In this document: positions 1 to 64,000 of the stretch, in pieces | Position numbering within the stretch: the first letter of the stretch is position 1 | How the letters are laid out: the number at the start of each line of letters is the position of its first letter | From: Rhizobium leguminosarum | Lineage (GTDB): Bacteria > Pseudomonadota > Alphaproteobacteria > Rhizobiales > Rhizobiaceae | Assembly: GCF_001652265.1 (NCBI RefSeq) | Contig: NZ_LWBS01000220.1 | Location: forward strand, 186,001-250,000 | Length of the DNA stretch: 64,000 bases | Direction of reading: 5' to 3' | Notes under the pieces: model-generated | The model's database searches: none | The model's input: the letters and a program-made list of their open reading frames with translations, nothing else | What the model was told of the DNA's origin: nothing | Made by a program: the position numbers and the translations under genes

Positions 1-86
1 CGCGCGTTCGACAGGACGCGCGAAGGACGCTCATCACGTTGAAGTGGCGCACAATCCTTTTTCGAAAAACGATTTCGATGTTCGAC
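1..86. repeat. Diverged copy of a dispersed rhizobial intergenic repeat
   Basis: The stretch begins with a GC-rich palindrome-like part (GCGCG...CGCGC) followed by a run containing AAGGACGC and an AT-richer tail. It aligns by eye with the better preserved element near 31776-31906, which has the same order of motifs. No coding signal is seen. The element may start before the window. Confidence 0.4.
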
Positions 87-98
87 GTTATGCGCTCG

Positions 99-1160
99 TC
101 AGGCCGTGGCTTTCGCCTCTTCGCCCCTTTCAGTCAATGCCTTTCTGACGATCGGCGCGACTTTCGTGCCGTAAAGCTCGATGCCGCGCATGATCTCGGC
201 ATGCGGCATTAGACCGATCGCCATCTGCAGCAGAAAGCGGTCGTTCTTGAAAAGCGCGTGATGGGCGATGATCTTTTCGGCGACCACGTCGGGATCGCCG
301 ACGAAGAGCGCACCATTCGGCCCGCGCGACATGTCGAAATGCGCCCGGTTCGTCGGCCCCCAGCCGCGCTCGCGGCCGATGCGGTTCATCACCTCGGCCT
401 GTGGACCGTAGAACTGGTTGGCGGCTGCCTCGGTCGTATCGGCGATGAAGCCGTGAACGTTGATGCTGGTCTTCAGCTTCGCCTGATCCTGCCCTGCCCG
501 GCGCGCGGCCTCGCGGTAGAGATCAAAGAGCGGCGCGAAACGGCGCGGCTCGCCGCCGATGATCGCAAGCGCGACCGGCAGACCAAGCGCGCCGGCGCGC
601 GCTACCGATTGCGGCGTGCCGCCGACGGCGACCCAGAGCGGCAGCGGATCCTGCAGCGGCCTGGGATAAACGCCGCGCCCGTTGATCGGCGCGCGAAGCT
701 CGCCCCTCCACTCCACAACCTCGCCGTCGCGCAGCGCCAGCAGCAGATCGAGCTTCTCCTCGAAAAGCTGGTCGTAGTCTTCAAGATTATAGCCGAACAG
801 CGGGAAGGACTCGATGAAGGAGCCACGCCCCGCCATGATTTCGGCCCGACCGCTGGAGATCAGATCGAGCGTCGAAAACTGCTGGAAGACGCGCACCGGA
901 TCATCGGAGGAGAGCACGGTGACCGCACTGGTCAGCCGGATGTTCTTCGTCTTAACGGCCGCGGCCGCCAGCGCGACCACGGGAGCCGACGCCGCATAAT
1001 CCGGCCGATGATGTTCGCCGAGCCCGAAGACGTCGAGCCCCACCTGATCGGCAAGCTCGATTTCCTCGATAAGATGCTTCAGCCGCTCCGCCCCCTCCGC
1101 GCCCTTGCTGCGGGAAGGGTTGGGATTGACGTCGGCGAATGTGTAAAGCCCCAGTTCCAT
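99..1160 (-). CDS. LLM-class (luciferase-like) flavin-dependent oxidoreductase
   Basis: The 353-residue protein belongs to the bacterial luciferase-like monooxygenase superfamily, TIM-barrel enzymes that use reduced FMN or F420 on an unidentified substrate. Visible family marks are GLGEHHRPD near residues 46-54 and [13 protein letters not shown] near 102-114, which form the flavin and phosphate contact regions in this class. I chose the ATG at 1160 because AGGA lies about 9 bases upstream and the family-type beginning [11 protein letters not shown] follows. The open frame reaches to 1262, but its extra N-terminal part is unlike the family. It is cytoplasmic, with no signal peptide. The gene stands alone, so the substrate cannot be inferred from neighbours. 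Confidence 0.85.
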
Positions 1161-1334
1161 CGTCTGCATCCTGTTGAATTGTCGGCTGAGATAAGGATGC
1201 CGGGGATAGAGCGCAAATACAAATTCTGGAACGGAATGTTCGAGAATTTCGATAGGCGGCATGATGTTTCAGGCAGGCTTCATCGGGTGGACATCAATGT
1301 GATGGCAAAGAGTTTTTGCGCCGTGGACACGGCG

Positions 1335-1369
1335 CTGCTGGATTCCTGTGACAGGCACAGGAATGAGGG
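1335..1369 (+). repeat. REP-like palindrome, left copy
   Basis: A 35-bp unit contains a perfect hairpin, arms ATTCCTGTG and CACAGGAAT around ACAGG. It is repeated in inverted orientation at 1480-1514 with one mismatch. The two copies flank about 110 bp of non-coding, AT-richer DNA. Confidence 0.75.
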
Positions 1370-1479
1370 GATTTCTTGGCAATCGTGGAGTTCAACAACA
1401 ACTGCTTCCCCAATCTAGCATCTGATAATAAGACTTTGAATGATAAGGGATATGAGTGGCAGGATGTGCACCTCTTGCT

Positions 1480-1514
1480 CCCTCATTCCTATGCCTGTCA
1501 CAGGAATCCAGCAG
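1480..1514 (-). repeat. REP-like palindrome, right copy (inverted)
   Basis: This is the inverted partner of the unit at 1335-1369, matching at 34 of 35 positions. It ends 27 bp short of the stop codon side of the GIY-YIG gene, so the pair lies directly downstream of that gene. A doublet of inverted short palindromes resembles REPIN-type elements of other bacteria. Confidence 0.75.
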
Positions 1515-1541
1515 TCGCGCGTCCGCGCGACGAGAGACTCC

Positions 1542-1832
1542 TCACAAGCCCAACAGATGAAACGAAATATCCTCCCATTCGGGATTCTCCCGCTCGATCA
1601 GATTGAGCTTCCATTGCCGCGGCCATTTCTTGATCGTCTTCTCACGCGTGATCGCAGTGGTCAGCAGATCATGCTCCTCGAACCAGACCAATGTCTTGAC
1701 GCCGTATCTCGACGTAAAGCCCGGTGTCAGCTCATTCTGGTGTTCGTGCAGACGCCCGGCCAGGTCGCGCGTCACGCCGGTATAGAGCGTGCCGTTGCGT
1801 TTCGACGCGAGGATATAGACGTAGCCCTTCAT
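1542..1832 (-). CDS. GIY-YIG superfamily small nuclease
   Basis: The protein of 96 residues is a single GIY-YIG domain of the UPF0213/YhbQ-like type. The two motif strands are YVY at 4-6 and YTG at 17-19. Arg27 in the AGRLHEH helix and Glu64 in TREKTIKKW match the usual catalytic Arg and Glu. Such stand-alone domains are presumed structure-specific DNA endonucleases, but the biological role of most is unknown. The ATG at 1832 puts the first motif strand at its normal place; a start at 1850 adds only six residues. No good ribosome site is visible. Two inverted REP-like palindromes lie immediately downstream. Confidence 0.8.
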   Translation of the reverse strand: MKGYVYILASKRNGTLYTGVTRDLAGRLHEHQNELTPGFTSRYGVKTLVWFEEHDLLTTAITREKTIKKWPRQWKLNLIERENPEWEDISFHLLGL

Positions 1833-1993
1833 GGCTGAAGATTGGCACACCTCATACCAAAACGCACCTGGAGAGACCGGTCGATCGCTGATTTCGGATC
1901 CGGATCAAGCACTTCGAAGCCACGGCGGAGTCATCTCCCGAATGACTTCACACAGCAGATGACGAAAAGGACCAGGGGCAGCCTCGCCCCCGC

Positions 1994-2461
1994 TCACATC
2001 TTCGCCAGCAGCTCCGCCAGTTGGTCCGCAGCCTTGCCCCATCCTTCGTGGAAACCCATCTTCTCGTGTGCTTCCTTGTCCTCGGCGCGCCAGTGCAGCG
2101 CCTTGGCCGTATATTTTGTCCGGCCGTTGCCGAGATCTTCGAGCAGGATGACGCCCGTGAAGAAAGGCTTCTTGGAAGGCACCCATGCGCTGGTGTAGGC
2201 ATCGGTGAAGACGATCTTCTCGTTCTCGATGATCTCGAGATAGACGCCGCGGTTCGGGTATTGATTGCCCTCGGGATCATGCATGACCACCACACTGGAA
2301 CCGCCCGGGCGAACGTCGAGCGTCGCTTCCGCTACACCCCAGGGACGCGGTACGAACCACTGCTTCAGCAGTTCAGGATCGGTCCATGCTTTGTAGATCT
2401 TCTCGCGCGGAGCGTCGAATTCGCGAACGAGGACGAGTTCATGTTGCGTGCTGGCGGTCAT
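1994..2461 (-). CDS. SRPBCC / AHA1-like domain protein
   Basis: A 155-residue single-domain protein of the START/SRPBCC fold, of the type annotated as activator of Hsp90 ATPase homologue 1-like. The typical beginning VREFDAPREKIYKAWTDPEL (about residues 12-31) and the middle PGGSSVVVMHDPEGN support this. The fold binds a hydrophobic ligand in a deep pocket; in bacteria a chaperone role is not established. GGAGAGA precedes the ATG by about 8 bases. It lies 100 bp downstream of an ECF sigma factor gene on the same strand. SRPBCC and YciI-type genes commonly accompany this kind of sigma factor, so it may belong to that unit. Confidence 0.8.
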   Translation of the reverse strand: MTASTQHELVLVREFDAPREKIYKAWTDPELLKQWFVPRPWGVAEATLDVRPGGSSVVVMHDPEGNQYPNRGVYLEIIENEKIVFTDAYTSAWVPSKKPFFTGVILLEDLGNGRTKYTAKALHWRAEDKEAHEKMGFHEGWGKAADQLAELLAKM

Positions 2462-2561
2462 GTCGACATCTCTCCATTTGAATGAAATCTGTTTCCTGTC
2501 AGGTTGTTACAAGGACGTGTCGAAGTTCGCCGTTCCGACAACGCGCCGGCTTTTTCGCATT

Positions 2562-3821
2562 TTATTTTGCGATCGGCTGCGTGACCTCTTCCTGCATCTT
2601 GTCGATCTGCCGGCGGATATGGGCTGCCTCGGCCGCCGAATGGGCGAGCGCAATGGCGCGATCGAAGGCTTCTCGTGCCTGGCTGGTCAAGCCAAGCTGC
2701 TTCAGCAGCCCGCCCCGCAGGCCGTGATAGTAGAAATAGCCGCCGAGTTTTTCGCCAAGCGGATCGATGAGGTCGAGCGCATCCTGCGCACCCTGGAGCT
2801 TGGAGACGACGACGGCCCGGTTTAGAGTTATGACAGGCGACGGCTGGAGATGCTCCAGCGCGCGATAGAGCAGATCGATCTCCACCCAATCTGTATCCTC
2901 GGCGCGTTTTGCGCGGGAGTGAACAGCGGCGATGGCCGCCTGAATCTGATAAGGGGCGGGCTGACGATGGCGCAGCGCCTTGTCGAGCAGCGCTAAAGCC
3001 TCGTTGGTGAAGGGTTGGTTCCAGAGCGATCGGTCCTGATCTTCGAGCAGCACGATCTCGTCTCCGGCATTGAAGCGCGCCGGCCGGCGCGAGATCTGCA
3101 GGAGCATGAGCGCAAGCAGCCCCATCAGTTCCGGGTCCGACGGGAAGATATGCAGCATCAGTCGCGCCAGCCGGATCGCTTCGTCGCTGAAGGCAGCCGC
3201 CTCATGCCTGGGATCGGCCTGGCTGTAGCCCTCGTTGAAGATCAGGTAGATCATCGTGCTGACGATCGAGAGCCGTTCGGCCCTTTCCCCAGGGCTCGGC
3301 GTTTCGAAAGGCACCCCTGCCTTGGCGACACGCGCCTTGGCCCGGGTGATGCGCTGTTCCATGGCGCTCTCGGAAACCAGGAAGGCACGTGCGATCTGCG
3401 GCACCGAAAGGCCGGAGACGATGCGCAGCGCCAGTGCGATCTGCTGGGTCGCGGGTAGATCGGGATGGCAGCAGATGAACAGCAGCCGCAGAATATCGTC
3501 GCGATAATTGGAATCGTCCAGTCGCTCGACGATGTCGCTTTCGGCATCCTCGGTATCGGAGATGACGTCCTCATCCGGCAGAGCCTGGATCTTCGCCCGC
3601 TTGCGCACCGCATCGATGCCGCTGTTGCGGCCGACGAAGATGAGCCAGGCTGTGGGATCGCGCGGTGGCCCTTTCTCCGGCCATGTCCGGATCGCCCTCA
3701 GACACGCCTCCTGAAATGCCTCTTCCGCGGTATCGAGATTGCGGAAATAGCGCAGCAGCGCGCCGAGCGCCTTCGGGCGAGCCGATGCAAGCGCGAGGTC
3801 GATCCAGGCAATGTCTGTCAT
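2562..3821 (-). CDS. ECF RNA polymerase sigma factor with C-terminal DUF6596/TPR-like extension (ECF42 type)
   Basis: A 419-residue sigma-70 family protein. Region 2 occupies roughly residues 10-75 (YFRNLDTAEEAFQEACLRA, with a core-binding helix) and region 4 roughly 115-165 (LSVPQIARAFLVSESAMEQR, the helix-turn-helix for the -35 element). The long C-terminal part to residue 419 is the DUF6596 region typical of ECF42 factors, which lack a classical anti-sigma partner and carry a TPR-like tail thought to control activity. The start overlaps the stop of the YciI-like gene in an ATGA arrangement, with GGAGATG as ribosome site, so the two are translationally coupled. Targets are unknown, but the adjacent YciI gene is the usual one for this class. 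Confidence 0.9.
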   Translation of the reverse strand: MTDIAWIDLALASARPKALGALLRYFRNLDTAEEAFQEACLRAIRTWPEKGPPRDPTAWLIFVGRNSGIDAVRKRAKIQALPDEDVISDTEDAESDIVERLDDSNYRDDILRLLFICCHPDLPATQQIALALRIVSGLSVPQIARAFLVSESAMEQRITRAKARVAKAGVPFETPSPGERAERLSIVSTMIYLIFNEGYSQADPRHEAAAFSDEAIRLARLMLHIFPSDPELMGLLALMLLQISRRPARFNAGDEIVLLEDQDRSLWNQPFTNEALALLDKALRHRQPAPYQIQAAIAAVHSRAKRAEDTDWVEIDLLYRALEHLQPSPVITLNRAVVVSKLQGAQDALDLIDPLGEKLGGYFYYHGLRGGLLKQLGLTSQAREAFDRAIALAHSAAEAAHIRRQIDKMQEEVTQPIAK

Positions 3822-4192
3822 GATGAAGCATCTCCGGGCCTGAAGACGTAGAAAGGCCGAATTTCGTAAGAGGTGGAACCTGGATTGACTGATGAAAGTT
3901 GCTTCGAGAAGGCGATCGCCTCGTCGAGCGTTTCGAAGTCGACCACGTAGAAGCCGAGAAGCGCCTCTTTCGTTTCCGCAAAAGGCCCGTCGATGACCAA
4001 GGGCTCGTCCCTGCCCTTGCGCACCGTGGTCGCAGCCGTCGTCGGCATCAGCCGACCGACAGGGCCGAGCCTGCCGGATGCGGCAAGCGGCTCCTGCACG
4101 GCGTAGAGTTTCTCCATGACGGCAGCCTCTTCCTCCTTGGTCCAGGCGAAGACGGTTTCCTCATGGGCGTAACAAAGGATTGCATAAAGCAT
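3818..4192 (-). CDS. YciI-like (DGPF domain) protein
   Basis: A 124-residue member of the YCII-related family, small dimeric alpha-beta-barrel proteins. The DGPF signature is visible as IDGPFAETKEALLGFYV around residues 68-84. Family members are often encoded beside ECF42-type sigma factors and are the main targets of those factors in characterised Streptomyces and Xanthomonas cases; their biochemical function is unsettled. GAGGAGTG precedes the ATG. The gene leads a two-gene unit with the sigma factor (4-base overlap) and may include the SRPBCC gene beyond it. Confidence 0.88.
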   Translation of the reverse strand: MLYAILCYAHEETVFAWTKEEEAAVMEKLYAVQEPLAASGRLGPVGRLMPTTAATTVRKGRDEPLVIDGPFAETKEALLGFYVVDFETLDEAIAFSKQLSSVNPGSTSYEIRPFYVFRPGDASS

Positions 4193-4366
4193 CGCTCACT
4201 CCTCTTCTTGAATGACGAAGAAGTAACCGCTTAGCCGACAGGCCGCATCAAAAAATTGTTGACCGGAAATTCGTGATCTTCCCGAATACGGCGACGCAGT
4301 AGCCGCTGAAATAGCTGGGCATCTCCCGGGAACGAGCGGAATTATATCGCGGCGCCGCCTGCCCCC

Positions 4367-5860
4367 TTACCCCTCGCTTAGCGTCCGCTTGACCGCGTTC
4401 TTCCAACCCTTGAGCTTTGTCGCCCGCACCTTCTCATCCATCTCGGGCTCAAACCGCCGATCGCGTTTCCACGTCGCCGAAAAATCGTCCCGGTCCGGCC
4501 ACACCCCTGCCCGGCTGCCGGCGAGCCAGGCGGCCCCCAACGCCGTTGTCTCGAGAATGACCGGGCGATCGACCGGCGCATCGAGCAGGTCGGCAAGGCG
4601 CTGCATCGTCCAGTTAGAGGCCACCATGCCGCCGTCGACGCGCAGCACCGTGTCCTCGGCGCCGTTCTTCCAGTCCTTCTGCATAGCATCGAGCAGGTCG
4701 CGGGTCTGATAGCAGACGGCCTCCAGCGCCGCCCGGGAGAGTTCGGCGGGGCCGCTGTTGCGCGTCAACCCGAAGATCGCGCCGCGCGCCTTGGCATCCC
4801 AATGCGGCGCGCCGAGACCGGTAAAGGCGGGCACGAGATAGACCTCCTGGGTCGGATCGGCCCTTTCGGCAAGCGCGTTGGTCTCGGCGGCGCTGCCGAT
4901 GATACCGAGTCCGTCGCGCAGCCACTGCACGGCTGCACCCGCGATGAAGATCGAACCCTCCAGCGCATAGGTCGTCTCGCCATTCAGGCGATAGGCGATA
5001 GTGGTCAGCAGCCGATTTTTGGAACGCACCATGTCAGCGCCGGTGTTGAGAAGCGCGAAACAGCCGGTGCCGTAGGTCGATTTCATCATACCAGGCGCAA
5101 AACACGCCTGGCCAATGGTTGCCGCCTGCTGGTCGCCGGCCACACCGAAGATCGGGATAGCAGCACCGAAAATATCAGGATCGACCGTGCCGAAATCGGC
5201 GGCGCAATCCTTCACTTCAGGCAGCATGGCGGCCGGCACTCTCAGAATATCGAGCAGATCGTCGTCCCAAGCGTTTTCGGCAATGTTGTACATCAGCGTG
5301 CGCGAGGCATTGGTGGCATCGGTGACGAAGCTTTTGCCGCCTGTAAGCCGCCAGATCAGGAAGGTGTCGATCGTGCCGAAGCAGAGATCGCCCCTGGCAG
5401 CGCCCGCCCGCGCGCCCTTCACATTTGCAAGCATCCAGGAAAGTTTGGTACCGGAAAAATAAGGATCGAGGATGAGGCCGGTCTTCTTCGTGAACAGCCG
5501 CTCCAGATCCTGCCGTTTCAGATTGTCGCAATAGCTTGCCGTGCGCCGGTCCTGCCAGACGATGGCATTCTGGATCGGACGGCCTGTCTCGCGCTCCCAG
5601 ACGACGACGGTTTCGCGCTGATTGGTGATGCCGAGCGCTGCAAGATCCCTAGCCTCGATCCCGGCATCGCGCAGCGCCATGTGGACGGTGGAGACGACCG
5701 AATCCCAGATCTCCTCGGGATCGTGCTCGACCCAGCCGGAGTGCGGATAGATCTGGGTGAATTCCTTCTGGCCCTTGCCGGCGACATGCATGTCGCCATC
5801 GAAGATGATCGCCCGCGTCGACGTCGTTCCCTGATCGATCGCCAGAACATATCCGCTCAT
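4367..5860 (-). CDS. glpK: Glycerol kinase
   Basis: A 497-residue FGGY-family kinase that phosphorylates glycerol to sn-glycerol 3-phosphate in the cytoplasm. The N-terminal ATP-binding motif [15 protein letters not shown] (residues 7-21), FLIWRLTGG near 166-174, and GVAGDQQAA near 239-247 are all present, and the length is that of full GlpK. GGGAGAG lies upstream of the ATG at 5860. It is not with glpF, glpD or a glycerol transporter here and is transcribed divergently from bdhA, with 157 bp between the two starts. No transposon or frameshift signs. Confidence 0.95.
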
Positions 5861-6017
5861 GAAATCTCTCCCTTAACATGTCGATTATCGTGACAAATCA
5901 ATAGGACACGGATGCGGGCGAGAAAAGCGAATAAAGCGGAATTGCCAGCCCGCCGGCTTTGGGCATAACCTCGCAGCTAACGCTGCAACGCAGCATCGTG
6001 ATTTCAGGGAGAACAGC
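5861..6017. promoter_or_regulatory. Divergent promoter region between glpK and bdhA
   Basis: This 157-bp non-coding stretch separates two divergent starts and must carry both promoters. A small dyad (GCAGC...GCTGC) lies near 5972-5987. No recognised operator or consensus promoter could be assigned with confidence. Confidence 0.4.
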
Positions 6018-6794
6018 ATGAGCAGAACAGTCGTCGTCACCGGTTCCACCAGCGGCATCGGTCTTGCGATCGCCACTGCCTTCGCCGAAACGGGCGACAA
6101 CGTCGTTATCAACGGCTTCGGAAAAGCTGACGAAATCAAGGCGATCGCCGAACGGCTTGAATCATTGTCCAAAGGCCGGGCGCTCTATCATCCGGCCGAC
6201 ATGACAAAGCCGGCGGAGATCGCCGACCTGATTGAAACGGCAGCGAAAACCTTCGGCGGCGTCGATGTCCTGGTCAACAATGCCGGCATCCAGCACGTCG
6301 AGAAGATCGAGAATTTCCCGATCGAGAAATGGGATCAGATCATCGCGATCAATCTGTCGAGTTCCTTTCATACTATGCGTGCCGCGATCCCGCTGATGAA
6401 GGCTAAGAAGTACGGCCGCATCATCAACATCGCCTCGGCCCACGGGCTCGTCGCCTCCCCCTTCAAATCCGCCTATGTCGCGGCAAAACATGGTATATTA
6501 GGCCTGACGAAGACGGCGGCGCTGGAGCTTGCCGAATTCGGCGTGACCGTGAACGCCATCTGCCCCGGCTACGTGCTGACACCGCTCGTCGAGAAACAGA
6601 TACCGGATACCGCCAAGGCGCGCGGCATGACTGAGGAGCAGGTGAAGAGCGAGGTCATCCTCAAGGCGCAGCCGACGCATGAATTCGTCAAGGCCGAGGA
6701 AATAGGCGCACTGTCGCTCTACCTCGCCAGCGATGCCGCCCGGCAGGTGACCGGAACGCACATCTCGATTGACGGTGGCTGGACGGCGGCTTAA
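6018..6794 (+). CDS. bdhA: D-3-hydroxybutyrate dehydrogenase
   Basis: A 258-residue short-chain dehydrogenase that interconverts D-3-hydroxybutyrate and acetoacetate with NAD, part of the polyhydroxybutyrate cycle. Seen are the nucleotide motif TGSTSGIG (residues 8-15), VNNAGIQ near 89-95, and the catalytic YVAAK near 153-157 preceded by the active-site Ser in NIASAHG. GGGAGAA precedes the ATG. It lies 29 bp upstream of xdhA. In Sinorhizobium meliloti bdhA is cotranscribed with xdhA2 and xdhB2, and the same order here suggests one operon. Confidence 0.93.
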   Translation: MSRTVVVTGSTSGIGLAIATAFAETGDNVVINGFGKADEIKAIAERLESLSKGRALYHPADMTKPAEIADLIETAAKTFGGVDVLVNNAGIQHVEKIENFPIEKWDQIIAINLSSSFHTMRAAIPLMKAKKYGRIINIASAHGLVASPFKSAYVAAKHGILGLTKTAALELAEFGVTVNAICPGYVLTPLVEKQIPDTAKARGMTEEQVKSEVILKAQPTHEFVKAEEIGALSLYLASDAARQVTGTHISIDGGWTAA

Positions 6795-6823
6795 CCATTT
6801 GGAAAAACAACAACAGGAACATC

Positions 6824-8290
6824 ATGAACGACAGTATCCGCTTCATCCTGAATGGCGAGGACATCACGCTCACCGATGTCGGGCCAACCGAGACGCTTCT
6901 CGATTTTCTGCGGTTGAAGCGGCGGCTGACGGGCACCAAGGAAGGATGCGCGGAAGGCGATTGCGGCGCCTGCACCGTGCTCGTCGGCCGGCTGGCCGAT
7001 GGCAAACTCACCTATGAATCGGTCAATGCCTGTATCCGTTTCATGGGCTCCTTACACGCTACGCATGTGGTGACGGTGGAGCATCTGGCCGGCAGGGACG
7101 GCGCGCTGCATCCAGTGCAGCAGGCACTGGTCGATTGCCACGGCTCGCAATGCGGCTTCTGTACCCCGGGCTTCGTCATGTCGCTTTACGGTCTCTGGCT
7201 CGCCAAGGAAAAGCCCAGCCGCCAGGAAATCGAAAAGGCGCTGCAAGGCAATCTCTGTCGCTGCACCGGCTACGAGCCGATCGTCAAGGCCGCCGAGCAG
7301 GTGAGCATGATGCGGCCGAGCACGCTCTTCGATCCGCTGCAGCGGACACGTTCGGAAATCGTCGCCCGGCTCTGGGCGATGCAGGCGAGCGGCACCATCA
7401 GGATTGCAAATGGCGAGGACCGGCTGATTGTGCCGTCTTCTGCCCAGGCGCTGGCCGAGGTCCTTTCGCAGGAACCCGACGCGATTATCGTCGCCGGTGC
7501 GACCGATGTCGGCCTCTGGGTGACGAAGCAGATGCGCAAGCTGAGCCCGGTGGTCTTCATCAGCCACCTCAGCGAATTGCAGTCGGTCGCGGAAGGCGAG
7601 GACGGCGTCACCGTCGGCGCCGGCGTCAGCTACAGCAGGGCATTCGAAGCAATCTCTCAGAAAATCCCGGCGCTCGGCCGGTTGATCGATCGCATCGGCG
7701 GCGAGCAGGTGCGCAACATGGGCACAATTGGCGGCAACGTCGCCAACGGCTCGCCGATCGGCGACAGCCCGCCGCCGCTGATCGCGCTCGGCGCGACGCT
7801 GACGCTGCGGTCCCTGCAAGGCCAGCGCAGAATGCCGCTCGAGGATTTCTTCATCGCCTATGGCAAGCAGGACCGAAAGCCCGGCGAATTCGTCGAGAGC
7901 GTCTTCGTGCCCTACCCCGCAGCAATGAGCCGCTTTGCCGCCTACAAGATCACCAAGCGCCGCGATGAGGACATCACCGCCGTGCTCGGTGCTTTCCTGC
8001 TGACACTTGACGAGACCGAAATCGTTACCGACATCCGCATCGCCTTCGGCGGCATGGCGGCAACGCCGAAACGCGCCCGCACGGTGGAGGCGGCGCTGAT
8101 CGGCAAACCATGGACGGAAGCGACGATCGAGGCAGCCCGCCCCGCATTCGATGTCGATTACCAGCCGCTGACCGACTGGCGCGCGACGGCGGAATACCGC
8201 CAGCTGACGGCAAAGAACCTGCTGACGCGGTTCTATCTGGAGACCGTCGGCGCGCCGGCGGAGTTGAAGCGGTTCGAGGAGGTGGCGTGA
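6824..8290 (+). CDS. xdhA: Xanthine dehydrogenase small subunit (2Fe-2S and FAD)
   Basis: The 488-residue XdhA carries electrons from the molybdenum site in XdhB to FAD and NAD. The N-terminal plant-type ferredoxin motif GCAEGDCGAC lies near residues 43-52. The second cluster region has CGFCTPGF near 109-116 and LCRCTGY near 143-149. The FAD domain carries AGATDVG near 224-230 and IGGNVANGSPIGD near 300-312. AGGAA precedes the ATG. It acts in the cytoplasm in oxidation of hypoxanthine and xanthine to urate, upstream of puuD. The stop codon is followed by a palindromic repeat before xdhB. Confidence 0.95.
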   Translation: MNDSIRFILNGEDITLTDVGPTETLLDFLRLKRRLTGTKEGCAEGDCGACTVLVGRLADGKLTYESVNACIRFMGSLHATHVVTVEHLAGRDGALHPVQQALVDCHGSQCGFCTPGFVMSLYGLWLAKEKPSRQEIEKALQGNLCRCTGYEPIVKAAEQVSMMRPSTLFDPLQRTRSEIVARLWAMQASGTIRIANGEDRLIVPSSAQALAEVLSQEPDAIIVAGATDVGLWVTKQMRKLSPVVFISHLSELQSVAEGEDGVTVGAGVSYSRAFEAISQKIPALGRLIDRIGGEQVRNMGTIGGNVANGSPIGDSPPPLIALGATLTLRSLQGQRRMPLEDFFIAYGKQDRKPGEFVESVFVPYPAAMSRFAAYKITKRRDEDITAVLGAFLLTLDETEIVTDIRIAFGGMAATPKRARTVEAALIGKPWTEATIEAARPAFDVDYQPLTDWRATAEYRQLTAKNLLTRFYLETVGAPAELKRFEEVA

Positions 8291-8331
8291 TGGTTTGTTT
8301 CGCTACCTGGCCTCCCACAGTCACCACATCG

Positions 8332-8465
8332 CCCCTCACCCTAACCCTCTCCCCGCCTGCGGGGAGAGGGGACGTGCCCTGCGAGAGGTGGCGAGGAACA
8401 AAGACGGCGCGGCATGTCCCTTCTCCCCGCAAGCGGGGAGAAGGTGGCGGCAGCCGGATGAGGGG
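8332..8465. repeat. RIME-like palindromic element between xdhA and xdhB
   Basis: The 134-bp element has two strong hairpins: arms CCCTCTCCCCGC / GCGGGGAGAGGG (8345-8370) and CCTTCTCCCCGC / GCGGGGAGAAGG (8419-8444). Its outer ends CCCCTCA and TGAGGGG are also inverted. This matches the plan of the rhizobial intergenic mosaic element RIME1 (two large palindromes in about 110 bp); the assignment is by plan and not by alignment. It occupies most of the 214 bp between two operon genes that are usually contiguous. Confidence 0.75.
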
Positions 8466-8504
8466 CTGCCGAGAAAACCGTGCTGACCGCGGAGGGCTCA
8501 TCTG

Positions 8505-10844
8505 ATGGACAAATCCACCTTCGAAGACCGCAAGGCCATCATCGCAGGCCCGATGCACGGCTCGCTGCGGCATGATTCAGCGCATAAGCATGTCACCGGA
8601 ACCGCCGATTATATCGACGATATTCCGGAACCCGCAGGTCTGTTGCATGGCGCCCTCGGCCTATCCGGCCGGGCGCATGCCGAAATCCTCAGCATCGACC
8701 TTTCTGCGGTCGCCGCGCATCCCGGCGTCGTCTGGGTCTTCACCGGCAAGGATGTCCCTGGCGTCAACGACGTCAGCTCCAACGGCAGCCATGACGAGCC
8801 GCTGCTGGCCGAAACTTTAGTTCAGTTCCATGGCCAGCCAATCTTTGCCGTCATCGCCGAGACGCGTGATGCCGCCCGCCGTGCCGCACTGCTAGCAAAG
8901 ATCGACTATCGCGACCTGCCGCATTGGAGTGACATTGACGGCGCGCTCGCCAATGGCGGCCCGCTCGTCATCACTCCGATGACGCTACGGCGCGGCGAGC
9001 CGGACACGGAAATGACGAATGCCGCCATGCGTTTGAAAGGTCAGATGCGCATCGGCGGTCAGGAGCATTTTTACCTCGAAGGCCATATCGCTGTGGCCAT
9101 CCCAGGCGAGGACGACGAGGTCACCGTCTGGTCCTCGACGCAGCATCCGAGCGAGATCCAGCACATCGTCGGCCACGTGCTCGATATTCCCTCGAACGCC
9201 GTGACCGTCAACGTGCGCCGCATGGGCGGCGGCTTCGGCGGCAAGGAGACGCAGGGAAATCAGTTCGCAGCGCTTGCGGCGATCGCCGCCAAGAAGCTCG
9301 GCCGCGCGATCAAATTCCGTCCGGACCGCGACGAGGATATGAGCGCCACCGGCAAGCGCCATGATTTCCTCGTCGATTATGAGCTCGGCTTCGATGCCGA
9401 AGGCCGAATCCACGCGGTTGACGCGACCTATGCGGCGCGCTGCGGCTTCTCTTCCGACCTCTCAGGGCCGGTGACCGACCGTGCCCTCTTCCATGCCGAT
9501 TCCAGCTATTTCTATCCGCATGTGCACCTCACCTCGAAGCCGCTGAAGACGCACACCGTCTCCAACACCGCCTTTCGCGGTTTCGGCGGGCCGCAGGGCA
9601 TGCTCGGCGCCGAGCGCTTCATCGAGGAGATCGCCTATGCCGTCGGCAAGGATCCGCTCGATGTCCGCAAGCTGAATTTCTACGGTCAGCCGGGCTCCGG
9701 GCGTACGCTCACCCCCTACCATCAGGAGGTCGAGGACAATATCATCGCCCGCGTCGTCGAGGAACTGGAGGAAACGGCTGAATACCAGGCACGGCGCAAT
9801 GCCATCATCGCCTTCAACCGCGACAGCCGCTATATCAGAAAGGGCATCGCGCTGACGCCGGTGAAATTCGGCATCTCCTTCACCATGACCGCCTTCAACC
9901 AGGCCGGCGCCCTCGTCCACATCTACCAGGACGGCTCGATCCACCTGAACCATGGCGGCACAGAAATGGGCCAGGGCCTCTACACCAAGGTGGCGCAGGT
10001 GCTGGCCAACAGCTTTCAGGCCGATATAGACAGGGTGAAGATCACCGCGACGACGACAGCCAAGGTGCCGAACACCTCGGCCACTGCCGCCTCCTCCGGC
10101 TCGGACTTGAACGGCATGGCCGCCTATGACGCCGCCCGCCAGATCAAGGAACGGCTGGTGGCCTTCGCCGCCGAGAAATGGGATGTTGGACCTGCCGACA
10201 TCGTCTTCCTGCCGAACCGCGTGCGCGTCGGCGAGATCGAGATCCCCTTCCCCGATTTCATCAAGCAGGCCTATTTCGCACGCGTCCAGCTTTCCGCCGC
10301 CGGCTTCTACAAGACGCCGAAGATCCACTGGGACCGCAAGGCCGGCCGCGGCACGCCCTTCTATTATTTCGCCTACGGCGCCTCCTGCACCGAGGTGTCG
10401 ATCGATACGCTGACGGGAGAATATCTGATCGACCGCACCGACATCCTCCACGATGTCGGCCGCTCGCTGAACCCGGCAATCGACATGGGCCAGGTCGAAG
10501 GCGCCTTCGTGCAGGGCCTGGGTTGGCTGACGACGGAAGAGCTCTGGTGGGACGATAAGGGCCGGCTGCGCACGCATGCGCCTTCCACCTACAAGATCCC
10601 GCTCGCTTCCGACCGTCCGAAGATCTTCAACGTGCGCCTTGCCGAATGGTCCGAGAACACTGAGGCCACCATCGGCCGCTCCAAGGCCGTCGGCGAACCC
10701 CCCTTGATGCTGGCGATCTCGGTGCTGGAAGCCTTGTCGATGGCGGTAGCAAGTGTGGCCAACTACAAGGTCTGCCCGAGGCTTGACGCCCCGGCGACGC
10801 CGGAACGGGTGCTGATGGCGGTCGAGCGGATGAAACGAGTGTAG
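8505..10844 (+). CDS. xdhB: Xanthine dehydrogenase large subunit (molybdopterin)
   Basis: The 779-residue catalytic subunit binds the molybdopterin cofactor and hydroxylates xanthine to urate. Visible molybdenum-site motifs are MGGGFGGKE near residues 241-249, FRGFGGPQG near 356-364, the glycine-rich GGTEMGQG near 484-491 and KAVGEPPLML near 727-736, whose Glu is the catalytic base in the family. Length and motif order are complete. GGAGGG precedes the ATG at 8505. The RIME-like element upstream lies inside the presumed transcript, so expression relative to xdhA may differ. Confidence 0.95.
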   Translation: MDKSTFEDRKAIIAGPMHGSLRHDSAHKHVTGTADYIDDIPEPAGLLHGALGLSGRAHAEILSIDLSAVAAHPGVVWVFTGKDVPGVNDVSSNGSHDEPLLAETLVQFHGQPIFAVIAETRDAARRAALLAKIDYRDLPHWSDIDGALANGGPLVITPMTLRRGEPDTEMTNAAMRLKGQMRIGGQEHFYLEGHIAVAIPGEDDEVTVWSSTQHPSEIQHIVGHVLDIPSNAVTVNVRRMGGGFGGKETQGNQFAALAAIAAKKLGRAIKFRPDRDEDMSATGKRHDFLVDYELGFDAEGRIHAVDATYAARCGFSSDLSGPVTDRALFHADSSYFYPHVHLTSKPLKTHTVSNTAFRGFGGPQGMLGAERFIEEIAYAVGKDPLDVRKLNFYGQPGSGRTLTPYHQEVEDNIIARVVEELEETAEYQARRNAIIAFNRDSRYIRKGIALTPVKFGISFTMTAFNQAGALVHIYQDGSIHLNHGGTEMGQGLYTKVAQVLANSFQADIDRVKITATTTAKVPNTSATAASSGSDLNGMAAYDAARQIKERLVAFAAEKWDVGPADIVFLPNRVRVGEIEIPFPDFIKQAYFARVQLSAAGFYKTPKIHWDRKAGRGTPFYYFAYGASCTEVSIDTLTGEYLIDRTDILHDVGRSLNPAIDMGQVEGAFVQGLGWLTTEELWWDDKGRLRTHAPSTYKIPLASDRPKIFNVRLAEWSENTEATIGRSKAVGEPPLMLAISVLEALSMAVASVANYKVCPRLDAPATPERVLMAVERMKRV

Positions 10845-10911
10845 AGATGCGAACGCGTCCGGCTGGTTTGTTGGTTGAGCAGGACGGGCAGAGAGCTTGG
10901 AGTGAGCGATA

Positions 10912-11103
10912 CCCCCCTCTGTCCTGCCGGACATCACCCCCACAAGGGGGGAGATCAACAAGACGGAATGCTCTGCGCTTCGCTATCCTGCCGCTACATC
11001 ACGAAAGTCCGACTCTGCGCTACGACTTCTCTGTTCCGGGAAGCCGATGCCTCATACCGATCTCCCCCCTTGTGGGGGAGATGTCCGGCAGGACAGAGGG
11101 GGG
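10912..11103. repeat. Long inverted repeat between xdhB and xdhC
   Basis: Two arms of about 45 bp, 10912-10955 and 11059-11103, are inverted copies with about one mismatch. Each contains CCCCC...GGGGG hairpin parts and the block CTGTCCTGCCGGACAT. About 100 bp separates the arms. The element fills most of the 292 bp between xdhB and xdhC. It is different in sequence from the xdhA/xdhB element but similar in design. No gene is seen in this gap. Confidence 0.75.
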
Positions 11104-11136
11104 TGACACACCCCCGAACCCATCGGCCATCCACCC

Positions 11137-11952
11137 ATGACCGACATCCACTCCTTCCTCGCCGCCCACCCGGACTGCATCCTCGTCGATATCACCGGCA
11201 CGCAGGGCTCGACCCCACGCGAGGCCGGTACCTTCATGCTGGTATCGCAAACCGCATTGTGGGGCACGATCGGCGGAGGGCAGTTCGAATTCATGGCGAT
11301 CGCGAATGCGCGAGACATGCTCGCGGGAACCGGCGGGATGGCGCAGATGGATATACCGCTCGGGCCTGACATCGGTCAGTGCTGCGGTGGGCGCACGCAG
11401 CTGCGGTTTCGCGGGGTGACGCAGGCGGTTGCCGAAGAAATCGAGGCCAGACTAACCAGTGAGATCGAGCGTCTGCCGGAGGTCTATCTCTTCGGTGCCG
11501 GCCATGTCGGCCGGGCGCTGGCAACAGCCCTTGCGCCGCTGCCGCTGTCGGTGACGGTCGTCGAGACGCGGCGGGAGGAACTCGCCAACCTGCCTCCCAA
11601 GACGAAGACACGGCTTATGCCGATGCCGGAAGCACTGGTGAAGGATATTCCGGCCGGCGGCGCGGTCGTCATCCTGACGCACGACCACGCGCTGGATTTC
11701 CTTATCGCCCGCGAAGCGCTGGAAAGACCGGATCTCGCCTATGCCGGCATGATCGGCTCGGCGACCAAGCGCGCCACCTTCGCAAGCTGGCTTTCCCGTG
11801 AAGGCGGCGGAGCGCGCGGCTGGATGGAACGGCTGACGCTGCCGATCGGCGCCGCGGCGGTCAGGGACAAGCGTCCTGAGGTGATCGCCGCCATGACCGC
11901 CGCCGAGATCCTGACGGCGCTTGGCGCCTACCGCATGCGCTCGTCTTCGTAG
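11137..11952 (+). CDS. xdhC: Xanthine dehydrogenase accessory protein XdhC
   Basis: A 271-residue XdhC. In Rhodobacter this protein binds molybdenum cofactor, promotes its sulfuration and inserts it into XdhB; it is not part of the finished enzyme. Seen are the N-terminal XdhC/CoxI region with GSTPREAG near residues 23-30, the conserved GQCCGG near 84-89, and a Rossmann-like domain with FGAGHVGRAL near 119-128. The ribosome site is weak. The 3' end overlaps by 25 bp the end of a small convergent gene. It completes xdhABC although separated from xdhB by a long inverted repeat. Confidence 0.93.
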   Translation: MTDIHSFLAAHPDCILVDITGTQGSTPREAGTFMLVSQTALWGTIGGGQFEFMAIANARDMLAGTGGMAQMDIPLGPDIGQCCGGRTQLRFRGVTQAVAEEIEARLTSEIERLPEVYLFGAGHVGRALATALAPLPLSVTVVETRREELANLPPKTKTRLMPMPEALVKDIPAGGAVVILTHDHALDFLIAREALERPDLAYAGMIGSATKRATFASWLSREGGGARGWMERLTLPIGAAAVRDKRPEVIAAMTAAEILTALGAYRMRSSS

Positions 11953-12131
11953 TAGGGATCGCGTCCGTCGAGGAAACCGAGATCGCGCTTGACGCGATCG
12001 GGCGCCGCATTGAGATCGAGCCGGGGTAGATGGCGGAAACGATCAGCGCCGCTTGCCAGCCAGCCGGCAAGACGTCGGAAAATCTGGATTCTCTGCTGCG
12101 GCCGGCCCTCTTCGATAACATGGCAGTCCAT
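11928..12131 (-). CDS. Small basic protein, weakly DUF1127-like
   Basis: This 67-residue frame has a good ribosome site, GAGGTGAT, about 5 bases before the ATG, and a protein-like sequence with a basic helix (IFRRLAGWLASGADRF) and the ending VKRDLGFLDGRDPYYEDER. The segment KRDLGFLDGRD resembles the C-terminal part of DUF1127 proteins; this is a weak resemblance. DUF1127 genes are controlled by LysR-type regulators in several Rhizobiales (the VtlR/LsrB regulon). Here the gene is divergent from a LysR regulator with a dyad between them. Its 3' end overlaps xdhC by 25 bp on the opposite strand. Confidence 0.6.
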   Translation of the reverse strand: MDCHVIEEGRPQQRIQIFRRLAGWLASGADRFRHLPRLDLNAAPDRVKRDLGFLDGRDPYYEDERMR

Positions 12132-12161
12132 GACATCACCTCGATAGATTGATGGTATGAG

Positions 12162-12189
12162 TTGCAGTTTGCCGCCAAAAATGCTGCAA
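12162..12189. promoter_or_regulatory. Dyad in the LysR / small-gene divergent promoter
   Basis: TTGCAG (12162-12167) and CTGCAA (12184-12189) are inverted copies 16 bp apart, in the 101-bp space between the divergent small gene and LysR gene. Position and symmetry fit a LysR-type operator. The wide spacing is longer than the classical T-N11-A core, so this is a candidate only. Confidence 0.4.
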
Positions 12190-12232
12190 TTCCAATCGAA
12201 CGACCGTCTGCCTGCATCAAGAGAACTTATCC

Positions 12233-13129
12233 ATGAAACTGTCGAAACAATTCCCGCTGAATGCGCTACGCGTCTTCGAGGCCGCTGCCCGGCTCGGAAG
12301 TTTTACCAAGGCAGGCGATGAACTCGGCATGACGCAGACGGCCGTCAGCTATCAGATCAAACTGCTGGAGGAGAATGTCGGCGAGCCGCTCTTCCTGCGC
12401 CGTCCCCGCCAGATCGCGCTGACAGAGACCGGCGAGCGGCTGGCGCCGAAGGTGACCGAAGCCTTTGCCATGCTGCACGACGCGATGGCGACGGCGCGCG
12501 ACAGCGTCGAAGGCACGCTCGCGATCAGTTCGACCCATACCTTCGCCTCGAAATGGCTGGCGCCGCGCCTCGGCTCCTTCCACTTGAAGCATCCGGCAAT
12601 CGCGGTGCGCTTTCAGGCGAGCTCGGATATCATCGATTTCGCCCGCGAGCAGATCGATGTCGGCATCCGCTGGGGCGACGGCAACTGGCCGGGGCTGACG
12701 CTGCACCGGCTGATGGGCTTGGAGTTCACGCCGATGCTGAGCCCAAAGCTGGCGGAGACGGCAGGCGGCATCAGGGAGCCGCGCGATCTCCTGAAGTTCG
12801 ATCTCTTCGACGCCGGCGACATCTGGTGGAAACAATGGTTCGAGGCAGCCGGCGTCACGGAGACGGATCTCGACCGGCGCCCGCGCAACCAGCTCGGCTC
12901 TCAGGCGGTGGAAGCCGACGCGGCAATCGCCGGCCATGGCGTCGCCATCCTTCATCCTGCCTTCTATGCGGCAGAGATCGCCCTCGGCCGGCTGTATCAG
13001 CCCTTCGAACTGACCCGCAGCGATGGCAAGGCCTACTGGCTCGTCTACCCCGAAAACCGTCGCAACGTGCCGAAGATCAAGGCCTTCCGCAACTGGATCC
13101 TTGAGGAGATGAAGGCAGCCGGAAATTAG
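12233..13129 (+). CDS. LysR-family transcriptional regulator, GcvA-like
   Basis: A 298-residue LysR regulator. The winged helix-turn-helix occupies residues 1-65, with the recognition part AGDELGMTQTAVSYQIKLLE near 25-44; the effector domain follows from about 90. The sequence style (PLNALRVFEAAARLGSFTKA, GIRWGDGNWPGL) is that of the GcvA/AmpR branch. It is divergent from a small DUF1127-like gene and probably controls that gene and itself; a link to the neighbouring purine genes is possible but not shown. No effector can be named. Confidence 0.9.
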   Translation: MKLSKQFPLNALRVFEAAARLGSFTKAGDELGMTQTAVSYQIKLLEENVGEPLFLRRPRQIALTETGERLAPKVTEAFAMLHDAMATARDSVEGTLAISSTHTFASKWLAPRLGSFHLKHPAIAVRFQASSDIIDFAREQIDVGIRWGDGNWPGLTLHRLMGLEFTPMLSPKLAETAGGIREPRDLLKFDLFDAGDIWWKQWFEAAGVTETDLDRRPRNQLGSQAVEADAAIAGHGVAILHPAFYAAEIALGRLYQPFELTRSDGKAYWLVYPENRRNVPKIKAFRNWILEEMKAAGN

Positions 13130-13184
13130 AGCATCGCACGCCGGACCCGTTTCATGAGCTGGCTCCGGTCCTGTGGTCCCGCCT

Positions 13185-13523
13185 TCAATAACCCATTTCC
13201 GGCGCGTAGAAACAGCGCGGCGTATCCTCGTTCGGGAACAGACAGAGATGATAGTCGTTGTCGCCGGATTGCATCGCCTTCGTCATCGGCAGCAGGAAAA
13301 CATGAGCATGCGTAACCAGCCGGTGGTCGCCCGGCAGCAGCGTCACGCGATATCCCCCTGGCGTCACCGCCACGCTTTTCGAAGGGATCATCTGGCAATC
13401 GCCATTATGACTGTCGCCGTTGCAACAATAGGGGTCATAACTCCACCCCGAAGGTGCGTCGTGAGCCGTCGCCAACGACGCATACGCAATCATCACACAC
13501 GTCAGAATACTGCGCATCGGCAT
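13185..13523 (-). CDS. Small exported hypothetical protein, Cys-containing
   Basis: A 112-residue protein begins with MRSILTCVMIAYASLATA, a signal peptide with likely cleavage after residue 20. The mature part has paired cysteines in YDPYCCNGDSHNGDCQ and later single ones in YHLCLFP and PRCFYAPEMGY, suggesting disulfides in the periplasm. GGAGAAG lies about 1 base from the ATG at 13523. I know this type only as a hypothetical protein of rhizobia. A longer frame in the same phase extends upstream, but codon quality and the ribosome site favour 13523. Confidence 0.75.
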   Translation of the reverse strand: MPMRSILTCVMIAYASLATAHDAPSGWSYDPYCCNGDSHNGDCQMIPSKSVAVTPGGYRVTLLPGDHRLVTHAHVFLLPMTKAMQSGDNDYHLCLFPNEDTPRCFYAPEMGY

Positions 13524-13882
13524 CTTCTCCGTCGATGAATGCGCCGCCGATGATCTAACGGTTCTTATTTTATTCCGGCGGCCTGCAAAATAACTGTAAT
13601 CGAGTCGTCGCGGTTCAAGATCTGCTGAATTAGCAGATTCAGTATAAGTCAGAGATAATGCACAGCCTTCTCGGCAGCTTTTAGGCACGCGACAGCAGAT
13701 CGGTGATCCGACCGCGATCGGCAACTTCGGCAAAACCGCCGAAGATCTCGACGGGCGCGGCGATTCCGCCATTGCTCCTTTGGCCGCGCCGGTCGTTGCG
13801 CGTGTGCAGTTCTTCAATCTCCTCTTCCCTCCCCGCCAAAATTTCCGCAATGTCACGAGTCGGAGGAAGATAGGGGAACTCG
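13524..13882. other. Intergenic region upstream of puuD
   Basis: This 359-bp stretch separates two divergent genes. The half next to puuD (13681-13880) is open on both strands. The minus-strand frame to 13899 would give about 72 residues with fair third-position GC but lacks a ribosome site and would overlap the puuD start. I do not call it a gene. Promoters of puuD and of the exported protein must lie here; none could be assigned. Confidence 0.4.
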
Positions 13883-15121
13883 ATGTATGAATATGCCATA
13901 GCATGGGAATGGCTCGCCTTCGCGGCGCGTTGGTTCCATGTCATTACCGCGATCGCCTGGATCGGATCGTCCTTTTATTTTATCGCCCTCGATCTCGGAC
14001 TGGTGAAACGCCCGCATCTGCCGCCCGGCGCCTATGGCGAGGAATGGCAGGTTCATGGCGGCGGCTTCTACCATATCCAGAAATATCTGGTGGCGCCCGC
14101 CCAGATGCCGGAGCACCTGACCTGGTTCAAATACGAGAGCTATTTCACCTGGATTTCCGGTTTTTTGATGCTGTGCATCGTCTATTACGGAGGCGCCGAC
14201 CTCTTCCTGATCGACCGGCACGTGCTCGATATCAGCCCGCCCGTCGCCGTCCTGATCTCCCTGGCGTCGCTTGCCCTCGGCTGGATCATCTACGACCTGC
14301 TCTGCAAATCCCCGCTTGGGCGGAATACCTGGGGGCTGATGGCGGTGCTCTATGTCGTGCTCGTCTTCATGGCCTGGGGCTATACGCAGCTTTTCACCGG
14401 CCGTGCCGCCTTCCTGCATCTCGGCGCCTTCACCGCGACGATCATGTCTGCCAACGTCTTCATGATCATCATTCCGAACCAGAAGATCGTCGTCGCCGAC
14501 CTCATCGCCGGACGGGTTCCCGATCCCAAATATGGGCAGGTCGCCAAGCAGCGTTCGCTACACAATAACTACCTGACGCTACCCGTCATCTTCTTCATGC
14601 TGTCGAACCATTATCCGCTCTCCTTCGGTACGCAGTTCAATTGGGTGATCGCGGCCCTGGTCTTCCTGATGGGCGTCACCATCCGCCACTGGTTCAACAC
14701 GACGCATGCGAGGAAAGGCCGGCCGACCTGGACCTGGATCGTCACCGTCATCCTTTTCATCCTGATCATGTGGCTTTCGACCGTGCCGAAGCTGCTGACC
14801 GGCGAAACGGATACGGCGACGGTCGCGCCTGCCTTCCAGCAATTCGCCGGCGATCCACATTTCCCCGCCGTCAAGCAATTGGTCTCGACGCGCTGTTCCA
14901 TGTGCCACGCGGCCGAGCCGGTCTATGAGGGCATTGTGCGGCCGCCGAAGGGCGTGATGCTCGAAAACGACGCGGAAATCGCCGCCCATGCCCGCGAGAT
15001 CTATATACAGGCGGGCCGCAGCCATGCCATGCCGCCCGGCAACATCACCGACATCACGCCGGACGAGCGCAAGCTGCTGGTCGCCTGGTTCGAGAGCGCA
15101 GTCGAAGGCAAGAAACAATGA
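13883..15121 (+). CDS. puuD: Urate hydroxylase PuuD (membrane, cytochrome c domain)
   Basis: A 412-residue integral membrane urate oxidase converting urate to 5-hydroxyisourate. Residues 1-310 hold about eight or nine membrane segments with conserved His and Trp (WFHVITAIAWIGSSFYF near 17-33, KQRSLHNNYLTLPV near 222-235). The C-terminal 100 residues form a cytochrome c domain with the haem motif CSMCH near 335-339 and a distal Met in HAMPPGNIT. This type replaces the soluble urate oxidase in many Proteobacteria and passes electrons to the respiratory chain. GGGGAAC precedes the ATG. Its stop overlaps the guaD start (ATGA). Confidence 0.93.
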   Translation: MYEYAIAWEWLAFAARWFHVITAIAWIGSSFYFIALDLGLVKRPHLPPGAYGEEWQVHGGGFYHIQKYLVAPAQMPEHLTWFKYESYFTWISGFLMLCIVYYGGADLFLIDRHVLDISPPVAVLISLASLALGWIIYDLLCKSPLGRNTWGLMAVLYVVLVFMAWGYTQLFTGRAAFLHLGAFTATIMSANVFMIIIPNQKIVVADLIAGRVPDPKYGQVAKQRSLHNNYLTLPVIFFMLSNHYPLSFGTQFNWVIAALVFLMGVTIRHWFNTTHARKGRPTWTWIVTVILFILIMWLSTVPKLLTGETDTATVAPAFQQFAGDPHFPAVKQLVSTRCSMCHAAEPVYEGIVRPPKGVMLENDAEIAAHAREIYIQAGRSHAMPPGNITDITPDERKLLVAWFESAVEGKKQ

Positions 15122-16428
15122 CGACGACACTCCTGCGCGGCCGCCTGCTTTCCTTCCATCGCGCGCCGCTAAGCCTCGCCGACAGCCAAAGCTATCTCTA
15201 CGAGGAGGATGGCGGCCTGCTGATCGAGAATGGGCTGATCGCGGCAATCGGCGCCTATGCCGACGTCAAGGCAAAAGCAGCCGGGGACGCAGCCGAGATC
15301 GACCACCGCCCGCATCTCATCATGCCTGGCTTCATCGATATGCACCTGCATTTTCCGCAGATGCAGGTGATTGCCTCCTACGCCGCCAACCTGCTCGAAT
15401 GGCTGAATACCCATACCTTTCCCGAGGAATGCCGTTTCGTCGAAAGCGCGCATGCCGAAAGGATCGCCACGCATTTCTACGACGAGCTGATCCGCCATGG
15501 CACGACGACGGCGGTCGCTTATTGCTCCGTGCACAAGACCTCGGCCGACGCCTTCTTCGCCGAGGCGATGAAGCGCAATATGCGCATGGTCGGCGGCAAG
15601 GTAATGATGGACCGCAATGCCCCGCAGGGCCTGCTCGACACGCCCGAGATGGGCTATGACGAGACCCGCCAGGTGATATCGGACTGGCACGGCAAGGGCC
15701 GCAACCACGTCGCCATCACCCCGCGTTTTGCCATCACCTCGACACCGGCGCAGATGGAAGCGACATCAGCCCTTGCCCGCGAATTTCCCGACCTGCACAT
15801 CCAGACGCATCTTTCGGAAAATCACGACGAGATCAAATTCACCTGCGAGCTCTATCCCGACGCGATCGACTATACCGACATCTACGCCCGCTACGGCCTG
15901 CTCGGGCCGAAAAGCCTCTTCGGCCACGCCATCCACCTGTCCGAGCGCGAGGCCGATGTGATGAGCGAGGCGGGTGCCGTCGCCGTCCACTGCCCGACCT
16001 CGAACCTCTTCCTCGGCTCAGGCCTGTTTCCGCTGAAGGCGCTGGCGCGGCGGGAAAAGCCGGTCCGTATCGGCGTGGCGACCGATATCGGCGGCGGTTC
16101 CAGCTATTCGATGCTGCGGACGATGGACGAAGCCTACAAGATCCAGCAATTGCTCGGAGAACGGCTGAACCCGCTGGAAAGCTATTATCTGATGACGCGC
16201 GGCAATGCCGAGGCGCTGTCGCTGGCGGACCGGATCGGCACGCTGGAACCCGGCACCGAAGCCGATCTCGTCGTTCTCGATGCAACGGCGACACCGGCTA
16301 TGGCGCTGAAGATGGAAGTGGTGAAGACGCTGCCCGAGGAACTCTTCCTGCTGCAGACGATGGGTGACGACCGTGCGATCGCCGAGACCTATGTGGCCGG
16401 TGTTGCGTTGAAGGCGGGGCTTCGATGA
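15118..16428 (+). CDS. guaD: Guanine deaminase
   Basis: A 436-residue amidohydrolase that deaminates guanine to xanthine, feeding xanthine dehydrogenase. The zinc motif is DMHLHFPQ near residues 75-82, followed by the guanine-deaminase signature LEWLNTHTFPEE near 97-108. Later metal ligands appear in IQTHLSENHDEI near 227-238, GHAIHLSE near 269-276 and ATDIGGGSS near 320-328. It overlaps puuD by four bases and is translationally coupled to it. Full length for the family. Confidence 0.95.
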   Translation: MTTTLLRGRLLSFHRAPLSLADSQSYLYEEDGGLLIENGLIAAIGAYADVKAKAAGDAAEIDHRPHLIMPGFIDMHLHFPQMQVIASYAANLLEWLNTHTFPEECRFVESAHAERIATHFYDELIRHGTTTAVAYCSVHKTSADAFFAEAMKRNMRMVGGKVMMDRNAPQGLLDTPEMGYDETRQVISDWHGKGRNHVAITPRFAITSTPAQMEATSALAREFPDLHIQTHLSENHDEIKFTCELYPDAIDYTDIYARYGLLGPKSLFGHAIHLSEREADVMSEAGAVAVHCPTSNLFLGSGLFPLKALARREKPVRIGVATDIGGGSSYSMLRTMDEAYKIQQLLGERLNPLESYYLMTRGNAEALSLADRIGTLEPGTEADLVVLDATATPAMALKMEVVKTLPEELFLLQTMGDDRAIAETYVAGVALKAGLR

Positions 16429-16549
16429 CACGCCCTTTTACTCTCGAATTTGGACCGTGAAAGCAGCCCGGCACGGCCAATTTCCCATAACGCTCCTGCG
16501 AAATTCATGTTATGGCCGATGGCCGCATTCAGATGTGAAGGTTCAATTC

Positions 16550-17692
16550 GTGGCTACTCCGCTGACCATCGCCGACTTGAAAAAGCTCGCACAGCGCCGT
16601 GTGCCGAAGATGTTTTTCGACTATGCGGATTCAGGCGCCTGGACGGAATCGACCTATGCAGCCAACGAGAGCGATTTCAGCCAGATCAAGCTGCGCCAGC
16701 GGGTGATGGTCGATATGACCAACCGCACGCTGGCAACGACGATGATCGGCCAGAAAGTGTCGATGCCCGTGGCGCTGGCGCCAACCGGACTGACCGGCAT
16801 GCAGCATGCCGATGGCGAGATGCTGGCGGCACGTGCTGCCGAGGAATTCGGCGTTCCCTTCACGCTTTCGACGATGAGCATCTGCTCGATCGAGGACGTG
16901 GCTTCGGTGACGACGCGCCCCTTCTGGTTCCAGCTCTACGTGATGAGGGACAAGGATTTCGTCCTCAACCTCATCAACCGCGCCAAGGCGGCCGGATGCT
17001 CGGCGCTGGTGCTGACCGTCGATCTGCAGATCCTCGGCCAGCGGCATAAAGACCTGCGCAACGGCCTGTCGGCGCCGCCGAAATTCACCCCGAAACATGT
17101 CTGGCAGATGGCGACCCGGCCCTTCTGGTGCCTGGATATGCTGCAGACCAAGCGCCGCAGCTTCGGCAATATCGTCGGCCATGCGAAGAATGTCTCCAAT
17201 ATTGCCTCGCTCGCCGCTTGGACGCACGAGCAGTTCGACCCGCGGCTGTCCTGGGCCGATGTCGCCTGGATCAAGGAACAATGGGGCGGCCCGCTGATCA
17301 TCAAGGGCATACTCGATCCGGAGGATGCGAAGGCGGCCGTCGACACCGGCGCCGATGCGATCGTCGTTTCCAATCACGGAGGCCGCCAGCTTGACGGCGC
17401 CCCCTCCTCGATCAGCATGCTGCCGAAGATCGTCGACGCCGTCGGCGACCGCATCGAGGTCCATCTCGACGGCGGCATCCGCTCCGGCCAGGACGTGCTG
17501 AAGGCCGTGGCGCACGGTGCCAAGGGCACTTATATCGGCCGCCCCTTCCTTTACGGTCTCGGCGCCATGGGCAAGGAAGGCGTGTCGCTGGCGCTCTGCA
17601 TCATCCGCAAGGAGATGGACATCACCATGGCGCTCTGCGGCAAGCGCGACATTAATGACGTGAATTCGTCGATCATCGACGGGCGGCAGTAA
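16550..17692 (+). CDS. FMN-dependent 2-hydroxyacid oxidase/dehydrogenase (LldD-like)
   Basis: A 380-residue member of the glycolate oxidase / L-lactate dehydrogenase family, oxidising an L-2-hydroxy acid to the 2-oxo acid with FMN. The N-terminal DYADSGAWTE near 24-33, the catalytic SNHGGRQLDG near 270-279 (His base, Arg substrate clamp) and HLDGGIRSGQDVLKA near 302-316 are present. I chose the GTG at 16550 because GAAGG precedes it and typical rhizobial homologues begin ATPLTIADLKKL. An ATG at 16457 would add 31 unconserved residues. It follows guaD by 121 bp. The substrate (lactate, glycolate or other) is not settled by sequence. Confidence 0.88.
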   Translation: MATPLTIADLKKLAQRRVPKMFFDYADSGAWTESTYAANESDFSQIKLRQRVMVDMTNRTLATTMIGQKVSMPVALAPTGLTGMQHADGEMLAARAAEEFGVPFTLSTMSICSIEDVASVTTRPFWFQLYVMRDKDFVLNLINRAKAAGCSALVLTVDLQILGQRHKDLRNGLSAPPKFTPKHVWQMATRPFWCLDMLQTKRRSFGNIVGHAKNVSNIASLAAWTHEQFDPRLSWADVAWIKEQWGGPLIIKGILDPEDAKAAVDTGADAIVVSNHGGRQLDGAPSSISMLPKIVDAVGDRIEVHLDGGIRSGQDVLKAVAHGAKGTYIGRPFLYGLGAMGKEGVSLALCIIRKEMDITMALCGKRDINDVNSSIIDGRQ

Positions 17693-17812
17693 ACCTGCCG
17701 TCTGAGCGACGGACGCCGCTACGCGGTTCCCTCAATATCTCGATAATGGACGCTGCCTCATTCCGTCTAATGGCACGTTAAGCCTAGGTTGTATTTTTAG
17801 CGCCACCCCTTG

Positions 17813-17833
17813 AAAGCACAAAAGCGGTGCTTT
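17813..17833. promoter_or_regulatory. Hairpin just upstream of the TnpB-like/PspA frame
   Basis: AAAGCAC (17813-17819) and GTGCTTT (17827-17833) are perfect inverted arms around a 7-base loop. The hairpin ends 11 bases before the ATG at 17845 and would overlap the normal ribosome-site region. It could be a translational control element or, more speculatively, the remnant of a subterminal hairpin of an IS200/IS605-type element end. Confidence 0.45.
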
Positions 17834-17844
17834 ATGTTTTAGCT

Positions 17845-18981
17845 ATGGCTACCACAGGCAAGACACCGCATCCATCGCTGCTGCGCTACACGCTGGCGCC
17901 TGACGACAGTGCCCGGAAGGCGCTGGACGACACCATTGCCGCCTATCTCAGGATGATCGAAATCCTAACCGGCCTCGTCTCCGACAGGACGGGGGCCAAT
18001 CTCGTCGTGCTGCATGACCTTGCCTATGAAACCGTCCGCGGGCAGACGGGCTTGCCGGCAAGGCTGGTCACGCTCGGCCTTCGCGATTTCGCCGCCAATC
18101 GCGGCGTCACCGCCGATCCGCCGCATCTGCCGCTAGACGACAAGCTCTTCGCGATCAAAGGCCCCTCGGACCTGACGATCGCCACGGTGCACGGACGTGT
18201 TGCCGTGCCCTTCGATGTCGCGGGTTATTCACGGGGATGGGAGAGTATTTTTCCGGCCTACCTCGTTGCCGGCCAGGATCGCTACGAGATTCACATCGGC
18301 GTCACGCCGAATTCCGCTCGGATGGAGGAAAACATGACGAACGAAGGCATTCTCTCACGCATGGGCCGTCTGATTGCAGGCATCGCGAATGCGGCGATCG
18401 ACAAGGCGGAAGGCGTAAACAAGATCGCCGTCATCGAACAGGCGATCCGCGAGATCGATGCGGCAGCGGAAGACGCCCGCACCGATCTCGGCAAGGCGCG
18501 CGCGGAGGAATACCGCATCCAAAGCCGCCGGGACGAAATCGTCGAAGACATGAACGCGCTCGACGCCAAGATCCGCCTCGCCGTCTCGTCTCAGCGGGAC
18601 GACCTGGCAAAGGTAGGCGTTGCGCGCCAAATCGATCTCGAATCCCAGATCGCAGCGCTCGACAAGGCGCTGGCCGATGCCAGGGAACAGGTGGACGAAG
18701 GCCAGAAAGCCCTGCAGGCCGTGCTCGCCACGCGTCGCGAGGCGGATGCTCGCCTTGCCGATTTCAAGCGCAGCATCGCAAGGCATCCCGAACACGCCGC
18801 CGGCCAAAGCCAGCCCGCACCGGGTCCGGACGCCGCCCGCGCTGCCGCAGCGGTCTCGCGGCTGACCGGGGTTCCCGCCGGCGAGCATGCCCATAGTTCC
18901 GAACTGGACGAACTCGACCGGTTGCACCGCGAACAGGCGATCGAGGCGCGCCTCGCCCGCTTCAAAGCGGACAACCGGTAA
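17845..18981 (+). CDS. TnpB-like N-terminal module in frame with PspA/IM30
   Basis: One uninterrupted frame of 378 residues. Residues 164-378 are a PspA/IM30 coiled-coil protein (see the inner start at 18334). Residues 1-158 do not belong to PspA. They read like the WED/REC half of an IS605-family TnpB nuclease: a first strand SLLRYTL, a helix ALDDTIAAYLRMIEILT (26-42), the block LHDLAYETVRGQTGLPARL (56-74), then DKLFAIKG (99-106), TIATVHGRVAVPF (111-123), GYSRGW (127-132) and AYLVAGQDRYEIHIGV (138-153). In TnpB the RuvC-I domain with its catalytic Asp would follow exactly there; here PspA begins instead. The homology is by recognised motif order, not by search. There is no strong ribosome site before 17845, so the module may be translated weakly. 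Confidence 0.65.
   Translation: MATTGKTPHPSLLRYTLAPDDSARKALDDTIAAYLRMIEILTGLVSDRTGANLVVLHDLAYETVRGQTGLPARLVTLGLRDFAANRGVTADPPHLPLDDKLFAIKGPSDLTIATVHGRVAVPFDVAGYSRGWESIFPAYLVAGQDRYEIHIGVTPNSARMEENMTNEGILSRMGRLIAGIANAAIDKAEGVNKIAVIEQAIREIDAAAEDARTDLGKARAEEYRIQSRRDEIVEDMNALDAKIRLAVSSQRDDLAKVGVARQIDLESQIAALDKALADAREQVDEGQKALQAVLATRREADARLADFKRSIARHPEHAAGQSQPAPGPDAARAAAAVSRLTGVPAGEHAHSSELDELDRLHREQAIEARLARFKADNR
18334..18981 (+). CDS. pspA: PspA/IM30 family protein
   Basis: A 215-residue phage-shock-type protein, read from the ATG at 18334, which has an excellent ribosome site GGAGGAA 5 bases upstream. The beginning ILSRMGRLIAGIANAAIDKA is the membrane-binding amphipathic helix plus IM30 start. 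The long charged helices (residues about 25-145) form the coiled-coil hairpin that in this family polymerises on stressed inner membrane. The tail is Ala/Pro-rich and ends in a basic helix. The same frame is open upstream into a TnpB-like module, so both a 215- and a 378-residue product are possible. It is followed 5 bp later by yqiJ and then yqiK, a common PspA-flotillin grouping. Confidence 0.85.
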   Translation: MTNEGILSRMGRLIAGIANAAIDKAEGVNKIAVIEQAIREIDAAAEDARTDLGKARAEEYRIQSRRDEIVEDMNALDAKIRLAVSSQRDDLAKVGVARQIDLESQIAALDKALADAREQVDEGQKALQAVLATRREADARLADFKRSIARHPEHAAGQSQPAPGPDAARAAAAVSRLTGVPAGEHAHSSELDELDRLHREQAIEARLARFKADNR

Positions 18982-18986
18982 CGCCG

Positions 18987-19634
18987 ATGGAGCTCCTTTT
19001 CTCACCGGAATGTGCGCCCTTCGCCATCGCCGCAGCTATCCTTGTCGGCCTGACCGCGATCGAGATGCTCGCGATGGTCATGGGCTTTTCGATGACGGAA
19101 TTTCTGGGAAAGCCGGAGGTTCATGGCCATGACGGCATCCTGGCTTACCTTTCCTGGCTCAATCTCGGCGGTGTTCCCCTGCTGATTCTCATGATGCTGA
19201 CGCTTGGCTTCTTCGCGATGACGGGCTTTGCCTTGCAGGCCGTCGCCAACGCCTTCTGGGCGCCGCTGCCAAGCCTGATAGCCGTCATACCTGCCGCGCT
19301 GGCAACCATCCCCATGGTCAGGGCATCGAGCAGAACCGTGGCGCGTGTTGTACCGCACGACGAGACCTATGCGGTCGATCTCGACGCCTTGCTCGGCCGG
19401 ACCGCCGAGGTGTCGATCGGCCCGCTCGATCAGGGACTGCCGGGCCGCGTCCGCGTCAAGGATCAGCATGGAAACTGGCATGTGCTTCGAGCCCGAGCCG
19501 CCAAGGGCGAAGGTCCGCTCGCGATCGGCGCTTCGGTTCTTCTCGTTGACCACAAGTCAAATGTGTTTATCGCCATTCCCGCGCCGGTCGACCCCGCCGA
19601 TGCGGACAATCAATCTTTCAGGGAGCAGCAATGA
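18987..19634 (+). CDS. yqiJ: YqiJ-like inner-membrane OB-fold protein
   Basis: A 215-residue protein with about three or four hydrophobic segments in residues 10-110 (AIAAAILVGLTAIEMLAMVM; GGVPLLILMMLTLGFFAMTG; LPSLIAVIPAALATIPMV), then a soluble OB-fold/NfeD-like domain from about 120 to 205. This is the plan of YqiJ, which is encoded with flotillin-type YqiK in many Proteobacteria and is thought to work with it in membrane microdomain organisation. Its stop overlaps the yqiK start by four bases. Confidence 0.85.
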   Translation: MELLFSPECAPFAIAAAILVGLTAIEMLAMVMGFSMTEFLGKPEVHGHDGILAYLSWLNLGGVPLLILMMLTLGFFAMTGFALQAVANAFWAPLPSLIAVIPAALATIPMVRASSRTVARVVPHDETYAVDLDALLGRTAEVSIGPLDQGLPGRVRVKDQHGNWHVLRARAAKGEGPLAIGASVLLVDHKSNVFIAIPAPVDPADADNQSFREQQ

Positions 19635-21388
19635 TGTACGACGTTATTCTACCAGCCGGCATTGGGATTGTTCTGATCTTCGGTATCGGTTTTGTCCTCG
19701 CCTCTCTTTACACGCGCTCCAGCCGCGATGAGGCTTATGTGCGCACCGGTCTCGGCGGCCAGAAGGTCGTGCTCGACGGCGGTTCGGTCGTCCTGCCGAT
19801 CTTCCATTCGACCGCTCGGGTTAACCTGAAGACACTGCGGCTCGAGGTTCGCCGCGGCGAAGGCGATGCACTGATCACCAAGGACCGCATGCGCGTCGAT
19901 ATCGGCGCCGAGTTCTATGTACGCGTGAAGCCCGATGCCTCCTCGATTGCGCTTGCAGCTCAGACACTCGGCAACCGCACCAACGACGCCGAGGCTCTCC
20001 GCATCCTGATTGAGGCGAAATTCGTCGACGGCCTTCGCTCGGTGGCCGCGACGATGAATCTCGACGCGCTGCAGGAACAGCGCATGGATTTCGTCAAGGC
20101 CGTGCAGGAAGCTGTCGGCGCCGATCTTCAGTCGAACGGCCTCGAACTCGAATCCGTGTCGCTGACACGCCTCGACCAGACCGATATCAAGCATTTCAAC
20201 GCCAACAACTTCTTCGATGCGCAAGGCTTGGCCGCACTGACCCGCATCACCGAGGGACGCAAGAAGGAGCGAAACGAGATCGTTCGCGACACCGAAGTCG
20301 CCATCGCCCAGAAGGATCTCGAGGCCCGTCAGCAATCGCTGACCATCGAGCGGACCAAGCGGGAAGCCGAACTCAGCCAGGAACGGGACATCGCCAACAA
20401 ATCCGCGGCGACACGCGCCGAAACCGCGCAGCAGGAGCAGGCCGCAAAACGCGCCGAGGAGGAAGCCCGCATCGCTTCCGAACAGGCGATCGCCGAACGC
20501 GAGGCATCTGCCAAACAAGCTCGCGAAAGCGCCAACATCGACGCCGCCCGCGCCGTCCAGCAACGCGAAACCGAAGCCAAGCGTGACCTCCAGATCGTGG
20601 CACAGGAAAGCGCGATCGCCGTTGCCAACAAGAGCCGTGAAGAATCCGAGGCGAAGGCGGCTGCGGAAACGGCCCGTGCGCTGGCGATAGCAGCAGAAGA
20701 AAAGGTTGGCACCGCCAAGGCGATCGAGATTGCCGAACGCGAAAAGCAGATTGCCGTCATCGACGCACGCAAGAAAGCCGAGACGGAAGCGACTGCCGTC
20801 ACCGTCGGCGCCGAGGCCGAAAAACAGGCGGCAAGCGACCAGGCCGAGGCCATCAAGACGCTCGCGACCGCCGAGGCGGATGCGGCGATCATCAAGGCCA
20901 AGGGCATTCTCGAAACCGGCAAGGCCGCGGCCGAGAGCGAGGCATTGCTCAACGACGCTCGCAACAAGTTGAGCTCTGCTATCATCGAGTTCGAGATCAC
21001 CCGCGAACGTATCCGCATCATTCCGCAAGCACTCGCCGAAGCGGTCAAGCCGATCGAGAAAATCTCCGATATCAGGATATTCGACACCGGCGGCATGCTC
21101 GGCCGCGGAAATGGAGCGAACGGCGGAAACGGCATCGGGCTCGGCGAAGGACTGGCCAGCCAGCTCCTCTCCTACCAGGCGAACAAACCGATCCTCGACA
21201 AATTGCTGAAGGAAGCCGGCTTCGAGGGCGACGATGCCATCTCATCCCTCCTCGGAAATCTCGATGGCGCAAAACCGGCAAGACCGGCAACGCCACCTTC
21301 CGCCCCGGCAAAGCCTACAACGCCGACAGCAACTCCGACACAAACGATCATCCCTCCGGCGCCGAAGCCGGCACCGAAGAAGGACTGA
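19631..21388 (+). CDS. yqiK: Flotillin-family protein YqiK
   Basis: A 585-residue flotillin. A single N-terminal membrane segment (ILPAGIGIVLIFGIGFVLA, residues 6-24) is followed by an SPFH/band-7 domain to about 200, a very long Ala/Glu/Lys coiled coil (about 200-430), a C-terminal SPFH-associated part, and a Pro/Thr/Ala-rich tail (about 545-585). Flotillins form oligomeric membrane scaffolds. The gene is translationally coupled to yqiJ and lies in one operon with pspA, suggesting a shared role in inner-membrane integrity. A dispersed palindromic repeat follows the stop and could act as the 3' end of the transcript. Confidence 0.92.
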   Translation: MMYDVILPAGIGIVLIFGIGFVLASLYTRSSRDEAYVRTGLGGQKVVLDGGSVVLPIFHSTARVNLKTLRLEVRRGEGDALITKDRMRVDIGAEFYVRVKPDASSIALAAQTLGNRTNDAEALRILIEAKFVDGLRSVAATMNLDALQEQRMDFVKAVQEAVGADLQSNGLELESVSLTRLDQTDIKHFNANNFFDAQGLAALTRITEGRKKERNEIVRDTEVAIAQKDLEARQQSLTIERTKREAELSQERDIANKSAATRAETAQQEQAAKRAEEEARIASEQAIAEREASAKQARESANIDAARAVQQRETEAKRDLQIVAQESAIAVANKSREESEAKAAAETARALAIAAEEKVGTAKAIEIAEREKQIAVIDARKKAETEATAVTVGAEAEKQAASDQAEAIKTLATAEADAAIIKAKGILETGKAAAESEALLNDARNKLSSAIIEFEITRERIRIIPQALAEAVKPIEKISDIRIFDTGGMLGRGNGANGGNGIGLGEGLASQLLSYQANKPILDKLLKEAGFEGDDAISSLLGNLDGAKPARPATPPSAPAKPTTPTATPTQTIIPPAPKPAPKKD

Positions 21389-21410
21389 TCGCCGCGCAAG
21401 CGGGTCTGGA

Positions 21411-21526
21411 CTAGAACAGGATGATTTTAGGCCGGTTCGGCCTAAAATCTGAATCCGGTACTAAATTAAATAGTTAGAGCATGATGTCGCCCGAAAACCG
21501 CACACACTTTTCGGCATCATGCTCTA
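21411..21526 (+). repeat. Composite dispersed palindromic repeat, copy A
   Basis: Two adjacent palindromes: ATTTTAGGCCG / CGGCCTAAAAT (21424-21448) flanked by GAACAGGAT and GAATCC, then AGAGCATGATG / CATCATGCTCT (21476-21525) enclosing an inner CCGAAAA/TTTTCGG dyad. The same composite occurs in opposite orientation at 55018-55134. It fills the gap between convergent yqiK and the phosphoesterase gene. Confidence 0.75.
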
Positions 21527-22270
21527 TCTCACCCAACCCGTTGCCAGCGCTCCTGCCCAGTCGGCACGGCCCCTTTCGGCGGCCAGTGCCGACATCGCCA
21601 TATGGTCATAGGCGACGGTTCGGAACTGCGATGTCCATCCGGCTGCCATCTTTTCCAGAATGGCGTAGCTCGCCAGCGGATGACCGGCTTCCACCTTGTG
21701 GTAGTAGGGCAGCTCGTCGTCATAGGCCGGGCAGCCGACGCTGCCGGGATTGACAATGAGGCGGCCGTCGGAAAGCCGGACGGCGCGAGGGATGTGACTG
21801 TGACCGCAGAGGATCAGCGGCAGGTCGATGCCTTCGGCCAATGCCTCGATCGCTTCGATCGGCTTCAGGAAGACGAAGCCCTCCGGCGAGACCGATTCCA
21901 GCCAGTAGAGATTGTCGTCCTTCGGCGTCGCGTGACAAAGATAGACCTCGCCGCGATAGACGGTATCGAACGGCAGGCTTCGGATCCAACTAAGATGAGA
22001 CGACGACAATTGACCGTAGGCGGCCGCATCCGAAGCATGCATTGCCGCCGGGTCCTGTTCGATCAGGTAGCGGTCGTGATTGCCGCGGACCGACGTCAGC
22101 CCAAGCGGCATCAGCAAATCTGCCGTCCTGCCGGCTTCGAGCGGGCCGCTGAAGAAATCGCCGAGATTGACGATCTCCTTCTCCTCGATGCCTTGCGCGC
22201 GAATATCCGCCAGCACGGCCTCAAGCGCCAGATGGTTTCCGTGAATGTCGGCGATCGCTGCAAAACGCAT
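21524..22270 (-). CDS. Metallophosphoesterase (calcineurin-like, YfcE/MJ0936-type)
   Basis: A 248-residue calcineurin-fold phosphoesterase. The metal motifs are complete: DIHGNHLALEAV near residues 8-19 (DxH), NLGDFFSGP near 36-44 (GD), VRGNHDRY near 60-67 (GNHD), and CGHSHIPRAV near 158-167 (GHTH-type). Substrates are unknown; relatives act on phosphodiesters or nucleotides. It is the last gene of the puuE-uraD-HepT-like-allA-uraH operon, 2 bp after the uraH stop, which suggests a role in purine or nucleotide turnover. That link is inference from position only. Confidence 0.88.
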   Translation of the reverse strand: MRFAAIADIHGNHLALEAVLADIRAQGIEEKEIVNLGDFFSGPLEAGRTADLLMPLGLTSVRGNHDRYLIEQDPAAMHASDAAAYGQLSSSHLSWIRSLPFDTVYRGEVYLCHATPKDDNLYWLESVSPEGFVFLKPIEAIEALAEGIDLPLILCGHSHIPRAVRLSDGRLIVNPGSVGCPAYDDELPYYHKVEAGHPLASYAILEKMAAGWTSQFRTVAYDHMAMSALAAERGRADWAGALATGWVR

Positions 22271-22272
22271 TT

Positions 22273-22629
22273 TTAGCTGCCTCGGTAGGTGGAATAGCCA
22301 TAGGGCGATATCAGCAACGGCACATGGTAATGCGCCGTGACGTCGGCAATGCCGAAGCGGATCGGCACGAGATCGAGGAAGGAGGGATGCGGCAGCGGCG
22401 TGCCGCTGGCCCTCAGATAATCGCCGGCGTGGAAGACCAGTTCATAGGTGCCGGTCCGAAAATTTTCGCCAATGAGCATAGGACCACCGTCGACCCGGCC
22501 GTCGGCATTGGTCTCGACCGTCTTCAGATGCCTGCGGATCTCACCGTCGAGCTGGAAAAGATCGATCCTCAAGCCTTCGGCCGGCTTGCCGAGAGCGGTG
22601 TCGAGAACATGCGTGGTCAGTCCGGTCAT
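22273..22629 (-). CDS. uraH: 5-Hydroxyisourate hydrolase (transthyretin-like)
   Basis: A 118-residue UraH, opening the ring of 5-hydroxyisourate, the product of PuuD, to OHCU. The N-terminal [17 protein letters not shown] (residues 3-19) holds the catalytic His of the family. The invariant C-terminal signature is seen as [18 protein letters not shown] (101-118). Length is standard and there is no export signal. The start overlaps the allA stop by four bases. Confidence 0.95.
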
Positions 22630-23126
22630 GGGGCTGGCTCTTTGATGATATAAGGGGTTTCGAAGAAGTATTCTTCCAGATTATTGCCCGGCCCATCGCG
22701 GTCGACGACCAGGAAATTTGAAGCTTGGCCGAGCGCCATCAGCGGATGATGCCAGACGTTGCGGCGATAGTTCACCCCCTGGTCGCCGCGCGCCAGAAAC
22801 ACCTGCGGCCTGCCCGGGCGGCCGTTCTGGTCCTCGGAGACGACGACAAGAAACGGACGGTCCGAGACCGGCGAGAAACTCTGGCTGCCGAGGGGATGGC
22901 GCTCCATCATGGCGACTTCATAGGGGAAGCTGCGCGGCTGTCCACGAAAGAGGTTGATGATAACGCGTGCGCCCTCGCCCGTAGCCTCGGTAGCGGCCAG
23001 CGCATGGAAACGCTCCGTCGTACCGCCATTGATGAGCCGCATCGAGGCTGGATCGGCTTCGATCACCTCGCCGAAGGGGGCAAAGGCGGATCTCGTAAGC
23101 GGACGGACGTCGAGAAGCTCAGTCAA
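22626..23126 (-). CDS. allA: Ureidoglycolate lyase
   Basis: A 166-residue AllA cupin-fold enzyme that splits ureidoglycolate to glyoxylate and urea, the last step of allantoate breakdown. Recognisable blocks are [10 protein letters not shown] near residues 16-25, [13 protein letters not shown] near 32-44, [12 protein letters not shown] near 74-85 and [13 protein letters not shown] near 120-132. It starts 5 bp after the HepT-like gene's stop and overlaps uraH by four bases. Allantoicase or allantoate amidohydrolase, needed to make its substrate, is not in the window. Confidence 0.93.
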
Positions 23127-23131
23127 TTACC

Positions 23132-23494
23132 TTACTCGCCTTGGGCATGCCAATTGCGGACGCCATCGATCGCGGCAAGAAGCTCCGGCAGCGTGCGCTG
23201 CGTCGCCTCCCAGATTTCGGAGGGATCGAGATCGAAGACGTCGTCGAGGATACGGTTGCCCGTCCCGCAGATTTTCGTCCACGGCAAATCGGGATGCTCG
23301 GTTGCAAATGCCGGATATGTCACCAGCAGACGGGATGCCGCCACCCCGACGGTGAAATGGCAGAAGGCAACCGCCTTGAAGATCAGTTTATCCCCGGCGA
23401 ACGCCTCCCCATCCATTCCTCCGACAAAGAGCAGCGCATCGGATGCCGCCTCTTGCATATCGTTGAGATAATCGACAGCGCGCCGCTCGCTCAT
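23132..23494 (-). CDS. HepT-like (DUF86) protein lacking the toxin motif
   Basis: A 120-residue helical protein of the HepT/DUF86 type: a first helix VDYLNDMQEAASDALLF, a middle AFCHFTVGVAASRLL, HPDLPWTKICGTGNRILDDVFDL, and a final amphipathic helix. Active HepT toxins carry R-x4-H-x-Y in the block that usually reads like RNRLVHGYF. Here the same place is GNRILDDVF (residues 79-87), so the Arg, His and Tyr are all replaced. No MNT-type nucleotidyltransferase gene is adjacent. It overlaps uraD by four bases and sits inside the allantoin operon, which suggests it was recruited to another role or is carried passively. Confidence 0.7.
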   Translation of the reverse strand: MSERRAVDYLNDMQEAASDALLFVGGMDGEAFAGDKLIFKAVAFCHFTVGVAASRLLVTYPAFATEHPDLPWTKICGTGNRILDDVFDLDPSEIWEATQRTLPELLAAIDGVRNWHAQGE

Positions 23495-23991
23495 TCAGCC
23501 TCCGGAAGCATCGATGTGAGGCGCAGCAGCGCGATCTTTTCGACCTGCGCCGTTGCGGTCGCGAATTCCTCGTCCTGCCCGTTGCCGATGCGTGTTTCGA
23601 AGGCCGAGAGGATGTCGTCCTTGCCAAGTCCCTTGACGGCGATGATGAAGGGAAAGCCGAATTTTTCGACATAGGCCGAATTGAGTTCGGTGAAGCGGGC
23701 ATGTTCGGCCGGACTCAGGCGGTCGAGACCGGCGCCGGACTGCTCCTTCCTGCTGTCTTCGGTGAGTTCGCCCGATATCGCGAGGCGCCCGGCAAGGTCA
23801 GGATGGGCGCTGAGCACGCCGAGGCGCTCCTGCGGGCTTGCCGTGCGGAATACGGCGGCAAGGGCCGCATGCACGCCGGCCGCCGTCAGCGGCTCCGTCA
23901 CGTAGCCGGCGTCATAGGCGCGCTCGGCGATGAAAGGCGAATGTTCAAAGACGCCGCCAAAGCGGGAGACGAAATCCTCGCGCGACACCAT
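23491..23991 (-). CDS. uraD: OHCU decarboxylase
   Basis: A 166-residue 2-oxo-4-hydroxy-4-carboxy-5-ureidoimidazoline decarboxylase, making S-allantoin after UraH. The helical family blocks are present: FEHSPFIAERAY near residues 13-24, LSAHPDLAGRLA near 59-70 (with the catalytic His-Pro), and the substrate-gripping LNSAYVEKFGFPFIIAVKG near 103-121. I take the ATG at 23991, which overlaps the puuE stop in ATGA fashion. The frame stays open to 24024, but the extra residues are not family-like. It overlaps the HepT-like gene by four bases. Confidence 0.94.
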   Translation of the reverse strand: MVSREDFVSRFGGVFEHSPFIAERAYDAGYVTEPLTAAGVHAALAAVFRTASPQERLGVLSAHPDLAGRLAISGELTEDSRKEQSGAGLDRLSPAEHARFTELNSAYVEKFGFPFIIAVKGLGKDDILSAFETRIGNGQDEEFATATAQVEKIALLRLTSMLPEAE

Positions 23992-24914
23992 CAGAGCGCT
24001 TCCGGCTGATGGTGCTTGTGCCAATGCTCGGCAATCTCGATGCGGCGCGGAATCCAGACCTTATCGTGCTTCAGCACATATTCGATGAAGCGCTTCAGCG
24101 CTGCCGCCCGGCCGGGACGTCCGACGAGGCGGCAATGCAAGCCGACCGACATCATCTTCGGGCTGCCTGCCTTGCCTTCCTCATAAAGCGTATCGAAGGC
24201 ATCCTTCAAATACGTGAAGAACTGATCGCCGGCATTGAAGCCCTGCGGCGTCGCAAACCGCATGTCGTTGGTTTCGAGCGTATAGGGGATGATCAGGAAG
24301 GGTTTCCCGTCGACGCCCTTCACCCAATAGGGCAGGTCGTCGGCATAGGAATCGGAGGAATAGAGGAAACCACCCTCCTCCTGCACCAATCGAAGCGTAT
24401 TGTCGGAAGGCTTGCCCTGGTACATGCCGTAGGGCCGCTCGCCGGTGAGTTCGGTGTGCAGTCGGACGGCTTCGAGGATATGCTTGCGCTCCAGATCCTC
24501 GGGAAAATCCTTGTATTCCAGCCAACGGTAGCCGTGGCTGGCGATCTCCCAGCCGGCTTCCTTCATCGCGGCAACGGCCTCGGGATTGCGGGCCATCGCC
24601 AGCGTCACGCCGTAGACGGTCGCCTGCACCTTGAGATCGGTGAACATTCGCCAGAGCCGCCAGAAGCCGGCACGCGAACCATACTCGTAGATCGATTCCA
24701 TGTTGAGGTTGCGCTGTCCCGGCCAGGCGGCCGCGCCAACGATCTCCGATAGCAGGTTTTCGGAAGCCGCATCGCCGTCGAGTATCGAGCTTTCGCCGCC
24801 TTCCTCGTAGTTGATGACGAACTGCACGGCGATGCGTGCCTCGTCCGGCCATTTCGGATCGGGCGTCAGACGCCCGTAACCGACGAGATTGCGCGGATAA
24901 GTCTCGGATACCAT
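23991..24914 (-). CDS. puuE: Allantoinase PuuE (polysaccharide-deacetylase fold)
   Basis: A 307-residue cofactor-independent allantoinase of the NodB/polysaccharide-deacetylase fold, hydrolysing allantoin to allantoate. The family markers are YPRNLVGYGR near residues 5-14, QFVINYEEGGE near 28-38, SHGYRWLEYKDF near 125-136 and MMSVGLHCRLVGRPGR near 252-267. AGGTGAT precedes the ATG at 24914; a frame extension to 24950 lacks a ribosome site. It is the first gene of the six-gene unit ending with the phosphoesterase; its promoter should lie in 24915-25028. Confidence 0.94.
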   Translation of the reverse strand: MVSETYPRNLVGYGRLTPDPKWPDEARIAVQFVINYEEGGESSILDGDAASENLLSEIVGAAAWPGQRNLNMESIYEYGSRAGFWRLWRMFTDLKVQATVYGVTLAMARNPEAVAAMKEAGWEIASHGYRWLEYKDFPEDLERKHILEAVRLHTELTGERPYGMYQGKPSDNTLRLVQEEGGFLYSSDSYADDLPYWVKGVDGKPFLIIPYTLETNDMRFATPQGFNAGDQFFTYLKDAFDTLYEEGKAGSPKMMSVGLHCRLVGRPGRAAALKRFIEYVLKHDKVWIPRRIEIAEHWHKHHQPEAL

Positions 24915-25028
24915 CAAATCACCTTCTGAAAAGACGGGGAACGGTAGCATCCGCAGCCGGAATGTCGAGACGGAAACTGCTCGACCAGATTTTGTCTTTG
25001 CAGCGCAGGCCTTAGCTCATCGGCATCC

Positions 25029-25736
25029 TTAGGCGATCCTGCGCGCGCTGACCTTACCCATCGGATGCAGCGAATGAACGCGGAAAGGGCCGCCCCTGCC
25101 CTCCTCGATCATCAGCGCCACGTTCGAAACCGTGACAGGCTCGCTCAGGACAGGCTCGAAGATCGTCCGCAGCGCCGGCTCAATGCGCGGCATGTCGATC
25201 GCGTTGACGGGGCCTGTCACCGGCATATGAAAGCGGAACTCCTCCATCACATAGGGATTGCCCCAGCGATGCAGATTGGCAAATTGCGTCGCCGATAGCC
25301 CGTCCGGATCGCTGCGTTCAATCTCGGCCTCGCTGAGCGGCGCGCGGAAACGATCGAATTCCTGCACGATCGCCGAAGCGAGATACTGGATCTGCTCGCA
25401 GGGAGTGCTCGGCAGAAGGCTGTAGAAATTGCCGAGCCGGGCGACTTCGATACGCGGAATCTGGAAGGGAACGAAGGTCCCGGAAAAACGCATAAGATCG
25501 CGCAGGAGTTGCGATTCGGGCATGTCGCGGGACAGGTAGAACGGCGCCTTCAAAATGCCGTGAAATCCGTAGCGTCGCGGCACGGCGGTATGGAAGGCGA
25601 TCTCGTGAATGCCGAGGCCACGAACTGCCGGAGGCTCCATCATATCGCCCGAAAACACATTTCGGCCAAGCCAATTGGCGGCTACGAGCGACAGCGGATC
25701 GCTCGCCGGAGGCGTGAAGCAAATGGCATAGCGCAT
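25029..25736 (-). CDS. DUF1045 protein (2H phosphoesterase-like)
   Basis: A 235-residue DUF1045 protein. Two histidine motifs, RYGFHGILKAPF near residues 55-66 and FRFHMPVTGPV near 168-178, are spaced like the paired H-x-[ST] motifs of 2H phosphoesterases. DUF1045 members are often encoded in phosphonate-utilisation loci, but no phn genes are seen here. GGAGGAAA precedes the ATG. Function is unproven; a cyclic phosphate or phosphodiester substrate is a reasonable guess from the fold. Confidence 0.75.
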   Translation of the reverse strand: MRYAICFTPPASDPLSLVAANWLGRNVFSGDMMEPPAVRGLGIHEIAFHTAVPRRYGFHGILKAPFYLSRDMPESQLLRDLMRFSGTFVPFQIPRIEVARLGNFYSLLPSTPCEQIQYLASAIVQEFDRFRAPLSEAEIERSDPDGLSATQFANLHRWGNPYVMEEFRFHMPVTGPVNAIDMPRIEPALRTIFEPVLSEPVTVSNVALMIEEGRGGPFRVHSLHPMGKVSARRIA

Positions 25737-25850
25737 GCAATTTCCTCCATCAAGGAAGTGAGCGCCGTTCAGATCCGGCGCTGTCGATGCGCAAGCAGAT
25801 AGGTGATTTGCATGACAGAATAACGAAACACAGCGGCACCTAATTCACGT

Positions 25851-27029
25851 TTAACGTGAAGCCGCCGCAATATGGCTTGAAGTTGCGAAGCTTTCCGGCA
25901 GAAAAAATGCGCAGTCTGTATCGCCTGCGATACATATCGCCGCCTCCGCCAGCCGGTGGGCGAGGCCGAAGCTGACCTTGAAGCCGCCGGTCAGCGCGAT
26001 CAGGCGCCGGTGATCGGGATGGCTGCCAATCATTGGATCCCGATCGATCGCCTTCGGACGAAGCCCGGCCCAGCGCTCGACAACGGGAGCGTCGCGAAGC
26101 GTCGGCACGATGCCGCGCGCCGCCTCAATCAGCACGTCGAGCTGGGCGTCGGTCGAGCTGGGATCGTCAAAACGGTTCTCGCTGGTGCTGCCGATTGCCG
26201 CGTGCCCGCCCTCATGCGCGACGACATAGAGCCCGTCAAGAAAGATGGTCGGTAGCGCAGGGTCGATATCGGCTTTCAACAGTGCTGCCTGCCGCTTGAC
26301 CGGCTGGCCGAGCGGTTGTTTCAGCCCCGGCGTCAGTTCTTGCAGCAATGGAAAGGAGCGATGGCCGGCGGCCAGGATACAGTGACTGAAAGCGATCTTT
26401 TCACCGTTGATTTCGGCCGTTCCGCGATCAGGATCGAGGCCGGCAACCGTCGCTTGCTCTAGGATACGAACATGCTTTGCCCGCCGCAGGAAGGCGATAA
26501 GCGCGGCGATCAGCAAGCGGGGCGCAACGCGGGCGGCAAGCGTGTCGTGCACGAAGCCGCTCTCGCCGGCAGACGCCTCGATCCAGCCGTTGACCGGTGG
26601 CCTGTCGAGCACATGCCAATGGAAGCGGCGCTCGCCCGCCCGCCAGTGCTCTTCAGCGTCCTCGAAATGGCCGCGCGCTATTTTGTTGAGATGCGGCTTC
26701 GGCAGCGGGATCAGCCGTCCGGACCTGTTATAACCGGCGGAAAGCCCGGTCTCGGCTTCGAGCGCTGTGATTTCGGCTTCGAGCGAGACCAGCGCATCGA
26801 ACTGGAACTGCTTCTTCTCCGACCATCGGTCCGGCATATGCGGCATCAGCGCGCCGAGCAGGCCGCCGCTTGCGCCTTCGCCCAACCTGCCGGCGTCAGC
26901 GATAAGAGTACGGATGCCCCGGCGTTCGGCATGGACGCCCGCCCAAAGCCCCATGATGCCACCGCCGACGATCAGCAATTCGCAGGACGATTGACCTGAG
27001 ACCGGCGCAGGACTATCGGCTTTTTCCAT
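25851..27029 (-). CDS. FAD-dependent oxidoreductase, MnmC C-domain-like
   Basis: A 392-residue DAO-fold enzyme with the FAD motif LLIVGGGIMGLWAGVHAERR near residues 18-37 and a C-terminal GLRPKAIDRDPMIG near 324-337. Because its start codon overlaps that of the divergent mnmD gene, it is likely the separated oxidase half of MnmC, which converts cmnm5s2U34 of tRNA to nm5s2U34. A glycine or D-amino-acid oxidase role cannot be excluded. No ribosome site is visible before the ATG at 27029. A 17-bp palindrome (25844-25860) overlaps its stop. Confidence 0.75.
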   Translation of the reverse strand: MEKADSPAPVSGQSSCELLIVGGGIMGLWAGVHAERRGIRTLIADAGRLGEGASGGLLGALMPHMPDRWSEKKQFQFDALVSLEAEITALEAETGLSAGYNRSGRLIPLPKPHLNKIARGHFEDAEEHWRAGERRFHWHVLDRPPVNGWIEASAGESGFVHDTLAARVAPRLLIAALIAFLRRAKHVRILEQATVAGLDPDRGTAEINGEKIAFSHCILAAGHRSFPLLQELTPGLKQPLGQPVKRQAALLKADIDPALPTIFLDGLYVVAHEGGHAAIGSTSENRFDDPSSTDAQLDVLIEAARGIVPTLRDAPVVERWAGLRPKAIDRDPMIGSHPDHRRLIALTGGFKVSFGLAHRLAEAAICIAGDTDCAFFLPESFATSSHIAAASR

Positions 27030-27771
27030 GACAGACGTGAACCCCGATCAGATTGGCGCGGGCGCGCCGCAGCCGCTCGAATGGCGCGACGGCGATATGC
27101 CCTATTCGACAGCCTTTGGCGATCATTTTTATTGCCGGACCGATGGGCGGCTGGAATGCGGCCACATTTTTCTCGCCGGCAACGGCCTGCCGGAGCGCTG
27201 GAACGGGCGGCAGAGATTCCTGATTGGAGAACTCGGCTTCGGCACCGGCCTGAACTTCACTGAGACCTGGCGGCAATGGAAGCTCCACCGTGCAGACGGT
27301 CAGCACCTGCATTTCACCTCCTTCGAACTCCACCCGATGCGCGGCGAAGAAATCGGCCGGGCGCTGTCGCATTGGCCGGAGATCGATGCCGAACGTCAGG
27401 TGCTGACGGCGGTCTGGCCGGAAATACCGGCCGGTATCGTGCGACTCGATCTCGATGCCCAGACGACACTCAGCGTCGTCTGCGACTATGCCTTGGACGG
27501 GGTCGCGGCAGCCGAAGACGGCTTCGACGCCTGGTATCTCGACGGCTTCGCCCCGTCGCGCAACAGCGATATGTGGTCGGAGGAACTGATGCGGCTCGTC
27601 TGTGAGAAAAGCGCAACCGGCGGCACTTTCGCCACCTATGCGGCGGCCGGTTTCGTCCGCCGCAATCTCATCGCTGCGGGTTTTGCCGTCGAGCGCCGTA
27701 AGGGCTTTGCCGGCAAGCGAGAAATGCTCTGCGGCATCAAGGCATCCCCCAGTCAGCGCGCAGATCAGTAG
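27028..27771 (+). CDS. mnmD: tRNA 5-methylaminomethyl-2-thiouridine methyltransferase MnmD
   Basis: A 247-residue SAM-dependent methyltransferase matching the N-terminal domain of MnmC. LEWRDGDMPYSTAFGDHFY near residues 16-34, the SAM motif GELGFGTGLNF near 69-79, and WYLDGFAPSRNSDMW near 169-183 are characteristic. It methylates nm5s2U at position 34 of several tRNAs. The ATG at 27028 overlaps the start codon of the opposite-strand FAD gene, so each gene's promoter must lie within the other's coding sequence. Its 3' end overlaps the stop of the hybrid kinase gene on the other strand by seven bases. Confidence 0.9.
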   Translation: MTDVNPDQIGAGAPQPLEWRDGDMPYSTAFGDHFYCRTDGRLECGHIFLAGNGLPERWNGRQRFLIGELGFGTGLNFTETWRQWKLHRADGQHLHFTSFELHPMRGEEIGRALSHWPEIDAERQVLTAVWPEIPAGIVRLDLDAQTTLSVVCDYALDGVAAAEDGFDAWYLDGFAPSRNSDMWSEELMRLVCEKSATGGTFATYAAAGFVRRNLIAAGFAVERRKGFAGKREMLCGIKASPSQRADQ

Positions 27772-30700
27772 CTGGTGCGCTCCGGCTGCTGCTCGCTCGT
27801 TCCGAGCCACTGGCGGATTTTTTCCTCGAGCAGCTCGGGGCTGATCGGCTTCGACATATAGTCGTCCATGCCGGCATCGAGGCAGAGCTCGCGGTCGCTT
27901 TCGAGCGCATGGGCGGTGACGCCGATGATCGGCACCCGGTGCCCCTGCCCCTTTTCGCGCGCGCGGATCGTCTGGGTCGCCTGATGGCCGTTCATGACGG
28001 GCATCGAGACGTCCATCATGATAATGCGCGGCGTATGCCGCTCCCAGGCGGCGACCGCCTCCTCGCCATTGTCGACGACGAGGAAGGAAAGACCCGTGCC
28101 TTGCAGGATCTGAGTGAATACGATCTGGTTGACCTCGTTGTCCTCGGCGACGAGCACGTCGACGAATTCAGCGGCCCGATTCTGCGGCGCAGGCGCGGGC
28201 GCCGGCACGGCCACTTCCGTCTGCAGCCGGGCAATCTCGGCCTCGGATGCCTGCTTGACGCGGCTGGCGCGCACCACCTCGACGACCGTGTTGCGCAGCA
28301 CGTTGGCGCGCGCAGGCTTCATCAGATGCGCGTGGCCGTTCAGCGCCGCGAATTCCTTTTCCGTGCCGGAAATATCCATCGATGTCAGGAAGATGATCGG
28401 CAATTCGACGAAGCGGGGATCGGCTCGTAGCCTGCGCGCGACATCGGCGCCGTTCATCTCGGGCATGTGATAATCGAGCACGACGGCATCAACGGTGACG
28501 CCGAGATTGGCCGCCGCCTCCAGAATCGCAAGGCCGGTACCGCCGCCTTCGGCGGCCTCGCCGTCGAAGCCCCAAAGAGATAGCTGCTCGGTCAGGATTC
28601 GCCGGTTCACCTCATTGTCGTCGACGACGAGGATGCGCGCACCCTGCACGTTGATCGGCAACGGCTTCGGCTCAAGGCGGGCGGCCGCGACGGCAAACGG
28701 CAGGTTGACGGTGAAGACCGAACCTTTACCCCATTCGCTCTCGACATTGAGACAACCGCCGAACAGGTCGACGAGCCCGGCGGTGATCGCAAGACCGAGG
28801 CCGGTTCCCTCATGCCGCCGGGTCGATGAGGCGTCCACCTGCGAGAACTTGTCGAAGACCGATTCGAGCTTCTCCGGCGGAATGCCGATACCAGTATCCT
28901 CGATGCGGATGCTCGCCATGATCTCGCCGCCGGCGGCCGGCTGGAAGCCGACATCGACAAAGACATGGCCGCGCTCGGTGAACTTGACGGCGTTGCCGAC
29001 GAGATTGGTGACGATCTGGCGGAAGCGCCCGGCGTCGCCAATGACTGCAGCGGGCAAATCGGGCGCGGCTCGCACCAGGAGCTCAATGTTCTTCTCGGCC
29101 GCGTGCGAGGACAAGAGTGTCGCTACGTCCTCCACCGCTTCGGTGATATCGAAGGCGGCTTTGCGCAGTTTCATCTGCCCGGCATCGATCTTCGAGAAGT
29201 CGAGGATATCGTTGATGATCGTCAGCAGCGCATTGCCCGACTTGACGATGATATCGACGAAGGTCTTCTGGCGCGTATCGAGATTGGTCTTGGCAAGCAG
29301 TTCCGCCATCCCAAGCACGCCATTCATCGGTGTGCGAATCTCGTGGCTCATATTGGCAAGGAATTCGGATTTGGCGCGGTCGGCGGCTTCGGCGCGCGAC
29401 AGCAGCTGGCGCAGTTCCTCTTCGCGGCCCTTGAGTTCGGTGACGTCGGTAAAAAGCGCCACCCAATGCTGTCCTCGGCTGACCGTTGCATCCATGTTCA
29501 CCCAGCGCTCGCCGCCGACATGAAAGGCCGTGGAGATCGGCAACCTCACCGCGATATTGTCGCGCCAACTCTGCAGAATCTCGGCCGCGTCCTCGTGGAA
29601 ATCGCCACGCGCCGCGCAGAATTCGAACATACCGAGCCAACCCCGCCCGGTCTCGATATAGGTGGCGGGAATCTCCAGGATATGAGCCAGCGCCTCATTA
29701 GACATCTTGATAATGCCGTCCTGGACGATGGCGAGGCCCTGCGGCATGGCGTGTGTCGCGTCACGCATCATCTCGCCGAGGTACTCCAGCGCGGCGCGGG
29801 CCTCGTGGACTTCGTTTTCCCGCTCACGCACGGCCGTGATGTCGGCATAGGTGAGCAGGATCCGGTCGTTTGAGATACGGCGGCTGTCGAAAATGACGGA
29901 TTTGCCACCCGCCCAGCCGAGCTCGATCGGCTCGGGCTCCTCGGTTTCAAACAGGTGCTTGCGGAAAGCGTAGATCTCCTCGGGCGTCTGTGTACCGTCG
30001 TAGCGACCGAGCTCATAATTGCGGCGGATGACGTCGATGAAGGGGCGGCCGTCGAAGGGATCGTCGAGCGGCAATTCCCAGATGCCGTAGAACTCGTCGT
30101 TGACGGAGAGGATCCGGTGGTCGTTATCGAGGATCAGCACGCCGATCGGAAGCGAGCGTAGGATATTCTCGATATCCCGGTGCAGCACCTCTTCCTGCTT
30201 CTGCGCCTCGATCAGCGCCTTCTCTCGTTCCTTGAGTGGCGAGATGTCTGAAAAGGAGCCGACGACATAGGGCCGACCATCCGCTGTCACGACGCGGTTG
30301 ACGCGCGAGAGGACGGAATAGATATGGCCGTCCTTGCTCGGCAGCAGGCTTTCGATCTCCTTCGACTTGCCTCCCTCCAACGCCAGCAGGTTTTCCTGGT
30401 AGATCGCCTCGCCCCCTTCCGGACCGAACATTTCGTGTTCGGTCATCCCAAGGACCCGAGAACGGCTATGGCCGCTGAAGGTTTCGTAATATTGATTGGC
30501 ATAGACGAGGCGATGCTTGTCGTCGCGCACGAAGGCTGCGACCGGGAGGTCCTCCAGGATGGTCCGCAGCAGGTCGAGCTCATTGACGCTCTCGTGCCAG
30601 GCCGTGTCGCTGACAGCCGCAGGCTTTGCGTCGGTGCGATAAGCGGCGTTGACGACCAGCGGCCGGCCATCCTCGGCAAAGATGCCGATCGGATGGTCGA

Positions 30701-31142
30701 GCTGTTCCAGCGCCTCGCGCACGCGGGCGAAATCGGCGGCGGCATCGCTGTCGTCCGCGCCGCGCCGCGGCGCCGCTCGCACTTCGAAAATGCCGAGCAC
30801 GTAAGCCCGGTCCAGCGACGGCGAAAAGCTTTCTATCTGGATGCGTTCATGGCTGAGTCCTGCCGCATCGAAGCAGATTGCGTTTTCCTCCGTGCCGAAT
30901 ACCAGCGCGCGGCGCTCCTTGTCCTCACGATCCTCTTCCTCAGGACGGTCGAGGAGCTCGCGGCTGCGCCTGCCGATGAAATCGGAGATTTCGCGACCCA
31001 GAAAACGGGCATAGGCCTCGTTGACGGCGACATAGCGCAACTCGCTGTTCTTGACATAGGCCGGGGTATCCAGATCAGCGATCCGGCGGCAAGCCAACTC
31101 CAGAAGTTCCCCGGCTGATTTCAAAAAATATCGCTCCCGCAA
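27765..31142 (-). CDS. Multi-PAS hybrid sensor histidine kinase
   Basis: A 1125-residue cytoplasmic kinase with no membrane segment. About four PAS domains fill residues 1-570, the second and third giving YANQYYETFSGHS near 213 and ILSVNDEFYGIW near 345. A HisKA domain has the phospho-acceptor His near residue 599 (ANMSHEIRTPMNGV); an HATPase domain has DTGIGIPPEKL near 750. Two receiver domains follow, with acceptor Asp near 888 (VVLDYHMPEMNG) and 1043 (MMDVSMPVMNG). The signal sensed by the PAS domains is unknown. No separate response regulator gene adjoins it, so the output must go through phosphotransfer elsewhere. Confidence 0.92.
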   Translation of the reverse strand: MRERYFLKSAGELLELACRRIADLDTPAYVKNSELRYVAVNEAYARFLGREISDFIGRRSRELLDRPEEEDREDKERRALVFGTEENAICFDAAGLSHERIQIESFSPSLDRAYVLGIFEVRAAPRRGADDSDAAADFARVREALEQLDHPIGIFAEDGRPLVVNAAYRTDAKPAAVSDTAWHESVNELDLLRTILEDLPVAAFVRDDKHRLVYANQYYETFSGHSRSRVLGMTEHEMFGPEGGEAIYQENLLALEGGKSKEIESLLPSKDGHIYSVLSRVNRVVTADGRPYVVGSFSDISPLKEREKALIEAQKQEEVLHRDIENILRSLPIGVLILDNDHRILSVNDEFYGIWELPLDDPFDGRPFIDVIRRNYELGRYDGTQTPEEIYAFRKHLFETEEPEPIELGWAGGKSVIFDSRRISNDRILLTYADITAVRERENEVHEARAALEYLGEMMRDATHAMPQGLAIVQDGIIKMSNEALAHILEIPATYIETGRGWLGMFEFCAARGDFHEDAAEILQSWRDNIAVRLPISTAFHVGGERWVNMDATVSRGQHWVALFTDVTELKGREEELRQLLSRAEAADRAKSEFLANMSHEIRTPMNGVLGMAELLAKTNLDTRQKTFVDIIVKSGNALLTIINDILDFSKIDAGQMKLRKAAFDITEAVEDVATLLSSHAAEKNIELLVRAAPDLPAAVIGDAGRFRQIVTNLVGNAVKFTERGHVFVDVGFQPAAGGEIMASIRIEDTGIGIPPEKLESVFDKFSQVDASSTRRHEGTGLGLAITAGLVDLFGGCLNVESEWGKGSVFTVNLPFAVAAARLEPKPLPINVQGARILVVDDNEVNRRILTEQLSLWGFDGEAAEGGGTGLAILEAAANLGVTVDAVVLDYHMPEMNGADVARRLRADPRFVELPIIFLTSMDISGTEKEFAALNGHAHLMKPARANVLRNTVVEVVRASRVKQASEAEIARLQTEVAVPAPAPAPQNRAAEFVDVLVAEDNEVNQIVFTQILQGTGLSFLVVDNGEEAVAAWERHTPRIIMMDVSMPVMNGHQATQTIRAREKGQGHRVPIIGVTAHALESDRELCLDAGMDDYMSKPISPELLEEKIRQWLGTSEQQPERTSY

Positions 31143-31399
31143 TGAATGAAATATCGACTACAAAAACTATAACGCCAAGGCTTTTAACAAGGTTTTAACC
31201 ATAAATTTCGACAGCGGAATTTTACGAGCCGGCTCATCAGGCTGAAGATAATACGGGATTACCAGCCCCGGCTTGCACGAGACTGAAAGGACGCCCGCAA
31301 TAATTCCTTTCGACGTCGGGATCCGTTGAAATCATGACGAAAATTTAATGCCGAAACCGCTTGCGCGGCCATTGCGCCGCCGCGATCCGGGCCCAGTCT
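31143..31399. other. Intergenic region upstream of the kinase and small secreted protein
   Basis: The space between the kinase start and the small secreted-protein gene is about 300 bp with AT-rich parts (TTTTAACAAGGTTTTAACC near 31178-31199). Both divergent promoters must lie here. No gene is supported. Confidence 0.4.
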
Positions 31400-31426
31400 G
31401 GGCATGGCTTTATCGAAGCCATGCCC
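31400..31426 (+). promoter_or_regulatory. Perfect 5'-UTR hairpin before the small secreted-protein gene
   Basis: GGGCATGGCTT (31400-31410) and AAGCCATGCCC (31416-31426) are perfect 11-bp arms around a 5-base loop. The hairpin ends about 4 bases before the ribosome site AAAGGAAAA and 16 bases before the ATG at 31443. As an RNA element it could affect access to the ribosome site, or transcript stability; as DNA it could be an operator. Confidence 0.55.
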
Positions 31427-31442
31427 ATGAAAGGAAAATACC

Positions 31443-31751
31443 ATGTCCGTTCTTCATAAGACCATGGCGACGGGCCTGATCGCGCTGACCTTTGCCGGCG
31501 CCTCGCTCACCACCGCCACCACCGCCGATGCCCGTCCACGCGATGCCTTCTGGGGCGGCCTTGCCGCCGGCGTCGTCGGCGGCGCCCTGCTGTCGGAGGC
31601 CGCCCGTCCCGCCTACCCGGTCTATCCCGCCTATCCCGCTTACCGCCGCTATCCCGTTTACCGGACTTACTATCGGCCGGACTATTGCCACTTCGAATGG
31701 TTGCACGACGATTGGGGCAATCCCTATCGCGTGAAAGTTTGCCAGAGATAG
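31443..31751 (+). CDS. Small exported Pro/Tyr-rich protein
   Basis: The 102-residue protein starts with a clear signal peptide (ATGLIALTFAGASLTTATTADA, cleavage after about residue 30). Then comes a glycine-rich hydrophobic piece (WGGLAAGVVGGALLSEAA) and a tandem Pro/Tyr repeat of the PAYPVYPAYPAYRRYPVYR type near 58-77, ending HDDWGNPYRVKVCQR. This is a common rhizobial type of periplasmic or surface small protein with no known function. AAAGGAAAA precedes the ATG. A perfect hairpin lies immediately upstream in the leader. Confidence 0.8.
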   Translation: MSVLHKTMATGLIALTFAGASLTTATTADARPRDAFWGGLAAGVVGGALLSEAARPAYPVYPAYPAYRRYPVYRTYYRPDYCHFEWLHDDWGNPYRVKVCQR

Positions 31752-31775
31752 CGGAACCCGCATCCGGCGTCGCTT

Positions 31776-31906
31776 GACCTCCCGTCGGCGCCCGTCAAAT
31801 TACAGCGCCGAGCGTCTTTTCAGACGCGCAAAGGACGCCGTAACGCTTTGAATTGCTGCATGATTTTATCCCTAAATCGATTCCGATTTAAGGAATGATG
31901 CAGGAG
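31776..31906. repeat. Dispersed rhizobial intergenic repeat
   Basis: The region has GCGTC...GACGC and, further on, CTGCATGATTTTATCC / GGAATGATGCAG as an inverted pair around an AATCG...CGATT dyad (roughly 31857-31906). A diverged copy is at the window start (1-86). It lies between the small secreted-protein gene and the terminator of the MFS gene. Confidence 0.55.
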
Positions 31907-31920
31907 CCGGAACGGCAATC

Positions 31921-31951
31921 AAAAAGAAACTGGCGGACTTTCATCCGCCAG
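31921..31951 (-). terminator. Rho-independent terminator of the MFS gene
   Basis: On the minus strand CTGGCGGA, a 6-base loop and TCCGCCAG form a perfect 8-bp stem followed by TTTCTTTTT. It lies about 30 bp beyond the stop of the transporter gene. Confidence 0.8.
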
Positions 31952-31982
31952 CTCAAAGCCGATCAAATCGTGTTTTCAACCG

Positions 31983-33368
31983 TTACGGAGAAAGCTCCTC
32001 CAGCACACGATCCTTGGTTTCGACCGCAAACAACACCGTGATGATTGCACCGACGATCAGAATGGCTGCGAAGCTCGCAAAGACATACTGGATGCCCATG
32101 GAAGACATCACCGTGCCGACGAGGATCGGGCCGGCCGATGAGCCCAAGCGAAGCCAGGCGCTGCCGGTTCCCGTTCCCAGTGCCCTGAGGCGCGTCGGGT
32201 AGATCTCTGCCGAGTACAGGTACAGGGAGAATGTGACAGTCTGGACAATCGCATAAGCGAGGCCGGCAAGAACCAAAACCTGGATGGGAGAGGTCGCGCC
32301 GAGCCATGCGAGAGCCAGCAGCGGCACGGGAGCGAGAAGCAGCGCACCGGTGTACCAGCGCTTGCGTCCCACTTTGTCGATGAGCAGCGCGCAGATGACG
32401 GCGGCGATCACGCCGCCGACTGATGTCAGAAAACCATAGAAGATACTGGTTTGAAGCGGCAGGTTGAAGACTTGTCGATACAGGGTCGGCAGCCAGGTGA
32501 TCGTACCGTTGGCCACCGTATAGGCGGTAAACCACATTGCCCAGATGGAAAGCGTCCGCTTCAGGTAAATGCCCTGGAAGAGCTCGCGCCAGTCCGACTT
32601 GCGGCGGACCGGCGCCTGGACAAGCTTCGGCTCGGGCAGTTCCTTGCCGGCAGCGCGAGCACTCTCCTCCATGTGGGTGACGATGGCGTTTGCTTCGCTA
32701 TGGCGGCCGTTGGCAGCCAGCCAACGCGGTGATTCCTTCAGGAACCAGCGCAGAGGAATCATGATGATTGCGGGAACGAGACCGACGACGAACATCGCCT
32801 TCCAGCCGTAAACCGGCACCATGAAGTAGCCGATCAGCCCGGCGCCGACGAGGCCCAGCAGGAACATGACCTCATAGAGGAGAAAGAACTTGCCGCGCCC
32901 CTTCGACCCGATCAACTCGTTGATATAGGCGCTGGCGACCGGAACCTCGCCGCCCGTGCCGATCCCCTGGATGAAACGGAAGGCCATCATCATGCCGGCC
33001 CCGGCAGCGAACAGGCATGCGACATCCATGCTGACGAAGAGCAGGATCGTGAACAGAAGAACTTTCAGCCGGCCGACCTTCTCGGCAAGCCAGCCAAACA
33101 GGATCGCACCGATCAACTGCCCCAGATAGCCCATCGACAGGATCATGCCGGTCTGTGAGGGAGTCAGACCCCACTCGCGGACGAGGACGGGCATGGCATA
33201 AGCGATGGCGATGACCGTGTAGCCGTCGAAGAACGTTGCAGCGCCGACGATATTGCGCGCCCAGAATACCTCGCGGGTGATGGGAAGGCGCTCCAGACGA
33301 GCGCTGATTTCGGCCTGAGGATCAGCGGCACTCGCCGTCTCAGCCGGCATAGGCTGCATGACATTCAT
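31983..33368 (-). CDS. MFS transporter, sugar/organic-acid porter type
   Basis: A 461-residue major facilitator with 12 predicted membrane segments. The loop 2-3 signature appears as GWLAEKVGRLKVLL near residues 95-108, and a matching LLIDKVGRKRWYTG near 313-326 follows in the second half. The central loop (about 205-265) is cytoplasmic. GGAGGA precedes the ATG. It lies downstream of a DapA-family gene on the same strand with about 197 bp between, both facing away from a LacI regulator. Import of a sugar acid for that enzyme is a reasonable inference. The substrate is not identifiable by sequence alone. Confidence 0.85.
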   Translation of the reverse strand: MNVMQPMPAETASAADPQAEISARLERLPITREVFWARNIVGAATFFDGYTVIAIAYAMPVLVREWGLTPSQTGMILSMGYLGQLIGAILFGWLAEKVGRLKVLLFTILLFVSMDVACLFAAGAGMMMAFRFIQGIGTGGEVPVASAYINELIGSKGRGKFFLLYEVMFLLGLVGAGLIGYFMVPVYGWKAMFVVGLVPAIIMIPLRWFLKESPRWLAANGRHSEANAIVTHMEESARAAGKELPEPKLVQAPVRRKSDWRELFQGIYLKRTLSIWAMWFTAYTVANGTITWLPTLYRQVFNLPLQTSIFYGFLTSVGGVIAAVICALLIDKVGRKRWYTGALLLAPVPLLALAWLGATSPIQVLVLAGLAYAIVQTVTFSLYLYSAEIYPTRLRALGTGTGSAWLRLGSSAGPILVGTVMSSMGIQYVFASFAAILIVGAIITVLFAVETKDRVLEELSP

Positions 33369-33565
33369 TGGTTCCTCCTTCTCGCCCCGTGGCCTACCAC
33401 TCTCCCGGCCAGGGGCGCTCCTGCTTGATGGTTGCTACTGCGCGTCAGTTCGTCCTGTCAGAGCAATGGCCTTCGAAGACGTTCAAATCTGCCTCGGCGG
33501 GTTTCCATGGTTTCCTCCTCCGTTCGGAATGCGCCCCTGCGACCTGCGCAGGGGCGTCAAAGAGG

Positions 33566-34513
33566 TCACTCGGCAGCCAGCAACTGGTCAACGCGACCAA
33601 TACCGGCGGCGTCGAAGGCAGCAAAGATCTCCGCTTCGGCCTTTTCGCCAAGGCTCTTCAGCGGCTCGCGGATCGTAGCGTGGTCAAGAATACCGCGGTG
33701 CACGAGGCCGAGTTTCAGGGCCACGGTGCCTTCCATATGAGAGCCGCGGTGATAGACGGCACGCGTCACCGGAAGAAGGCGTTCGAAGACCTTGCGCGCT
33801 TCCGGATAGTCTTGCGCCTTGCCAGCTTTGATCAGGTCGATCAGCAGCTCCGGCGCGATATTGCCATAACCGACGAGCAGACCGTCGACATCGAACATGG
33901 TTGGCAGCAGCCATTCATCGTGGCAGCTCAGAACCTGCAGCTTTGGATTGGCCTTCTTCAGCTCCGGAATTTCGACATACCAGCGCTTCATATTGCGCAC
34001 GCCGTTCTTGGTGGCGACGACGCCTTCCTGTGTGGCAATCGCAAGCTGTGTATCGAGATCGTATGATGCCTTGGTGGCGTCGGGATATTGGAACAGGATG
34101 CACTGGAGGCCAGACTCCTGCCAGATTGCCTTGTAGCGATCCTGAGGCGCTCCCTTCTGAAAGCCGAAACGCAGCCAGCCGTGGTTGGGATAGACGAGTG
34201 CGCCGGTGGCACCCGCGGCCTTGCATTTCCTGGCCTCTTCAGCGGCGACCTTCGTGCCTTCACCGGTAATCCCGGCAATGATCGGAACGGCACCGTCGAC
34301 CGCTTCAACATAAGTTCGGATGAGAGCAAGGCGCTCCTCTTCCGTGAGGAAGGTGCCCTCGCCGGCATGACCGAGGATGACGAGGCTTTTGACGCCTTCC
34401 ATCGAGACCAGCCATTTGGCGAGTTTGGCGTTGGCTTTGTGATCAACTTCACCGTTGCGGGTGAAAGCGGTAACGGGGGCCGGGCTCAGCCCGCGCATAT
34501 CCATCGGTTGCAT
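33566..34513 (-). CDS. Dihydrodipicolinate synthase/KDG aldolase-family enzyme
   Basis: A 315-residue class I aldolase-fold protein of the DapA/NAL family. The N-terminal GLSPAPVTAFTRNGEVD (residues 6-22), LGHAGEGTFLTEEER near 47-61, the Tyr in ILFQYPDAT near 134-142, and the probable Schiff-base Lys in VATKNGVRN near 166-174 are seen. Such enzymes outside lysine synthesis cleave or dehydrate sugar acids. I take the ATG at 34513 because GGAGGAG stands 8 bases upstream. The gene heads a unit with the MFS transporter and is divergent from a LacI regulator with a palindromic operator between, so it probably serves an inducible sugar-acid pathway. Confidence 0.85.
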   Translation of the reverse strand: MQPMDMRGLSPAPVTAFTRNGEVDHKANAKLAKWLVSMEGVKSLVILGHAGEGTFLTEEERLALIRTYVEAVDGAVPIIAGITGEGTKVAAEEARKCKAAGATGALVYPNHGWLRFGFQKGAPQDRYKAIWQESGLQCILFQYPDATKASYDLDTQLAIATQEGVVATKNGVRNMKRWYVEIPELKKANPKLQVLSCHDEWLLPTMFDVDGLLVGYGNIAPELLIDLIKAGKAQDYPEARKVFERLLPVTRAVYHRGSHMEGTVALKLGLVHRGILDHATIREPLKSLGEKAEAEIFAAFDAAGIGRVDQLLAAE

Positions 34514-34571
34514 ATTGGTCTCCTCCTTCATGCGATCGCGGTTCACTCGCGACCGCTATAGGATCGTTTAC

Positions 34572-34583
34572 GGGAACGTTCCC
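34572..34583. promoter_or_regulatory. Palindromic LacI-type operator
   Basis: GGGAACGTTCCC is a perfect 12-bp palindrome with the central CG typical of LacI/PurR-family operators. It lies in the space between the divergent DapA-like gene and the LacI regulator, 59 bp upstream of the former and 94 bp upstream of the latter. It is the best candidate site for that regulator. Confidence 0.7.
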
Positions 34584-34676
34584 ACTATCGTTCTCGAATT
34601 TCCTGGAGTCAATATCTTTTTTGGTGCATGCTGAGAATGGCGACGGCCGATTGTCGACTCGAATGGAAAAGGCTCA

Positions 34677-35705
34677 ATGAATTCAAAGACGGATGAAGTT
34701 CCGGGACAGACCCGCGTCACTATTCACGGCGTCGCTGCCGCAGCCGGTGTCTCCAAATCTACCGTGTCCCGCATACTGGACGAGAGGCTTCCCCGCTCCG
34801 ACAGCGAGACCGCGCGTCGCGTGCGTAAGGTTGCCGAAGAGCTGGGATACGTTCGGGATGTTTCCGCAGCGAGCCTCAGGCGCGGCAACACAATGACAAT
34901 CGGGGTGATTGTGCCCAGGTTGACGGATACGGTTATGGCCATGCTTTATGAAGCACTGGCCAAGGCCTGCAGCCGTAGTGGCCGCTTCGCGATTGTCGCA
35001 ACGACCGACGACAAGCCAAAGGCAGACCGGCTTGCGGCCGAGTCTCTGCTGAAACGCGGTGTCGATGGTCTGATTCTTTCGACAGCGCGGGAAGACGATG
35101 ACTTTCCGGACGAGCTGGCAAAACGCGGTATTCCTTATGTCCTGGCACTCCGGACGGATGGCCACAGCCTCTCGTCGGTCGGCGATGACAGGCTCGGTGG
35201 ATACCTCGCCGCCCGCCACCTCCTCGATCTCGGCCATCGCAGAATTGGCGTCATTGCCGGTCCATCCTATGCCTCCAGTTCGCGGGGCCGAGTGGAGGGT
35301 TTCCGGCACGCCCTGGAAGAAGCTGGATTGAAGGCAGACCCGTCATACATCATTCCCTCGACATTCGGCATTGAGTCCGGTGCGGTAGCCGTCGAGACAC
35401 TGATGCATCTTAGTCCGCGCCCAACCGCTATTTTCGCTGTCAACGACAATACCGCCATCGGCGCCTTGTCGGGACTGACGAAACTTGGCCTTTCCGTGCC
35501 GCAGGACATCTCGATCGTAGGCTATAACGACATTCCGATTGTCAGCCACCTCCCCACGCCGCTCACGACGTTGCGGGTGCCGTTTGAGCAAATTGCATCA
35601 AACGCCCTTGATCTTCTTGCTGGTGATAACAGCCCTGCCGACGAGCGTATTCGCATCTCGGCCCCAACCCTCATTCCAAGGAAATCGACGGCACCGATAC
35701 GCTGA
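34677..35705 (+). CDS. LacI-family transcriptional regulator
   Basis: A 342-residue LacI/GalR regulator. The DNA-binding helix-turn-helix and hinge are RVTIHGVAAAAGVSKSTVSR near residues 12-31 and ARRVRKVAEELGYVRDVSA near 43-61. A periplasmic-binding-protein-like effector domain follows (TIGVIVPRLTDTVMA near 74-88; TAIFAVNDNTAIGAL near 248-262). It is divergent from the DapA-like and MFS genes, and a palindrome of the right type lies between them. It probably represses them until a sugar or sugar acid binds. Confidence 0.92.
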   Translation: MNSKTDEVPGQTRVTIHGVAAAAGVSKSTVSRILDERLPRSDSETARRVRKVAEELGYVRDVSAASLRRGNTMTIGVIVPRLTDTVMAMLYEALAKACSRSGRFAIVATTDDKPKADRLAAESLLKRGVDGLILSTAREDDDFPDELAKRGIPYVLALRTDGHSLSSVGDDRLGGYLAARHLLDLGHRRIGVIAGPSYASSSRGRVEGFRHALEEAGLKADPSYIIPSTFGIESGAVAVETLMHLSPRPTAIFAVNDNTAIGALSGLTKLGLSVPQDISIVGYNDIPIVSHLPTPLTTLRVPFEQIASNALDLLAGDNSPADERIRISAPTLIPRKSTAPIR

Positions 35706-35862
35706 AAGGCCGCGAGGCCCCGCGCACTCCCCCGCCTCTGCACACGATTGCACGAATGGATGCGATCACTCTATTCTCCGGCATAAACGACCGGATGTTT
35801 CGCAGACCATGCCGCCCTCATCCAGGTGGCATGCGGCGGCCGCATAAAGAGGAAGGATCAGC

Positions 35863-36978
35863 ATGCCGGAACCGCTGAAGAACCTGCTGCATGAAGCATT
35901 GGTCGGCGATATGGCCGATCGCATTGCCGGCAACGCGCCGACTTTCGATAAAAGCCGCTTCGTGACGCTGGCGACCGAGGGCCTCACCGCGCTGGAGCTG
36001 ATGGAGCGCTCGGTCCTGATCCGCGACGCGCTGTTTGCCACCATTCCCGGTGATTTCCGGGAGGCCGCAGCCATGCTCAAGGCGAGCCTGCCCGCCGCCG
36101 GCAAGCCGGGGCTCTCCGGCTGGATGCTGCTGCCGGTCAATCAGTTCATCGCCGCACGCGGCCTTGATCATTTCGATCTCGGCCTCGATCTCCTGAAGGC
36201 GCTGACTCCGCATTTCACAGCCGAATACGGCATCCGCCCCTTTATCCACCGCGACCAGCAGCGCGCGCTGGCCATCATTTCAGGCTGGGTCGACGATCCC
36301 GATCAGCATGTGCGACGGCTGGCGAGCGAGGGAACGCGGCCGCGCCTGCCCTGGGCAATGCGCCTGCCGCAACTCGTGCAAGATCCGGCGCCGATCCTGC
36401 CCATACTGACCGCGCTGATGGATGATCCGGAGGATTATGTGCGCCGCTCCGTGGCCAACAGCCTGAATGACGTCGCCAAGGACCACCCGGATCTGGTCGC
36501 CGCCTTCATCGCCAGTCATATCGACGGCGCTTCATCCGAACGCCGCTGGCTGCTGAAACATGCCTCGCGCACGCTTCTGAAGAAAGGCCACGCGCAGGCG
36601 CTTGCCAATTTCGGCTTCGCCGCGGCCGCTTCGCTCGAATGCGAATTGCAGCTCCGGAATACTGAGGTGATGCTCGGCGAAGGGCTGGATTTCGAAATCC
36701 GGGTGACGAATGCCGGCGCGCGAGCGCAGTCGCTGATGATCGACTACGCCATTCACCATGTGAAGAGCGACGGTTCGCTCTCACCCAAGGTCTTCAAGTG
36801 CAAGGCGATAATGCTCGCTCCGGGGCAAAGCCATACAATTGGGCGCCGCCACGCCATGCGGCCGATCACGACGCGACGCTACTATCCAGGCGAACATCGC
36901 ATCGCCATCCTCGTCAACGGCGCGGAGACCGCATCGCAAAGCTTCGTCCTCGTCATGCCCTCACCTGACCGAGCTTGA
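35863..36978 (+). CDS. DNA alkylation repair glycosylase, AlkC type
   Basis: A 371-residue HEAT-like-repeat protein of the AlkC/AlkD superfamily. The repeat block with SGWVDDPDQHVRRLASEGTR and MDDPEDYVRRSVANSLNDVA lies near residues 143-210. A C-terminal beta domain (about 265-371; ELQLRNTEVMLGEGLDFEIR and PITTRRYYPGEHRIAILVNG) matches the Ig-like domain that distinguishes AlkC from AlkD. AlkC excises N3-methyladenine and 3-methylcytosine from DNA. GAGGAAGGA precedes the ATG. The gene stands alone between LacI and a helicase gene. Confidence 0.88.
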   Translation: MPEPLKNLLHEALVGDMADRIAGNAPTFDKSRFVTLATEGLTALELMERSVLIRDALFATIPGDFREAAAMLKASLPAAGKPGLSGWMLLPVNQFIAARGLDHFDLGLDLLKALTPHFTAEYGIRPFIHRDQQRALAIISGWVDDPDQHVRRLASEGTRPRLPWAMRLPQLVQDPAPILPILTALMDDPEDYVRRSVANSLNDVAKDHPDLVAAFIASHIDGASSERRWLLKHASRTLLKKGHAQALANFGFAAAASLECELQLRNTEVMLGEGLDFEIRVTNAGARAQSLMIDYAIHHVKSDGSLSPKVFKCKAIMLAPGQSHTIGRRHAMRPITTRRYYPGEHRIAILVNGAETASQSFVLVMPSPDRA

Positions 36979-37273
36979 GGCTTTCTTGTGCACTGCACTT
37001 GACTTTCCACGCGAACTAGCCCAAATGCGGGTCAGCTTTCACCCTTCCGGCCGCCGCGTGAGCGTGCCCCTGCTGAAAAATACAGACGCAGGAAGAAGGG
37101 ACAAAAGCGCATTTCGATAGAGTGCCGCACTCCCCATGAGCGGCCAGAAGCGCTGGAAAGCTTTTTCCAACTCACAAGTTCCCACTTCACGCGGGGTTCT
37201 TGACGCCAGAATGAAACCGGATCGCATGGTGCGTTCCGGCGATAGTCGTTGTGGCGCCCCGAAAGGTTTTGCC
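36979..37273 (+). other. Long leader/intergenic region before the DEAD-box helicase
   Basis: The 295 bp between alkC-like and the helicase start is open in the helicase frame from 37136, but those residues are unlike the family and no ribosome site is found there. The region is likely a promoter and a long 5' untranslated leader, which is common for cold-inducible RNA helicase genes. No specific motif could be named. Confidence 0.4.
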
Positions 37274-38944
37274 TTGACTAATTTTGAATCGCTTGGTGTC
37301 TCCAAGCCGATCGTCGCTACTTTGTTCCAGCTCGGCATCGAAACGCCGACGCCGATCCAGGAACATTCAATTCCTCTCCTCCTCGAAGGCCGCGACCTGA
37401 TCGGCCTTGCCCAGACCGGCACCGGCAAGACGGCCGCTTTCGGCCTGCCGCTGATCGAAAAGCTACTCGCCGATGAACGGCGTCCCGACAACCGCACGAC
37501 GCGGACGCTGATCCTGGCGCCGACCCGCGAACTGGTGAACCAGATCGCCGAGAGCCTGAAGAAGTTCATCCGCAAGTCGCCGCTGCGCATCAACGTCGTC
37601 GTCGGCGGCGTCTCGATCAACAAGCAGCAGCTTCAGCTCGAAAAGGGCACCGACATCCTCGTCGCCACACCGGGCCGCCTGCTCGACCTCGTCAATCGCC
37701 GCGCGATCACGCTGACTGCGGTTCGTTATCTCGTGCTCGACGAAGCCGACCAGATGCTCGACCTCGGCTTCGTGCATGATCTGCGCAAGATCGCCAAGAT
37801 GGTGCCGAAGAAGCGCCAGACCATGCTATTCTCGGCCACCATGCCGAAGGCGATCGCCGATCTTGCCGGCGAATATCTCGTCGATCCCGTCAAGGTCGAA
37901 GTCACGCCCCCGGGCAAGGCTGCAGACAAGGTCGAGCAGTACGTCCATTTCGTCGCCGGCAAAAACGACAAGACGGAACTGCTCCGCAAGTCGCTGACCG
38001 AAAACCCTGATGGCCGCGCCATGGTCTTCCTGCGCACCAAGCATGGTGCCGAGAAGCTGATGAAGCATCTCGAAAACATCGGCTATTCCGTCGCTTCGAT
38101 CCACGGCAACAAGAGCCAGGGCCAGCGCGAGCGGGCGCTGAAGGCTTTCCGCGACGGCAGCGTCAAGACGCTGATCGCCACCGACGTCGCCGCCCGCGGC
38201 ATCGACATCCCGGCTGTCAGCCACGTCTACAATTACGACCTGCCTGAAGTGCCTGACGCCTATGTCCATCGCATCGGCCGCACCGCGCGCGCCGGCCGCG
38301 ACGGTATCGCCATCGCCTTCTGCGCTCCCGATGAAGCCAGGCTGCTGCGTGATATCGAGCGCCTGATGGGCATCGACATCACGGTCGCCAGCGGTGAAGC
38401 TCCGGCAAACATGAACGGCGCGCCCCGTCGCGCCAACGGCAACGGCAACAACCGCAATCGCAATGGCGGCCAGGGTCGCGAAGGTCAGGGTCGCGGCGAA
38501 GGCCGCGGCGACCAAAACCGTTCGGAGCATCGCGGCAGCCGTCAGGAACGCCGCCCGCGCCGCGAAGGTGAAGGCAGCGAAGTCCGCGCCGGCGGCGAAG
38601 AGCGTCGTCCGCGTCCGGAGCGTCCGACCAGCCGCAACGAGGATTTCCGTGGCCAGCGCCGCGGCGAAGCGGCCCCGAATCTCGGTCCTGACAACGATCT
38701 GGCCTCGACCTCCGACTTCCGCCCCTCGGCAAAGCCGCAGCGTCCTGCCCACGCCAATGGCGAACCGAGCGGCCATCACCGCGGCAACAGCCGCCACGCC
38801 CATGGCCGTCCGGCCCGCAAGCATGGCGAAGACCGCGGCCCGCAGCAGGCCCAGGCCGGCGAACCGCGCCGGGACGGCAACGGCGGCAATCGTCGCGGTG
38901 GCTCCGGCTCCCGCAACGGCGGCCAGCGCCGCGAACGCGCCTGA
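37274..38944 (+). CDS. DEAD-box ATP-dependent RNA helicase
   Basis: A 556-residue DEAD-box helicase of the RhlE/DeaD type. The Q motif (TNFESLGVSKPIVATLFQLG, TPTPIQEHSIP), motif I AQTGTGKTAAFG near 47-58, motif II VLDEADQMLDLGF near 154-166, motif III SATMP near 187-191 and motif VI HRIGRTARAGRDG near 334-346 are all present. From about residue 383 a 170-residue tail rich in Gly, Arg, Asn and Gln follows, probably an RNA-binding disordered region. I take the TTG at 37274 because AAAGG precedes it and the Q motif begins right after; the upstream in-frame stretch is not conserved-looking. A strong terminator follows. Confidence 0.92.
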   Translation: MTNFESLGVSKPIVATLFQLGIETPTPIQEHSIPLLLEGRDLIGLAQTGTGKTAAFGLPLIEKLLADERRPDNRTTRTLILAPTRELVNQIAESLKKFIRKSPLRINVVVGGVSINKQQLQLEKGTDILVATPGRLLDLVNRRAITLTAVRYLVLDEADQMLDLGFVHDLRKIAKMVPKKRQTMLFSATMPKAIADLAGEYLVDPVKVEVTPPGKAADKVEQYVHFVAGKNDKTELLRKSLTENPDGRAMVFLRTKHGAEKLMKHLENIGYSVASIHGNKSQGQRERALKAFRDGSVKTLIATDVAARGIDIPAVSHVYNYDLPEVPDAYVHRIGRTARAGRDGIAIAFCAPDEARLLRDIERLMGIDITVASGEAPANMNGAPRRANGNGNNRNRNGGQGREGQGRGEGRGDQNRSEHRGSRQERRPRREGEGSEVRAGGEERRPRPERPTSRNEDFRGQRRGEAAPNLGPDNDLASTSDFRPSAKPQRPAHANGEPSGHHRGNSRHAHGRPARKHGEDRGPQQAQAGEPRRDGNGGNRRGGSGSRNGGQRRERA

Positions 38945-38967
38945 TAGTTGAACGACTGAAAAGCGGA

Positions 38968-38995
38968 AAGGCCGGGGATCCCCCGGCCTTTTTTG
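38968..38995 (+). terminator. Rho-independent terminator after the helicase gene
   Basis: AAGGCCGGGG and CCCCGGCCTT form a perfect 10-bp stem with a 3-base loop followed by T-rich DNA (TTTTTTG including the last stem bases). It lies 24 bp after the helicase stop and 5 bp before the end of the convergent transporter gene. Confidence 0.9.
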
Positions 38996-38999
38996 TTAT

Positions 39000-39902
39000 C
39001 TACGCCGCCGCGGGCCGGTCCTCGCTGAACGCCTTGCCGTTCGTGAGATAGACGCCTGTCACGACCACCAAGGTGCCGACGATCAACGGCAGGGTCAGCG
39101 GCTCCCCAAAGGCGATGAAGGCTTCGAGAGCGACCGCTGGCGGCATCAGGTAGATCAGCGAGGCGGCGCGCGACACCTGACCCCGACGGATCAGATAAAG
39201 CAGCAGCCCGACGCCGCCCATCGACAGACCGAAGACCGACCAGGCGAGCGCGCCATAGGCCTGCTCGGTGCCGTCGAAGTGCTGATGCTCGAAGATCAGC
39301 GAAAGCGGCAGGGTGAGGATCAGCGCACCGATATATTGCAAAGTCGCGATGGTTCTGAGGTCGCCGGATTGCAGGTGCTTCTTCTGATAGAGCGTGCCGT
39401 AGGTGACGGACGCCATGGCGACCAGGTTGATCGCCAGCGGCAGGGCGGCATGCGTGAGATCGGCGGTCGCCGGATCGAGCAGCTTCGGCGAAATGGCGAT
39501 GGCAATGCCGATGAAGCCGAGAGCAAGGCCGAGCTTCTGTGCCTGCTGCAGCCGCTCGCCGATGAGGAAGGGAGCTGCCATCGCCGTCAGCAACGGCTGC
39601 AGCGCCGCGATGATGCCCGATATGCCGGCCGGCACGCCATTGGCGATCGCCCACCAGAGACCGGCGAGATAGAAACCATGCAGGAAGAAGCCGGAATAGA
39701 CGGCGCGCAGCGCCGTCGCCCGACTTTTCGGCCATTGCGCCCGCACCACCAGGCAGAGTGCCAGGAATGCCGCCGCCGACAGCGCGTAACGTATCGAAAG
39801 AAAGGTGAAGGGCTCGGAATGCAACGAGGCGTATTTCGCCACCACCCAGCCAGTGGACCAGAGGAGGACGAAAACGGCGGGGGCAAGGCGATCGAAGGAC
39901 AT
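39000..39902 (-). CDS. EamA-family (DMT) transporter
   Basis: A 300-residue drug/metabolite transporter with ten hydrophobic segments arranged as two EamA repeats (PAVFVLLWSTGWVVAKYA near 8-25 and AINLVAMASVTYGTLYQKK near 156-174). Members export amino acids, metabolites or drugs; the substrate is unknown. I chose the ATG at 39902 because the first membrane helix then starts near residue 7, although no clear ribosome site is seen. A TTG at 39962 would add 20 polar residues. It converges on the helicase gene. Confidence 0.85.
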   Translation of the reverse strand: MSFDRLAPAVFVLLWSTGWVVAKYASLHSEPFTFLSIRYALSAAAFLALCLVVRAQWPKSRATALRAVYSGFFLHGFYLAGLWWAIANGVPAGISGIIAALQPLLTAMAAPFLIGERLQQAQKLGLALGFIGIAIAISPKLLDPATADLTHAALPLAINLVAMASVTYGTLYQKKHLQSGDLRTIATLQYIGALILTLPLSLIFEHQHFDGTEQAYGALAWSVFGLSMGGVGLLLYLIRRGQVSRAASLIYLMPPAVALEAFIAFGEPLTLPLIVGTLVVVTGVYLTNGKAFSEDRPAAA

Positions 39903-40229
39903 GGGGCGGCTCGGGAGAGAAGGGTCGCCGTGCTGATAGCCCCACCCGGCAGCTGCCGTCAAAGGCGAAGCGTTGATGTTTATTTGAAATTTCGCTGATG
40001 GCAGAGACCCAGTGGCGGCCGCGCCAGCCGGCGTTTACCACGGAGGGAGGGCGGGGAGCCTTACGCGCGTGACCATATTCCACCGTCTTGACCGAACGAA
40101 AAGCGATCACATGCTCATATTTTGTGCAATCCTGGGGATCACCCATCCGTCATGCCGCACTGCATCACTTAAAATGCCCAGATTTTCACCCATCTCCTGC
40201 AGCGCAAAATCTTTTGCTCGAACTGCGCA
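39903..40229. other. Intergenic region upstream of the ATP-grasp operon
   Basis: About 330 bp between the divergent EamA and ATP-grasp genes show no supported gene. The right half is AT-richer and contains the dyad GCAAAA...TTTTGC near 40203-40216. A sigma-54-like promoter candidate follows immediately at 40230-40245. Confidence 0.4.
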
Positions 40230-40245
40230 TGGTTCTTGCATTGCC
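40230..40245 (+). promoter_or_regulatory. Sigma-54-like -24/-12 promoter candidate
   Basis: The sequence TGGTTCTTGCATTGCC has GG at 40231-40232 and GC at 40243-40244, the exact 12-base spacing of -24/-12 promoters, with TTGC at the -12 element. The -24 part matches only TGG and one further base of TGGCAC. A start near 40256 would give a leader of about 32 bases to the TTG start. Confidence 0.4.
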
Positions 40246-40287
40246 ATTTGCGTTGTATTCAAATGAACAAAAAGGGGAGCCGCGCTT

Positions 40288-41697
40288 TTGGCATTTGATG
40301 AAATGATTACCGGGGACGAAAGTCCTCGCCCGCCTTACGAAAAATACTTCGAGTGGTACAACAGCCAAGACCGGGCGCATCTGATTGCCAAGTCCCGCGA
40401 TGCGGAAAACATCTTCCGTAAGACCGGCATCACCTTCGCGGTCTATGGCCATGCCGACAGTTCCGAAAAGCTCATCCCCTTCGACATCATTCCCCGCATC
40501 ATCTCCGCCCGCGAATGGCGCAGGCTCGCGCAAGGCATCGAGCAGCGGGTGATCGCGCTGAACGCCTTTCTGGACGATATTTACCACAAGCAGGAGATTA
40601 TCCGCGCCGGCCGCATCCCGCGTGAGTTGATCGAAAACAACGTCACCTTCATCCCCGAAATGATCGGTTTCCGGCCGCCCGGCGGCGTCTACACCCACAT
40701 CGTCGGCACCGACATCGTGCGCACCGGAGAGGACCAGTTTTACGTGCTGGAGGATAATGCCCGCACGCCCTCCGGTGTCAGCTACATGCTGGAAAACCGG
40801 GAAACCATGATGCAGATGTTCCCTGAGCTCTTTCATGAGAACAAGGTGCAGCGTGTCGAGGATTATCCCTATCTGCTGCGTCAGAGCCTCGCCTCGCTCG
40901 CCCCTCCCGGCTGCAAGGGCAAGCCGCGCGTCGCCGTGCTGACGCCGGGCATTTACAATTCCGCCTATTACGAGCATTCCTTCCTCGCCGACATGATGGG
41001 CGTCGAACTGGTTGAGGGCGCGGATCTGCGCGTCATCGACGGCAAGGTGAAGATGAGGACGACACGCGGTTACGAGGCGATCGACGTGCTCTACCGCCGC
41101 GTCGACGACGACTTCCTCGATCCCCTGACCTTCCGCTCCGATTCCGCGCTCGGCATTCCCGGCATCATGGATGTCTACCGCTCCGGCAACATCACCATCG
41201 CCAATGCGCCAGGCACCGGCATTTGCGACGATAAGGCGATCTATTCCTATATGCCCGAGATCGTCGAATTCTATACCGGCCGCAAGGCGCTGCTCGAAAA
41301 CGTGCCGACTTGGCGCTGTTCGGAAGCCGACAGCCTGAAATATGTGCTGGAACACCTGGAAGACCTCGTCGTCAAGGAAGTACACGGCTCCGGCGGCTAC
41401 GGCATGCTGGTTGGCCCGACAGCATCGAAGAAGGAGCGCGCCGATTTCGCTGAGAAGCTGAAGGCCAAGCCGAACAATTACATCGCTCAGCCGACGCTGT
41501 CGCTCTCCACCGTGCCGATCCTCGTCAACAAGGGCATTGCTCCGCGCCACGTCGACCTTCGCCCCTATGTGCTTGTGTCCGACAAGGTGCAGATCATTCC
41601 GGGCGGGCTCACCCGCGTAGCGCTGAAGCAAGGCTCGCTGGTGGTCAATTCCAGCCAGGGCGGCGGCACCAAAGACACTTGGGTATTGGAGGACTGA
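40288..41697 (+). CDS. Circularly permuted ATP-grasp protein (DUF404/DUF407)
   Basis: A 469-residue circularly permuted type 2 ATP-grasp protein. Characteristic blocks are SGVSYMLENRETMMQMFPEL near 163-182, TPGIYNSAYYEHSFLA near 216-231, YRRVDDDFLDP near 270-280 and VVKEVHGSGGYGMLVGP near 365-381. These proteins are predicted amide-bond-forming ligases and occur with alpha-E and transglutaminase-like proteins in a conserved cluster, as here; the product is unknown. The start is the TTG at 40288 with GGGGAG 8-9 bases upstream. The stop overlaps the alpha-E gene start by one base. Confidence 0.9.
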   Translation: MAFDEMITGDESPRPPYEKYFEWYNSQDRAHLIAKSRDAENIFRKTGITFAVYGHADSSEKLIPFDIIPRIISAREWRRLAQGIEQRVIALNAFLDDIYHKQEIIRAGRIPRELIENNVTFIPEMIGFRPPGGVYTHIVGTDIVRTGEDQFYVLEDNARTPSGVSYMLENRETMMQMFPELFHENKVQRVEDYPYLLRQSLASLAPPGCKGKPRVAVLTPGIYNSAYYEHSFLADMMGVELVEGADLRVIDGKVKMRTTRGYEAIDVLYRRVDDDFLDPLTFRSDSALGIPGIMDVYRSGNITIANAPGTGICDDKAIYSYMPEIVEFYTGRKALLENVPTWRCSEADSLKYVLEHLEDLVVKEVHGSGGYGMLVGPTASKKERADFAEKLKAKPNNYIAQPTLSLSTVPILVNKGIAPRHVDLRPYVLVSDKVQIIPGGLTRVALKQGSLVVNSSQGGGTKDTWVLED

Positions 41698-42638
41698 TGC
41701 TCGGAAGAACAGCAAACGGCCTCTACTGGATGTTTCGCTACATCGAGCGTGCCGAAAATATAGCCCGCCTGATCGATGCGGGGTTGCGCATGTCGCTGAC
41801 CCGCAGCAGCACTGGCGATGACAATTGGGATGGCGTTCTACAAAGTGCGGGCGTGCGCGAGGCTTATGACGAAGGCCACAACAAGCTGACCAACGCCGAC
41901 GCGATCGACTATCTCCTGCGCGATCGCACCAATCCGTCGAGCGTCATGTCTTGCATCGATTCCGGCCGCAACAATGCCCGTATGGTGCGCACGGCGCTGA
42001 CGCGGGAGACCTGGGAAGCGACCAACGAATGCTGGATCGACTTGAAATCGCTGCTCGAAAAGCGCGTCAAGGCGGCCGAAATGCCAGAGGTGATCGATGT
42101 CATCAAGCGCCGCGCCGGCCTCATCCGCGGCGCCTTCCATGGTTCGACGCTGCGCAACGAGCTCTATAATTTTGCCCGCATCGGCACCTTCATCGAGCGA
42201 GCCGACAATACCAGCCGCATTCTCGACGTGAAATATTACGTGCTGCTGCCCTCGGTCTCGGCCGTCGGTTCCTCTCTCGACAACGTCCAGTGGGAATCGA
42301 TCCTGCGCTCTGTCTCGGCGCACCGCGCCTATAGCTGGGCCTATGACGGCGAATACCGGGCGATGAACATCGCCGACTTCCTGACCCTCAATGTCCAGAT
42401 GCCGCGCTCGCTTGCCTATTGCTACGAGAAGATCGTCAGCAATCTCGGCTATCTCGCCCAGGATTACGAGGAGCGGCTTGCTGCCCACGATACCGCGGAT
42501 TCAATCCGGAAGACACTGCAGACAAGGGCGATCCGGGATATCATGGATCAGGGCCTGCACGAGTTCCTGGAGGATTTCGTCTCGCGCAATAACAAGCTTG
42601 GCGCGGAAATTTCCGACGGCTACCGGTTCTATGTATAA
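41697..42638 (+). CDS. Alpha-E domain protein
   Basis: A 313-residue all-helical alpha-E (DUF403) protein. The family beginning LGRTANGLYWMFRYIERAEN (residues 2-21) and FARIGTFIERADNTSRILDV near 160-179 are clear. The function is unknown, but these proteins always accompany the permuted ATP-grasp enzyme and may present a substrate or scaffold. The ATG at 41697 shares a base with the ATP-grasp stop (TGATG), indicating coupling. Confidence 0.9.
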   Translation: MLGRTANGLYWMFRYIERAENIARLIDAGLRMSLTRSSTGDDNWDGVLQSAGVREAYDEGHNKLTNADAIDYLLRDRTNPSSVMSCIDSGRNNARMVRTALTRETWEATNECWIDLKSLLEKRVKAAEMPEVIDVIKRRAGLIRGAFHGSTLRNELYNFARIGTFIERADNTSRILDVKYYVLLPSVSAVGSSLDNVQWESILRSVSAHRAYSWAYDGEYRAMNIADFLTLNVQMPRSLAYCYEKIVSNLGYLAQDYEERLAAHDTADSIRKTLQTRAIRDIMDQGLHEFLEDFVSRNNKLGAEISDGYRFYV

Positions 42639-42650
42639 GCGGATAACAAT

Positions 42651-43475
42651 ATGAGACTGAAGATCAGCCACCTCACCGAGTACCGCTACGACGGACCGAC
42701 GCAGTTCTCGCTGCAAAGGCTGCGGCTGACGCCGCCGACCAGCCCCGCTCAGAAAGTGCTCGGCTGGGCGCTGAACGTCGAAGGCGCCACGCCCGAAGTG
42801 GAATATGACGACCAGTACGGCAATCACGTTAATCTGGTCTCGCTGGAAGGCGAACAGGATGTGACGCGCATCCTCGCCGAAGGCGAGGTCGAGACGGAGG
42901 ACAACAACGGCGTCACCGGCCCGCATACCGGCTTCTGCCCGCTTTGGCTGTTCCTGCGCGACACGCCATTGACCAAGGGGGGCAAGCTGGTCAAGGAACT
43001 GATCAAGGACGTCGGTGGCGATAACGAGCTTGCCCGTATGCACGCGTTGATGGCCGCAATCCACGAGACGGTCGACTATAAGCCCGGCACCAGCAACACC
43101 GAGACGACGGCCGAACAGGCGCTGGAGAAGAAGAGCGGTGTCTGCCAGGACCACGCGCATATTTTCATTGCCGCCGCCCGCGCCCTGCAGGTGCCGGCGC
43201 GTTACATCTCTGGCTATTTGATGATGGAAGAAAAGATCGAACAGGCTGCGACCCATGCATGGGCCGAGGCCCATATTCCCGGCCTCGGCTGGGTCGGCTT
43301 CGATCCCGCCAATGAGATCTGCCCGGATGCGCGCTACATTCGTGTCGCCTCCGGTCTCTGCTATCGCGACGCCGCGCCGATTTCAGGCATGCGCATCGGC
43401 ACGCCGGGCGAAACGCTGTCGGTCACCGTGAAGGTCGAGGACGGCGGACAGATGCAAAGCCAGAGCCAGAGCTGA
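42651..43475 (+). CDS. Transglutaminase-like cysteine peptidase-fold protein
   Basis: A 274-residue protein with an N-terminal bacterial transglutaminase-like beta domain (LKISHLTEYRYDGPTQFSLQ near 2-21) and a catalytic transglutaminase core. The triad is seen as Cys in KSGVCQDHAH near 159-168, His in ATHAWAEAHIPG near 200-211, and Asp in GFDPANE near 215-221. It closes the ATP-grasp/alpha-E operon, 12 bp after the alpha-E gene. In this conserved cluster it is predicted to cleave or transfer amide bonds in the peptide made by the ligase. No signal peptide. Confidence 0.9.
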   Translation: MRLKISHLTEYRYDGPTQFSLQRLRLTPPTSPAQKVLGWALNVEGATPEVEYDDQYGNHVNLVSLEGEQDVTRILAEGEVETEDNNGVTGPHTGFCPLWLFLRDTPLTKGGKLVKELIKDVGGDNELARMHALMAAIHETVDYKPGTSNTETTAEQALEKKSGVCQDHAHIFIAAARALQVPARYISGYLMMEEKIEQAATHAWAEAHIPGLGWVGFDPANEICPDARYIRVASGLCYRDAAPISGMRIGTPGETLSVTVKVEDGGQMQSQSQS

Positions 43476-43708
43476 GCGAAGCGTACAGATAGCTTTACCG
43501 CACCCTGCGAAGGGCCGATAGAATAGCTGCCGAGCTCGCCGCGAAACCAACATGTTGGACTTGAATATAGAGACGGACGGTCCCGAAATTCCGCCTGCTT
43601 CCGGCGTGTGGCGCTGGCGGTCTCAAACGGCTAGAGCGGGAATGTTTTGGGTCGCCGGATCACAATGGCCCCGTCCGAAGACAGCAACTTGATGGCTCCA
43701 CCCAAAGC

Positions 43709-44134
43709 CTATCCCGCTGCAAGAACCTGGAGGTGCCCGCGCGCGCCGTAGCTGAGGATCGCCCGGTCGGCCGTAAGTAACGGGACGCGATGAAAGCGGG
43801 CTGTTGCAGCGATGATGCGGTCGGCGGGGTCGGCATGAAACTCGCCAGGCAGCCGAACGCTATCTATCGCGATGGAAGGCTCAATCGGTGCGAGCTGGAT
43901 ACCGGGCAGAGACAACGCGCTATCGATCCATCGACCGACATCGTCGCCGAGCGCCAGGCGTCCCTTCTGAACAAGCAACGCGATTTCCCAAGGTGTAATC
44001 GCCGAAACCAGAATCCGGCTTTTCTCCGTCATCTCGTCGATGATGCGCCGGGCTTGTGATCCGAGGCGCGCATCGTCCTGCATTGCCCAGACGAGGATAT
44101 GCGTGTCGATGATGATCAACGAACGGCGTCCCAA
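43709..44134 (-). CDS. PIN-domain toxin (VapC-like)
   Basis: A 141-residue PIN-domain ribonuclease. Acidic active-site residues are seen in IIIDTHILVWAMQDD (Asp10), AITPWEIALLVQKGR (Glu50), HADPADRIIAATA (Asp103, Asp106) and LLTADRAILSY (Asp122). The antitoxin gene precedes it with overlap, the normal order of type II pairs. The ATG at 44134 overlaps the antitoxin by 19 bases; a TTG at 44119 that overlaps the stop by two bases is an alternative start giving a more typical length. Confidence 0.88.
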   Translation of the reverse strand: MGRRSLIIIDTHILVWAMQDDARLGSQARRIIDEMTEKSRILVSAITPWEIALLVQKGRLALGDDVGRWIDSALSLPGIQLAPIEPSIAIDSVRLPGEFHADPADRIIAATARFHRVPLLTADRAILSYGARGHLQVLAAG

Positions 44135-44358
44135 TCTTCTGCTTCAGAAGCCGGAGACAGCGGATCGTCATAGTGCAATACGCTGCCCTTCATCGCGCCG
44201 ATGATACTCCTGCGTCCGCTGGTGTCACGTGCCGGCGAAAGCACGGCAACTGGCCTGCCGCGCTTGGTGATGACGATAGATTCGTCGTCCTTCCCCATCT
44301 GCTCGATAAGGTTCAGGCATTTCGCCTTGAACTCCGCCGCGCCGACCGTCTTGGACAT
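44116..44358 (-). CDS. Phd/YefM-family antitoxin
   Basis: An 80-residue antitoxin. The N-terminal DNA-binding part VGAAEFKAKCLNLIEQM (residues 5-21) with IVITKRGRPVAVLSP near 28-42 is typical of Phd/YefM. The acidic C-terminus (PLSPASEAEDWDAVR) would wrap the PIN toxin. AGGAGA precedes the ATG. Members bind and repress their own promoter, probably in the AT-rich stretch around 44360-44400. Confidence 0.88.
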   Translation of the reverse strand: MSKTVGAAEFKAKCLNLIEQMGKDDESIVITKRGRPVAVLSPARDTSGRRSIIGAMKGSVLHYDDPLSPASEAEDWDAVR

Positions 44359-44421
44359 GACTATATCTCCTGTACATCTATACGGAATATAGAGCCATTT
44401 CCGTATTGAACAAGTGCAAAG

Positions 44422-44450
44422 AAAAAGGCGGGGTCGTGCCCCGCCTTTTT
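44422..44450 (-). terminator. Terminator of the chvE-ggu-dehydratase operon
   Basis: AAAAAGGCGGGG and CCCCGCCTTTTT form a perfect 12-bp stem with a 5-base loop; T runs are present on either strand. It lies 22 bp beyond the stop of the dehydratase gene and upstream of the antitoxin promoter. Confidence 0.88.
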
Positions 44451-44471
44451 CTCGTTATGGATTGAACCGCG

Positions 44472-46211
44472 CTAGTGGCTGTCCTTGCCGACCGCATTTC
44501 CGCGACATCCTTTGAGGAAGTCGAGGTCGGCGCCGGTATCCGCTCCTTCGACATGCTGCTGATGCAAGAAGGCATAGCCGGATGTGGGCAGATCATGGTT
44601 CGGCTGCCACTCGGCGAGCCGCCGTGCCAGTTCCTCCTCGGAAACGTCGAGATGCAGACGACGGTTCGGCACATCCAGCTCGATCATGTCGCCGTTTTTC
44701 ACGACCGCGAGCGGCCCGCCGACCGCCGCTTCCGGCGATGTGTGCAGCACGACGGTGCCGTAGGCCGTTCCCGACATGCGGGCGTCGGAAATGCGCACCA
44801 TGTCGAGGATGCCCTTCTTGAGCACCTTCGGCGGCAGTCCCATATTGCCGACCTCGGCCATCCCGGGATAGCCCTTCGGCCCACAGTTCTTCATGACCAT
44901 GATGCAGGTTTCGTCGATGTCGAGGTGATCGTCGTTGATCTTGGCCTTGTAGTCGTCGATGTCCTCGAAGACAACAGCCCTGCCCCGGTGCACCAGCAGA
45001 TGCGGCGAAGCCGCCGAAGGCTTCAGCACTGCGCCCTTCGGGGCGAGATTGCCGCGCAGCACGACAATACCGCCCGAAGCTGTCAGCGCCTTTTCAGCCG
45101 GCAGGATAACATCTTCGTTCCAGTTGACGACGTCCTTGACCTCGTCCCAGACGGTTTCGCCGGATACCGTCAGCGCCTCCTTGTGCAGGAGGCCCGCCTC
45201 GCCGAGGCGCTTCAGCACCACCGGCAGGCCGCCGGCATAGAAGAACTCCTCCATCAGGTACTTGCCCGACGGCATCAGGTTGACGATGGTCGGGACGTCA
45301 CGGCCGCAGCGGTCCCAGTCGTCAAGCGAAAGATCGATGCCGACACGGCCGGCGATCGCGAGCAGGTGGATGACGGCATTGGTCGATCCGCCGATGGCCG
45401 CGTTGGTGCGGATGGCATTCTCGAAGGCTTGCTTCGTCATGATCTCGGAGGGCTTCAGGTCGTCCTTGACCATTTGCACGATACGCCGGCCGGTCAGCTG
45501 CGCCATGACCTTGCGGCGGGAATCGACGCCCGGGATCGCGGCGTTGCCGGAAAGCGCCATGCCGAGCGCCTCGGCCATGGAAGCCATGGTGGAGGCGGTG
45601 CCCATGGTGTTGCAGGTGCCCGACGAACGGCTCATCGAGGCTTCCGCCTCGAGGAATTCGGCTTGCGTCATCTCGCCGGCCTTCACCATTTCGGAAAACT
45701 TCCACAGATGCGTGCCCGAGCCGACGCGCTCACCACGGAAATAGCCGTTCAGCATCGGTCCGCCAGTGACGACGATCGAAGGCAGGTCGCAGGAAGCGGC
45801 CCCCATGATAAGTGACGGCGTGGTCTTGTCGCAGCCGACCAACAATACGCAGCCATCCATCGGCTGGCCGCGGATCGCCTCTTCCACCGCAAGCGCCGCA
45901 AGATTGCGGTACATCATCGCGGTCGGACGGAAGGTGTTTTCGGATGCCGAGAACACCGGCACCTCAAGCGGGAAGCCGCCGGCCTCCCATACACCCGCCT
46001 TCACCTTCTCGGCGAGCTCTCTGAGATGACCGTTGCACGGGGTCATATCCGACCAGGTGTTGAGGATGCCGATCACCGGCCGGCCGTCGAACAGGTCGTG
46101 CGGATAACCCTGGTTCTTAAGCCAGCCGCGATGATAGATCACATCGCGGCTCGTACCGCCGTACCATTCCTGCGACCTCAGCCTGCGCGGCCATTCCGCT
46201 TTCTTTTTCAT
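44472..46211 (-). CDS. L-arabinonate dehydratase (IlvD/EDD family)
   Basis: A 579-residue [2Fe-2S] dehydratase. It has the same length as the characterised L-arabinonate dehydratase of R. leguminosarum bv. trifolii and its beginning KKKAEWPRRLRSQEWYGGT. Cluster cysteines are in WSDMTPCNGHL near 54-64, VGCDKTTPS near 124-132 and SSGTCNTMGTAST near 195-207. The catalytic Ser region is ISDARMSGTAYGTVVLH near 474-490. The enzyme dehydrates L-arabinonate, D-fuconate or D-xylonate-type acids to 2-keto-3-deoxy acids. It is last in the operon that begins with chvE, joining pentose uptake to the non-phosphorylative pathway. Confidence 0.92.
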   Translation of the reverse strand: MKKKAEWPRRLRSQEWYGGTSRDVIYHRGWLKNQGYPHDLFDGRPVIGILNTWSDMTPCNGHLRELAEKVKAGVWEAGGFPLEVPVFSASENTFRPTAMMYRNLAALAVEEAIRGQPMDGCVLLVGCDKTTPSLIMGAASCDLPSIVVTGGPMLNGYFRGERVGSGTHLWKFSEMVKAGEMTQAEFLEAEASMSRSSGTCNTMGTASTMASMAEALGMALSGNAAIPGVDSRRKVMAQLTGRRIVQMVKDDLKPSEIMTKQAFENAIRTNAAIGGSTNAVIHLLAIAGRVGIDLSLDDWDRCGRDVPTIVNLMPSGKYLMEEFFYAGGLPVVLKRLGEAGLLHKEALTVSGETVWDEVKDVVNWNEDVILPAEKALTASGGIVVLRGNLAPKGAVLKPSAASPHLLVHRGRAVVFEDIDDYKAKINDDHLDIDETCIMVMKNCGPKGYPGMAEVGNMGLPPKVLKKGILDMVRISDARMSGTAYGTVVLHTSPEAAVGGPLAVVKNGDMIELDVPNRRLHLDVSEEELARRLAEWQPNHDLPTSGYAFLHQQHVEGADTGADLDFLKGCRGNAVGKDSH

Positions 46212-46272
46212 AGTCTCTATCCTTCAGGATATCGCCGGACCGCCTCGTACGGCCCGGGTTATCGCACTTGTC

Positions 46273-47706
46273 TCAAGCCAGGGTGTAGGCGGTCTTGACG
46301 ATTGTGTAGAATTCGGCGGCGTACTTGCCCTGCTCGCGCGGACCGTAGGACGAGCCCTTGCGGCCGCCGAACGGCACGTGGAAATCGACGCCTGCCGTCG
46401 GCAGGTTCACCATCACCATGCCGGCCTCGGAATTGCGCTTGAAGTGCGTCGCATGTTTCAGGCTCGTCGTGGCGATGCCGGCCGAAAGGCCGAACGGCGT
46501 ATCGTTGGCGATGGCAAGCGCCTCGTCGTAATCCTTCGCCCGGATCACCGAGACCACAGGTCCAAAGATTTCCTCGCGCGAAATCCGCATCTGGTTGGTT
46601 GCCTCGGTAAACAGCGTCGGCTGCAGGTAAAAGCCGGGCGTGTCGCGCGAGATCACCTCGCCGCCGAAGGCGAGCTTGGCGCCTTCCGACCTGCCGATAT
46701 CGATATAGTCGGTATCGGTCTTCAGCTGCCGCTCATCGACGACAGGGCCGATATGAGTGCCGGCCTTCAGCGCGTTGTCGACGACGAGCGTCTTCAGCTT
46801 GTCGGTGAGTGCTGCGACGAACTTGTCGTGAATGCCTTCGGTGACGATCAGCCGCGAGGAGGCGGTGCAGCGCTGGCCGGTCGAGAAGAAGCCGGAATTG
46901 GCGGCCGCCTCGACGGCGACATTGAGATCGGCATCGTCGAGCACGACCATCGGGTTCTTGCCGCCCATTTCCAGCTGAAACTTGCGGTTATGCTCGATGG
47001 AGGCGGCGGCGACACGTCTGCCGGTGCCGGTGGAACCAGTGAAGGTGATGCCGTGAACGTCGGGGCTTTCGAGCATGGCCTGACCGACCACCGAACCCTT
47101 GCCCATGACGAGGTTCAGCACGCCCTTCGGCAGGCCGGCGCGGTGCAGGATATCGACGATCGCCCAGGAACAGGCGGGCACCAGTTCGGCCGGCTTGAAG
47201 ACGACGGTGTTGCCGTAGCAGAGCGCCGGCGCGATCTTCCAGGCGGGAATGGCGATCGGGAAGTTCCACGGTGTGATGATGCCGATGACGCCGAGAGCCT
47301 CGCGGGTGATCTCGATGCCAATATTCGGACGAACCGACGGGAGGACCTCGCCGGCCAGCCTCAGCGCCTCACCGGCGAAGAATTCGAAAATCTGCGAAGC
47401 GCGAATAACCTCACCGGTGGCTTCCGGCAGCGTCTTGCCTTCTTCGCGGGCAAGCAACGCGCCCAGTTCGTCCTTACGCGCCATGATCTCGTCGCCGGCC
47501 TTCTTCAGGATGACGTGGCGCTCCCAGATGCCCGACCGCGACCAGGCCGGGAAAGCGGCCTTGGCGGCAGCGATGGCGTCTCTCGTGTCATCAGCGCTGC
47601 CGTCGGCATAGAGGCCGACGACTTCGTTCGTATCCGACGGGTTGATATTCTTCGTCGCGTTCGAGCCGACCCATTCGCCGGCGATCAGGTTTTGATAAAT
47701 GGTCAT
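46273..47706 (-). CDS. Aldehyde dehydrogenase, probable 2-ketoglutarate semialdehyde dehydrogenase
   Basis: A 477-residue NAD(P)-dependent ALDH. Seen are TPWNFPIAIPAWK near 145-157, the catalytic Glu in LEMGGKNPMVV near 249-259, the catalytic Cys in FSTGQRCTASSR near 279-290, and EIFGPVVSV near 384-392. In the non-phosphorylative arabinose/xylose route the last step oxidises 2-ketoglutarate semialdehyde to 2-ketoglutarate. The position between gguC and the arabinonate dehydratase supports that role, although sequence alone cannot fix the substrate. AGGAGG precedes the ATG. Confidence 0.85.
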   Translation of the reverse strand: MTIYQNLIAGEWVGSNATKNINPSDTNEVVGLYADGSADDTRDAIAAAKAAFPAWSRSGIWERHVILKKAGDEIMARKDELGALLAREEGKTLPEATGEVIRASQIFEFFAGEALRLAGEVLPSVRPNIGIEITREALGVIGIITPWNFPIAIPAWKIAPALCYGNTVVFKPAELVPACSWAIVDILHRAGLPKGVLNLVMGKGSVVGQAMLESPDVHGITFTGSTGTGRRVAAASIEHNRKFQLEMGGKNPMVVLDDADLNVAVEAAANSGFFSTGQRCTASSRLIVTEGIHDKFVAALTDKLKTLVVDNALKAGTHIGPVVDERQLKTDTDYIDIGRSEGAKLAFGGEVISRDTPGFYLQPTLFTEATNQMRISREEIFGPVVSVIRAKDYDEALAIANDTPFGLSAGIATTSLKHATHFKRNSEAGMVMVNLPTAGVDFHVPFGGRKGSSYGPREQGKYAAEFYTIVKTAYTLA

Positions 47707-47774
47707 GGGCTTAACAAGCCTCCTTTACCGTTTACGAGCACGATCCGGCCGCCAAATGCGGCCAGGTCTTGAAT

Positions 47775-48779
47775 TCAGAGCTGCCTGACGGCGATCTCTT
47801 CCTCGGCGGCTATCTTGAGCGGATTACGGAGCGACAGGCCGAAATCGGCGACTTCGATCTCGAACACATCGCCCTCTTCGGTCTTGACGCCATCGGCAAA
47901 GGAAAGGGTCGCCGTGCCGAACATATGGACGTGAACATCGCCCGGAACACGGAAGAGGCCATATTTGAAATGGTGGTATTCCAGATTGGCGAAGGTGTGC
48001 GACATGTTCGCCTCACCGGACAGGAACGGCTTTTCGAAAATCACCTTGTCGCCGCGCTTGATGCGCGAGGTGCCGCGAATATCCTCGGGGGCCGCGCCGA
48101 CGCGGATTTCCGGGCCGAAGCTTGCCGGACGCAGCTTCGAATGGGCGAGATAGAGATAGTTGATCCGCTCGGTGACGTGATCGGAAAATTCGTTCGACAG
48201 CGCAAAGCCGATGCGGAAGGGCGAGCCGTCCTTGGCGATCACGTAGATGCCGGCCATTTCAGGCTCTTCGCCGCCATCGAGCGCGAAGGAAGGAGAAACC
48301 AGCGGCGCGCCGGGTGCAGCGGCTCCATAACCGTTACCCTTGTAGAACCATTCAGGCTGGACGCCCTTTTCGCCGGCCTTCGGCTTGCCGTTCTCGAGTC
48401 CCATCTTGAACATCTTCATCGAGTCCGTCAGGGTTTCCTCGGCGGCTTCGGTGGTCTTCTTGTGCATGGAATCGCGCGTTGCCGCCGAGCCCAAATGCGT
48501 CAGGCCGGTGCCGGTCAGATGCAGATGGGCGGCGTCGGGATGGGTGATCGGCGGCAAGAAGCAGCCTTCCGCATAGGCCTTTTCAAGATCGACGGCGTCC
48601 CCGTAGCCATGCGCTTCGATGACTGAGGCAAGGGACTTGCCGCCGTCTGCGGCTTCCATCGCCAGCGCATAGACGCTGACGGCGTTCTTGACCGACTTGG
48701 CAGCGCCGCCTGGTTCGCGCACGGCGACGATGATCTCTCCGTTTGCACCCTTGATCTGTGAAATAAGCACGTTACTCAT
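47775..48779 (-). CDS. gguC: GguC / AraD1-family protein (FAH-like fold)
   Basis: A 334-residue protein known as GguC in Agrobacterium, where it follows chvE-gguA-gguB, and annotated as AraD1 family. The C-terminal half resembles the FAH/keto-acid hydrolase-dehydratase fold: MAGIYVIAKDGSPFRIGFAL near 175-194, NEFSDHVTE near 196-204, RPASFGPEIRVG near 218-229. A role as 2-keto-3-deoxy-L-arabinonate dehydratase is likely. With the neighbouring arabinonate dehydratase and ALDH it would complete conversion of L-arabinonate to 2-ketoglutarate. AGGAAAAGG precedes the ATG. Confidence 0.88.
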   Translation of the reverse strand: MSNVLISQIKGANGEIIVAVREPGGAAKSVKNAVSVYALAMEAADGGKSLASVIEAHGYGDAVDLEKAYAEGCFLPPITHPDAAHLHLTGTGLTHLGSAATRDSMHKKTTEAAEETLTDSMKMFKMGLENGKPKAGEKGVQPEWFYKGNGYGAAAPGAPLVSPSFALDGGEEPEMAGIYVIAKDGSPFRIGFALSNEFSDHVTERINYLYLAHSKLRPASFGPEIRVGAAPEDIRGTSRIKRGDKVIFEKPFLSGEANMSHTFANLEYHHFKYGLFRVPGDVHVHMFGTATLSFADGVKTEEGDVFEIEVADFGLSLRNPLKIAAEEEIAVRQL

Positions 48780-48875
48780 CCTTTTCCTTTGGCGATGGCA
48801 TAGCGACGCCTCTCCGGCTCCATGCGGAGCCGGAATTCAGATTTCTTATGACTGCGAGCGGGTGCCGAGCTAAGC

Positions 48876-50087
48876 TCAGCCCTTGTTCTTATTGTAAACG
48901 TCGAAGAATACGGCAGCGAGAAGCACCGCACCCTTGACCATCTGCTGCGAGTCGGTACCGAGACCGTGGATCGACATGCCGTTGTTCATGATGCCCATAA
49001 TCAGAGCGCCGATAACAGCACCGGTCACCTTGCCGACGCCGCCCTGGGCGGATGCGCCGCCGATGAAGCAGGCCGCGATCACGTCGAGTTCAAGACCGAA
49101 GCCACCTTTGGCCGTTGCCGAATTGAGACGCAGGGCAACGATCAGTCCGGCCAGTCCGGCAAGCAGGCCCATGTTTGCGAACGTCAGGAAGGTCAGCCGC
49201 TCAGTGTTGATACCGGAAAGCTTCGTCGCCTTCTCATTGCCGCCCATGGCGTAGATGCGGCGGCCGATCGTCGTGCGGCGGGTAATGAAGGCATAAGCAG
49301 CCACCAGAACAAGCATGACCATCAGCACATTCGGGAAGCCGCGATAGATCGACAGTTGGTAGCCGAGCGCCAGAATGGCGAAGGTGACGAGGGCGTTCTG
49401 GACGAGGAAAAAGCCCAGCGGCTCGACGTCATTGCCATGCTTTTCATTCGATAGGCGTTTGCGCCATGCCAGGTAGAAGAGGGTTACGGCGCCGACAACG
49501 GTCAGAATGATCGAGGTCGAGTTGATGCCGCCCATATCGAAAGCGTTCGGCAGGAAGCCGATGCTGATCAGCTGGAAAGCCGGCGGGAAAGGACCGATGC
49601 TGGTGCCGGTCCCCGATGCCGTCATCACGAACAGCGTCAGGCCGCGGAAGACCAACATGCCGGCCAGTGTGACGATGAAGGACGGGATCTTGTGATAAGC
49701 GACGAAATAGCCCTGGATGCCGCCGACAAGCGCGCCCATGGCAAGGCAGACGATACCCGCCAGGACATAGTTGGTGTGCCATTGCACCGTCATGACGCCG
49801 GCGATGGCGCCGATGAAGCCGACGACCGAGCCGACAGAAAGATCGATATGGCCGGCGACGATCACCAGCAGCATGCCGAGCGCCATGATGACGATGAACG
49901 AGTTCTGCAGAATGATGTTTGTCAGGTTGAGCGGCCTGAAGAGAACGCCACCGGTCGAGAATTGGAAGAACACCATGATCGCGATGAGGGCGATAAACAT
50001 GCCGTATTCGCGGATGTTACCGCGAACGTAGTCTCCGACGGAGACGACACGCCCCTGCTCAGCGATGGGTTGATTGATCGGCGTCAT
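48876..50087 (-). CDS. gguB: Sugar ABC transporter permease GguB
   Basis: A 403-residue BPD_transp_2-type permease with about ten to twelve hydrophobic segments. Examples are [20 protein letters not shown] near 60-79, the family block [20 protein letters not shown] near 77-96, and [20 protein letters not shown] near 285-304, which contacts the ATPase. It forms the channel for the ChvE-delivered sugar with GguA. The start overlaps the gguA stop by four bases (ATGA), indicating coupling. Confidence 0.93.
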
Positions 50088-51622
50088 TGTTTCTTCTCCC
50101 CTGAGCGCATGATAGCGCGCATGATGGTTTCCTGGCTTGCTTCTCCCTTCGGCAGTTCTGCGACGATGCGTCCTTCGTTCATCACGTAGATGCGGTCACA
50201 CGTGCCGAGCAGTTCGGGCATTTCCGATGAGATCATCAGAACGCCCTTTCCATCGGCGGCAAGCTGGTTGATGATAGTATAAATTTCATATTTTGCGCCA
50301 ACGTCGATGCCGCGCGTCGGCTCGTCGAGGATCAAAATATCCGGATCGGAGAACAGCCACTTCGACAGCACCACCTTCTGCTGGTTGCCGCCGGAAAGAT
50401 TGACCGCCTCCTGGAAGATGCTGGATGAACGGATGCGCAACTTCGACCGATAGTCGGTCGCAACCCTGGACTCCTTGACGCTGTCGATAACGGACGCATT
50501 CGACACCGCCTTCAAATTGACGAGCGTCGTGTTGTGCAGGATCGTATCGTTGAGCACGAGGCCGAGTTGCTTGCGGTCTTCGGTAACGTAGGCGAGACCT
50601 GCGTCAATCGCCTTGCGCACGGTGCTGACGTCGACCGGCTTGCCGTGCATCAGCGCCTCGCCCGAAACCTTATGACCATAGGCCTTGCCGAACAGGCTCA
50701 TGGCGAATTCGGTGCGCCCTGCCCCCATCAGACCAGCGATACCAACGACTTCGCCCCTGCGGACGGTGATGTTGATATTGTGCAGGACCTGACGGTCGCG
50801 GTGCTGCTGGTGATAGGCGTTCCAGTTCTTCACTTCGAGAATGGTTTCGCCGATCGGCACCGAACGCGGAGGGTAGCGGTCCTCGAGATCGCGACCGACC
50901 ATGTTGCGGATGATGATGTCTTCGCTGATCTCGTCCGCGTGACAGTCGAGCGTCTTGACCGTCATGCCGTCGCGCAGGACCGTGATCTGGTCGGCGACCT
51001 TGCGGATCTCGTTCAGCTTATGGGAAATGATGATCGAAGTGATGCCCTGCTTGCGGAACTCCATGAGCAGAGTGAGCAGCGCGTCGGAATCACGTTCATT
51101 GAGCGAAGCGGTCGGCTCGTCCAGGATGAGCAGCTTGACGCTCTTCGACAGCGCCTTGGCGATCTCGACGAGCTGCTGCTTGCCGACGCCGATGTCGGTC
51201 ACCAGCGTGTTCGGAGATTCGGACAGGCCTACTTTCTTCAGCAGCTGCTTCGTGCGGTTGAATGTCTCGTCCCAGCTGATGACGCCGCTCTTGGCATTCT
51301 CGTTGCCGAGGAAGATGTTTTCGCCGATCGACAGCAACGGCACAAGCGCCAGTTCCTGGTGAATGATGACGATGCCGATTTCTTCTGAGTCCTTCAGGAC
51401 CTTGAAATTGCGCGTCTCGCCTTCGTAGACGATGTCGCCTTCATAGCTTCCTGTGGGATAGACGCCTGATAGCACTTTCATCAGGGTCGATTTGCCGGCC
51501 CCGTTTTCGCCCACCAATGCGTGGATTTCACCCTGGCGAACCTTGAGGTTCACATTCTCCAGCGCCTTGACGCCCGGGAACGTCTTGGTGATGCTCCGCA
51601 TTTCGAGGATGGTATTGTCCAT
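50084..51622 (-). CDS. gguA: Sugar ABC transporter ATPase GguA (two ABC domains)
   Basis: A 512-residue double ATPase of the sugar type. The first domain has Walker [10 protein letters not shown] near 40-48 and Walker [12 protein letters not shown] near 162-172. The second has a degenerate Walker [11 protein letters not shown] near 295-304, the signature LSGGNQQKV near 405-413 and Walker [13 protein letters not shown] near 424-435. I take the ATG at 51622 (GGAAC upstream, family-like start [11 protein letters not shown]); an in-frame start at 51652 adds ten residues. A strong hairpin separates it from chvE. Confidence 0.93.
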
Positions 51623-51677
51623 AGTCAAAGTTCCAGCGCCGACAGCCGTCAAGCGGCTGGGCGATCATAAAATCGAA

Positions 51678-51707
51678 GACCGGAACCCGCAAGCGCGGGT
51701 TCCGGTC
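51678..51707 (-). terminator. Intra-operon hairpin between chvE and gguA
   Basis: GACCGGAACCCGC and GCGGGTTCCGGTC form a perfect 13-bp stem with a 4-base loop, placed 8 bp after the chvE stop. On the minus strand it is followed by TTCGATTTTATG, a poor T run. Such hairpins behind a binding-protein gene usually stabilise its mRNA or end part of the transcripts, raising ChvE relative to GguAB. Confidence 0.75.
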
Positions 51708-51714
51708 CTTCTCA

Positions 51715-52779
51715 TTACTTCAGCTTGTCTTCAGAGTAGTAACCGCTGTCGACGAGGATCTGCTTGTAGTTGGTCTTGTCGACGGCAACCGGCTTCAGCA
51801 GATAGGACGGGACGACCTTGACGCCGTTGTCGTAGGTCTTCGTGTCGTTGACCTCAGGCTCCTTGCCGGACATGACGGCGTCGACCATGGCAACAGTGAC
51901 CTTGGCGAGTTCGCGAGTGTCCTTGAAGATCGTCGAGTGCTGTTCGCCAGCGATGATCGACTTGACCGACGGGATTTCAGCGTCCTGACCGGTGACGATC
52001 GGGAGCGGCTGAGCCGCGGTACCGTAACCAACGCCCTTCAGCGAGGAGATGATACCGATGGACAGACCGTCGTAAGGCGACAGAACGGCATCGACCTTGG
52101 CGTCGGTGTAGTTGGCCGAGAGCAGGTTGTCCATGCGGGCCTGGGCCGTTGCCGGATCCCAACGCAGCGTGCCGACCTTGTCCATGCCGGTCTGGCCGGA
52201 CTTCACGACGAGCTTGCCGCTGTCGATATAGGGCTGCAGGACAGACATTGCGCCATCATAGAAGAAGAAGGCGTTGTTGTCGTCAGGCGAGCCGCCGAAC
52301 AGTTCGATGTTGAACGGGCCCTTGCCATCCTTGAGGCCGAGGCCGTCAACGATGGAGCCAGCCTGCAGAACGCCGACCTGGAAGTTGTCGAAAGTGGCGT
52401 AGTAGTCGACGTTGCCCGAATCGCGGATCAGGCGGTCGTAAGCGATGACCTTGATGCCGGCGTCGTGTGCCTTCTGGAGAACGTCGGAAAGCGTCGTGCC
52501 GTCGATCGAAGCGATGACGAGAACCTTGGCACCCTTGGTGACCATGTTTTCGATCTGCGAAAGCTGGTTCGGAATGTCGTCGTCGCCATACTGCAGGTCA
52601 GTGCCGTAACCGGCAGCCTGCAGCTGCTTCACGATGTTGTTGCCGTCGTCGATCCAGCGGGCAGAAGCCTTGGTCGGCATTGCGATGCCGACGGTACCCT
52701 TATCCGCGGCCAGAGCCGGTGCAACGAACGAAGCGACGCCGAAGGCAGCCGCAGCCATCAATGAGATAATGGATTTCAT
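51715..52779 (-). CDS. chvE: Multiple-sugar-binding periplasmic protein ChvE
   Basis: A 354-residue periplasmic binding protein with a signal peptide ([20 protein letters not shown], cleavage after ALA near residue 24). [20 protein letters not shown] near 29-48, [15 protein letters not shown] near 86-100 and [14 protein letters not shown] near 237-250 are of ChvE type. In Agrobacterium ChvE binds arabinose, galactose, xylose and other sugars, feeds the GguAB transporter and signals to VirA. GGGAGAGAG precedes the ATG. It heads the operon chvE-gguA-gguB-gguC-ALDH-dehydratase and is divergent from gbpR. Confidence 0.94.
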
Positions 52780-53049
52780 TTCTCTCTCCCTTGTTAATAA
52801 GCAGCGGACGAAAAATCGCCCGCCCCGAAACTGTGGCAGGTTCCGTATTGGATAGTTACTTCAGATGGTGAGAAACGAAGTAGGTCTCCTCCACGATCTC
52901 ACACGTGTTGAGTGCCAACCAGCACACGGCGGCAAACTGGTATGGATTCCTATAACTGTCAAATAGAATAAGTGCTAACGTGCATAACAATTTTGGTATA
53001 TCGTTAAAAAGTATTACTTTTGATGGAGCGCAGCGAGGAGGCTGCAACC
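52780..53049. promoter_or_regulatory. Divergent regulatory region between chvE and gbpR
   Basis: The 270-bp AT-rich space carries both promoters. On the minus strand TTGACA (complement of 52957-52962) is a candidate -35 for chvE, though no good -10 was found. A perfect 8-bp palindrome ACACGTGT lies at 52901-52908. GbpR, a LysR-type activator of chvE in Agrobacterium, should bind here; its exact site was not identified. Confidence 0.5.
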
Positions 53050-54054
53050 ATGACGATTATTTCTGAGCCATTTTTGATGGATCACGTCGATATCCACAGC
53101 GATAATTTCGGCGATGACGGCCTTTTGCGTGCAGGACTTAAGCTGAATCACCTGCGCATGATCGTCGCAATCGAAGATAGTGGACAGATTTCCGCAGCTG
53201 CGGAAGTCCTGAACATTTCGCAGCCCGCCGCATCGCGCATGTTGTCCGAAATGGAATCGATCACCAAAACGTCGCTCTATGAGCGCGTGGCCCGCGGCGT
53301 CGTGCTGACGACCTTCGGCGCAGCGCTTGCCCGAAGGGCTCGGAAGATCCTCCTGGAGCTGCGCGAGGCGAGCCGCGAGATCGGTGAATTGAAAAGCGGC
53401 AAGGGCGGCTCGGTCTTCATCGGTGCGGTGACGGCGCCGGCCATGAGCCTCGTCGTTCCGGCAATCAACAAGGTGCGCAAGGCCTATCCGGGCATCGAAA
53501 TCAACATCCAGGTGGAGACGAGCAACGTGCTTGCTCGCGAGCTGCTCGCCGCCCGCCATGACTTCATCATCGGCCGCATTCCCGATGATCTCAACCCGCG
53601 CCTCTTCGAAGTGACGGAGATCGGCATCGAACGGGCTTGCCTGATCGTGCGCAATCGTCACCCGCTCATGAAGCAGAAGGTGAGCAGCCTCTCCGACGTC
53701 AGGGATTACGACTGGGTGTTCCAGCCGCCGGGCACGCTGCTGCGCCGCACGATCGAGGACGTTTTCCTGTCGCGTGGCGTGGCGTTGCCCGAAAACATCG
53801 TCAACACCTCCTCGCTGCTTCTGACCTGCGCCATCATCTGCGAAACCGATGCGATCGCTCCCGTTGCCGTCGACGTCGCCCAGTTCCTTGCCAGCCAGGG
53901 CTCGAATGCCTCTGATGTGCGCATGCTGCCGATCGATTTCCACATCAACGTGAAACCCTACAGCATGATCACGGCCAGGGAACGGGCGCTGCCGCCGAGT
54001 GCACGGCTGCTCTACGACATCATCCTCGAGGAGAGCCACAAGCAGGCCGGCTGA
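53050..54054 (+). CDS. gbpR: LysR-family regulator GbpR
   Basis: A 334-residue LysR regulator, the galactose-binding-protein regulator type. The helix-turn-helix is GQISAAAEVLNISQPAASRM near 45-64; the effector domain runs from about 120. In Agrobacterium GbpR activates chvE when sugar is present. The ATG at 53050 is preceded by GAGGAGG; an in-frame ATG at 53020 lacks such a site. The N-terminus is about 30 residues longer than in most LysR proteins before the DNA-binding part, as known for GbpR-like proteins. It is divergent from chvE, its expected target. Confidence 0.88.
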   Translation: MTIISEPFLMDHVDIHSDNFGDDGLLRAGLKLNHLRMIVAIEDSGQISAAAEVLNISQPAASRMLSEMESITKTSLYERVARGVVLTTFGAALARRARKILLELREASREIGELKSGKGGSVFIGAVTAPAMSLVVPAINKVRKAYPGIEINIQVETSNVLARELLAARHDFIIGRIPDDLNPRLFEVTEIGIERACLIVRNRHPLMKQKVSSLSDVRDYDWVFQPPGTLLRRTIEDVFLSRGVALPENIVNTSSLLLTCAIICETDAIAPVAVDVAQFLASQGSNASDVRMLPIDFHINVKPYSMITARERALPPSARLLYDIILEESHKQAG

Positions 54055-54103
54055 CGACAGCCGCAAGCCCTGCGCCATCTTGCTCTCTTTTAATGCGCCT
54101 GGA

Positions 54104-54200
54104 GCAATTCCAGCAAAAGTGTGCAGCGGTTTTGCGTCCGGAATTGCGTGAACAAGAAGATAGAGCATTTCCGTGATTCGAAGAAAGACGGAGATGCTCT
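54104..54200. repeat. Dispersed palindromic repeat (relative of the composite element)
   Basis: Two palindromes lie in tandem: GCAATTCC...GGAATTGC (54104-54147), enclosing an inner GCAAAA/TTTTGC dyad, and AGAGCAT...ATGCTCT (54162-54200). The internal plan AAAAGTGTGCAGCGGTTTT resembles that of the elements at 21476-21525 and 55018-55072. It fills the gap between gbpR and the J-domain-like gene. Confidence 0.6.
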
Positions 54201-54212
54201 CAAGGGGGCGGG

Positions 54213-54680
54213 ATGCTGTTCGGACAGTCGGTATTTCAATCAGTCCTCGAGCGGCTGAAGGCGGAGGCTGAGACGACCGAAGACGCCGAAGCCCCGGCGG
54301 CCCATCGTGTGTCCGGTCTCGGCACCGGGCTTGCCTTCGATGTGATGGCGGGCGTCTCAGTCGCCTCGCAACGCGTCGGCCAAGCCTATTTCGACAATCT
54401 GGATCTCGATGCCGCTGGGGTCGTGGAGAAACCGGCGCCTGCGCCTCCACCCGAGCCCATCATGCCGGATCATCTCGTCCGCACGACTCCGCAGGAGGTT
54501 GCCGAAGAACTGGCGATCTCCGCCGCCGATACGCTGCTGACACTCCGCGAGAAGCGCCGCGCCTTCGCGCGCGCCAATCATCCCGATGGCGTAGAATTGC
54601 CCTTCCGTGACAATGCGACGAAGCGCATGATGCTGGCCAATCTGCTGATCGACGAAGCGTTGCGGCGATTGAGCCGCTGA
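54213..54680 (+). CDS. J-domain-like protein
   Basis: A 155-residue protein. Its C-terminal 50 residues (AISAADTLLTLREKRRAFAR, then ANHPDG and the helix ATKRMMLANLLIDEALRRL) carry an HPD motif between two helices as in DnaJ-type J domains. The N-terminal 90 residues are low in order, with a Pro-rich linker (EKPAPAPPPEPI). Type III J proteins stimulate Hsp70 at special sites, but no partner can be named. AAGGGGGCGGG precedes the ATG. It converges on a DUF3329 gene, with stops adjacent. Confidence 0.65.
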   Translation: MLFGQSVFQSVLERLKAEAETTEDAEAPAAHRVSGLGTGLAFDVMAGVSVASQRVGQAYFDNLDLDAAGVVEKPAPAPPPEPIMPDHLVRTTPQEVAEELAISAADTLLTLREKRRAFARANHPDGVELPFRDNATKRMMLANLLIDEALRRLSR

Positions 54681-54962
54681 CTATTCCGCCTGCCCGTCCT
54701 TCGAAGGTTTTTCAGCGGCCGCCGCGGGTTCGTCCTCGTCCTCGGCGTCAGGCTGTACGGGCGGCTCGATGGCCGGAGGCTGCGGATTGAAGGTCCAGAA
54801 CAGCACATAGAAGGAATAGGCGCCTGCCCCGCCGGCCAGCACCGCCCAGAACGGATCGCCGGTGACAAGTTCGACCACGGCCCAGCCGAAGCAAACGGCA
54901 ACGATGGCAATCCGCACCCAGAGGCGCTGATATGCCGGATGATTCGGATCGATGAGTTTCAT
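54681..54962 (-). CDS. DUF3329 small membrane protein
   Basis: A 93-residue protein beginning MKLIDPNHPAYQRLWVRIA. Two membrane segments follow (IAIVAVCFGWAVVELVTG near 18-35 and FWAVLAGGAGAYSFYVLFWT near 38-57), then an acidic Pro/Ala/Glu tail. This is the DUF3329 type, of unknown function. The start at 54962 is preceded by GGCAGGA. The frame is open upstream to 55061 but enters a dispersed repeat there. Confidence 0.75.
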   Translation of the reverse strand: MKLIDPNHPAYQRLWVRIAIVAVCFGWAVVELVTGDPFWAVLAGGAGAYSFYVLFWTFNPQPPAIEPPVQPDAEDEDEPAAAAEKPSKDGQAE

Positions 54963-55017
54963 TCCTGCCCCGCGGTCGCATTTGTCGCACGGCCTTCGGC
55001 CCGTGCCGCGATTGTCT

Positions 55018-55134
55018 CTAGAGCATGATGCCGAAAAGTGTAAACGGTTTTCGGACGACATCGTGCTCTAACTATATAATGTAGAACAGGATTCAGATTT
55101 TAGGCCGACCGGCCTAAAATCATCCTGTTCTAGA
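55018..55134 (-). repeat. Composite dispersed palindromic repeat, copy B (inverted)
   Basis: This is the inverted counterpart of 21411-21526: first AGAGCATGATG...CATCGTGCTCT with the inner CCGAAAA/TTTTCGG dyad, then GAACAGGATTCAG, the ATTTTAGGCCG / CGGCCTAAAAT palindrome and CATCCTGTTCTAG. The rest of the gap to 55388 holds no gene that I can support. Confidence 0.75.
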
Positions 55135-55388
55135 GCCTTTCCTGGTCAGATTAAAGCATTCTCTTGGCTCAAAGGCCGCGCATCTTTCCGCCAGGATCAG
55201 AGGCGATCGGCTCTGCCCTGACCAAAATCTGCTCCGGCAGAATACTTCAATCCGACCATGAAAGGCTCTGGTTCGAATCTTGCAAATGTGAAAGATCCGC
55301 GGGCTTGACGCGGTCCACAGAAGATGGAATGAAAATTCCAGAATTTTAGCAATTCGGTTTATTTGTTCCGAATTCAAGGGAGGTTAAA

Positions 55389-56381
55389 ATGACAGTGAGA
55401 TTTGGTCTTCTCGGCGCCGGCCGCATTGGCAAGGTCCATGCAAAGGCCGTCAGCGGCGACGCCAATGCGACGCTCGTCGCGGTCGCCGACGCCTTTCCGC
55501 AGGCTGCCGAAGCAATCGCTTCCGCCTATGGCTGCGAGGTCCGCACCATCGAAGCGATCGAGGCCGCCAAGGATATAGACGCCGTCGTCATCTGCACGCC
55601 GACGGATACACATGCCGACCTGATCGAGCGTTTCGCCCGCGCCGGCAAGGCGATCTTCTGCGAAAAGCCGATCGATCTCGACGTTGCCCGCGTCAAGGCC
55701 TGCATCAAGGTAGTGGAAGAGACCGGCGCCAAGCTGATGGTCGGCTTCAATCGCCGTTTCGACCCGCATTTCATGGCGGTGCGCAAAGTCATCGACGAAG
55801 GCAAGATCGGCGATGTCGAGATGGTGACGATCACCTCGCGCGACCCCGGCGCCCCGCCGGTCGACTATATCAAGCGCTCCGGCGGTATCTTCCGCGACAT
55901 GACGATCCACGATTTCGACATGGCCCGCTTCCTGCTCGGCGAAGAACCGGTGTCGGTTTTCGCGACCGCTGCAGTTCTCGTCGACAAGGCGATCGGCGAA
56001 GCTGGTGACTATGACAGCGTCTCGGTGATCCTGCAGACGAAATCCGGCAAGCAGGCCATCATATCCAACTCCCGCCGCGCGACCTATGGCTACGACCAGC
56101 GCATCGAGGCGCACGGCTCCAAGGGCCTTGTCTCAGCCGAAAACCAGCGCCCTGTCTCGATCGAAGTCGCAAACGGCGAAGGCTACACCCGCCCGCCGTT
56201 GCATGACTTCTTCATGACCCGCTATACCGAAGCCTATGCCAACGAGATCGCCAGCTTCATCGCCGCGATCGAGAAGGGCTCCAAGATCTCGCCATCCGGC
56301 GCCGATGGTCTCGCAGCGCTGGCACTCGCCGATGCCGCGGTTCAGTCCGTCAAGGAAGGCAAGCTCATCAAGATCGGCTGA
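55389..56381 (+). CDS. iolG: Inositol 2-dehydrogenase (Gfo/Idh/MocA family)
   Basis: A 330-residue NAD-dependent dehydrogenase oxidising myo-inositol to 2-keto-myo-inositol. The Rossmann motif FGLLGAGRIGKVHA near residues 5-18, the family EKP in IFCEKPIDLD near 93-102, and the catalytic block GGIFRDMTIHDFDMARFLLG near 166-185 (Asp, His) fit inositol dehydrogenases (also called idhA in rhizobia). GGGAGG precedes the ATG. It stands alone, with its own terminator, away from other iol genes. Other sugar or cyclitol substrates are possible. Confidence 0.88.
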   Translation: MTVRFGLLGAGRIGKVHAKAVSGDANATLVAVADAFPQAAEAIASAYGCEVRTIEAIEAAKDIDAVVICTPTDTHADLIERFARAGKAIFCEKPIDLDVARVKACIKVVEETGAKLMVGFNRRFDPHFMAVRKVIDEGKIGDVEMVTITSRDPGAPPVDYIKRSGGIFRDMTIHDFDMARFLLGEEPVSVFATAAVLVDKAIGEAGDYDSVSVILQTKSGKQAIISNSRRATYGYDQRIEAHGSKGLVSAENQRPVSIEVANGEGYTRPPLHDFFMTRYTEAYANEIASFIAAIEKGSKISPSGADGLAALALADAAVQSVKEGKLIKIG

Positions 56382-56413
56382 CGGCCCTCTCCCGACCGGA
56401 AGCCATGCATGAG

Positions 56414-56440
56414 ATGGCCGGGCACTTGCCCGGCCATTTC
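56414..56440 (+). terminator. Terminator after the inositol dehydrogenase gene
   Basis: ATGGCCGGGC and GCCCGGCCAT form a perfect 10-bp stem with the loop ACTT, followed by TTTCGCATTTT. It lies 33 bp after the stop. Confidence 0.8.
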
Positions 56441-56512
56441 GCATTTTGCGGATCTTTTTGTGGGGGCGTGCCGCGGCGCCCCCAAAGCCATATGCTTGAT
56501 TGAAAGAAACCC

Positions 56513-57763
56513 TCAACCCGATTCTTGAATAGTCGCCGATGCTTGGGCTCCCTGAACGCCCGAGAGAACGATATCCTCGTCGATCACCGACAGCGCCCGG
56601 TTCAAATGTCCTTCGAAGACGAGGATCTGCTCGTCGGCCACTACCCTGATCTCGGGCATGCCTTCCATGCGCACGATATGCGACTGCCCCAGACCCTCTT
56701 CGATCCCTTGCCGAAGAAGGTCATAATAACGCGTGCCCGGCCCGGTGATGGCGATCGGCATGCGCTCCGTCAGGCTCAGCATGCGCGACAGCCCGTTGCC
56801 GAGCGCCAGCCCCGCCTGGCGAAAGGCGAAGGCGGGGACGCGGTGGCCCTGGCGCGCCTTTGCGGCAATCTTGTCGAGTTCCGCCACCGGCACGAACTTT
56901 GCCGGAATCGTATCCAGCGGCACTTCGAAGGCGCTGCGCAGGATCGCGTAGAAACCGGCATAGGCCTCGATGCAGCCGCGCGTGCCGCAGCGGCAGAGCC
57001 CACCATTGGCCATGTGCAGCATGTGCCCGAAATTGGGCGCCGATATCTCCTGGCCTGTCTGGTTCCCTCGCCTGACGATGCCGAGACCGACGCTGTGGCC
57101 AAGCGAAAGGGCTGCGAGCGAGCGGAAATCAGCGCCCTTTACCATCTCCTCACGCGCGCCGAGCGCCGCTGCGACCAGCAGCGTCTCGTTGTCGAGGATC
57201 ACCTTGGCCTGCCATTCCGGCCGGAGTGCTGATTCGAAATCGATCTGGTCGCTGCCGAAGATCGGCGACCAGACGAGAACCGGCTCGGTGGAATTGACCA
57301 GCCCCTTGCTGCTGATCGAGATCAGCAGCACCTTTTCCTGCGAAATCTTCGAGCGATCGAGAATGCGCGAAAGCCCGGCTCGCACCCCCGCGACGAAGCG
57401 GGCAGCACCCGCCGGATCATGCGATCTCTCCTCGCTGAAGCGGTCGATCAGCTTGCCGGCATAATCGACCAGCGAATATTGCACGGCATCCGAGGAGATG
57501 ATGACGACGATGAGATAGCCGCAATCGCGCCGCTGGCGCAGCAGCACGCGCGGCCGGCCGCGGCCGCTTGCCGGCTGCTGTTCCGATTTTTCGATGATCT
57601 GGGCTTTTTCCAGCTCCGTGGTGATCGCCGAGATGGTGGCTGATGATAGCCCGGTGGAATCGGATATTTCGGTATGCGCGAGCGCACCGTGGCGGCGCAG
57701 CACAGACAGCACGAGCACGCTGTTTCTCTGCCGGACCAGCTCCGTGCTCGACTTGGTCAGCAT
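56513..57763 (-). CDS. ROK-family transcriptional regulator (XylR-like)
   Basis: A 416-residue ROK regulator. The N-terminal winged helix is VLSVLRRHGALAHTEISDST near 18-37, with TGLSSATISAITTELEKA as recognition part. The ROK body has the sugar-binding DNETLLVAAALGARE near 210-224 and the zinc cysteines in GGLCRCGTRGCIEAYAG near 270-286. The ATG at 57763 follows GAGGAGAGGG at some distance; a frame to 57832 adds unconserved residues. It is divergent from xylFHG and a 19-bp palindrome lies between, so it probably represses xylose uptake until sugar binds. Confidence 0.88.
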   Translation of the reverse strand: MLTKSSTELVRQRNSVLVLSVLRRHGALAHTEISDSTGLSSATISAITTELEKAQIIEKSEQQPASGRGRPRVLLRQRRDCGYLIVVIISSDAVQYSLVDYAGKLIDRFSEERSHDPAGAARFVAGVRAGLSRILDRSKISQEKVLLISISSKGLVNSTEPVLVWSPIFGSDQIDFESALRPEWQAKVILDNETLLVAAALGAREEMVKGADFRSLAALSLGHSVGLGIVRRGNQTGQEISAPNFGHMLHMANGGLCRCGTRGCIEAYAGFYAILRSAFEVPLDTIPAKFVPVAELDKIAAKARQGHRVPAFAFRQAGLALGNGLSRMLSLTERMPIAITGPGTRYYDLLRQGIEEGLGQSHIVRMEGMPEIRVVADEQILVFEGHLNRALSVIDEDIVLSGVQGAQASATIQESG

Positions 57764-57886
57764 GAATGCCGCCCTCTCCTCCTGCTTGCTCTTCCCGTGG
57801 TTTCCACTGCATCTCCAGCCAATGTTTCGCAAGGAAATTAAGCTGGCAGTGCAGTGTTGACAGTTGAAAAAATCTCTGACACTAAA

Positions 57887-57905
57887 TTTCTCGACTGTCG
57901 AGAAA
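57887..57905. promoter_or_regulatory. 19-bp palindromic operator for the ROK regulator
   Basis: TTTCTCGAC and GTCGAGAAA are perfect inverted arms around a single T. A further half site, TTTTCTCGACAG, follows from 57917. The site lies 85 bp before xylF and 123 bp before the ROK gene, well placed to control both. Confidence 0.7.
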
Positions 57906-57990
57906 AAAATCCAAACTTTTCTCGACAGCTATTCGCGGTGGCCGGAGGAAGCATGGGCTGGGCCGGTCGCAATCCACTCGGGAGGACATT

Positions 57991-59031
57991 ATGAAGTCTA
58001 TTTTGAAATTGATGGCCGGCGCGGCCATCCTCGTTTCCGTGCATACCGTTGCCATGGCTGCCGATCTCGTCGTCGGTGTTTCCTGGTCGAATTTCCAGGA
58101 AGAACGCTGGAAGACGGACGAAGCCGCCATCAAGAAGGCTCTCGAAGCCAAGGGCGCCAAATATATTTCCGCTGACGCGCAGTCTTCTGCCGCAAAGCAG
58201 CTTACTGACGTCGAATCGCTGATCTCGCAGGGCGCCAACGCGCTGATCATTCTCGCCCAGGACTCCGATGCGATCGGCCCGGCCATCGAGAAGGCTGCCG
58301 CTGAAGGCATCCCCGTCGTCGGCTATGACCGCCTGATCGAAAACCCGGCTGCTTTCTACATCACCTTCGACAACAAGGAAGTCGGCCGACTGCAGGCTGA
58401 GGGCGTTTTCAAGGCCAAGCCGGAAGGCAACTACGTCTTCATCAAGGGTTCGTCTTCCGATCCGAATGCCGACTTCCTGTTCTCGGGCCAGCAGGAAGTC
58501 CTGAAGGCCGCCATCGACGCCGGCAAGATCAAGAATGTCGGCGAGGCCTATACCGACGGCTGGCTGCCGGAGAACGCTCAGCGCAACATGGAGCAGTTCC
58601 TGACCGCCAACAACAACAAGGTTGACGCCGTTGTTGCTTCGAACGACGGCACCGCCGGTGGCGCGATCGCTGCTCTCGACGCACAGGGCCTCGCCGGCTC
58701 CGTTCCGGTTTCCGGCCAGGACGGTGACAAGGCAGCCCTCAACCGCATCGCTCTCGGCACGCAGACGGTTTCCGTCTGGAAGGACAGCCGCGAACTCGGC
58801 CAGCGCGCCGCAGAAATCGCTCTCGACCTCGCCGGCGGCAAGGACATGAGCAAGATCGATGGCGCCCAGGCTTTCAAGGGCGGCCCGAAGGGCGTCGAAA
58901 TGCAGTCGGTCTTCCTGAAGCCGCTTGCGATCACCAAGGAAAACCTGAACGTCGTCATCGACGCCGGCTGGATCTCCAAGGCGGAAGCGTGCCAGGGCGT
59001 CAAGGCTGACAGCGTCGCTGCCTGCAAGTAA
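57991..59031 (+). CDS. xylF: D-xylose ABC transporter substrate-binding protein
   Basis: A 346-residue periplasmic sugar-binding protein with a signal peptide ([20 protein letters not shown], cleavage after AMA near residue 23). [20 protein letters not shown] near 29-48, [17 protein letters not shown] near 81-97, [20 protein letters not shown] near 108-127 and [15 protein letters not shown] near 216-230 are XylF signatures. GGGAGGA precedes the ATG. A strong hairpin follows the gene, then xylH and xylG. Confidence 0.93.
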
Positions 59032-59055
59032 GCCAGGGCCTGTAAACTAAAATTG

Positions 59056-59089
59056 CCGGCGCCGCAGCGGAACACCGTTGCGGCGCCGG
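59056..59089 (+). terminator. Intra-operon hairpin after xylF
   Basis: CCGGCGCCGCAGCGG and CCGTTGCGGCGCCGG form a 15-bp stem with one G-T type pair and the loop AACA. No T run follows, so it is more likely a 3'-end stabiliser or partial terminator than a full stop. It lies 25 bp after xylF; the remaining 207 bp to xylH hold no supported gene. Confidence 0.7.
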
Positions 59090-59296
59090 ATGCGGATGAG
59101 AATTCCAACGACGAAGTTTTCTCCGCCTCGCCGCACCATCGCGGGTTTTCATTCCCTGCCGGAAGGGTGTCGCGACGCCACGCGACCGGCTTCCGGAAGC
59201 ATCGCGATGGTGAGTTGAAGAACAGACGCATGACGCCGATGGCAGCCTCAGCACGCCGGCGCATCTGTCCAAACAAAGTGGGGGAACGGCAAACCC

Positions 59297-60610
59297 ATGG
59301 CCGAAATGGTAAAATCCACAACTTCAAGCGGACCGCGAGCGGCGGAAGCCAGTCCGGTGACCCGCTTCTTCCGCGCAACCGAGATCGACACGCGCCTGCT
59401 CGGCATGATCGGCGCGCTGATCATCATCTGGATCGGTTTCCACATCATCACCGGCGGCCTCTTCCTGACCCCGCGCAATCTCTGGAACCTCTCGGTCCAG
59501 ACGACCGATATCGCCGTGATGACGACGGGCATGGTGCTGATCATCGTCACCCGCAATATCGACCTGTCGGTCGGTTCCGTGCTCGGCCTCTGCGGCATGA
59601 TCATGGGCGTGACGCAGGCCAAGATCCTGCCGGAATATATCGGCTTCGACAGTCCCTTCACCTGGGCGATCACGCTGCTGGTCGGATTGGCGGCAGGCTG
59701 CCTGATCGGTGCCTTCCAGGGCATCATCATCGCATTCCTCAACGTCCCCTCCTTCATCGTCACGCTCGGCGGCCTGCTCGTCTGGCGCGGCGCGACCTGG
59801 CTCGTCACCAGCGGCCAGACGGTTGCCCCGATGGACCAGACCTTCCGCATCATGGGCGGCGGCGCGGAAGGCTCGATCGGCGCCACCTGGAGCTGGATCG
59901 TCGGCATCTGCGCCTGCCTCTTCGTGATCGCCAGCATCGTTGGCTCACGCCGGCAGCGCCGCCGCTTCGGTTTCCCACGCCGGCCGATGTGGGCTGAATA
60001 TTTCCTCGCCATCCTGAGCTGCGTGCTCATCCTCGGCGCGGTCTGGATCGCCAACAGCTATTACTGGCCGATCAACATCGCCAAGAAATATGCCGAGACC
60101 AACAATATTCCCTGGCCCGAGACCGGCCTGGATATCCCCTACGGCATCGCCGTGCCGGTGTTGATCGCCATCGTCGTCGGCATCATCATGACCTTCATCG
60201 CGACAAGGCTGCGCTTCGGCCGCTATGTCTTCGCGATCGGCGGCAACCCCGAAGCTGCAGAGCTCGCCGGCATCAAGACCCGCTGGGTCACCGTGCGCAT
60301 CTTCGCGCTGATGGGCATTCTCGCAGCCATTGCGGCGGCGATCTCCACCGCCCGCCTCAACGCCGCCACGAACTCGCAGGGTACGCTCGACGAGCTCTAC
60401 ACCATCGCCGCCGCCGTCATTGGCGGAACGTCGCTGGCAGGCGGTACCGGCACGATCGCCGGCGCAATGCTCGGCGCGCTGGTCATGCAGTCGCTGCAAT
60501 CCGGCATGGTGTTGGCGCATGTCGACACGCCGCTGCAGAGCGTCGTCGTCGGCACCGTCCTTGTCGTGGCGGTCTGGCTCGACACCGTCTACCGCGCCCG
60601 TGCCAAGTGA
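59297..60610 (+). CDS. xylH: D-xylose ABC transporter permease
   Basis: A 437-residue BPD_transp_2-family permease with ten or more hydrophobic segments. [17 protein letters not shown] near 38-54, [18 protein letters not shown] near 91-108 and [20 protein letters not shown] near 312-331 (the ATPase-contact loop) are seen. It forms the xylose channel. GGGGGAACGG precedes the ATG. The stop is 14 bp before the xylG start. Confidence 0.92.
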
Positions 60611-60624
60611 GAGGAGCCCTAGAC

Positions 60625-61407
60625 ATGGCTGATCAACGCACTCCCATCGTGGAACTGAAAAACATCTCGATCTCCTTCGGCGGCATTCACGCCGTGGACA
60701 ATGCCTCGGTCGATCTCTACCCCGGCGAAGTCGTGGCACTGCTCGGCCACAACGGCGCCGGCAAGTCGACGCTCATCAAGATCCTCTCCGGCGCCTACAA
60801 GCGTGATGGCGGCGAGATCCTGATCAACGGCGAGCCTGCCGACATCCGCAATCCGCGCGATGCCAAGAAGTACGGGATCGAGACGATCTACCAAACGCTC
60901 GCCGTCGCCGACAATGTCGACGCCGCGGCCAACCTCTATCTCGGCCGCGAGCTGAAGACCCGCTGGGGCACGCTCGACGACGTCGCGATGGAGGCCTCGG
61001 CCCGCGAGGTGATGGGGCGCCTGAACCCCAACTTCAAGCGCTTCAAGGAGCCGGTGAAGGCGCTTTCGGGCGGCCAGCGGCAATCGGTGGCGATCGCCCG
61101 TGCGATCCTCTTCAACGCCCGCATCCTGATCATGGACGAGCCGACGGCAGCCCTCGGCCCCCAGGAGACGGCGCAGGTCGGCGAGCTGATCAAGCAGCTG
61201 AAGAAGGAAGGCATCGGCATCTTCCTCATCAGCCACGACATCCACGACGTCTTCGATCTCGCCGACCGCGTCTCGGTGATGAAGAACGGCCAGGTCGTCG
61301 GCCACGCCCGCACCGAGGACGTGACCAAGGACGAAGTCCTCGGCATGATCATTCTCGGCAAGGTGCCGTCAAAGGCAATCCCCGGCCCCGGCGCCATGCA
61401 GATCTGA
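60625..61407 (+). CDS. xylG: D-xylose ABC transporter ATP-binding protein, single-domain
   Basis: A 260-residue ATPase with one complete ABC domain: Walker [10 protein letters not shown] near 41-49, signature LSGGQRQSV near 147-155, Walker [12 protein letters not shown] near 169-179 and the switch His in [11 protein letters not shown] near 202-212. XylG of enteric bacteria has two ABC domains (about 510 residues); this one works as a half-size subunit and so would form a homodimer, as in the FrcA type of rhizobia. The ATG at 60625 is preceded by GAGAGGAG. It closes the operon. Confidence 0.92.
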
Positions 61408-61439
61408 CCACGCGCCAAGGCGACCCTGCGACAATCACA

Positions 61440-61470
61440 CTCCGCCGCCCGCAAGGCCGGCGGAGTTTTT
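61440..61470 (+). terminator. Terminator of xylFHG
   Basis: CTCCGCCG and CGGCGGAG form an 8-bp stem (61440-61447 with 61458-61465), followed by TTTTT. It lies about 30 bp after the xylG stop. Confidence 0.85.
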
Positions 61471-61613
61471 ACGTAACGTTCCTCGGGGCTGACGGATAAA
61501 AACACCCTGCAAAGCGCAAGCACCCGTAATTCTGATAATTTCGCGATTGAAGCCGGCCGCAAGCTAGGCTAAGAACCACCCATCGGACAGGCGATTCAAA
61601 CCGCCTCAAGCAT

Positions 61614-61690
61614 GCACCCGTAGCTCAGCTGGATAGAGCGTTGGATTCCGATTCCAAAGGTCACAGGTTCGAATCCTGTCGGGTGCGCCA
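61614..61690 (+). tRNA. tRNA-Arg (anticodon CCG)
   Basis: A complete cloverleaf can be folded: acceptor GCACCCG with CGGGTGC, D arm GCTC...GAGC, anticodon stem TTGGA / TCCAA with loop TTCCGAT (anticodon CCG, reading CGG), T arm ACAGG / CCTGT with TTCGAAT, and an encoded GCCA end. The decayed insertion element begins about 9 bp downstream. Confidence 0.96.
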
Positions 61691-61698
61691 CTAAACTG

Positions 61699-62456
61699 AT
61701 GGTCCGTTCTGGACACATGGGTTACGGTTTATTCCTGAGACATAGGTAACACTTTTGCACCGAAAGGGTTCGGCAGTGGTTCGAGCCTGCATGTTTCGTC
61801 ATCGAAGTATCCCAGATCGTAATCCATGAAGCTTGCGAGCCAGATATGGTCTTCGACCTGTTTGATTCCAACGGCCTGCCCGGTGACCGTCAATGGATAG
61901 CAGTAGCGCTTGTCGGCGAGCATGAACTCGCCCTTGTAATCGGCGCATCACAGGTCGTTGGGTTGGCGAGGTTGGGAGAGTGGCGTTGCGACAGCTCTGT
62001 TGCGCCGTCGCTTGCGGTGCTGGACCAGCCCGTTGCGGTCGAGCACCGCATGCACGGTCGAGATCGCCGGCGTTTGCACGTCCGGGTAAAGCCGCGCCAG
62101 TCGTTCTCTGATCTTCGGTGCGCCCCAGTTCGGCTTCTCCTGCTTGGCAGGCACAATCAGCTTCTCGATTTGGCAAGGAAGCTGATTGGCGTGCCGGTAG
62201 GGACGCGAGCGATCCGTCAGTCCTTCCAGTCCGCAGGTATTATAGCGGCTGATGATCTTGTGGCCGGTCTTGCGGGAGATGCCGAACTCGCTGCATAGCG
62301 GCGCTATCTTCTCGCCATCAAGAACCCGCGCAACGAATTTGAGACGCTCGTCCATAAGGTTGCACTCCTGCCAAGGCACCTTTGCTCTCCTCGCAAAGGC
62401 CAAAAGTGTACCCCATGTCGCCGGTATGAACCGTCACCCTTCTCTCGGGAAGGACA
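61699..62456. mobile_element. Decayed IS481-type insertion element
   Basis: Imperfect inverted ends of about 55 bp enclose a broken transposase gene. The most alike parts are GACATAGGTAACACTTTTG (61739-61757) and the complement of CAAAAGTGTACCCCATGTC (62401-62419), with outer GGGTTACGG / CCGTCACCC also matching. The element is about 0.76 kb, about half the size of an intact IS481-family copy, because most of the transposase catalytic region is missing. It lies directly behind tRNA-Arg. Exact borders are estimated from the repeat match. Confidence 0.7.
61729..62379 (-). pseudogene. IS481-family transposase, nonsense and internally deleted
   Basis: Reading from the GTG at 62379, the frame gives PWQECNLMDERLKFVARVLD, a helix-turn-helix (SEFGISRKTGHKIISRYN) and the start of the IS481 integrase region, ending QPRQPNDL at a TGA (61945-61947) where the family has Trp (NDLWCADYKGEF). 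The same frame continues CADYKGEFMLADKRYCYPLT and then jumps, without loss of frame, to GQAVGIKQVEDHIWLASFMD, the C-terminal end. The catalytic core after YPLTVT is deleted. The gene is therefore dead twice over. Confidence 0.85.
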
Positions 62457-63040
62457 GAAGACTGCCCCATAGCCATAAAACGGGCCCCCGATTACGCGAA
62501 ATGAAACGACTACCACGTGACGTTTTAGCCGCCCACGGAATCAAACTAAGTGCAAGCTTCCGTTCAACATTTCACGATAGCGCCATTCCATGCTGACGAC
62601 GGCGATCATGATCTGCAGGTGATTTCCGGTCTGCTTGCCGCGTCTACTTGGCATCTTCCTCGCGCCGTCTTTGCGCTATCAGGAATCAGCAATTTCATCT
62701 CTGGGAGAAAGGCAGTCCGTCGGAAAAGGAGGCCGAAATCGGCGATATTTTCAGTGATTCGCACTCAAAATTGGATACCCGGCCCCATCCCGCCTTGTTG
62801 CGAACAAGGTAGACCCACTTGGCGTCGTCGGCAGTTTCTATCGCTTTGCAAGCGCGCGTGCAGACGAGGAAGTTTTCCAGCCTGGCCGCCGCGTCCCCCG
62901 TCGCCCATCACGAGCGCGGCTCAACTGACCTCCTCGAGCCCCTTCCGCTCGTCTTGATGAAAAGCATCATGCAGGTTAGCGAAGACCGCGGTCTCATCAA
63001 TGCGGTCGCTCCCCTCGCCTCGGTCCGGCCGTCGCCAATC
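62457..63040. other. Gene-poor stretch with coding remnants between the IS element and lssY-C gene
   Basis: This 584-bp stretch has no intact gene that I can support. On the minus strand a short frame (ending near 62545) reads like the tail of a protein, EWRYREMLNGSLHLV, and a second, longer remnant occupies 62695-62908. Base composition is more AT-rich than the neighbours near 62457-62600. The location behind a tRNA and an IS remnant fits a decayed accessory island. Confidence 0.5.
62695..62908 (-). pseudogene. Possible frameshifted small gene remnant
   Basis: A minus-strand frame reads DAAARLENFLVCTRACKAIE, then TADDAKWVYLVRNKAG and WGRVSNFECESLKIS, to a TGA at 62695. It is protein-like in composition but has no start codon in frame. 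An ATG at 62908 becomes in frame if one G of the G5 run near 62896 is removed, giving about 70 residues. I do not recognise the family. It may be a frameshifted gene, a sequencing error, or a chance frame. Confidence 0.3.
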
Positions 63041-63766
63041 CTATCGCTTTTCGGACGATCTCAGCACCCCTACAAGGATTCGACCATCGGTGAAGTACGG
63101 ATCTCCGCCGCCGTTCCGACCATCTCTTGTCGCACCGACGCCTGCGCGCTCGTAGGTCATGGAGATCTGCCCGGCGGCCTTGAGGTCAGCGATCACCAGC
63201 TCGCGCTCGGCGTCGAGATCGGGTCCGATATGGTGGGTGATCTGCCCGGTGTCGTGGCTGACGCCGACGCCGCGGTCGAAGCTGGCGGAGCCCAGCCACA
63301 GCGGCTGTCCGTCGGCGCCGACGGTCGCCGTGCGCCAGAGGCGTATATGGTGGCGCTCGTCCGCACTGCGCCCGACGGGCTTTTCGAATGCCAGATCCTG
63401 CTTCCGGCCGTCGAAGAACAGCGGGCTGACGGGTGCATCGAGATCCGGCCGATCGAGCGCCACGCTCAGGCCGATTTCGACCGACGATAGTAATGTTATC
63501 CTGTCGGCCGGATCCCAGCCCGAGGCGGCAAAGGCCTTGATCACCTGCTGCTTCGGGCCGACGAGCCCGACGTTGATGGGGTCGCCCGGAATGTCGTCGC
63601 CGGTCGTGGTGACCATCCGGCTGAGATCGGCAACAGTGCTCCGGTCGCGGAAGATCCAAAGTTCAGGCATCACCAGGTAGCAGACGAGCAGATACGCCAG
63701 GATGATGGCGGAAAGAACGCCCGCAGCCGCCTTCCATCCGCCTCGGCTTTTTCTTCCCTGGTCCAT
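63041..63766 (-). CDS. LssY C-terminal domain protein
   Basis: A 241-residue protein with one N-terminal membrane segment (AAAGVLSAIILAYLLVCYLV near residues 13-32) and a periplasmic LssY-C domain. The family blocks are INVGLVGPKQQVIKAFAASG near 64-83, FFDGRKQDLAFEKPVG near 116-131, WLGSASFDRGVGVSH near 156-170 and TGQITHHIGPDLDAERE near 172-188. The domain was named after the type I secretion-related LssY of Legionella; its function is unknown. The gene is not next to a PAP2 or DedA gene here. A small Gly-rich gene lies upstream on the same strand. Confidence 0.85.
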   Translation of the reverse strand: MDQGRKSRGGWKAAAGVLSAIILAYLLVCYLVMPELWIFRDRSTVADLSRMVTTTGDDIPGDPINVGLVGPKQQVIKAFAASGWDPADRITLLSSVEIGLSVALDRPDLDAPVSPLFFDGRKQDLAFEKPVGRSADERHHIRLWRTATVGADGQPLWLGSASFDRGVGVSHDTGQITHHIGPDLDAERELVIADLKAAGQISMTYERAGVGATRDGRNGGGDPYFTDGRILVGVLRSSEKR

Positions 63767-63787
63767 TGCGATGTGCCGCTCCCGACT

Positions 63788-63991
63788 TCAGTAGCAGGGC
63801 GGATACGGATAGTAGCCGCAAGGGGGGTGATAGTAGTATGGCGCGGAAGCCGCCGCCGCACCGATGGCCGCGCCGGTCGCGACCGCGGCGCCGTAGCGGG
63901 CCGCCGGGTGCGCATACCAGCCGCCATGGAAGCCGACAGCACCGACGCCGACCACGCCGACGCGCCCCATTCCGGCGCGCGCCACGAACAT
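63788..63991 (-). CDS. C-terminal part of a small Gly/Ala/Tyr-rich exported protein (possibly partial)
   Basis: The visible 67 residues are of low complexity: GRVGVVGVGAVGFHGG, YGAAVATGAAIGAAAASA, and an end rich in Tyr, Pro and Cys (YHPPCGYYPYPPCY). Such sequences are the C-terminal half of small rhizobial exported proteins that normally begin with a signal peptide. The frame is still open at the window end (codons upstream of the ATG at 63991 read Phe-Ile-Asp), so the true start may lie beyond the window. Function is unknown. Confidence 0.55.
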   Translation of the reverse strand: MFVARAGMGRVGVVGVGAVGFHGGWYAHPAARYGAAVATGAAIGAAAASAPYYYHPPCGYYPYPPCY

Positions 63992-64000
63992 GTCGATGAA

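Follow-up and report, generated by a model that had tools for sequence, protein, structure and literature searches.

The window analysed here, a stretch of 64,000 nucleotides from Rhizobium leguminosarum, carries on its forward strand a frame of 378 stop-free codons (17845-18981, +) with the motifs quoted in the original prediction. Its first part, residues 1-163 (17845-18333, +), is a TnpB-derived recognition (REC) lobe made up of WED and REC domains, on the evidence of profile, structure and purifying selection, and this lobe runs in frame into a PspA/IM30 part (18334-18981, +), the junction being open in the loci read. Pfam places PspA_IM30 at residues 168-293 of the 378-aa product (E 7.5e-14; 52.3 bits against a cut-off of 33.9), and all 28 aligned fusion members match this family, with no TnpB family among the 25 shown of the 63 in the family search. 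Ahead of residue 168 Pfam gives zero matches, NCBIfam returns nothing for the lobe, and PDB sequence searches with it yielded 0 matches. A second, ordinary PspA_IM30 gene is present on another contig of the same assembly (G000:C437:8119-8787), for which contamination is estimated at 5.4%.

The fusion would be the first gene of a membrane-stress operon comprising lobe-PspA, YqiJ and flotillin. Downstream of it lie genes for a YqiJ-type OB-fold inner-membrane protein (18987-19634, +; Pfam YqiJ_N and YqiJ_OB) and a YqiK-type flotillin (19631-21388, +; Pfam Flot and Band_7), and tblastn recovers both at 83/83 fusion loci. Clustering of neighbours at 20 diverse loci found the three core genes in only 16-18, because antisense ORFs had displaced some, and revealed no other widely conserved neighbour at these loci, the next family (LysR-like by eye) being present at five. 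Among 61 related genomes, YqiJ occurs in the same 20 as the fusion, plus one weak case (G059); in G033 the YqiJ gene behind the fusion is in two pieces, one with internal stops (G033:C5:345446-346065). In the window the operon sits within a purine/urate degradation gene cluster (13883-17692 and 21524-24950, named after an annotated R. leguminosarum plasmid), and the units of Bosea, Agrobacterium and Shinella have neighbours that differ from this cluster.

The original prediction read residues 1-158 as the N-terminal (WED/REC) half of TnpB, and this reading is upheld by sequence-profile, whole-genome and structure tests. By BLASTP, the window protein matches the TnpB of Mariprofundus ferrinatatus with an E value of 4e-7 and 26% identity over 114 columns. 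A hidden Markov model built from the lobes of 109 of 120 fusions (the other 11 lacked a matching junction pattern or had a short N part) matches 120/120 TnpBs of the Mariprofundus/Thermochromatium branch, the best at 1.1e-10 and the weakest at 0.022 (10,000 sequences), and 0/120 of the same proteins reversed; conversely, a model of the TnpB branch matches 109/109 lobes and no reversed lobe. Profile-profile comparison of lobe and TnpB gives an E value of 8.2e-10, or 1.7e-13 with divergent lobes added, and identity to the TnpBs of this branch (P0229-P0348) is 22-26% over 114-145 residues. When the lobe profile alone was run against 398 whole genomes of the phylum, with at most nine candidates scored per genome, 11 genomes were positive: nine contained lobes, one the M. 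ferrinatatus TnpB (E 1.4e-11) and one a weak match (L183; E 3e-4), which we judged to be due to chance and whose ORF resembles, by eye, a xanthine dehydrogenase subunit. The lobe seems, from these sequence comparisons, to derive from a single TnpB branch, because other branches are not reached: among 17 TnpB ORFs from genomes, the lobe model matches one, that of Mariprofundus. We found no TnpB elsewhere in the lobe's own genome.

The structural comparison of residues 1-163 likewise returns TnpB. The AlphaFold model of the lobe has a pLDDT of 85, and all 50 of the 50 matches listed in a structure search are TnpB, Cas12, TranC or Fanzor. Its secondary structure includes three REC helices (residues 21-44, 53-68 and 72-85; 17905-18099, +), the counterparts in the model of TnpB P0229 being H13-40, H45-59 and H64-83, and the order of beta1, the three REC helices and the WED strands is equal in the two models. 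The P0229 model reaches a pLDDT of 68 overall and is weak in the RuvC half, and was used for the REC lobe only (73-96 in ten-residue blocks to residue 160). Following the domain limits given in the available part of PMC10097598, the REC helices of the lobe model interrupt an OB-like WED barrel between its beta1 and beta2. There is no RuvC domain with catalytic residues and no zinc ribbon, as the frame passes into PspA and the ORF matches no TnpB family. That the frame enters PspA just where RuvC-I would start, as first proposed, is borne out by the alignments with P0229, which stop at its residues 166-177, immediately ahead of its GVDVG motif (178-182). Residues 1-163 thus hold up as a complete TnpB REC lobe, WED and REC together, ending just before RuvC-I. 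The same prediction spoke of a nuclease-free module binding RNA or DNA; DNA binding would still fit, whereas RNA binding is disfavoured because the median net charge of the lobe is -3, compared with +11 for TnpB lobes, and because the RuvC half that would hold a guide RNA is missing. A cis omegaRNA was looked for at 16400-21500, and this interval has no Rfam match.

The fusion is widespread and conserved. Searching with the lobe alone across the 61 related genomes, the window's own included, revealed the same fusion in 20, each time as a stop-free open frame of at least 380 aa; one further match, L022 in G004 (39% identity over 54 residues, E 9e-5), read as DNA alone, was judged a chance match. 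At an E value of 0.001 or better the lobe matches 487 protein clusters, 120 of them listed, and named carriers include Rhizobium, Neorhizobium, Pararhizobium, Ensifer, Martelella, Bradyrhizobium and Enterovirga, with plasmid-borne fusions in Rhizobium, Agrobacterium, Shinella and Bosea. At least five families of the class (f1, f26, f27, f30 and f124) retain the lobe, mostly joined to PspA. In a set of 84 loci, comprising the window, the best 80 of 128 candidates and three plasmid records, the lobe runs openly and in frame into PspA in 84/84, a count of good matches since only those best 80 were kept. Relative to the window, and limiting pairs to a dS of 0.05-1.5, median dN/dS comes to 0.21 in the lobe, 0.12 in PspA and 0.16 in the C-terminal tail, from 59, 77 and 46 usable pairs of 83, respectively. 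Purifying selection therefore acts on the lobe, if a little less strongly than on PspA. From 80 lobes, 61 distinct ones sharing less than 95% identity were aligned, including L127 and L132, which had missed the pattern and were re-added, and this alignment has 34 invariant columns. In Vitreoscilla filiformis, a 177-aa ORF (L136:3500-4033) lies just upstream of PspA-YqiJ-flotillin, from which a stop in the shared frame separates it; we considered this arrangement as a split-gene ancestor and rejected it, as the ORF looks unrelated by eye.

Upstream of the fusion lies a sigma-70-type promoter, TTGAAA-N17-TATGTT (17810-17838, +), of which a promoter scan found one against 0.3 expected in shuffles. 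As this match sets the expected +1 at about ATG 17845, we favour this codon as the start over GTG 17827, and the message would be leaderless, beginning at or next to the fusion ATG. Between the -35 and -10 lies a putative palindromic operator, AAAGCAC-N7-GTGCTTT (17813-17833, without strand), supported by repeat counts and arm covariation. Such a palindromic site in its own promoter is what an autoregulator would be expected to have; the original prediction mentioned neither this palindrome nor the internal Shine-Dalgarno described below.

CTTGAAAGCAC-N7-GTGCTTTA or a close variant precedes the start codon in all 84 loci and is followed by a -10-like box, with the ATG mostly 11-12 nt past the right arm; the TTG-plus-palindrome arrangement is present in 84/84 by a pattern that was loosened after the sequences had been viewed. 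Extending the set by 18 further loci to 102, many of them closely related so that the counts are not independent, the best 7-N7-7 inverted repeat has no mismatch in 75, one in 24 and two in three, compared with 0.5%, 9.1% and 52.5% of shuffled controls, respectively; in L110 and L121 this best repeat is not the operator, and their operators are degenerate. Across the 61 genomes, the exact pattern occurs once per genome in 18 of the 20 with a fusion, always directly upstream of it, and is missing from fusion genomes G009 and G033. One such palindrome occurs in G043, which has no fusion, and single hits of this kind are not rare, since a reversed control pattern gives 17 hits in the same 61 genomes. 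Plasmids of Bosea, Agrobacterium and Shinella also carry the palindrome ahead of their units.

A second signal lies inside the frame. A Shine-Dalgarno word, GGAGG (18324-18328, +), stands 5 nt before the PspA ATG at 18334, and an SD-like word is present at this point in 84/84 loci (83 strong), compared with 42.8 (38.4) expected under synonymous recoding. The signal is kept while the residues encoded there vary (MEEN, TEKK, PEEK, KEAS, REET), and among the 18 further loci 13 show it too; of the other five, L165 has no PspA at this place and four fell outside the search pattern. Because this site before its own ATG is conserved, PspA is probably also made alone, from ATG 18334, as a second product.

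The palindrome arms co-vary between clades. Two further families of the class hold divergent fusions, whose sites read AAAGGAT/GTCCTTT (L159, L160), AAAGGAC/GTCCTTT (L164), AAAGGAT/ATCCTTT (L166, L171), AAAGGAT/CTCCTTT (L172), AAAGTAT/GTACTTT (L161) and AAAGTAT/TTACTTT (L168, L169), that of L170 being degenerate; L181 has AAAACAC/GTGTTTT, and the arms of L177 and L179 are perfect over at least 8 bp. At L167, a separate CTTGAC-TATATT promoter immediately precedes the palindrome, a placement that, judged from the sequence, fits a repressor site as expected, and not promoter boxes alone; an additional half-site, GGTGCTTT, lies upstream of this operator, which itself sits past the -10 and ahead of the ATG. 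L165 encodes a stand-alone lobe of about 160 codons, followed by YqiJ and flotillin (by eye) with no PspA between, and keeps the operator AAAGCAC-N7-GTGCTTT.

Residues of the lobe follow these operator classes. Comparing 96 lobes, four columns separate those with GC operators (86) from those with GG/GT operators (10), and a single residue per side is found at only two: residue 73 (codon 18061-18063, +), which is R with GC half-sites and Q with GG/GT half-sites, and residue 105 (codon 18157-18159, +), K and R respectively, a conservative change. The window has R73 and K105, as does L165, in keeping with its GC type, although this is not a blind test, because the translated match had already shown part of the right arm. 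There are 66 ways to choose two GC lobes among the 12 divergent ones, and the true pair gives four columns, the others at most one; as a quick tree groups L165 with L167 as sisters (support 0.85), the match perhaps reflects one or two events. In a whole-protein test with L167 alone, seven columns follow the operator class, two of which (294 and 361) are in the PspA part. The AlphaFold model places residue 73 at the beginning of the third REC helix and residue 105 between two WED strands, and from our own alignment we take them to correspond to elements with which ISDra2 TnpB reads its TAM. The TAM readers of that protein are Y52, S56, K76, F77 and Q80 in REC, and T123 and N124 in WED, in the portion of PMC10097598 available.

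Starting from the homology and fold of the lobe, its conservation, the three-gene unit, the promoter palindrome, the covariation of its arms and the internal Shine-Dalgarno, all observed computationally, we posit that the fusion is a guide-free autorepressor made from the TnpB recognition lobe and coupled to PspA as a stress sensor, a proposal we hold to be somewhat more probable than the alternatives taken together, its DNA binding being predicted. The REC lobe, which in TnpB grips the TAM DNA duplex, would have been domesticated, cut off from the RuvC nuclease half and fused to PspA. Two lobes, paired via PspA oligomers, would bind the palindrome overlapping the -35 and -10 and keep the operon repressed. 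On membrane damage, the PspA part would be drawn to the membrane, pulling the lobe off the DNA and switching the operon on. The leaderless start could supply the repressor form and the strong internal ribosome site a lobe-free PspA as effector, with no guide RNA involved. More broadly, it is perhaps an even call whether the lobe represents a class of guide-free DNA-binding domains in which TAM reading became operator reading, with residues 73 and 105 setting the specificity and PspA acting as the membrane-stress sensor on the same chain. Against the autorepressor stand the loss of the positive charge of TnpB, how few operator switches there are, and the fact that the palindrome would co-vary as an RNA hairpin too. 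PspA sensing is also not the whole story, because L165 has no adjacent PspA. Moreover, TnpB works as a monomer, according to the part of PMC10097598 available, whereas the palindrome needs a two-fold arrangement.

The lobe could instead be a protein-protein adapter, controlling PspA oligomers or docking to YqiJ or flotillin, with the palindrome bound by an unlinked, ordinary transcription factor. This account, which we regard as possible but doubtful, would suit the negative charge of the lobe, the constant presence of YqiJ and flotillin in the unit and the chaperone-like CesT/Tir partner that PspA operons often bear beside PspA (PMC11237479, as far as its available text goes). However, no linked regulator is conserved, the exact operator is found once per genome and only before the fusion in the 18 fusion genomes and precedes the Bosea, Agrobacterium and Shinella plasmid units too, it changes symmetrically between clades, it stays with the lobe in L165, where no PspA adjoins, and residues 73 and 105 follow its class. 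Nor do we favour the palindrome as an RNA hairpin in a 5' leader, be it an attenuator or a translational operator, whether or not the lobe binds it. The covarying arms, the flagging of the palindrome by a terminator scan (tail ATGTTTTAGC) and its position downstream of the -10 in L167 speak for such a hairpin, but in the other loci compared a CTTG-type -35 and a TA-type -10, 17-18 bp apart, flank it and so place it upstream of the expected +1, and many clades have no T-rich tail by eye. We therefore set the terminator or attenuator reading aside for most loci, and consider a leader hairpin improbable.

Even less probable is that the lobe, tethered to PspA, still acts as an RNA-guided binder with its guide RNA supplied in trans. 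Its WED and REC fold is complete, and TnpB contacts RNA mainly through two parts, of which WED is one (PMC10097598, available portion); yet the RuvC half, which shares the guide scaffold, is absent, the charge is negative, the region lacks an Rfam match, nothing beyond the promoter-operator is common across genera in the 75 nt upstream (by eye), and the palindrome suits a guide-free dimer. Finally, the original prediction had judged the frame unlikely to be pure debris, and its openness in 84/84 loci, the dN/dS of the lobe and the YqiJ and flotillin genes downstream agree. The same conservation rejects the alternatives offered with it, either a remnant of an old TnpB that is tolerated ahead of pspA or a leader ORF with an irrelevant product, which as a general account we consider refuted. 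PspA does have a strong ribosome site of its own, and two pieces of 110 and 220 aa (P0060 and P0092) on one 4.9-Mb contig appear to be a frameshifted copy of the fusion in one genome, by mutation or sequencing error; against these stand the open frames and selection, the 34 invariant columns, the confident fold, an operator tied to the lobe start codon and the stand-alone lobe of L165.

Returning to the autorepressor, parts of such a system are familiar. PspA-flotillin-YqiJ operons with CesT/Tir partners have been described (PMC11237479, in the part available), and resemble the present unit in having the same partners and an extra protein beside PspA; here, a TnpB lobe joined in frame takes the place of that extra partner. 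As fusions of PspA, the available part of that paper names repeats or fused paralogues of PspA itself, NlpC/P60 and PspAA, and the word 'transposase' is absent from its main text. Within the open-licence literature, we found no published TnpB-PspA fusion or RuvC-less TnpB regulator. In E. coli, PspA both senses stress and restrains its own operon, with sensing and DNA reading on separate proteins. No PspF-like gene is among the conserved neighbours of the fusion and, in contrast to the PspA-PspF pair, the DNA-reading part would share the PspA chain, which, if true, would be a one-chain version of PspA control.

Compared with the IS200/IS605-type TnpB of the Mariprofundus/Thermochromatium branch, the whole REC lobe is common to both, whereas the fusion has neither RuvC nor zinc ribbon, no guide RNA was seen for it, its lobe is net negative and joined to PspA, and a small WED helix (residues 134-142 of P0229) is missing from the lobe model. 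If the lobe binds its operator, then the lobe that lies at the root of Cas12 and reads TAM or PAM can serve as an ordinary DNA-binding domain. A parallel in kind is that with the TldRs, in that a TnpB descendant would have become a host regulator linked to a non-transposon gene. TldRs are RNA-guided and, as the original prediction rightly stated, keep a RuvC-like domain, present but mutated (PMC13418256, in the part available); in the fusion, RuvC is absent altogether and regulation would be guide-free, at one palindrome. Where exaptations of the TldR type keep RuvC and the guide RNA, the recognition lobe alone is retained here and, if our proposal is true, a TnpB descendant became a transcription factor by losing, and not by keeping, both.
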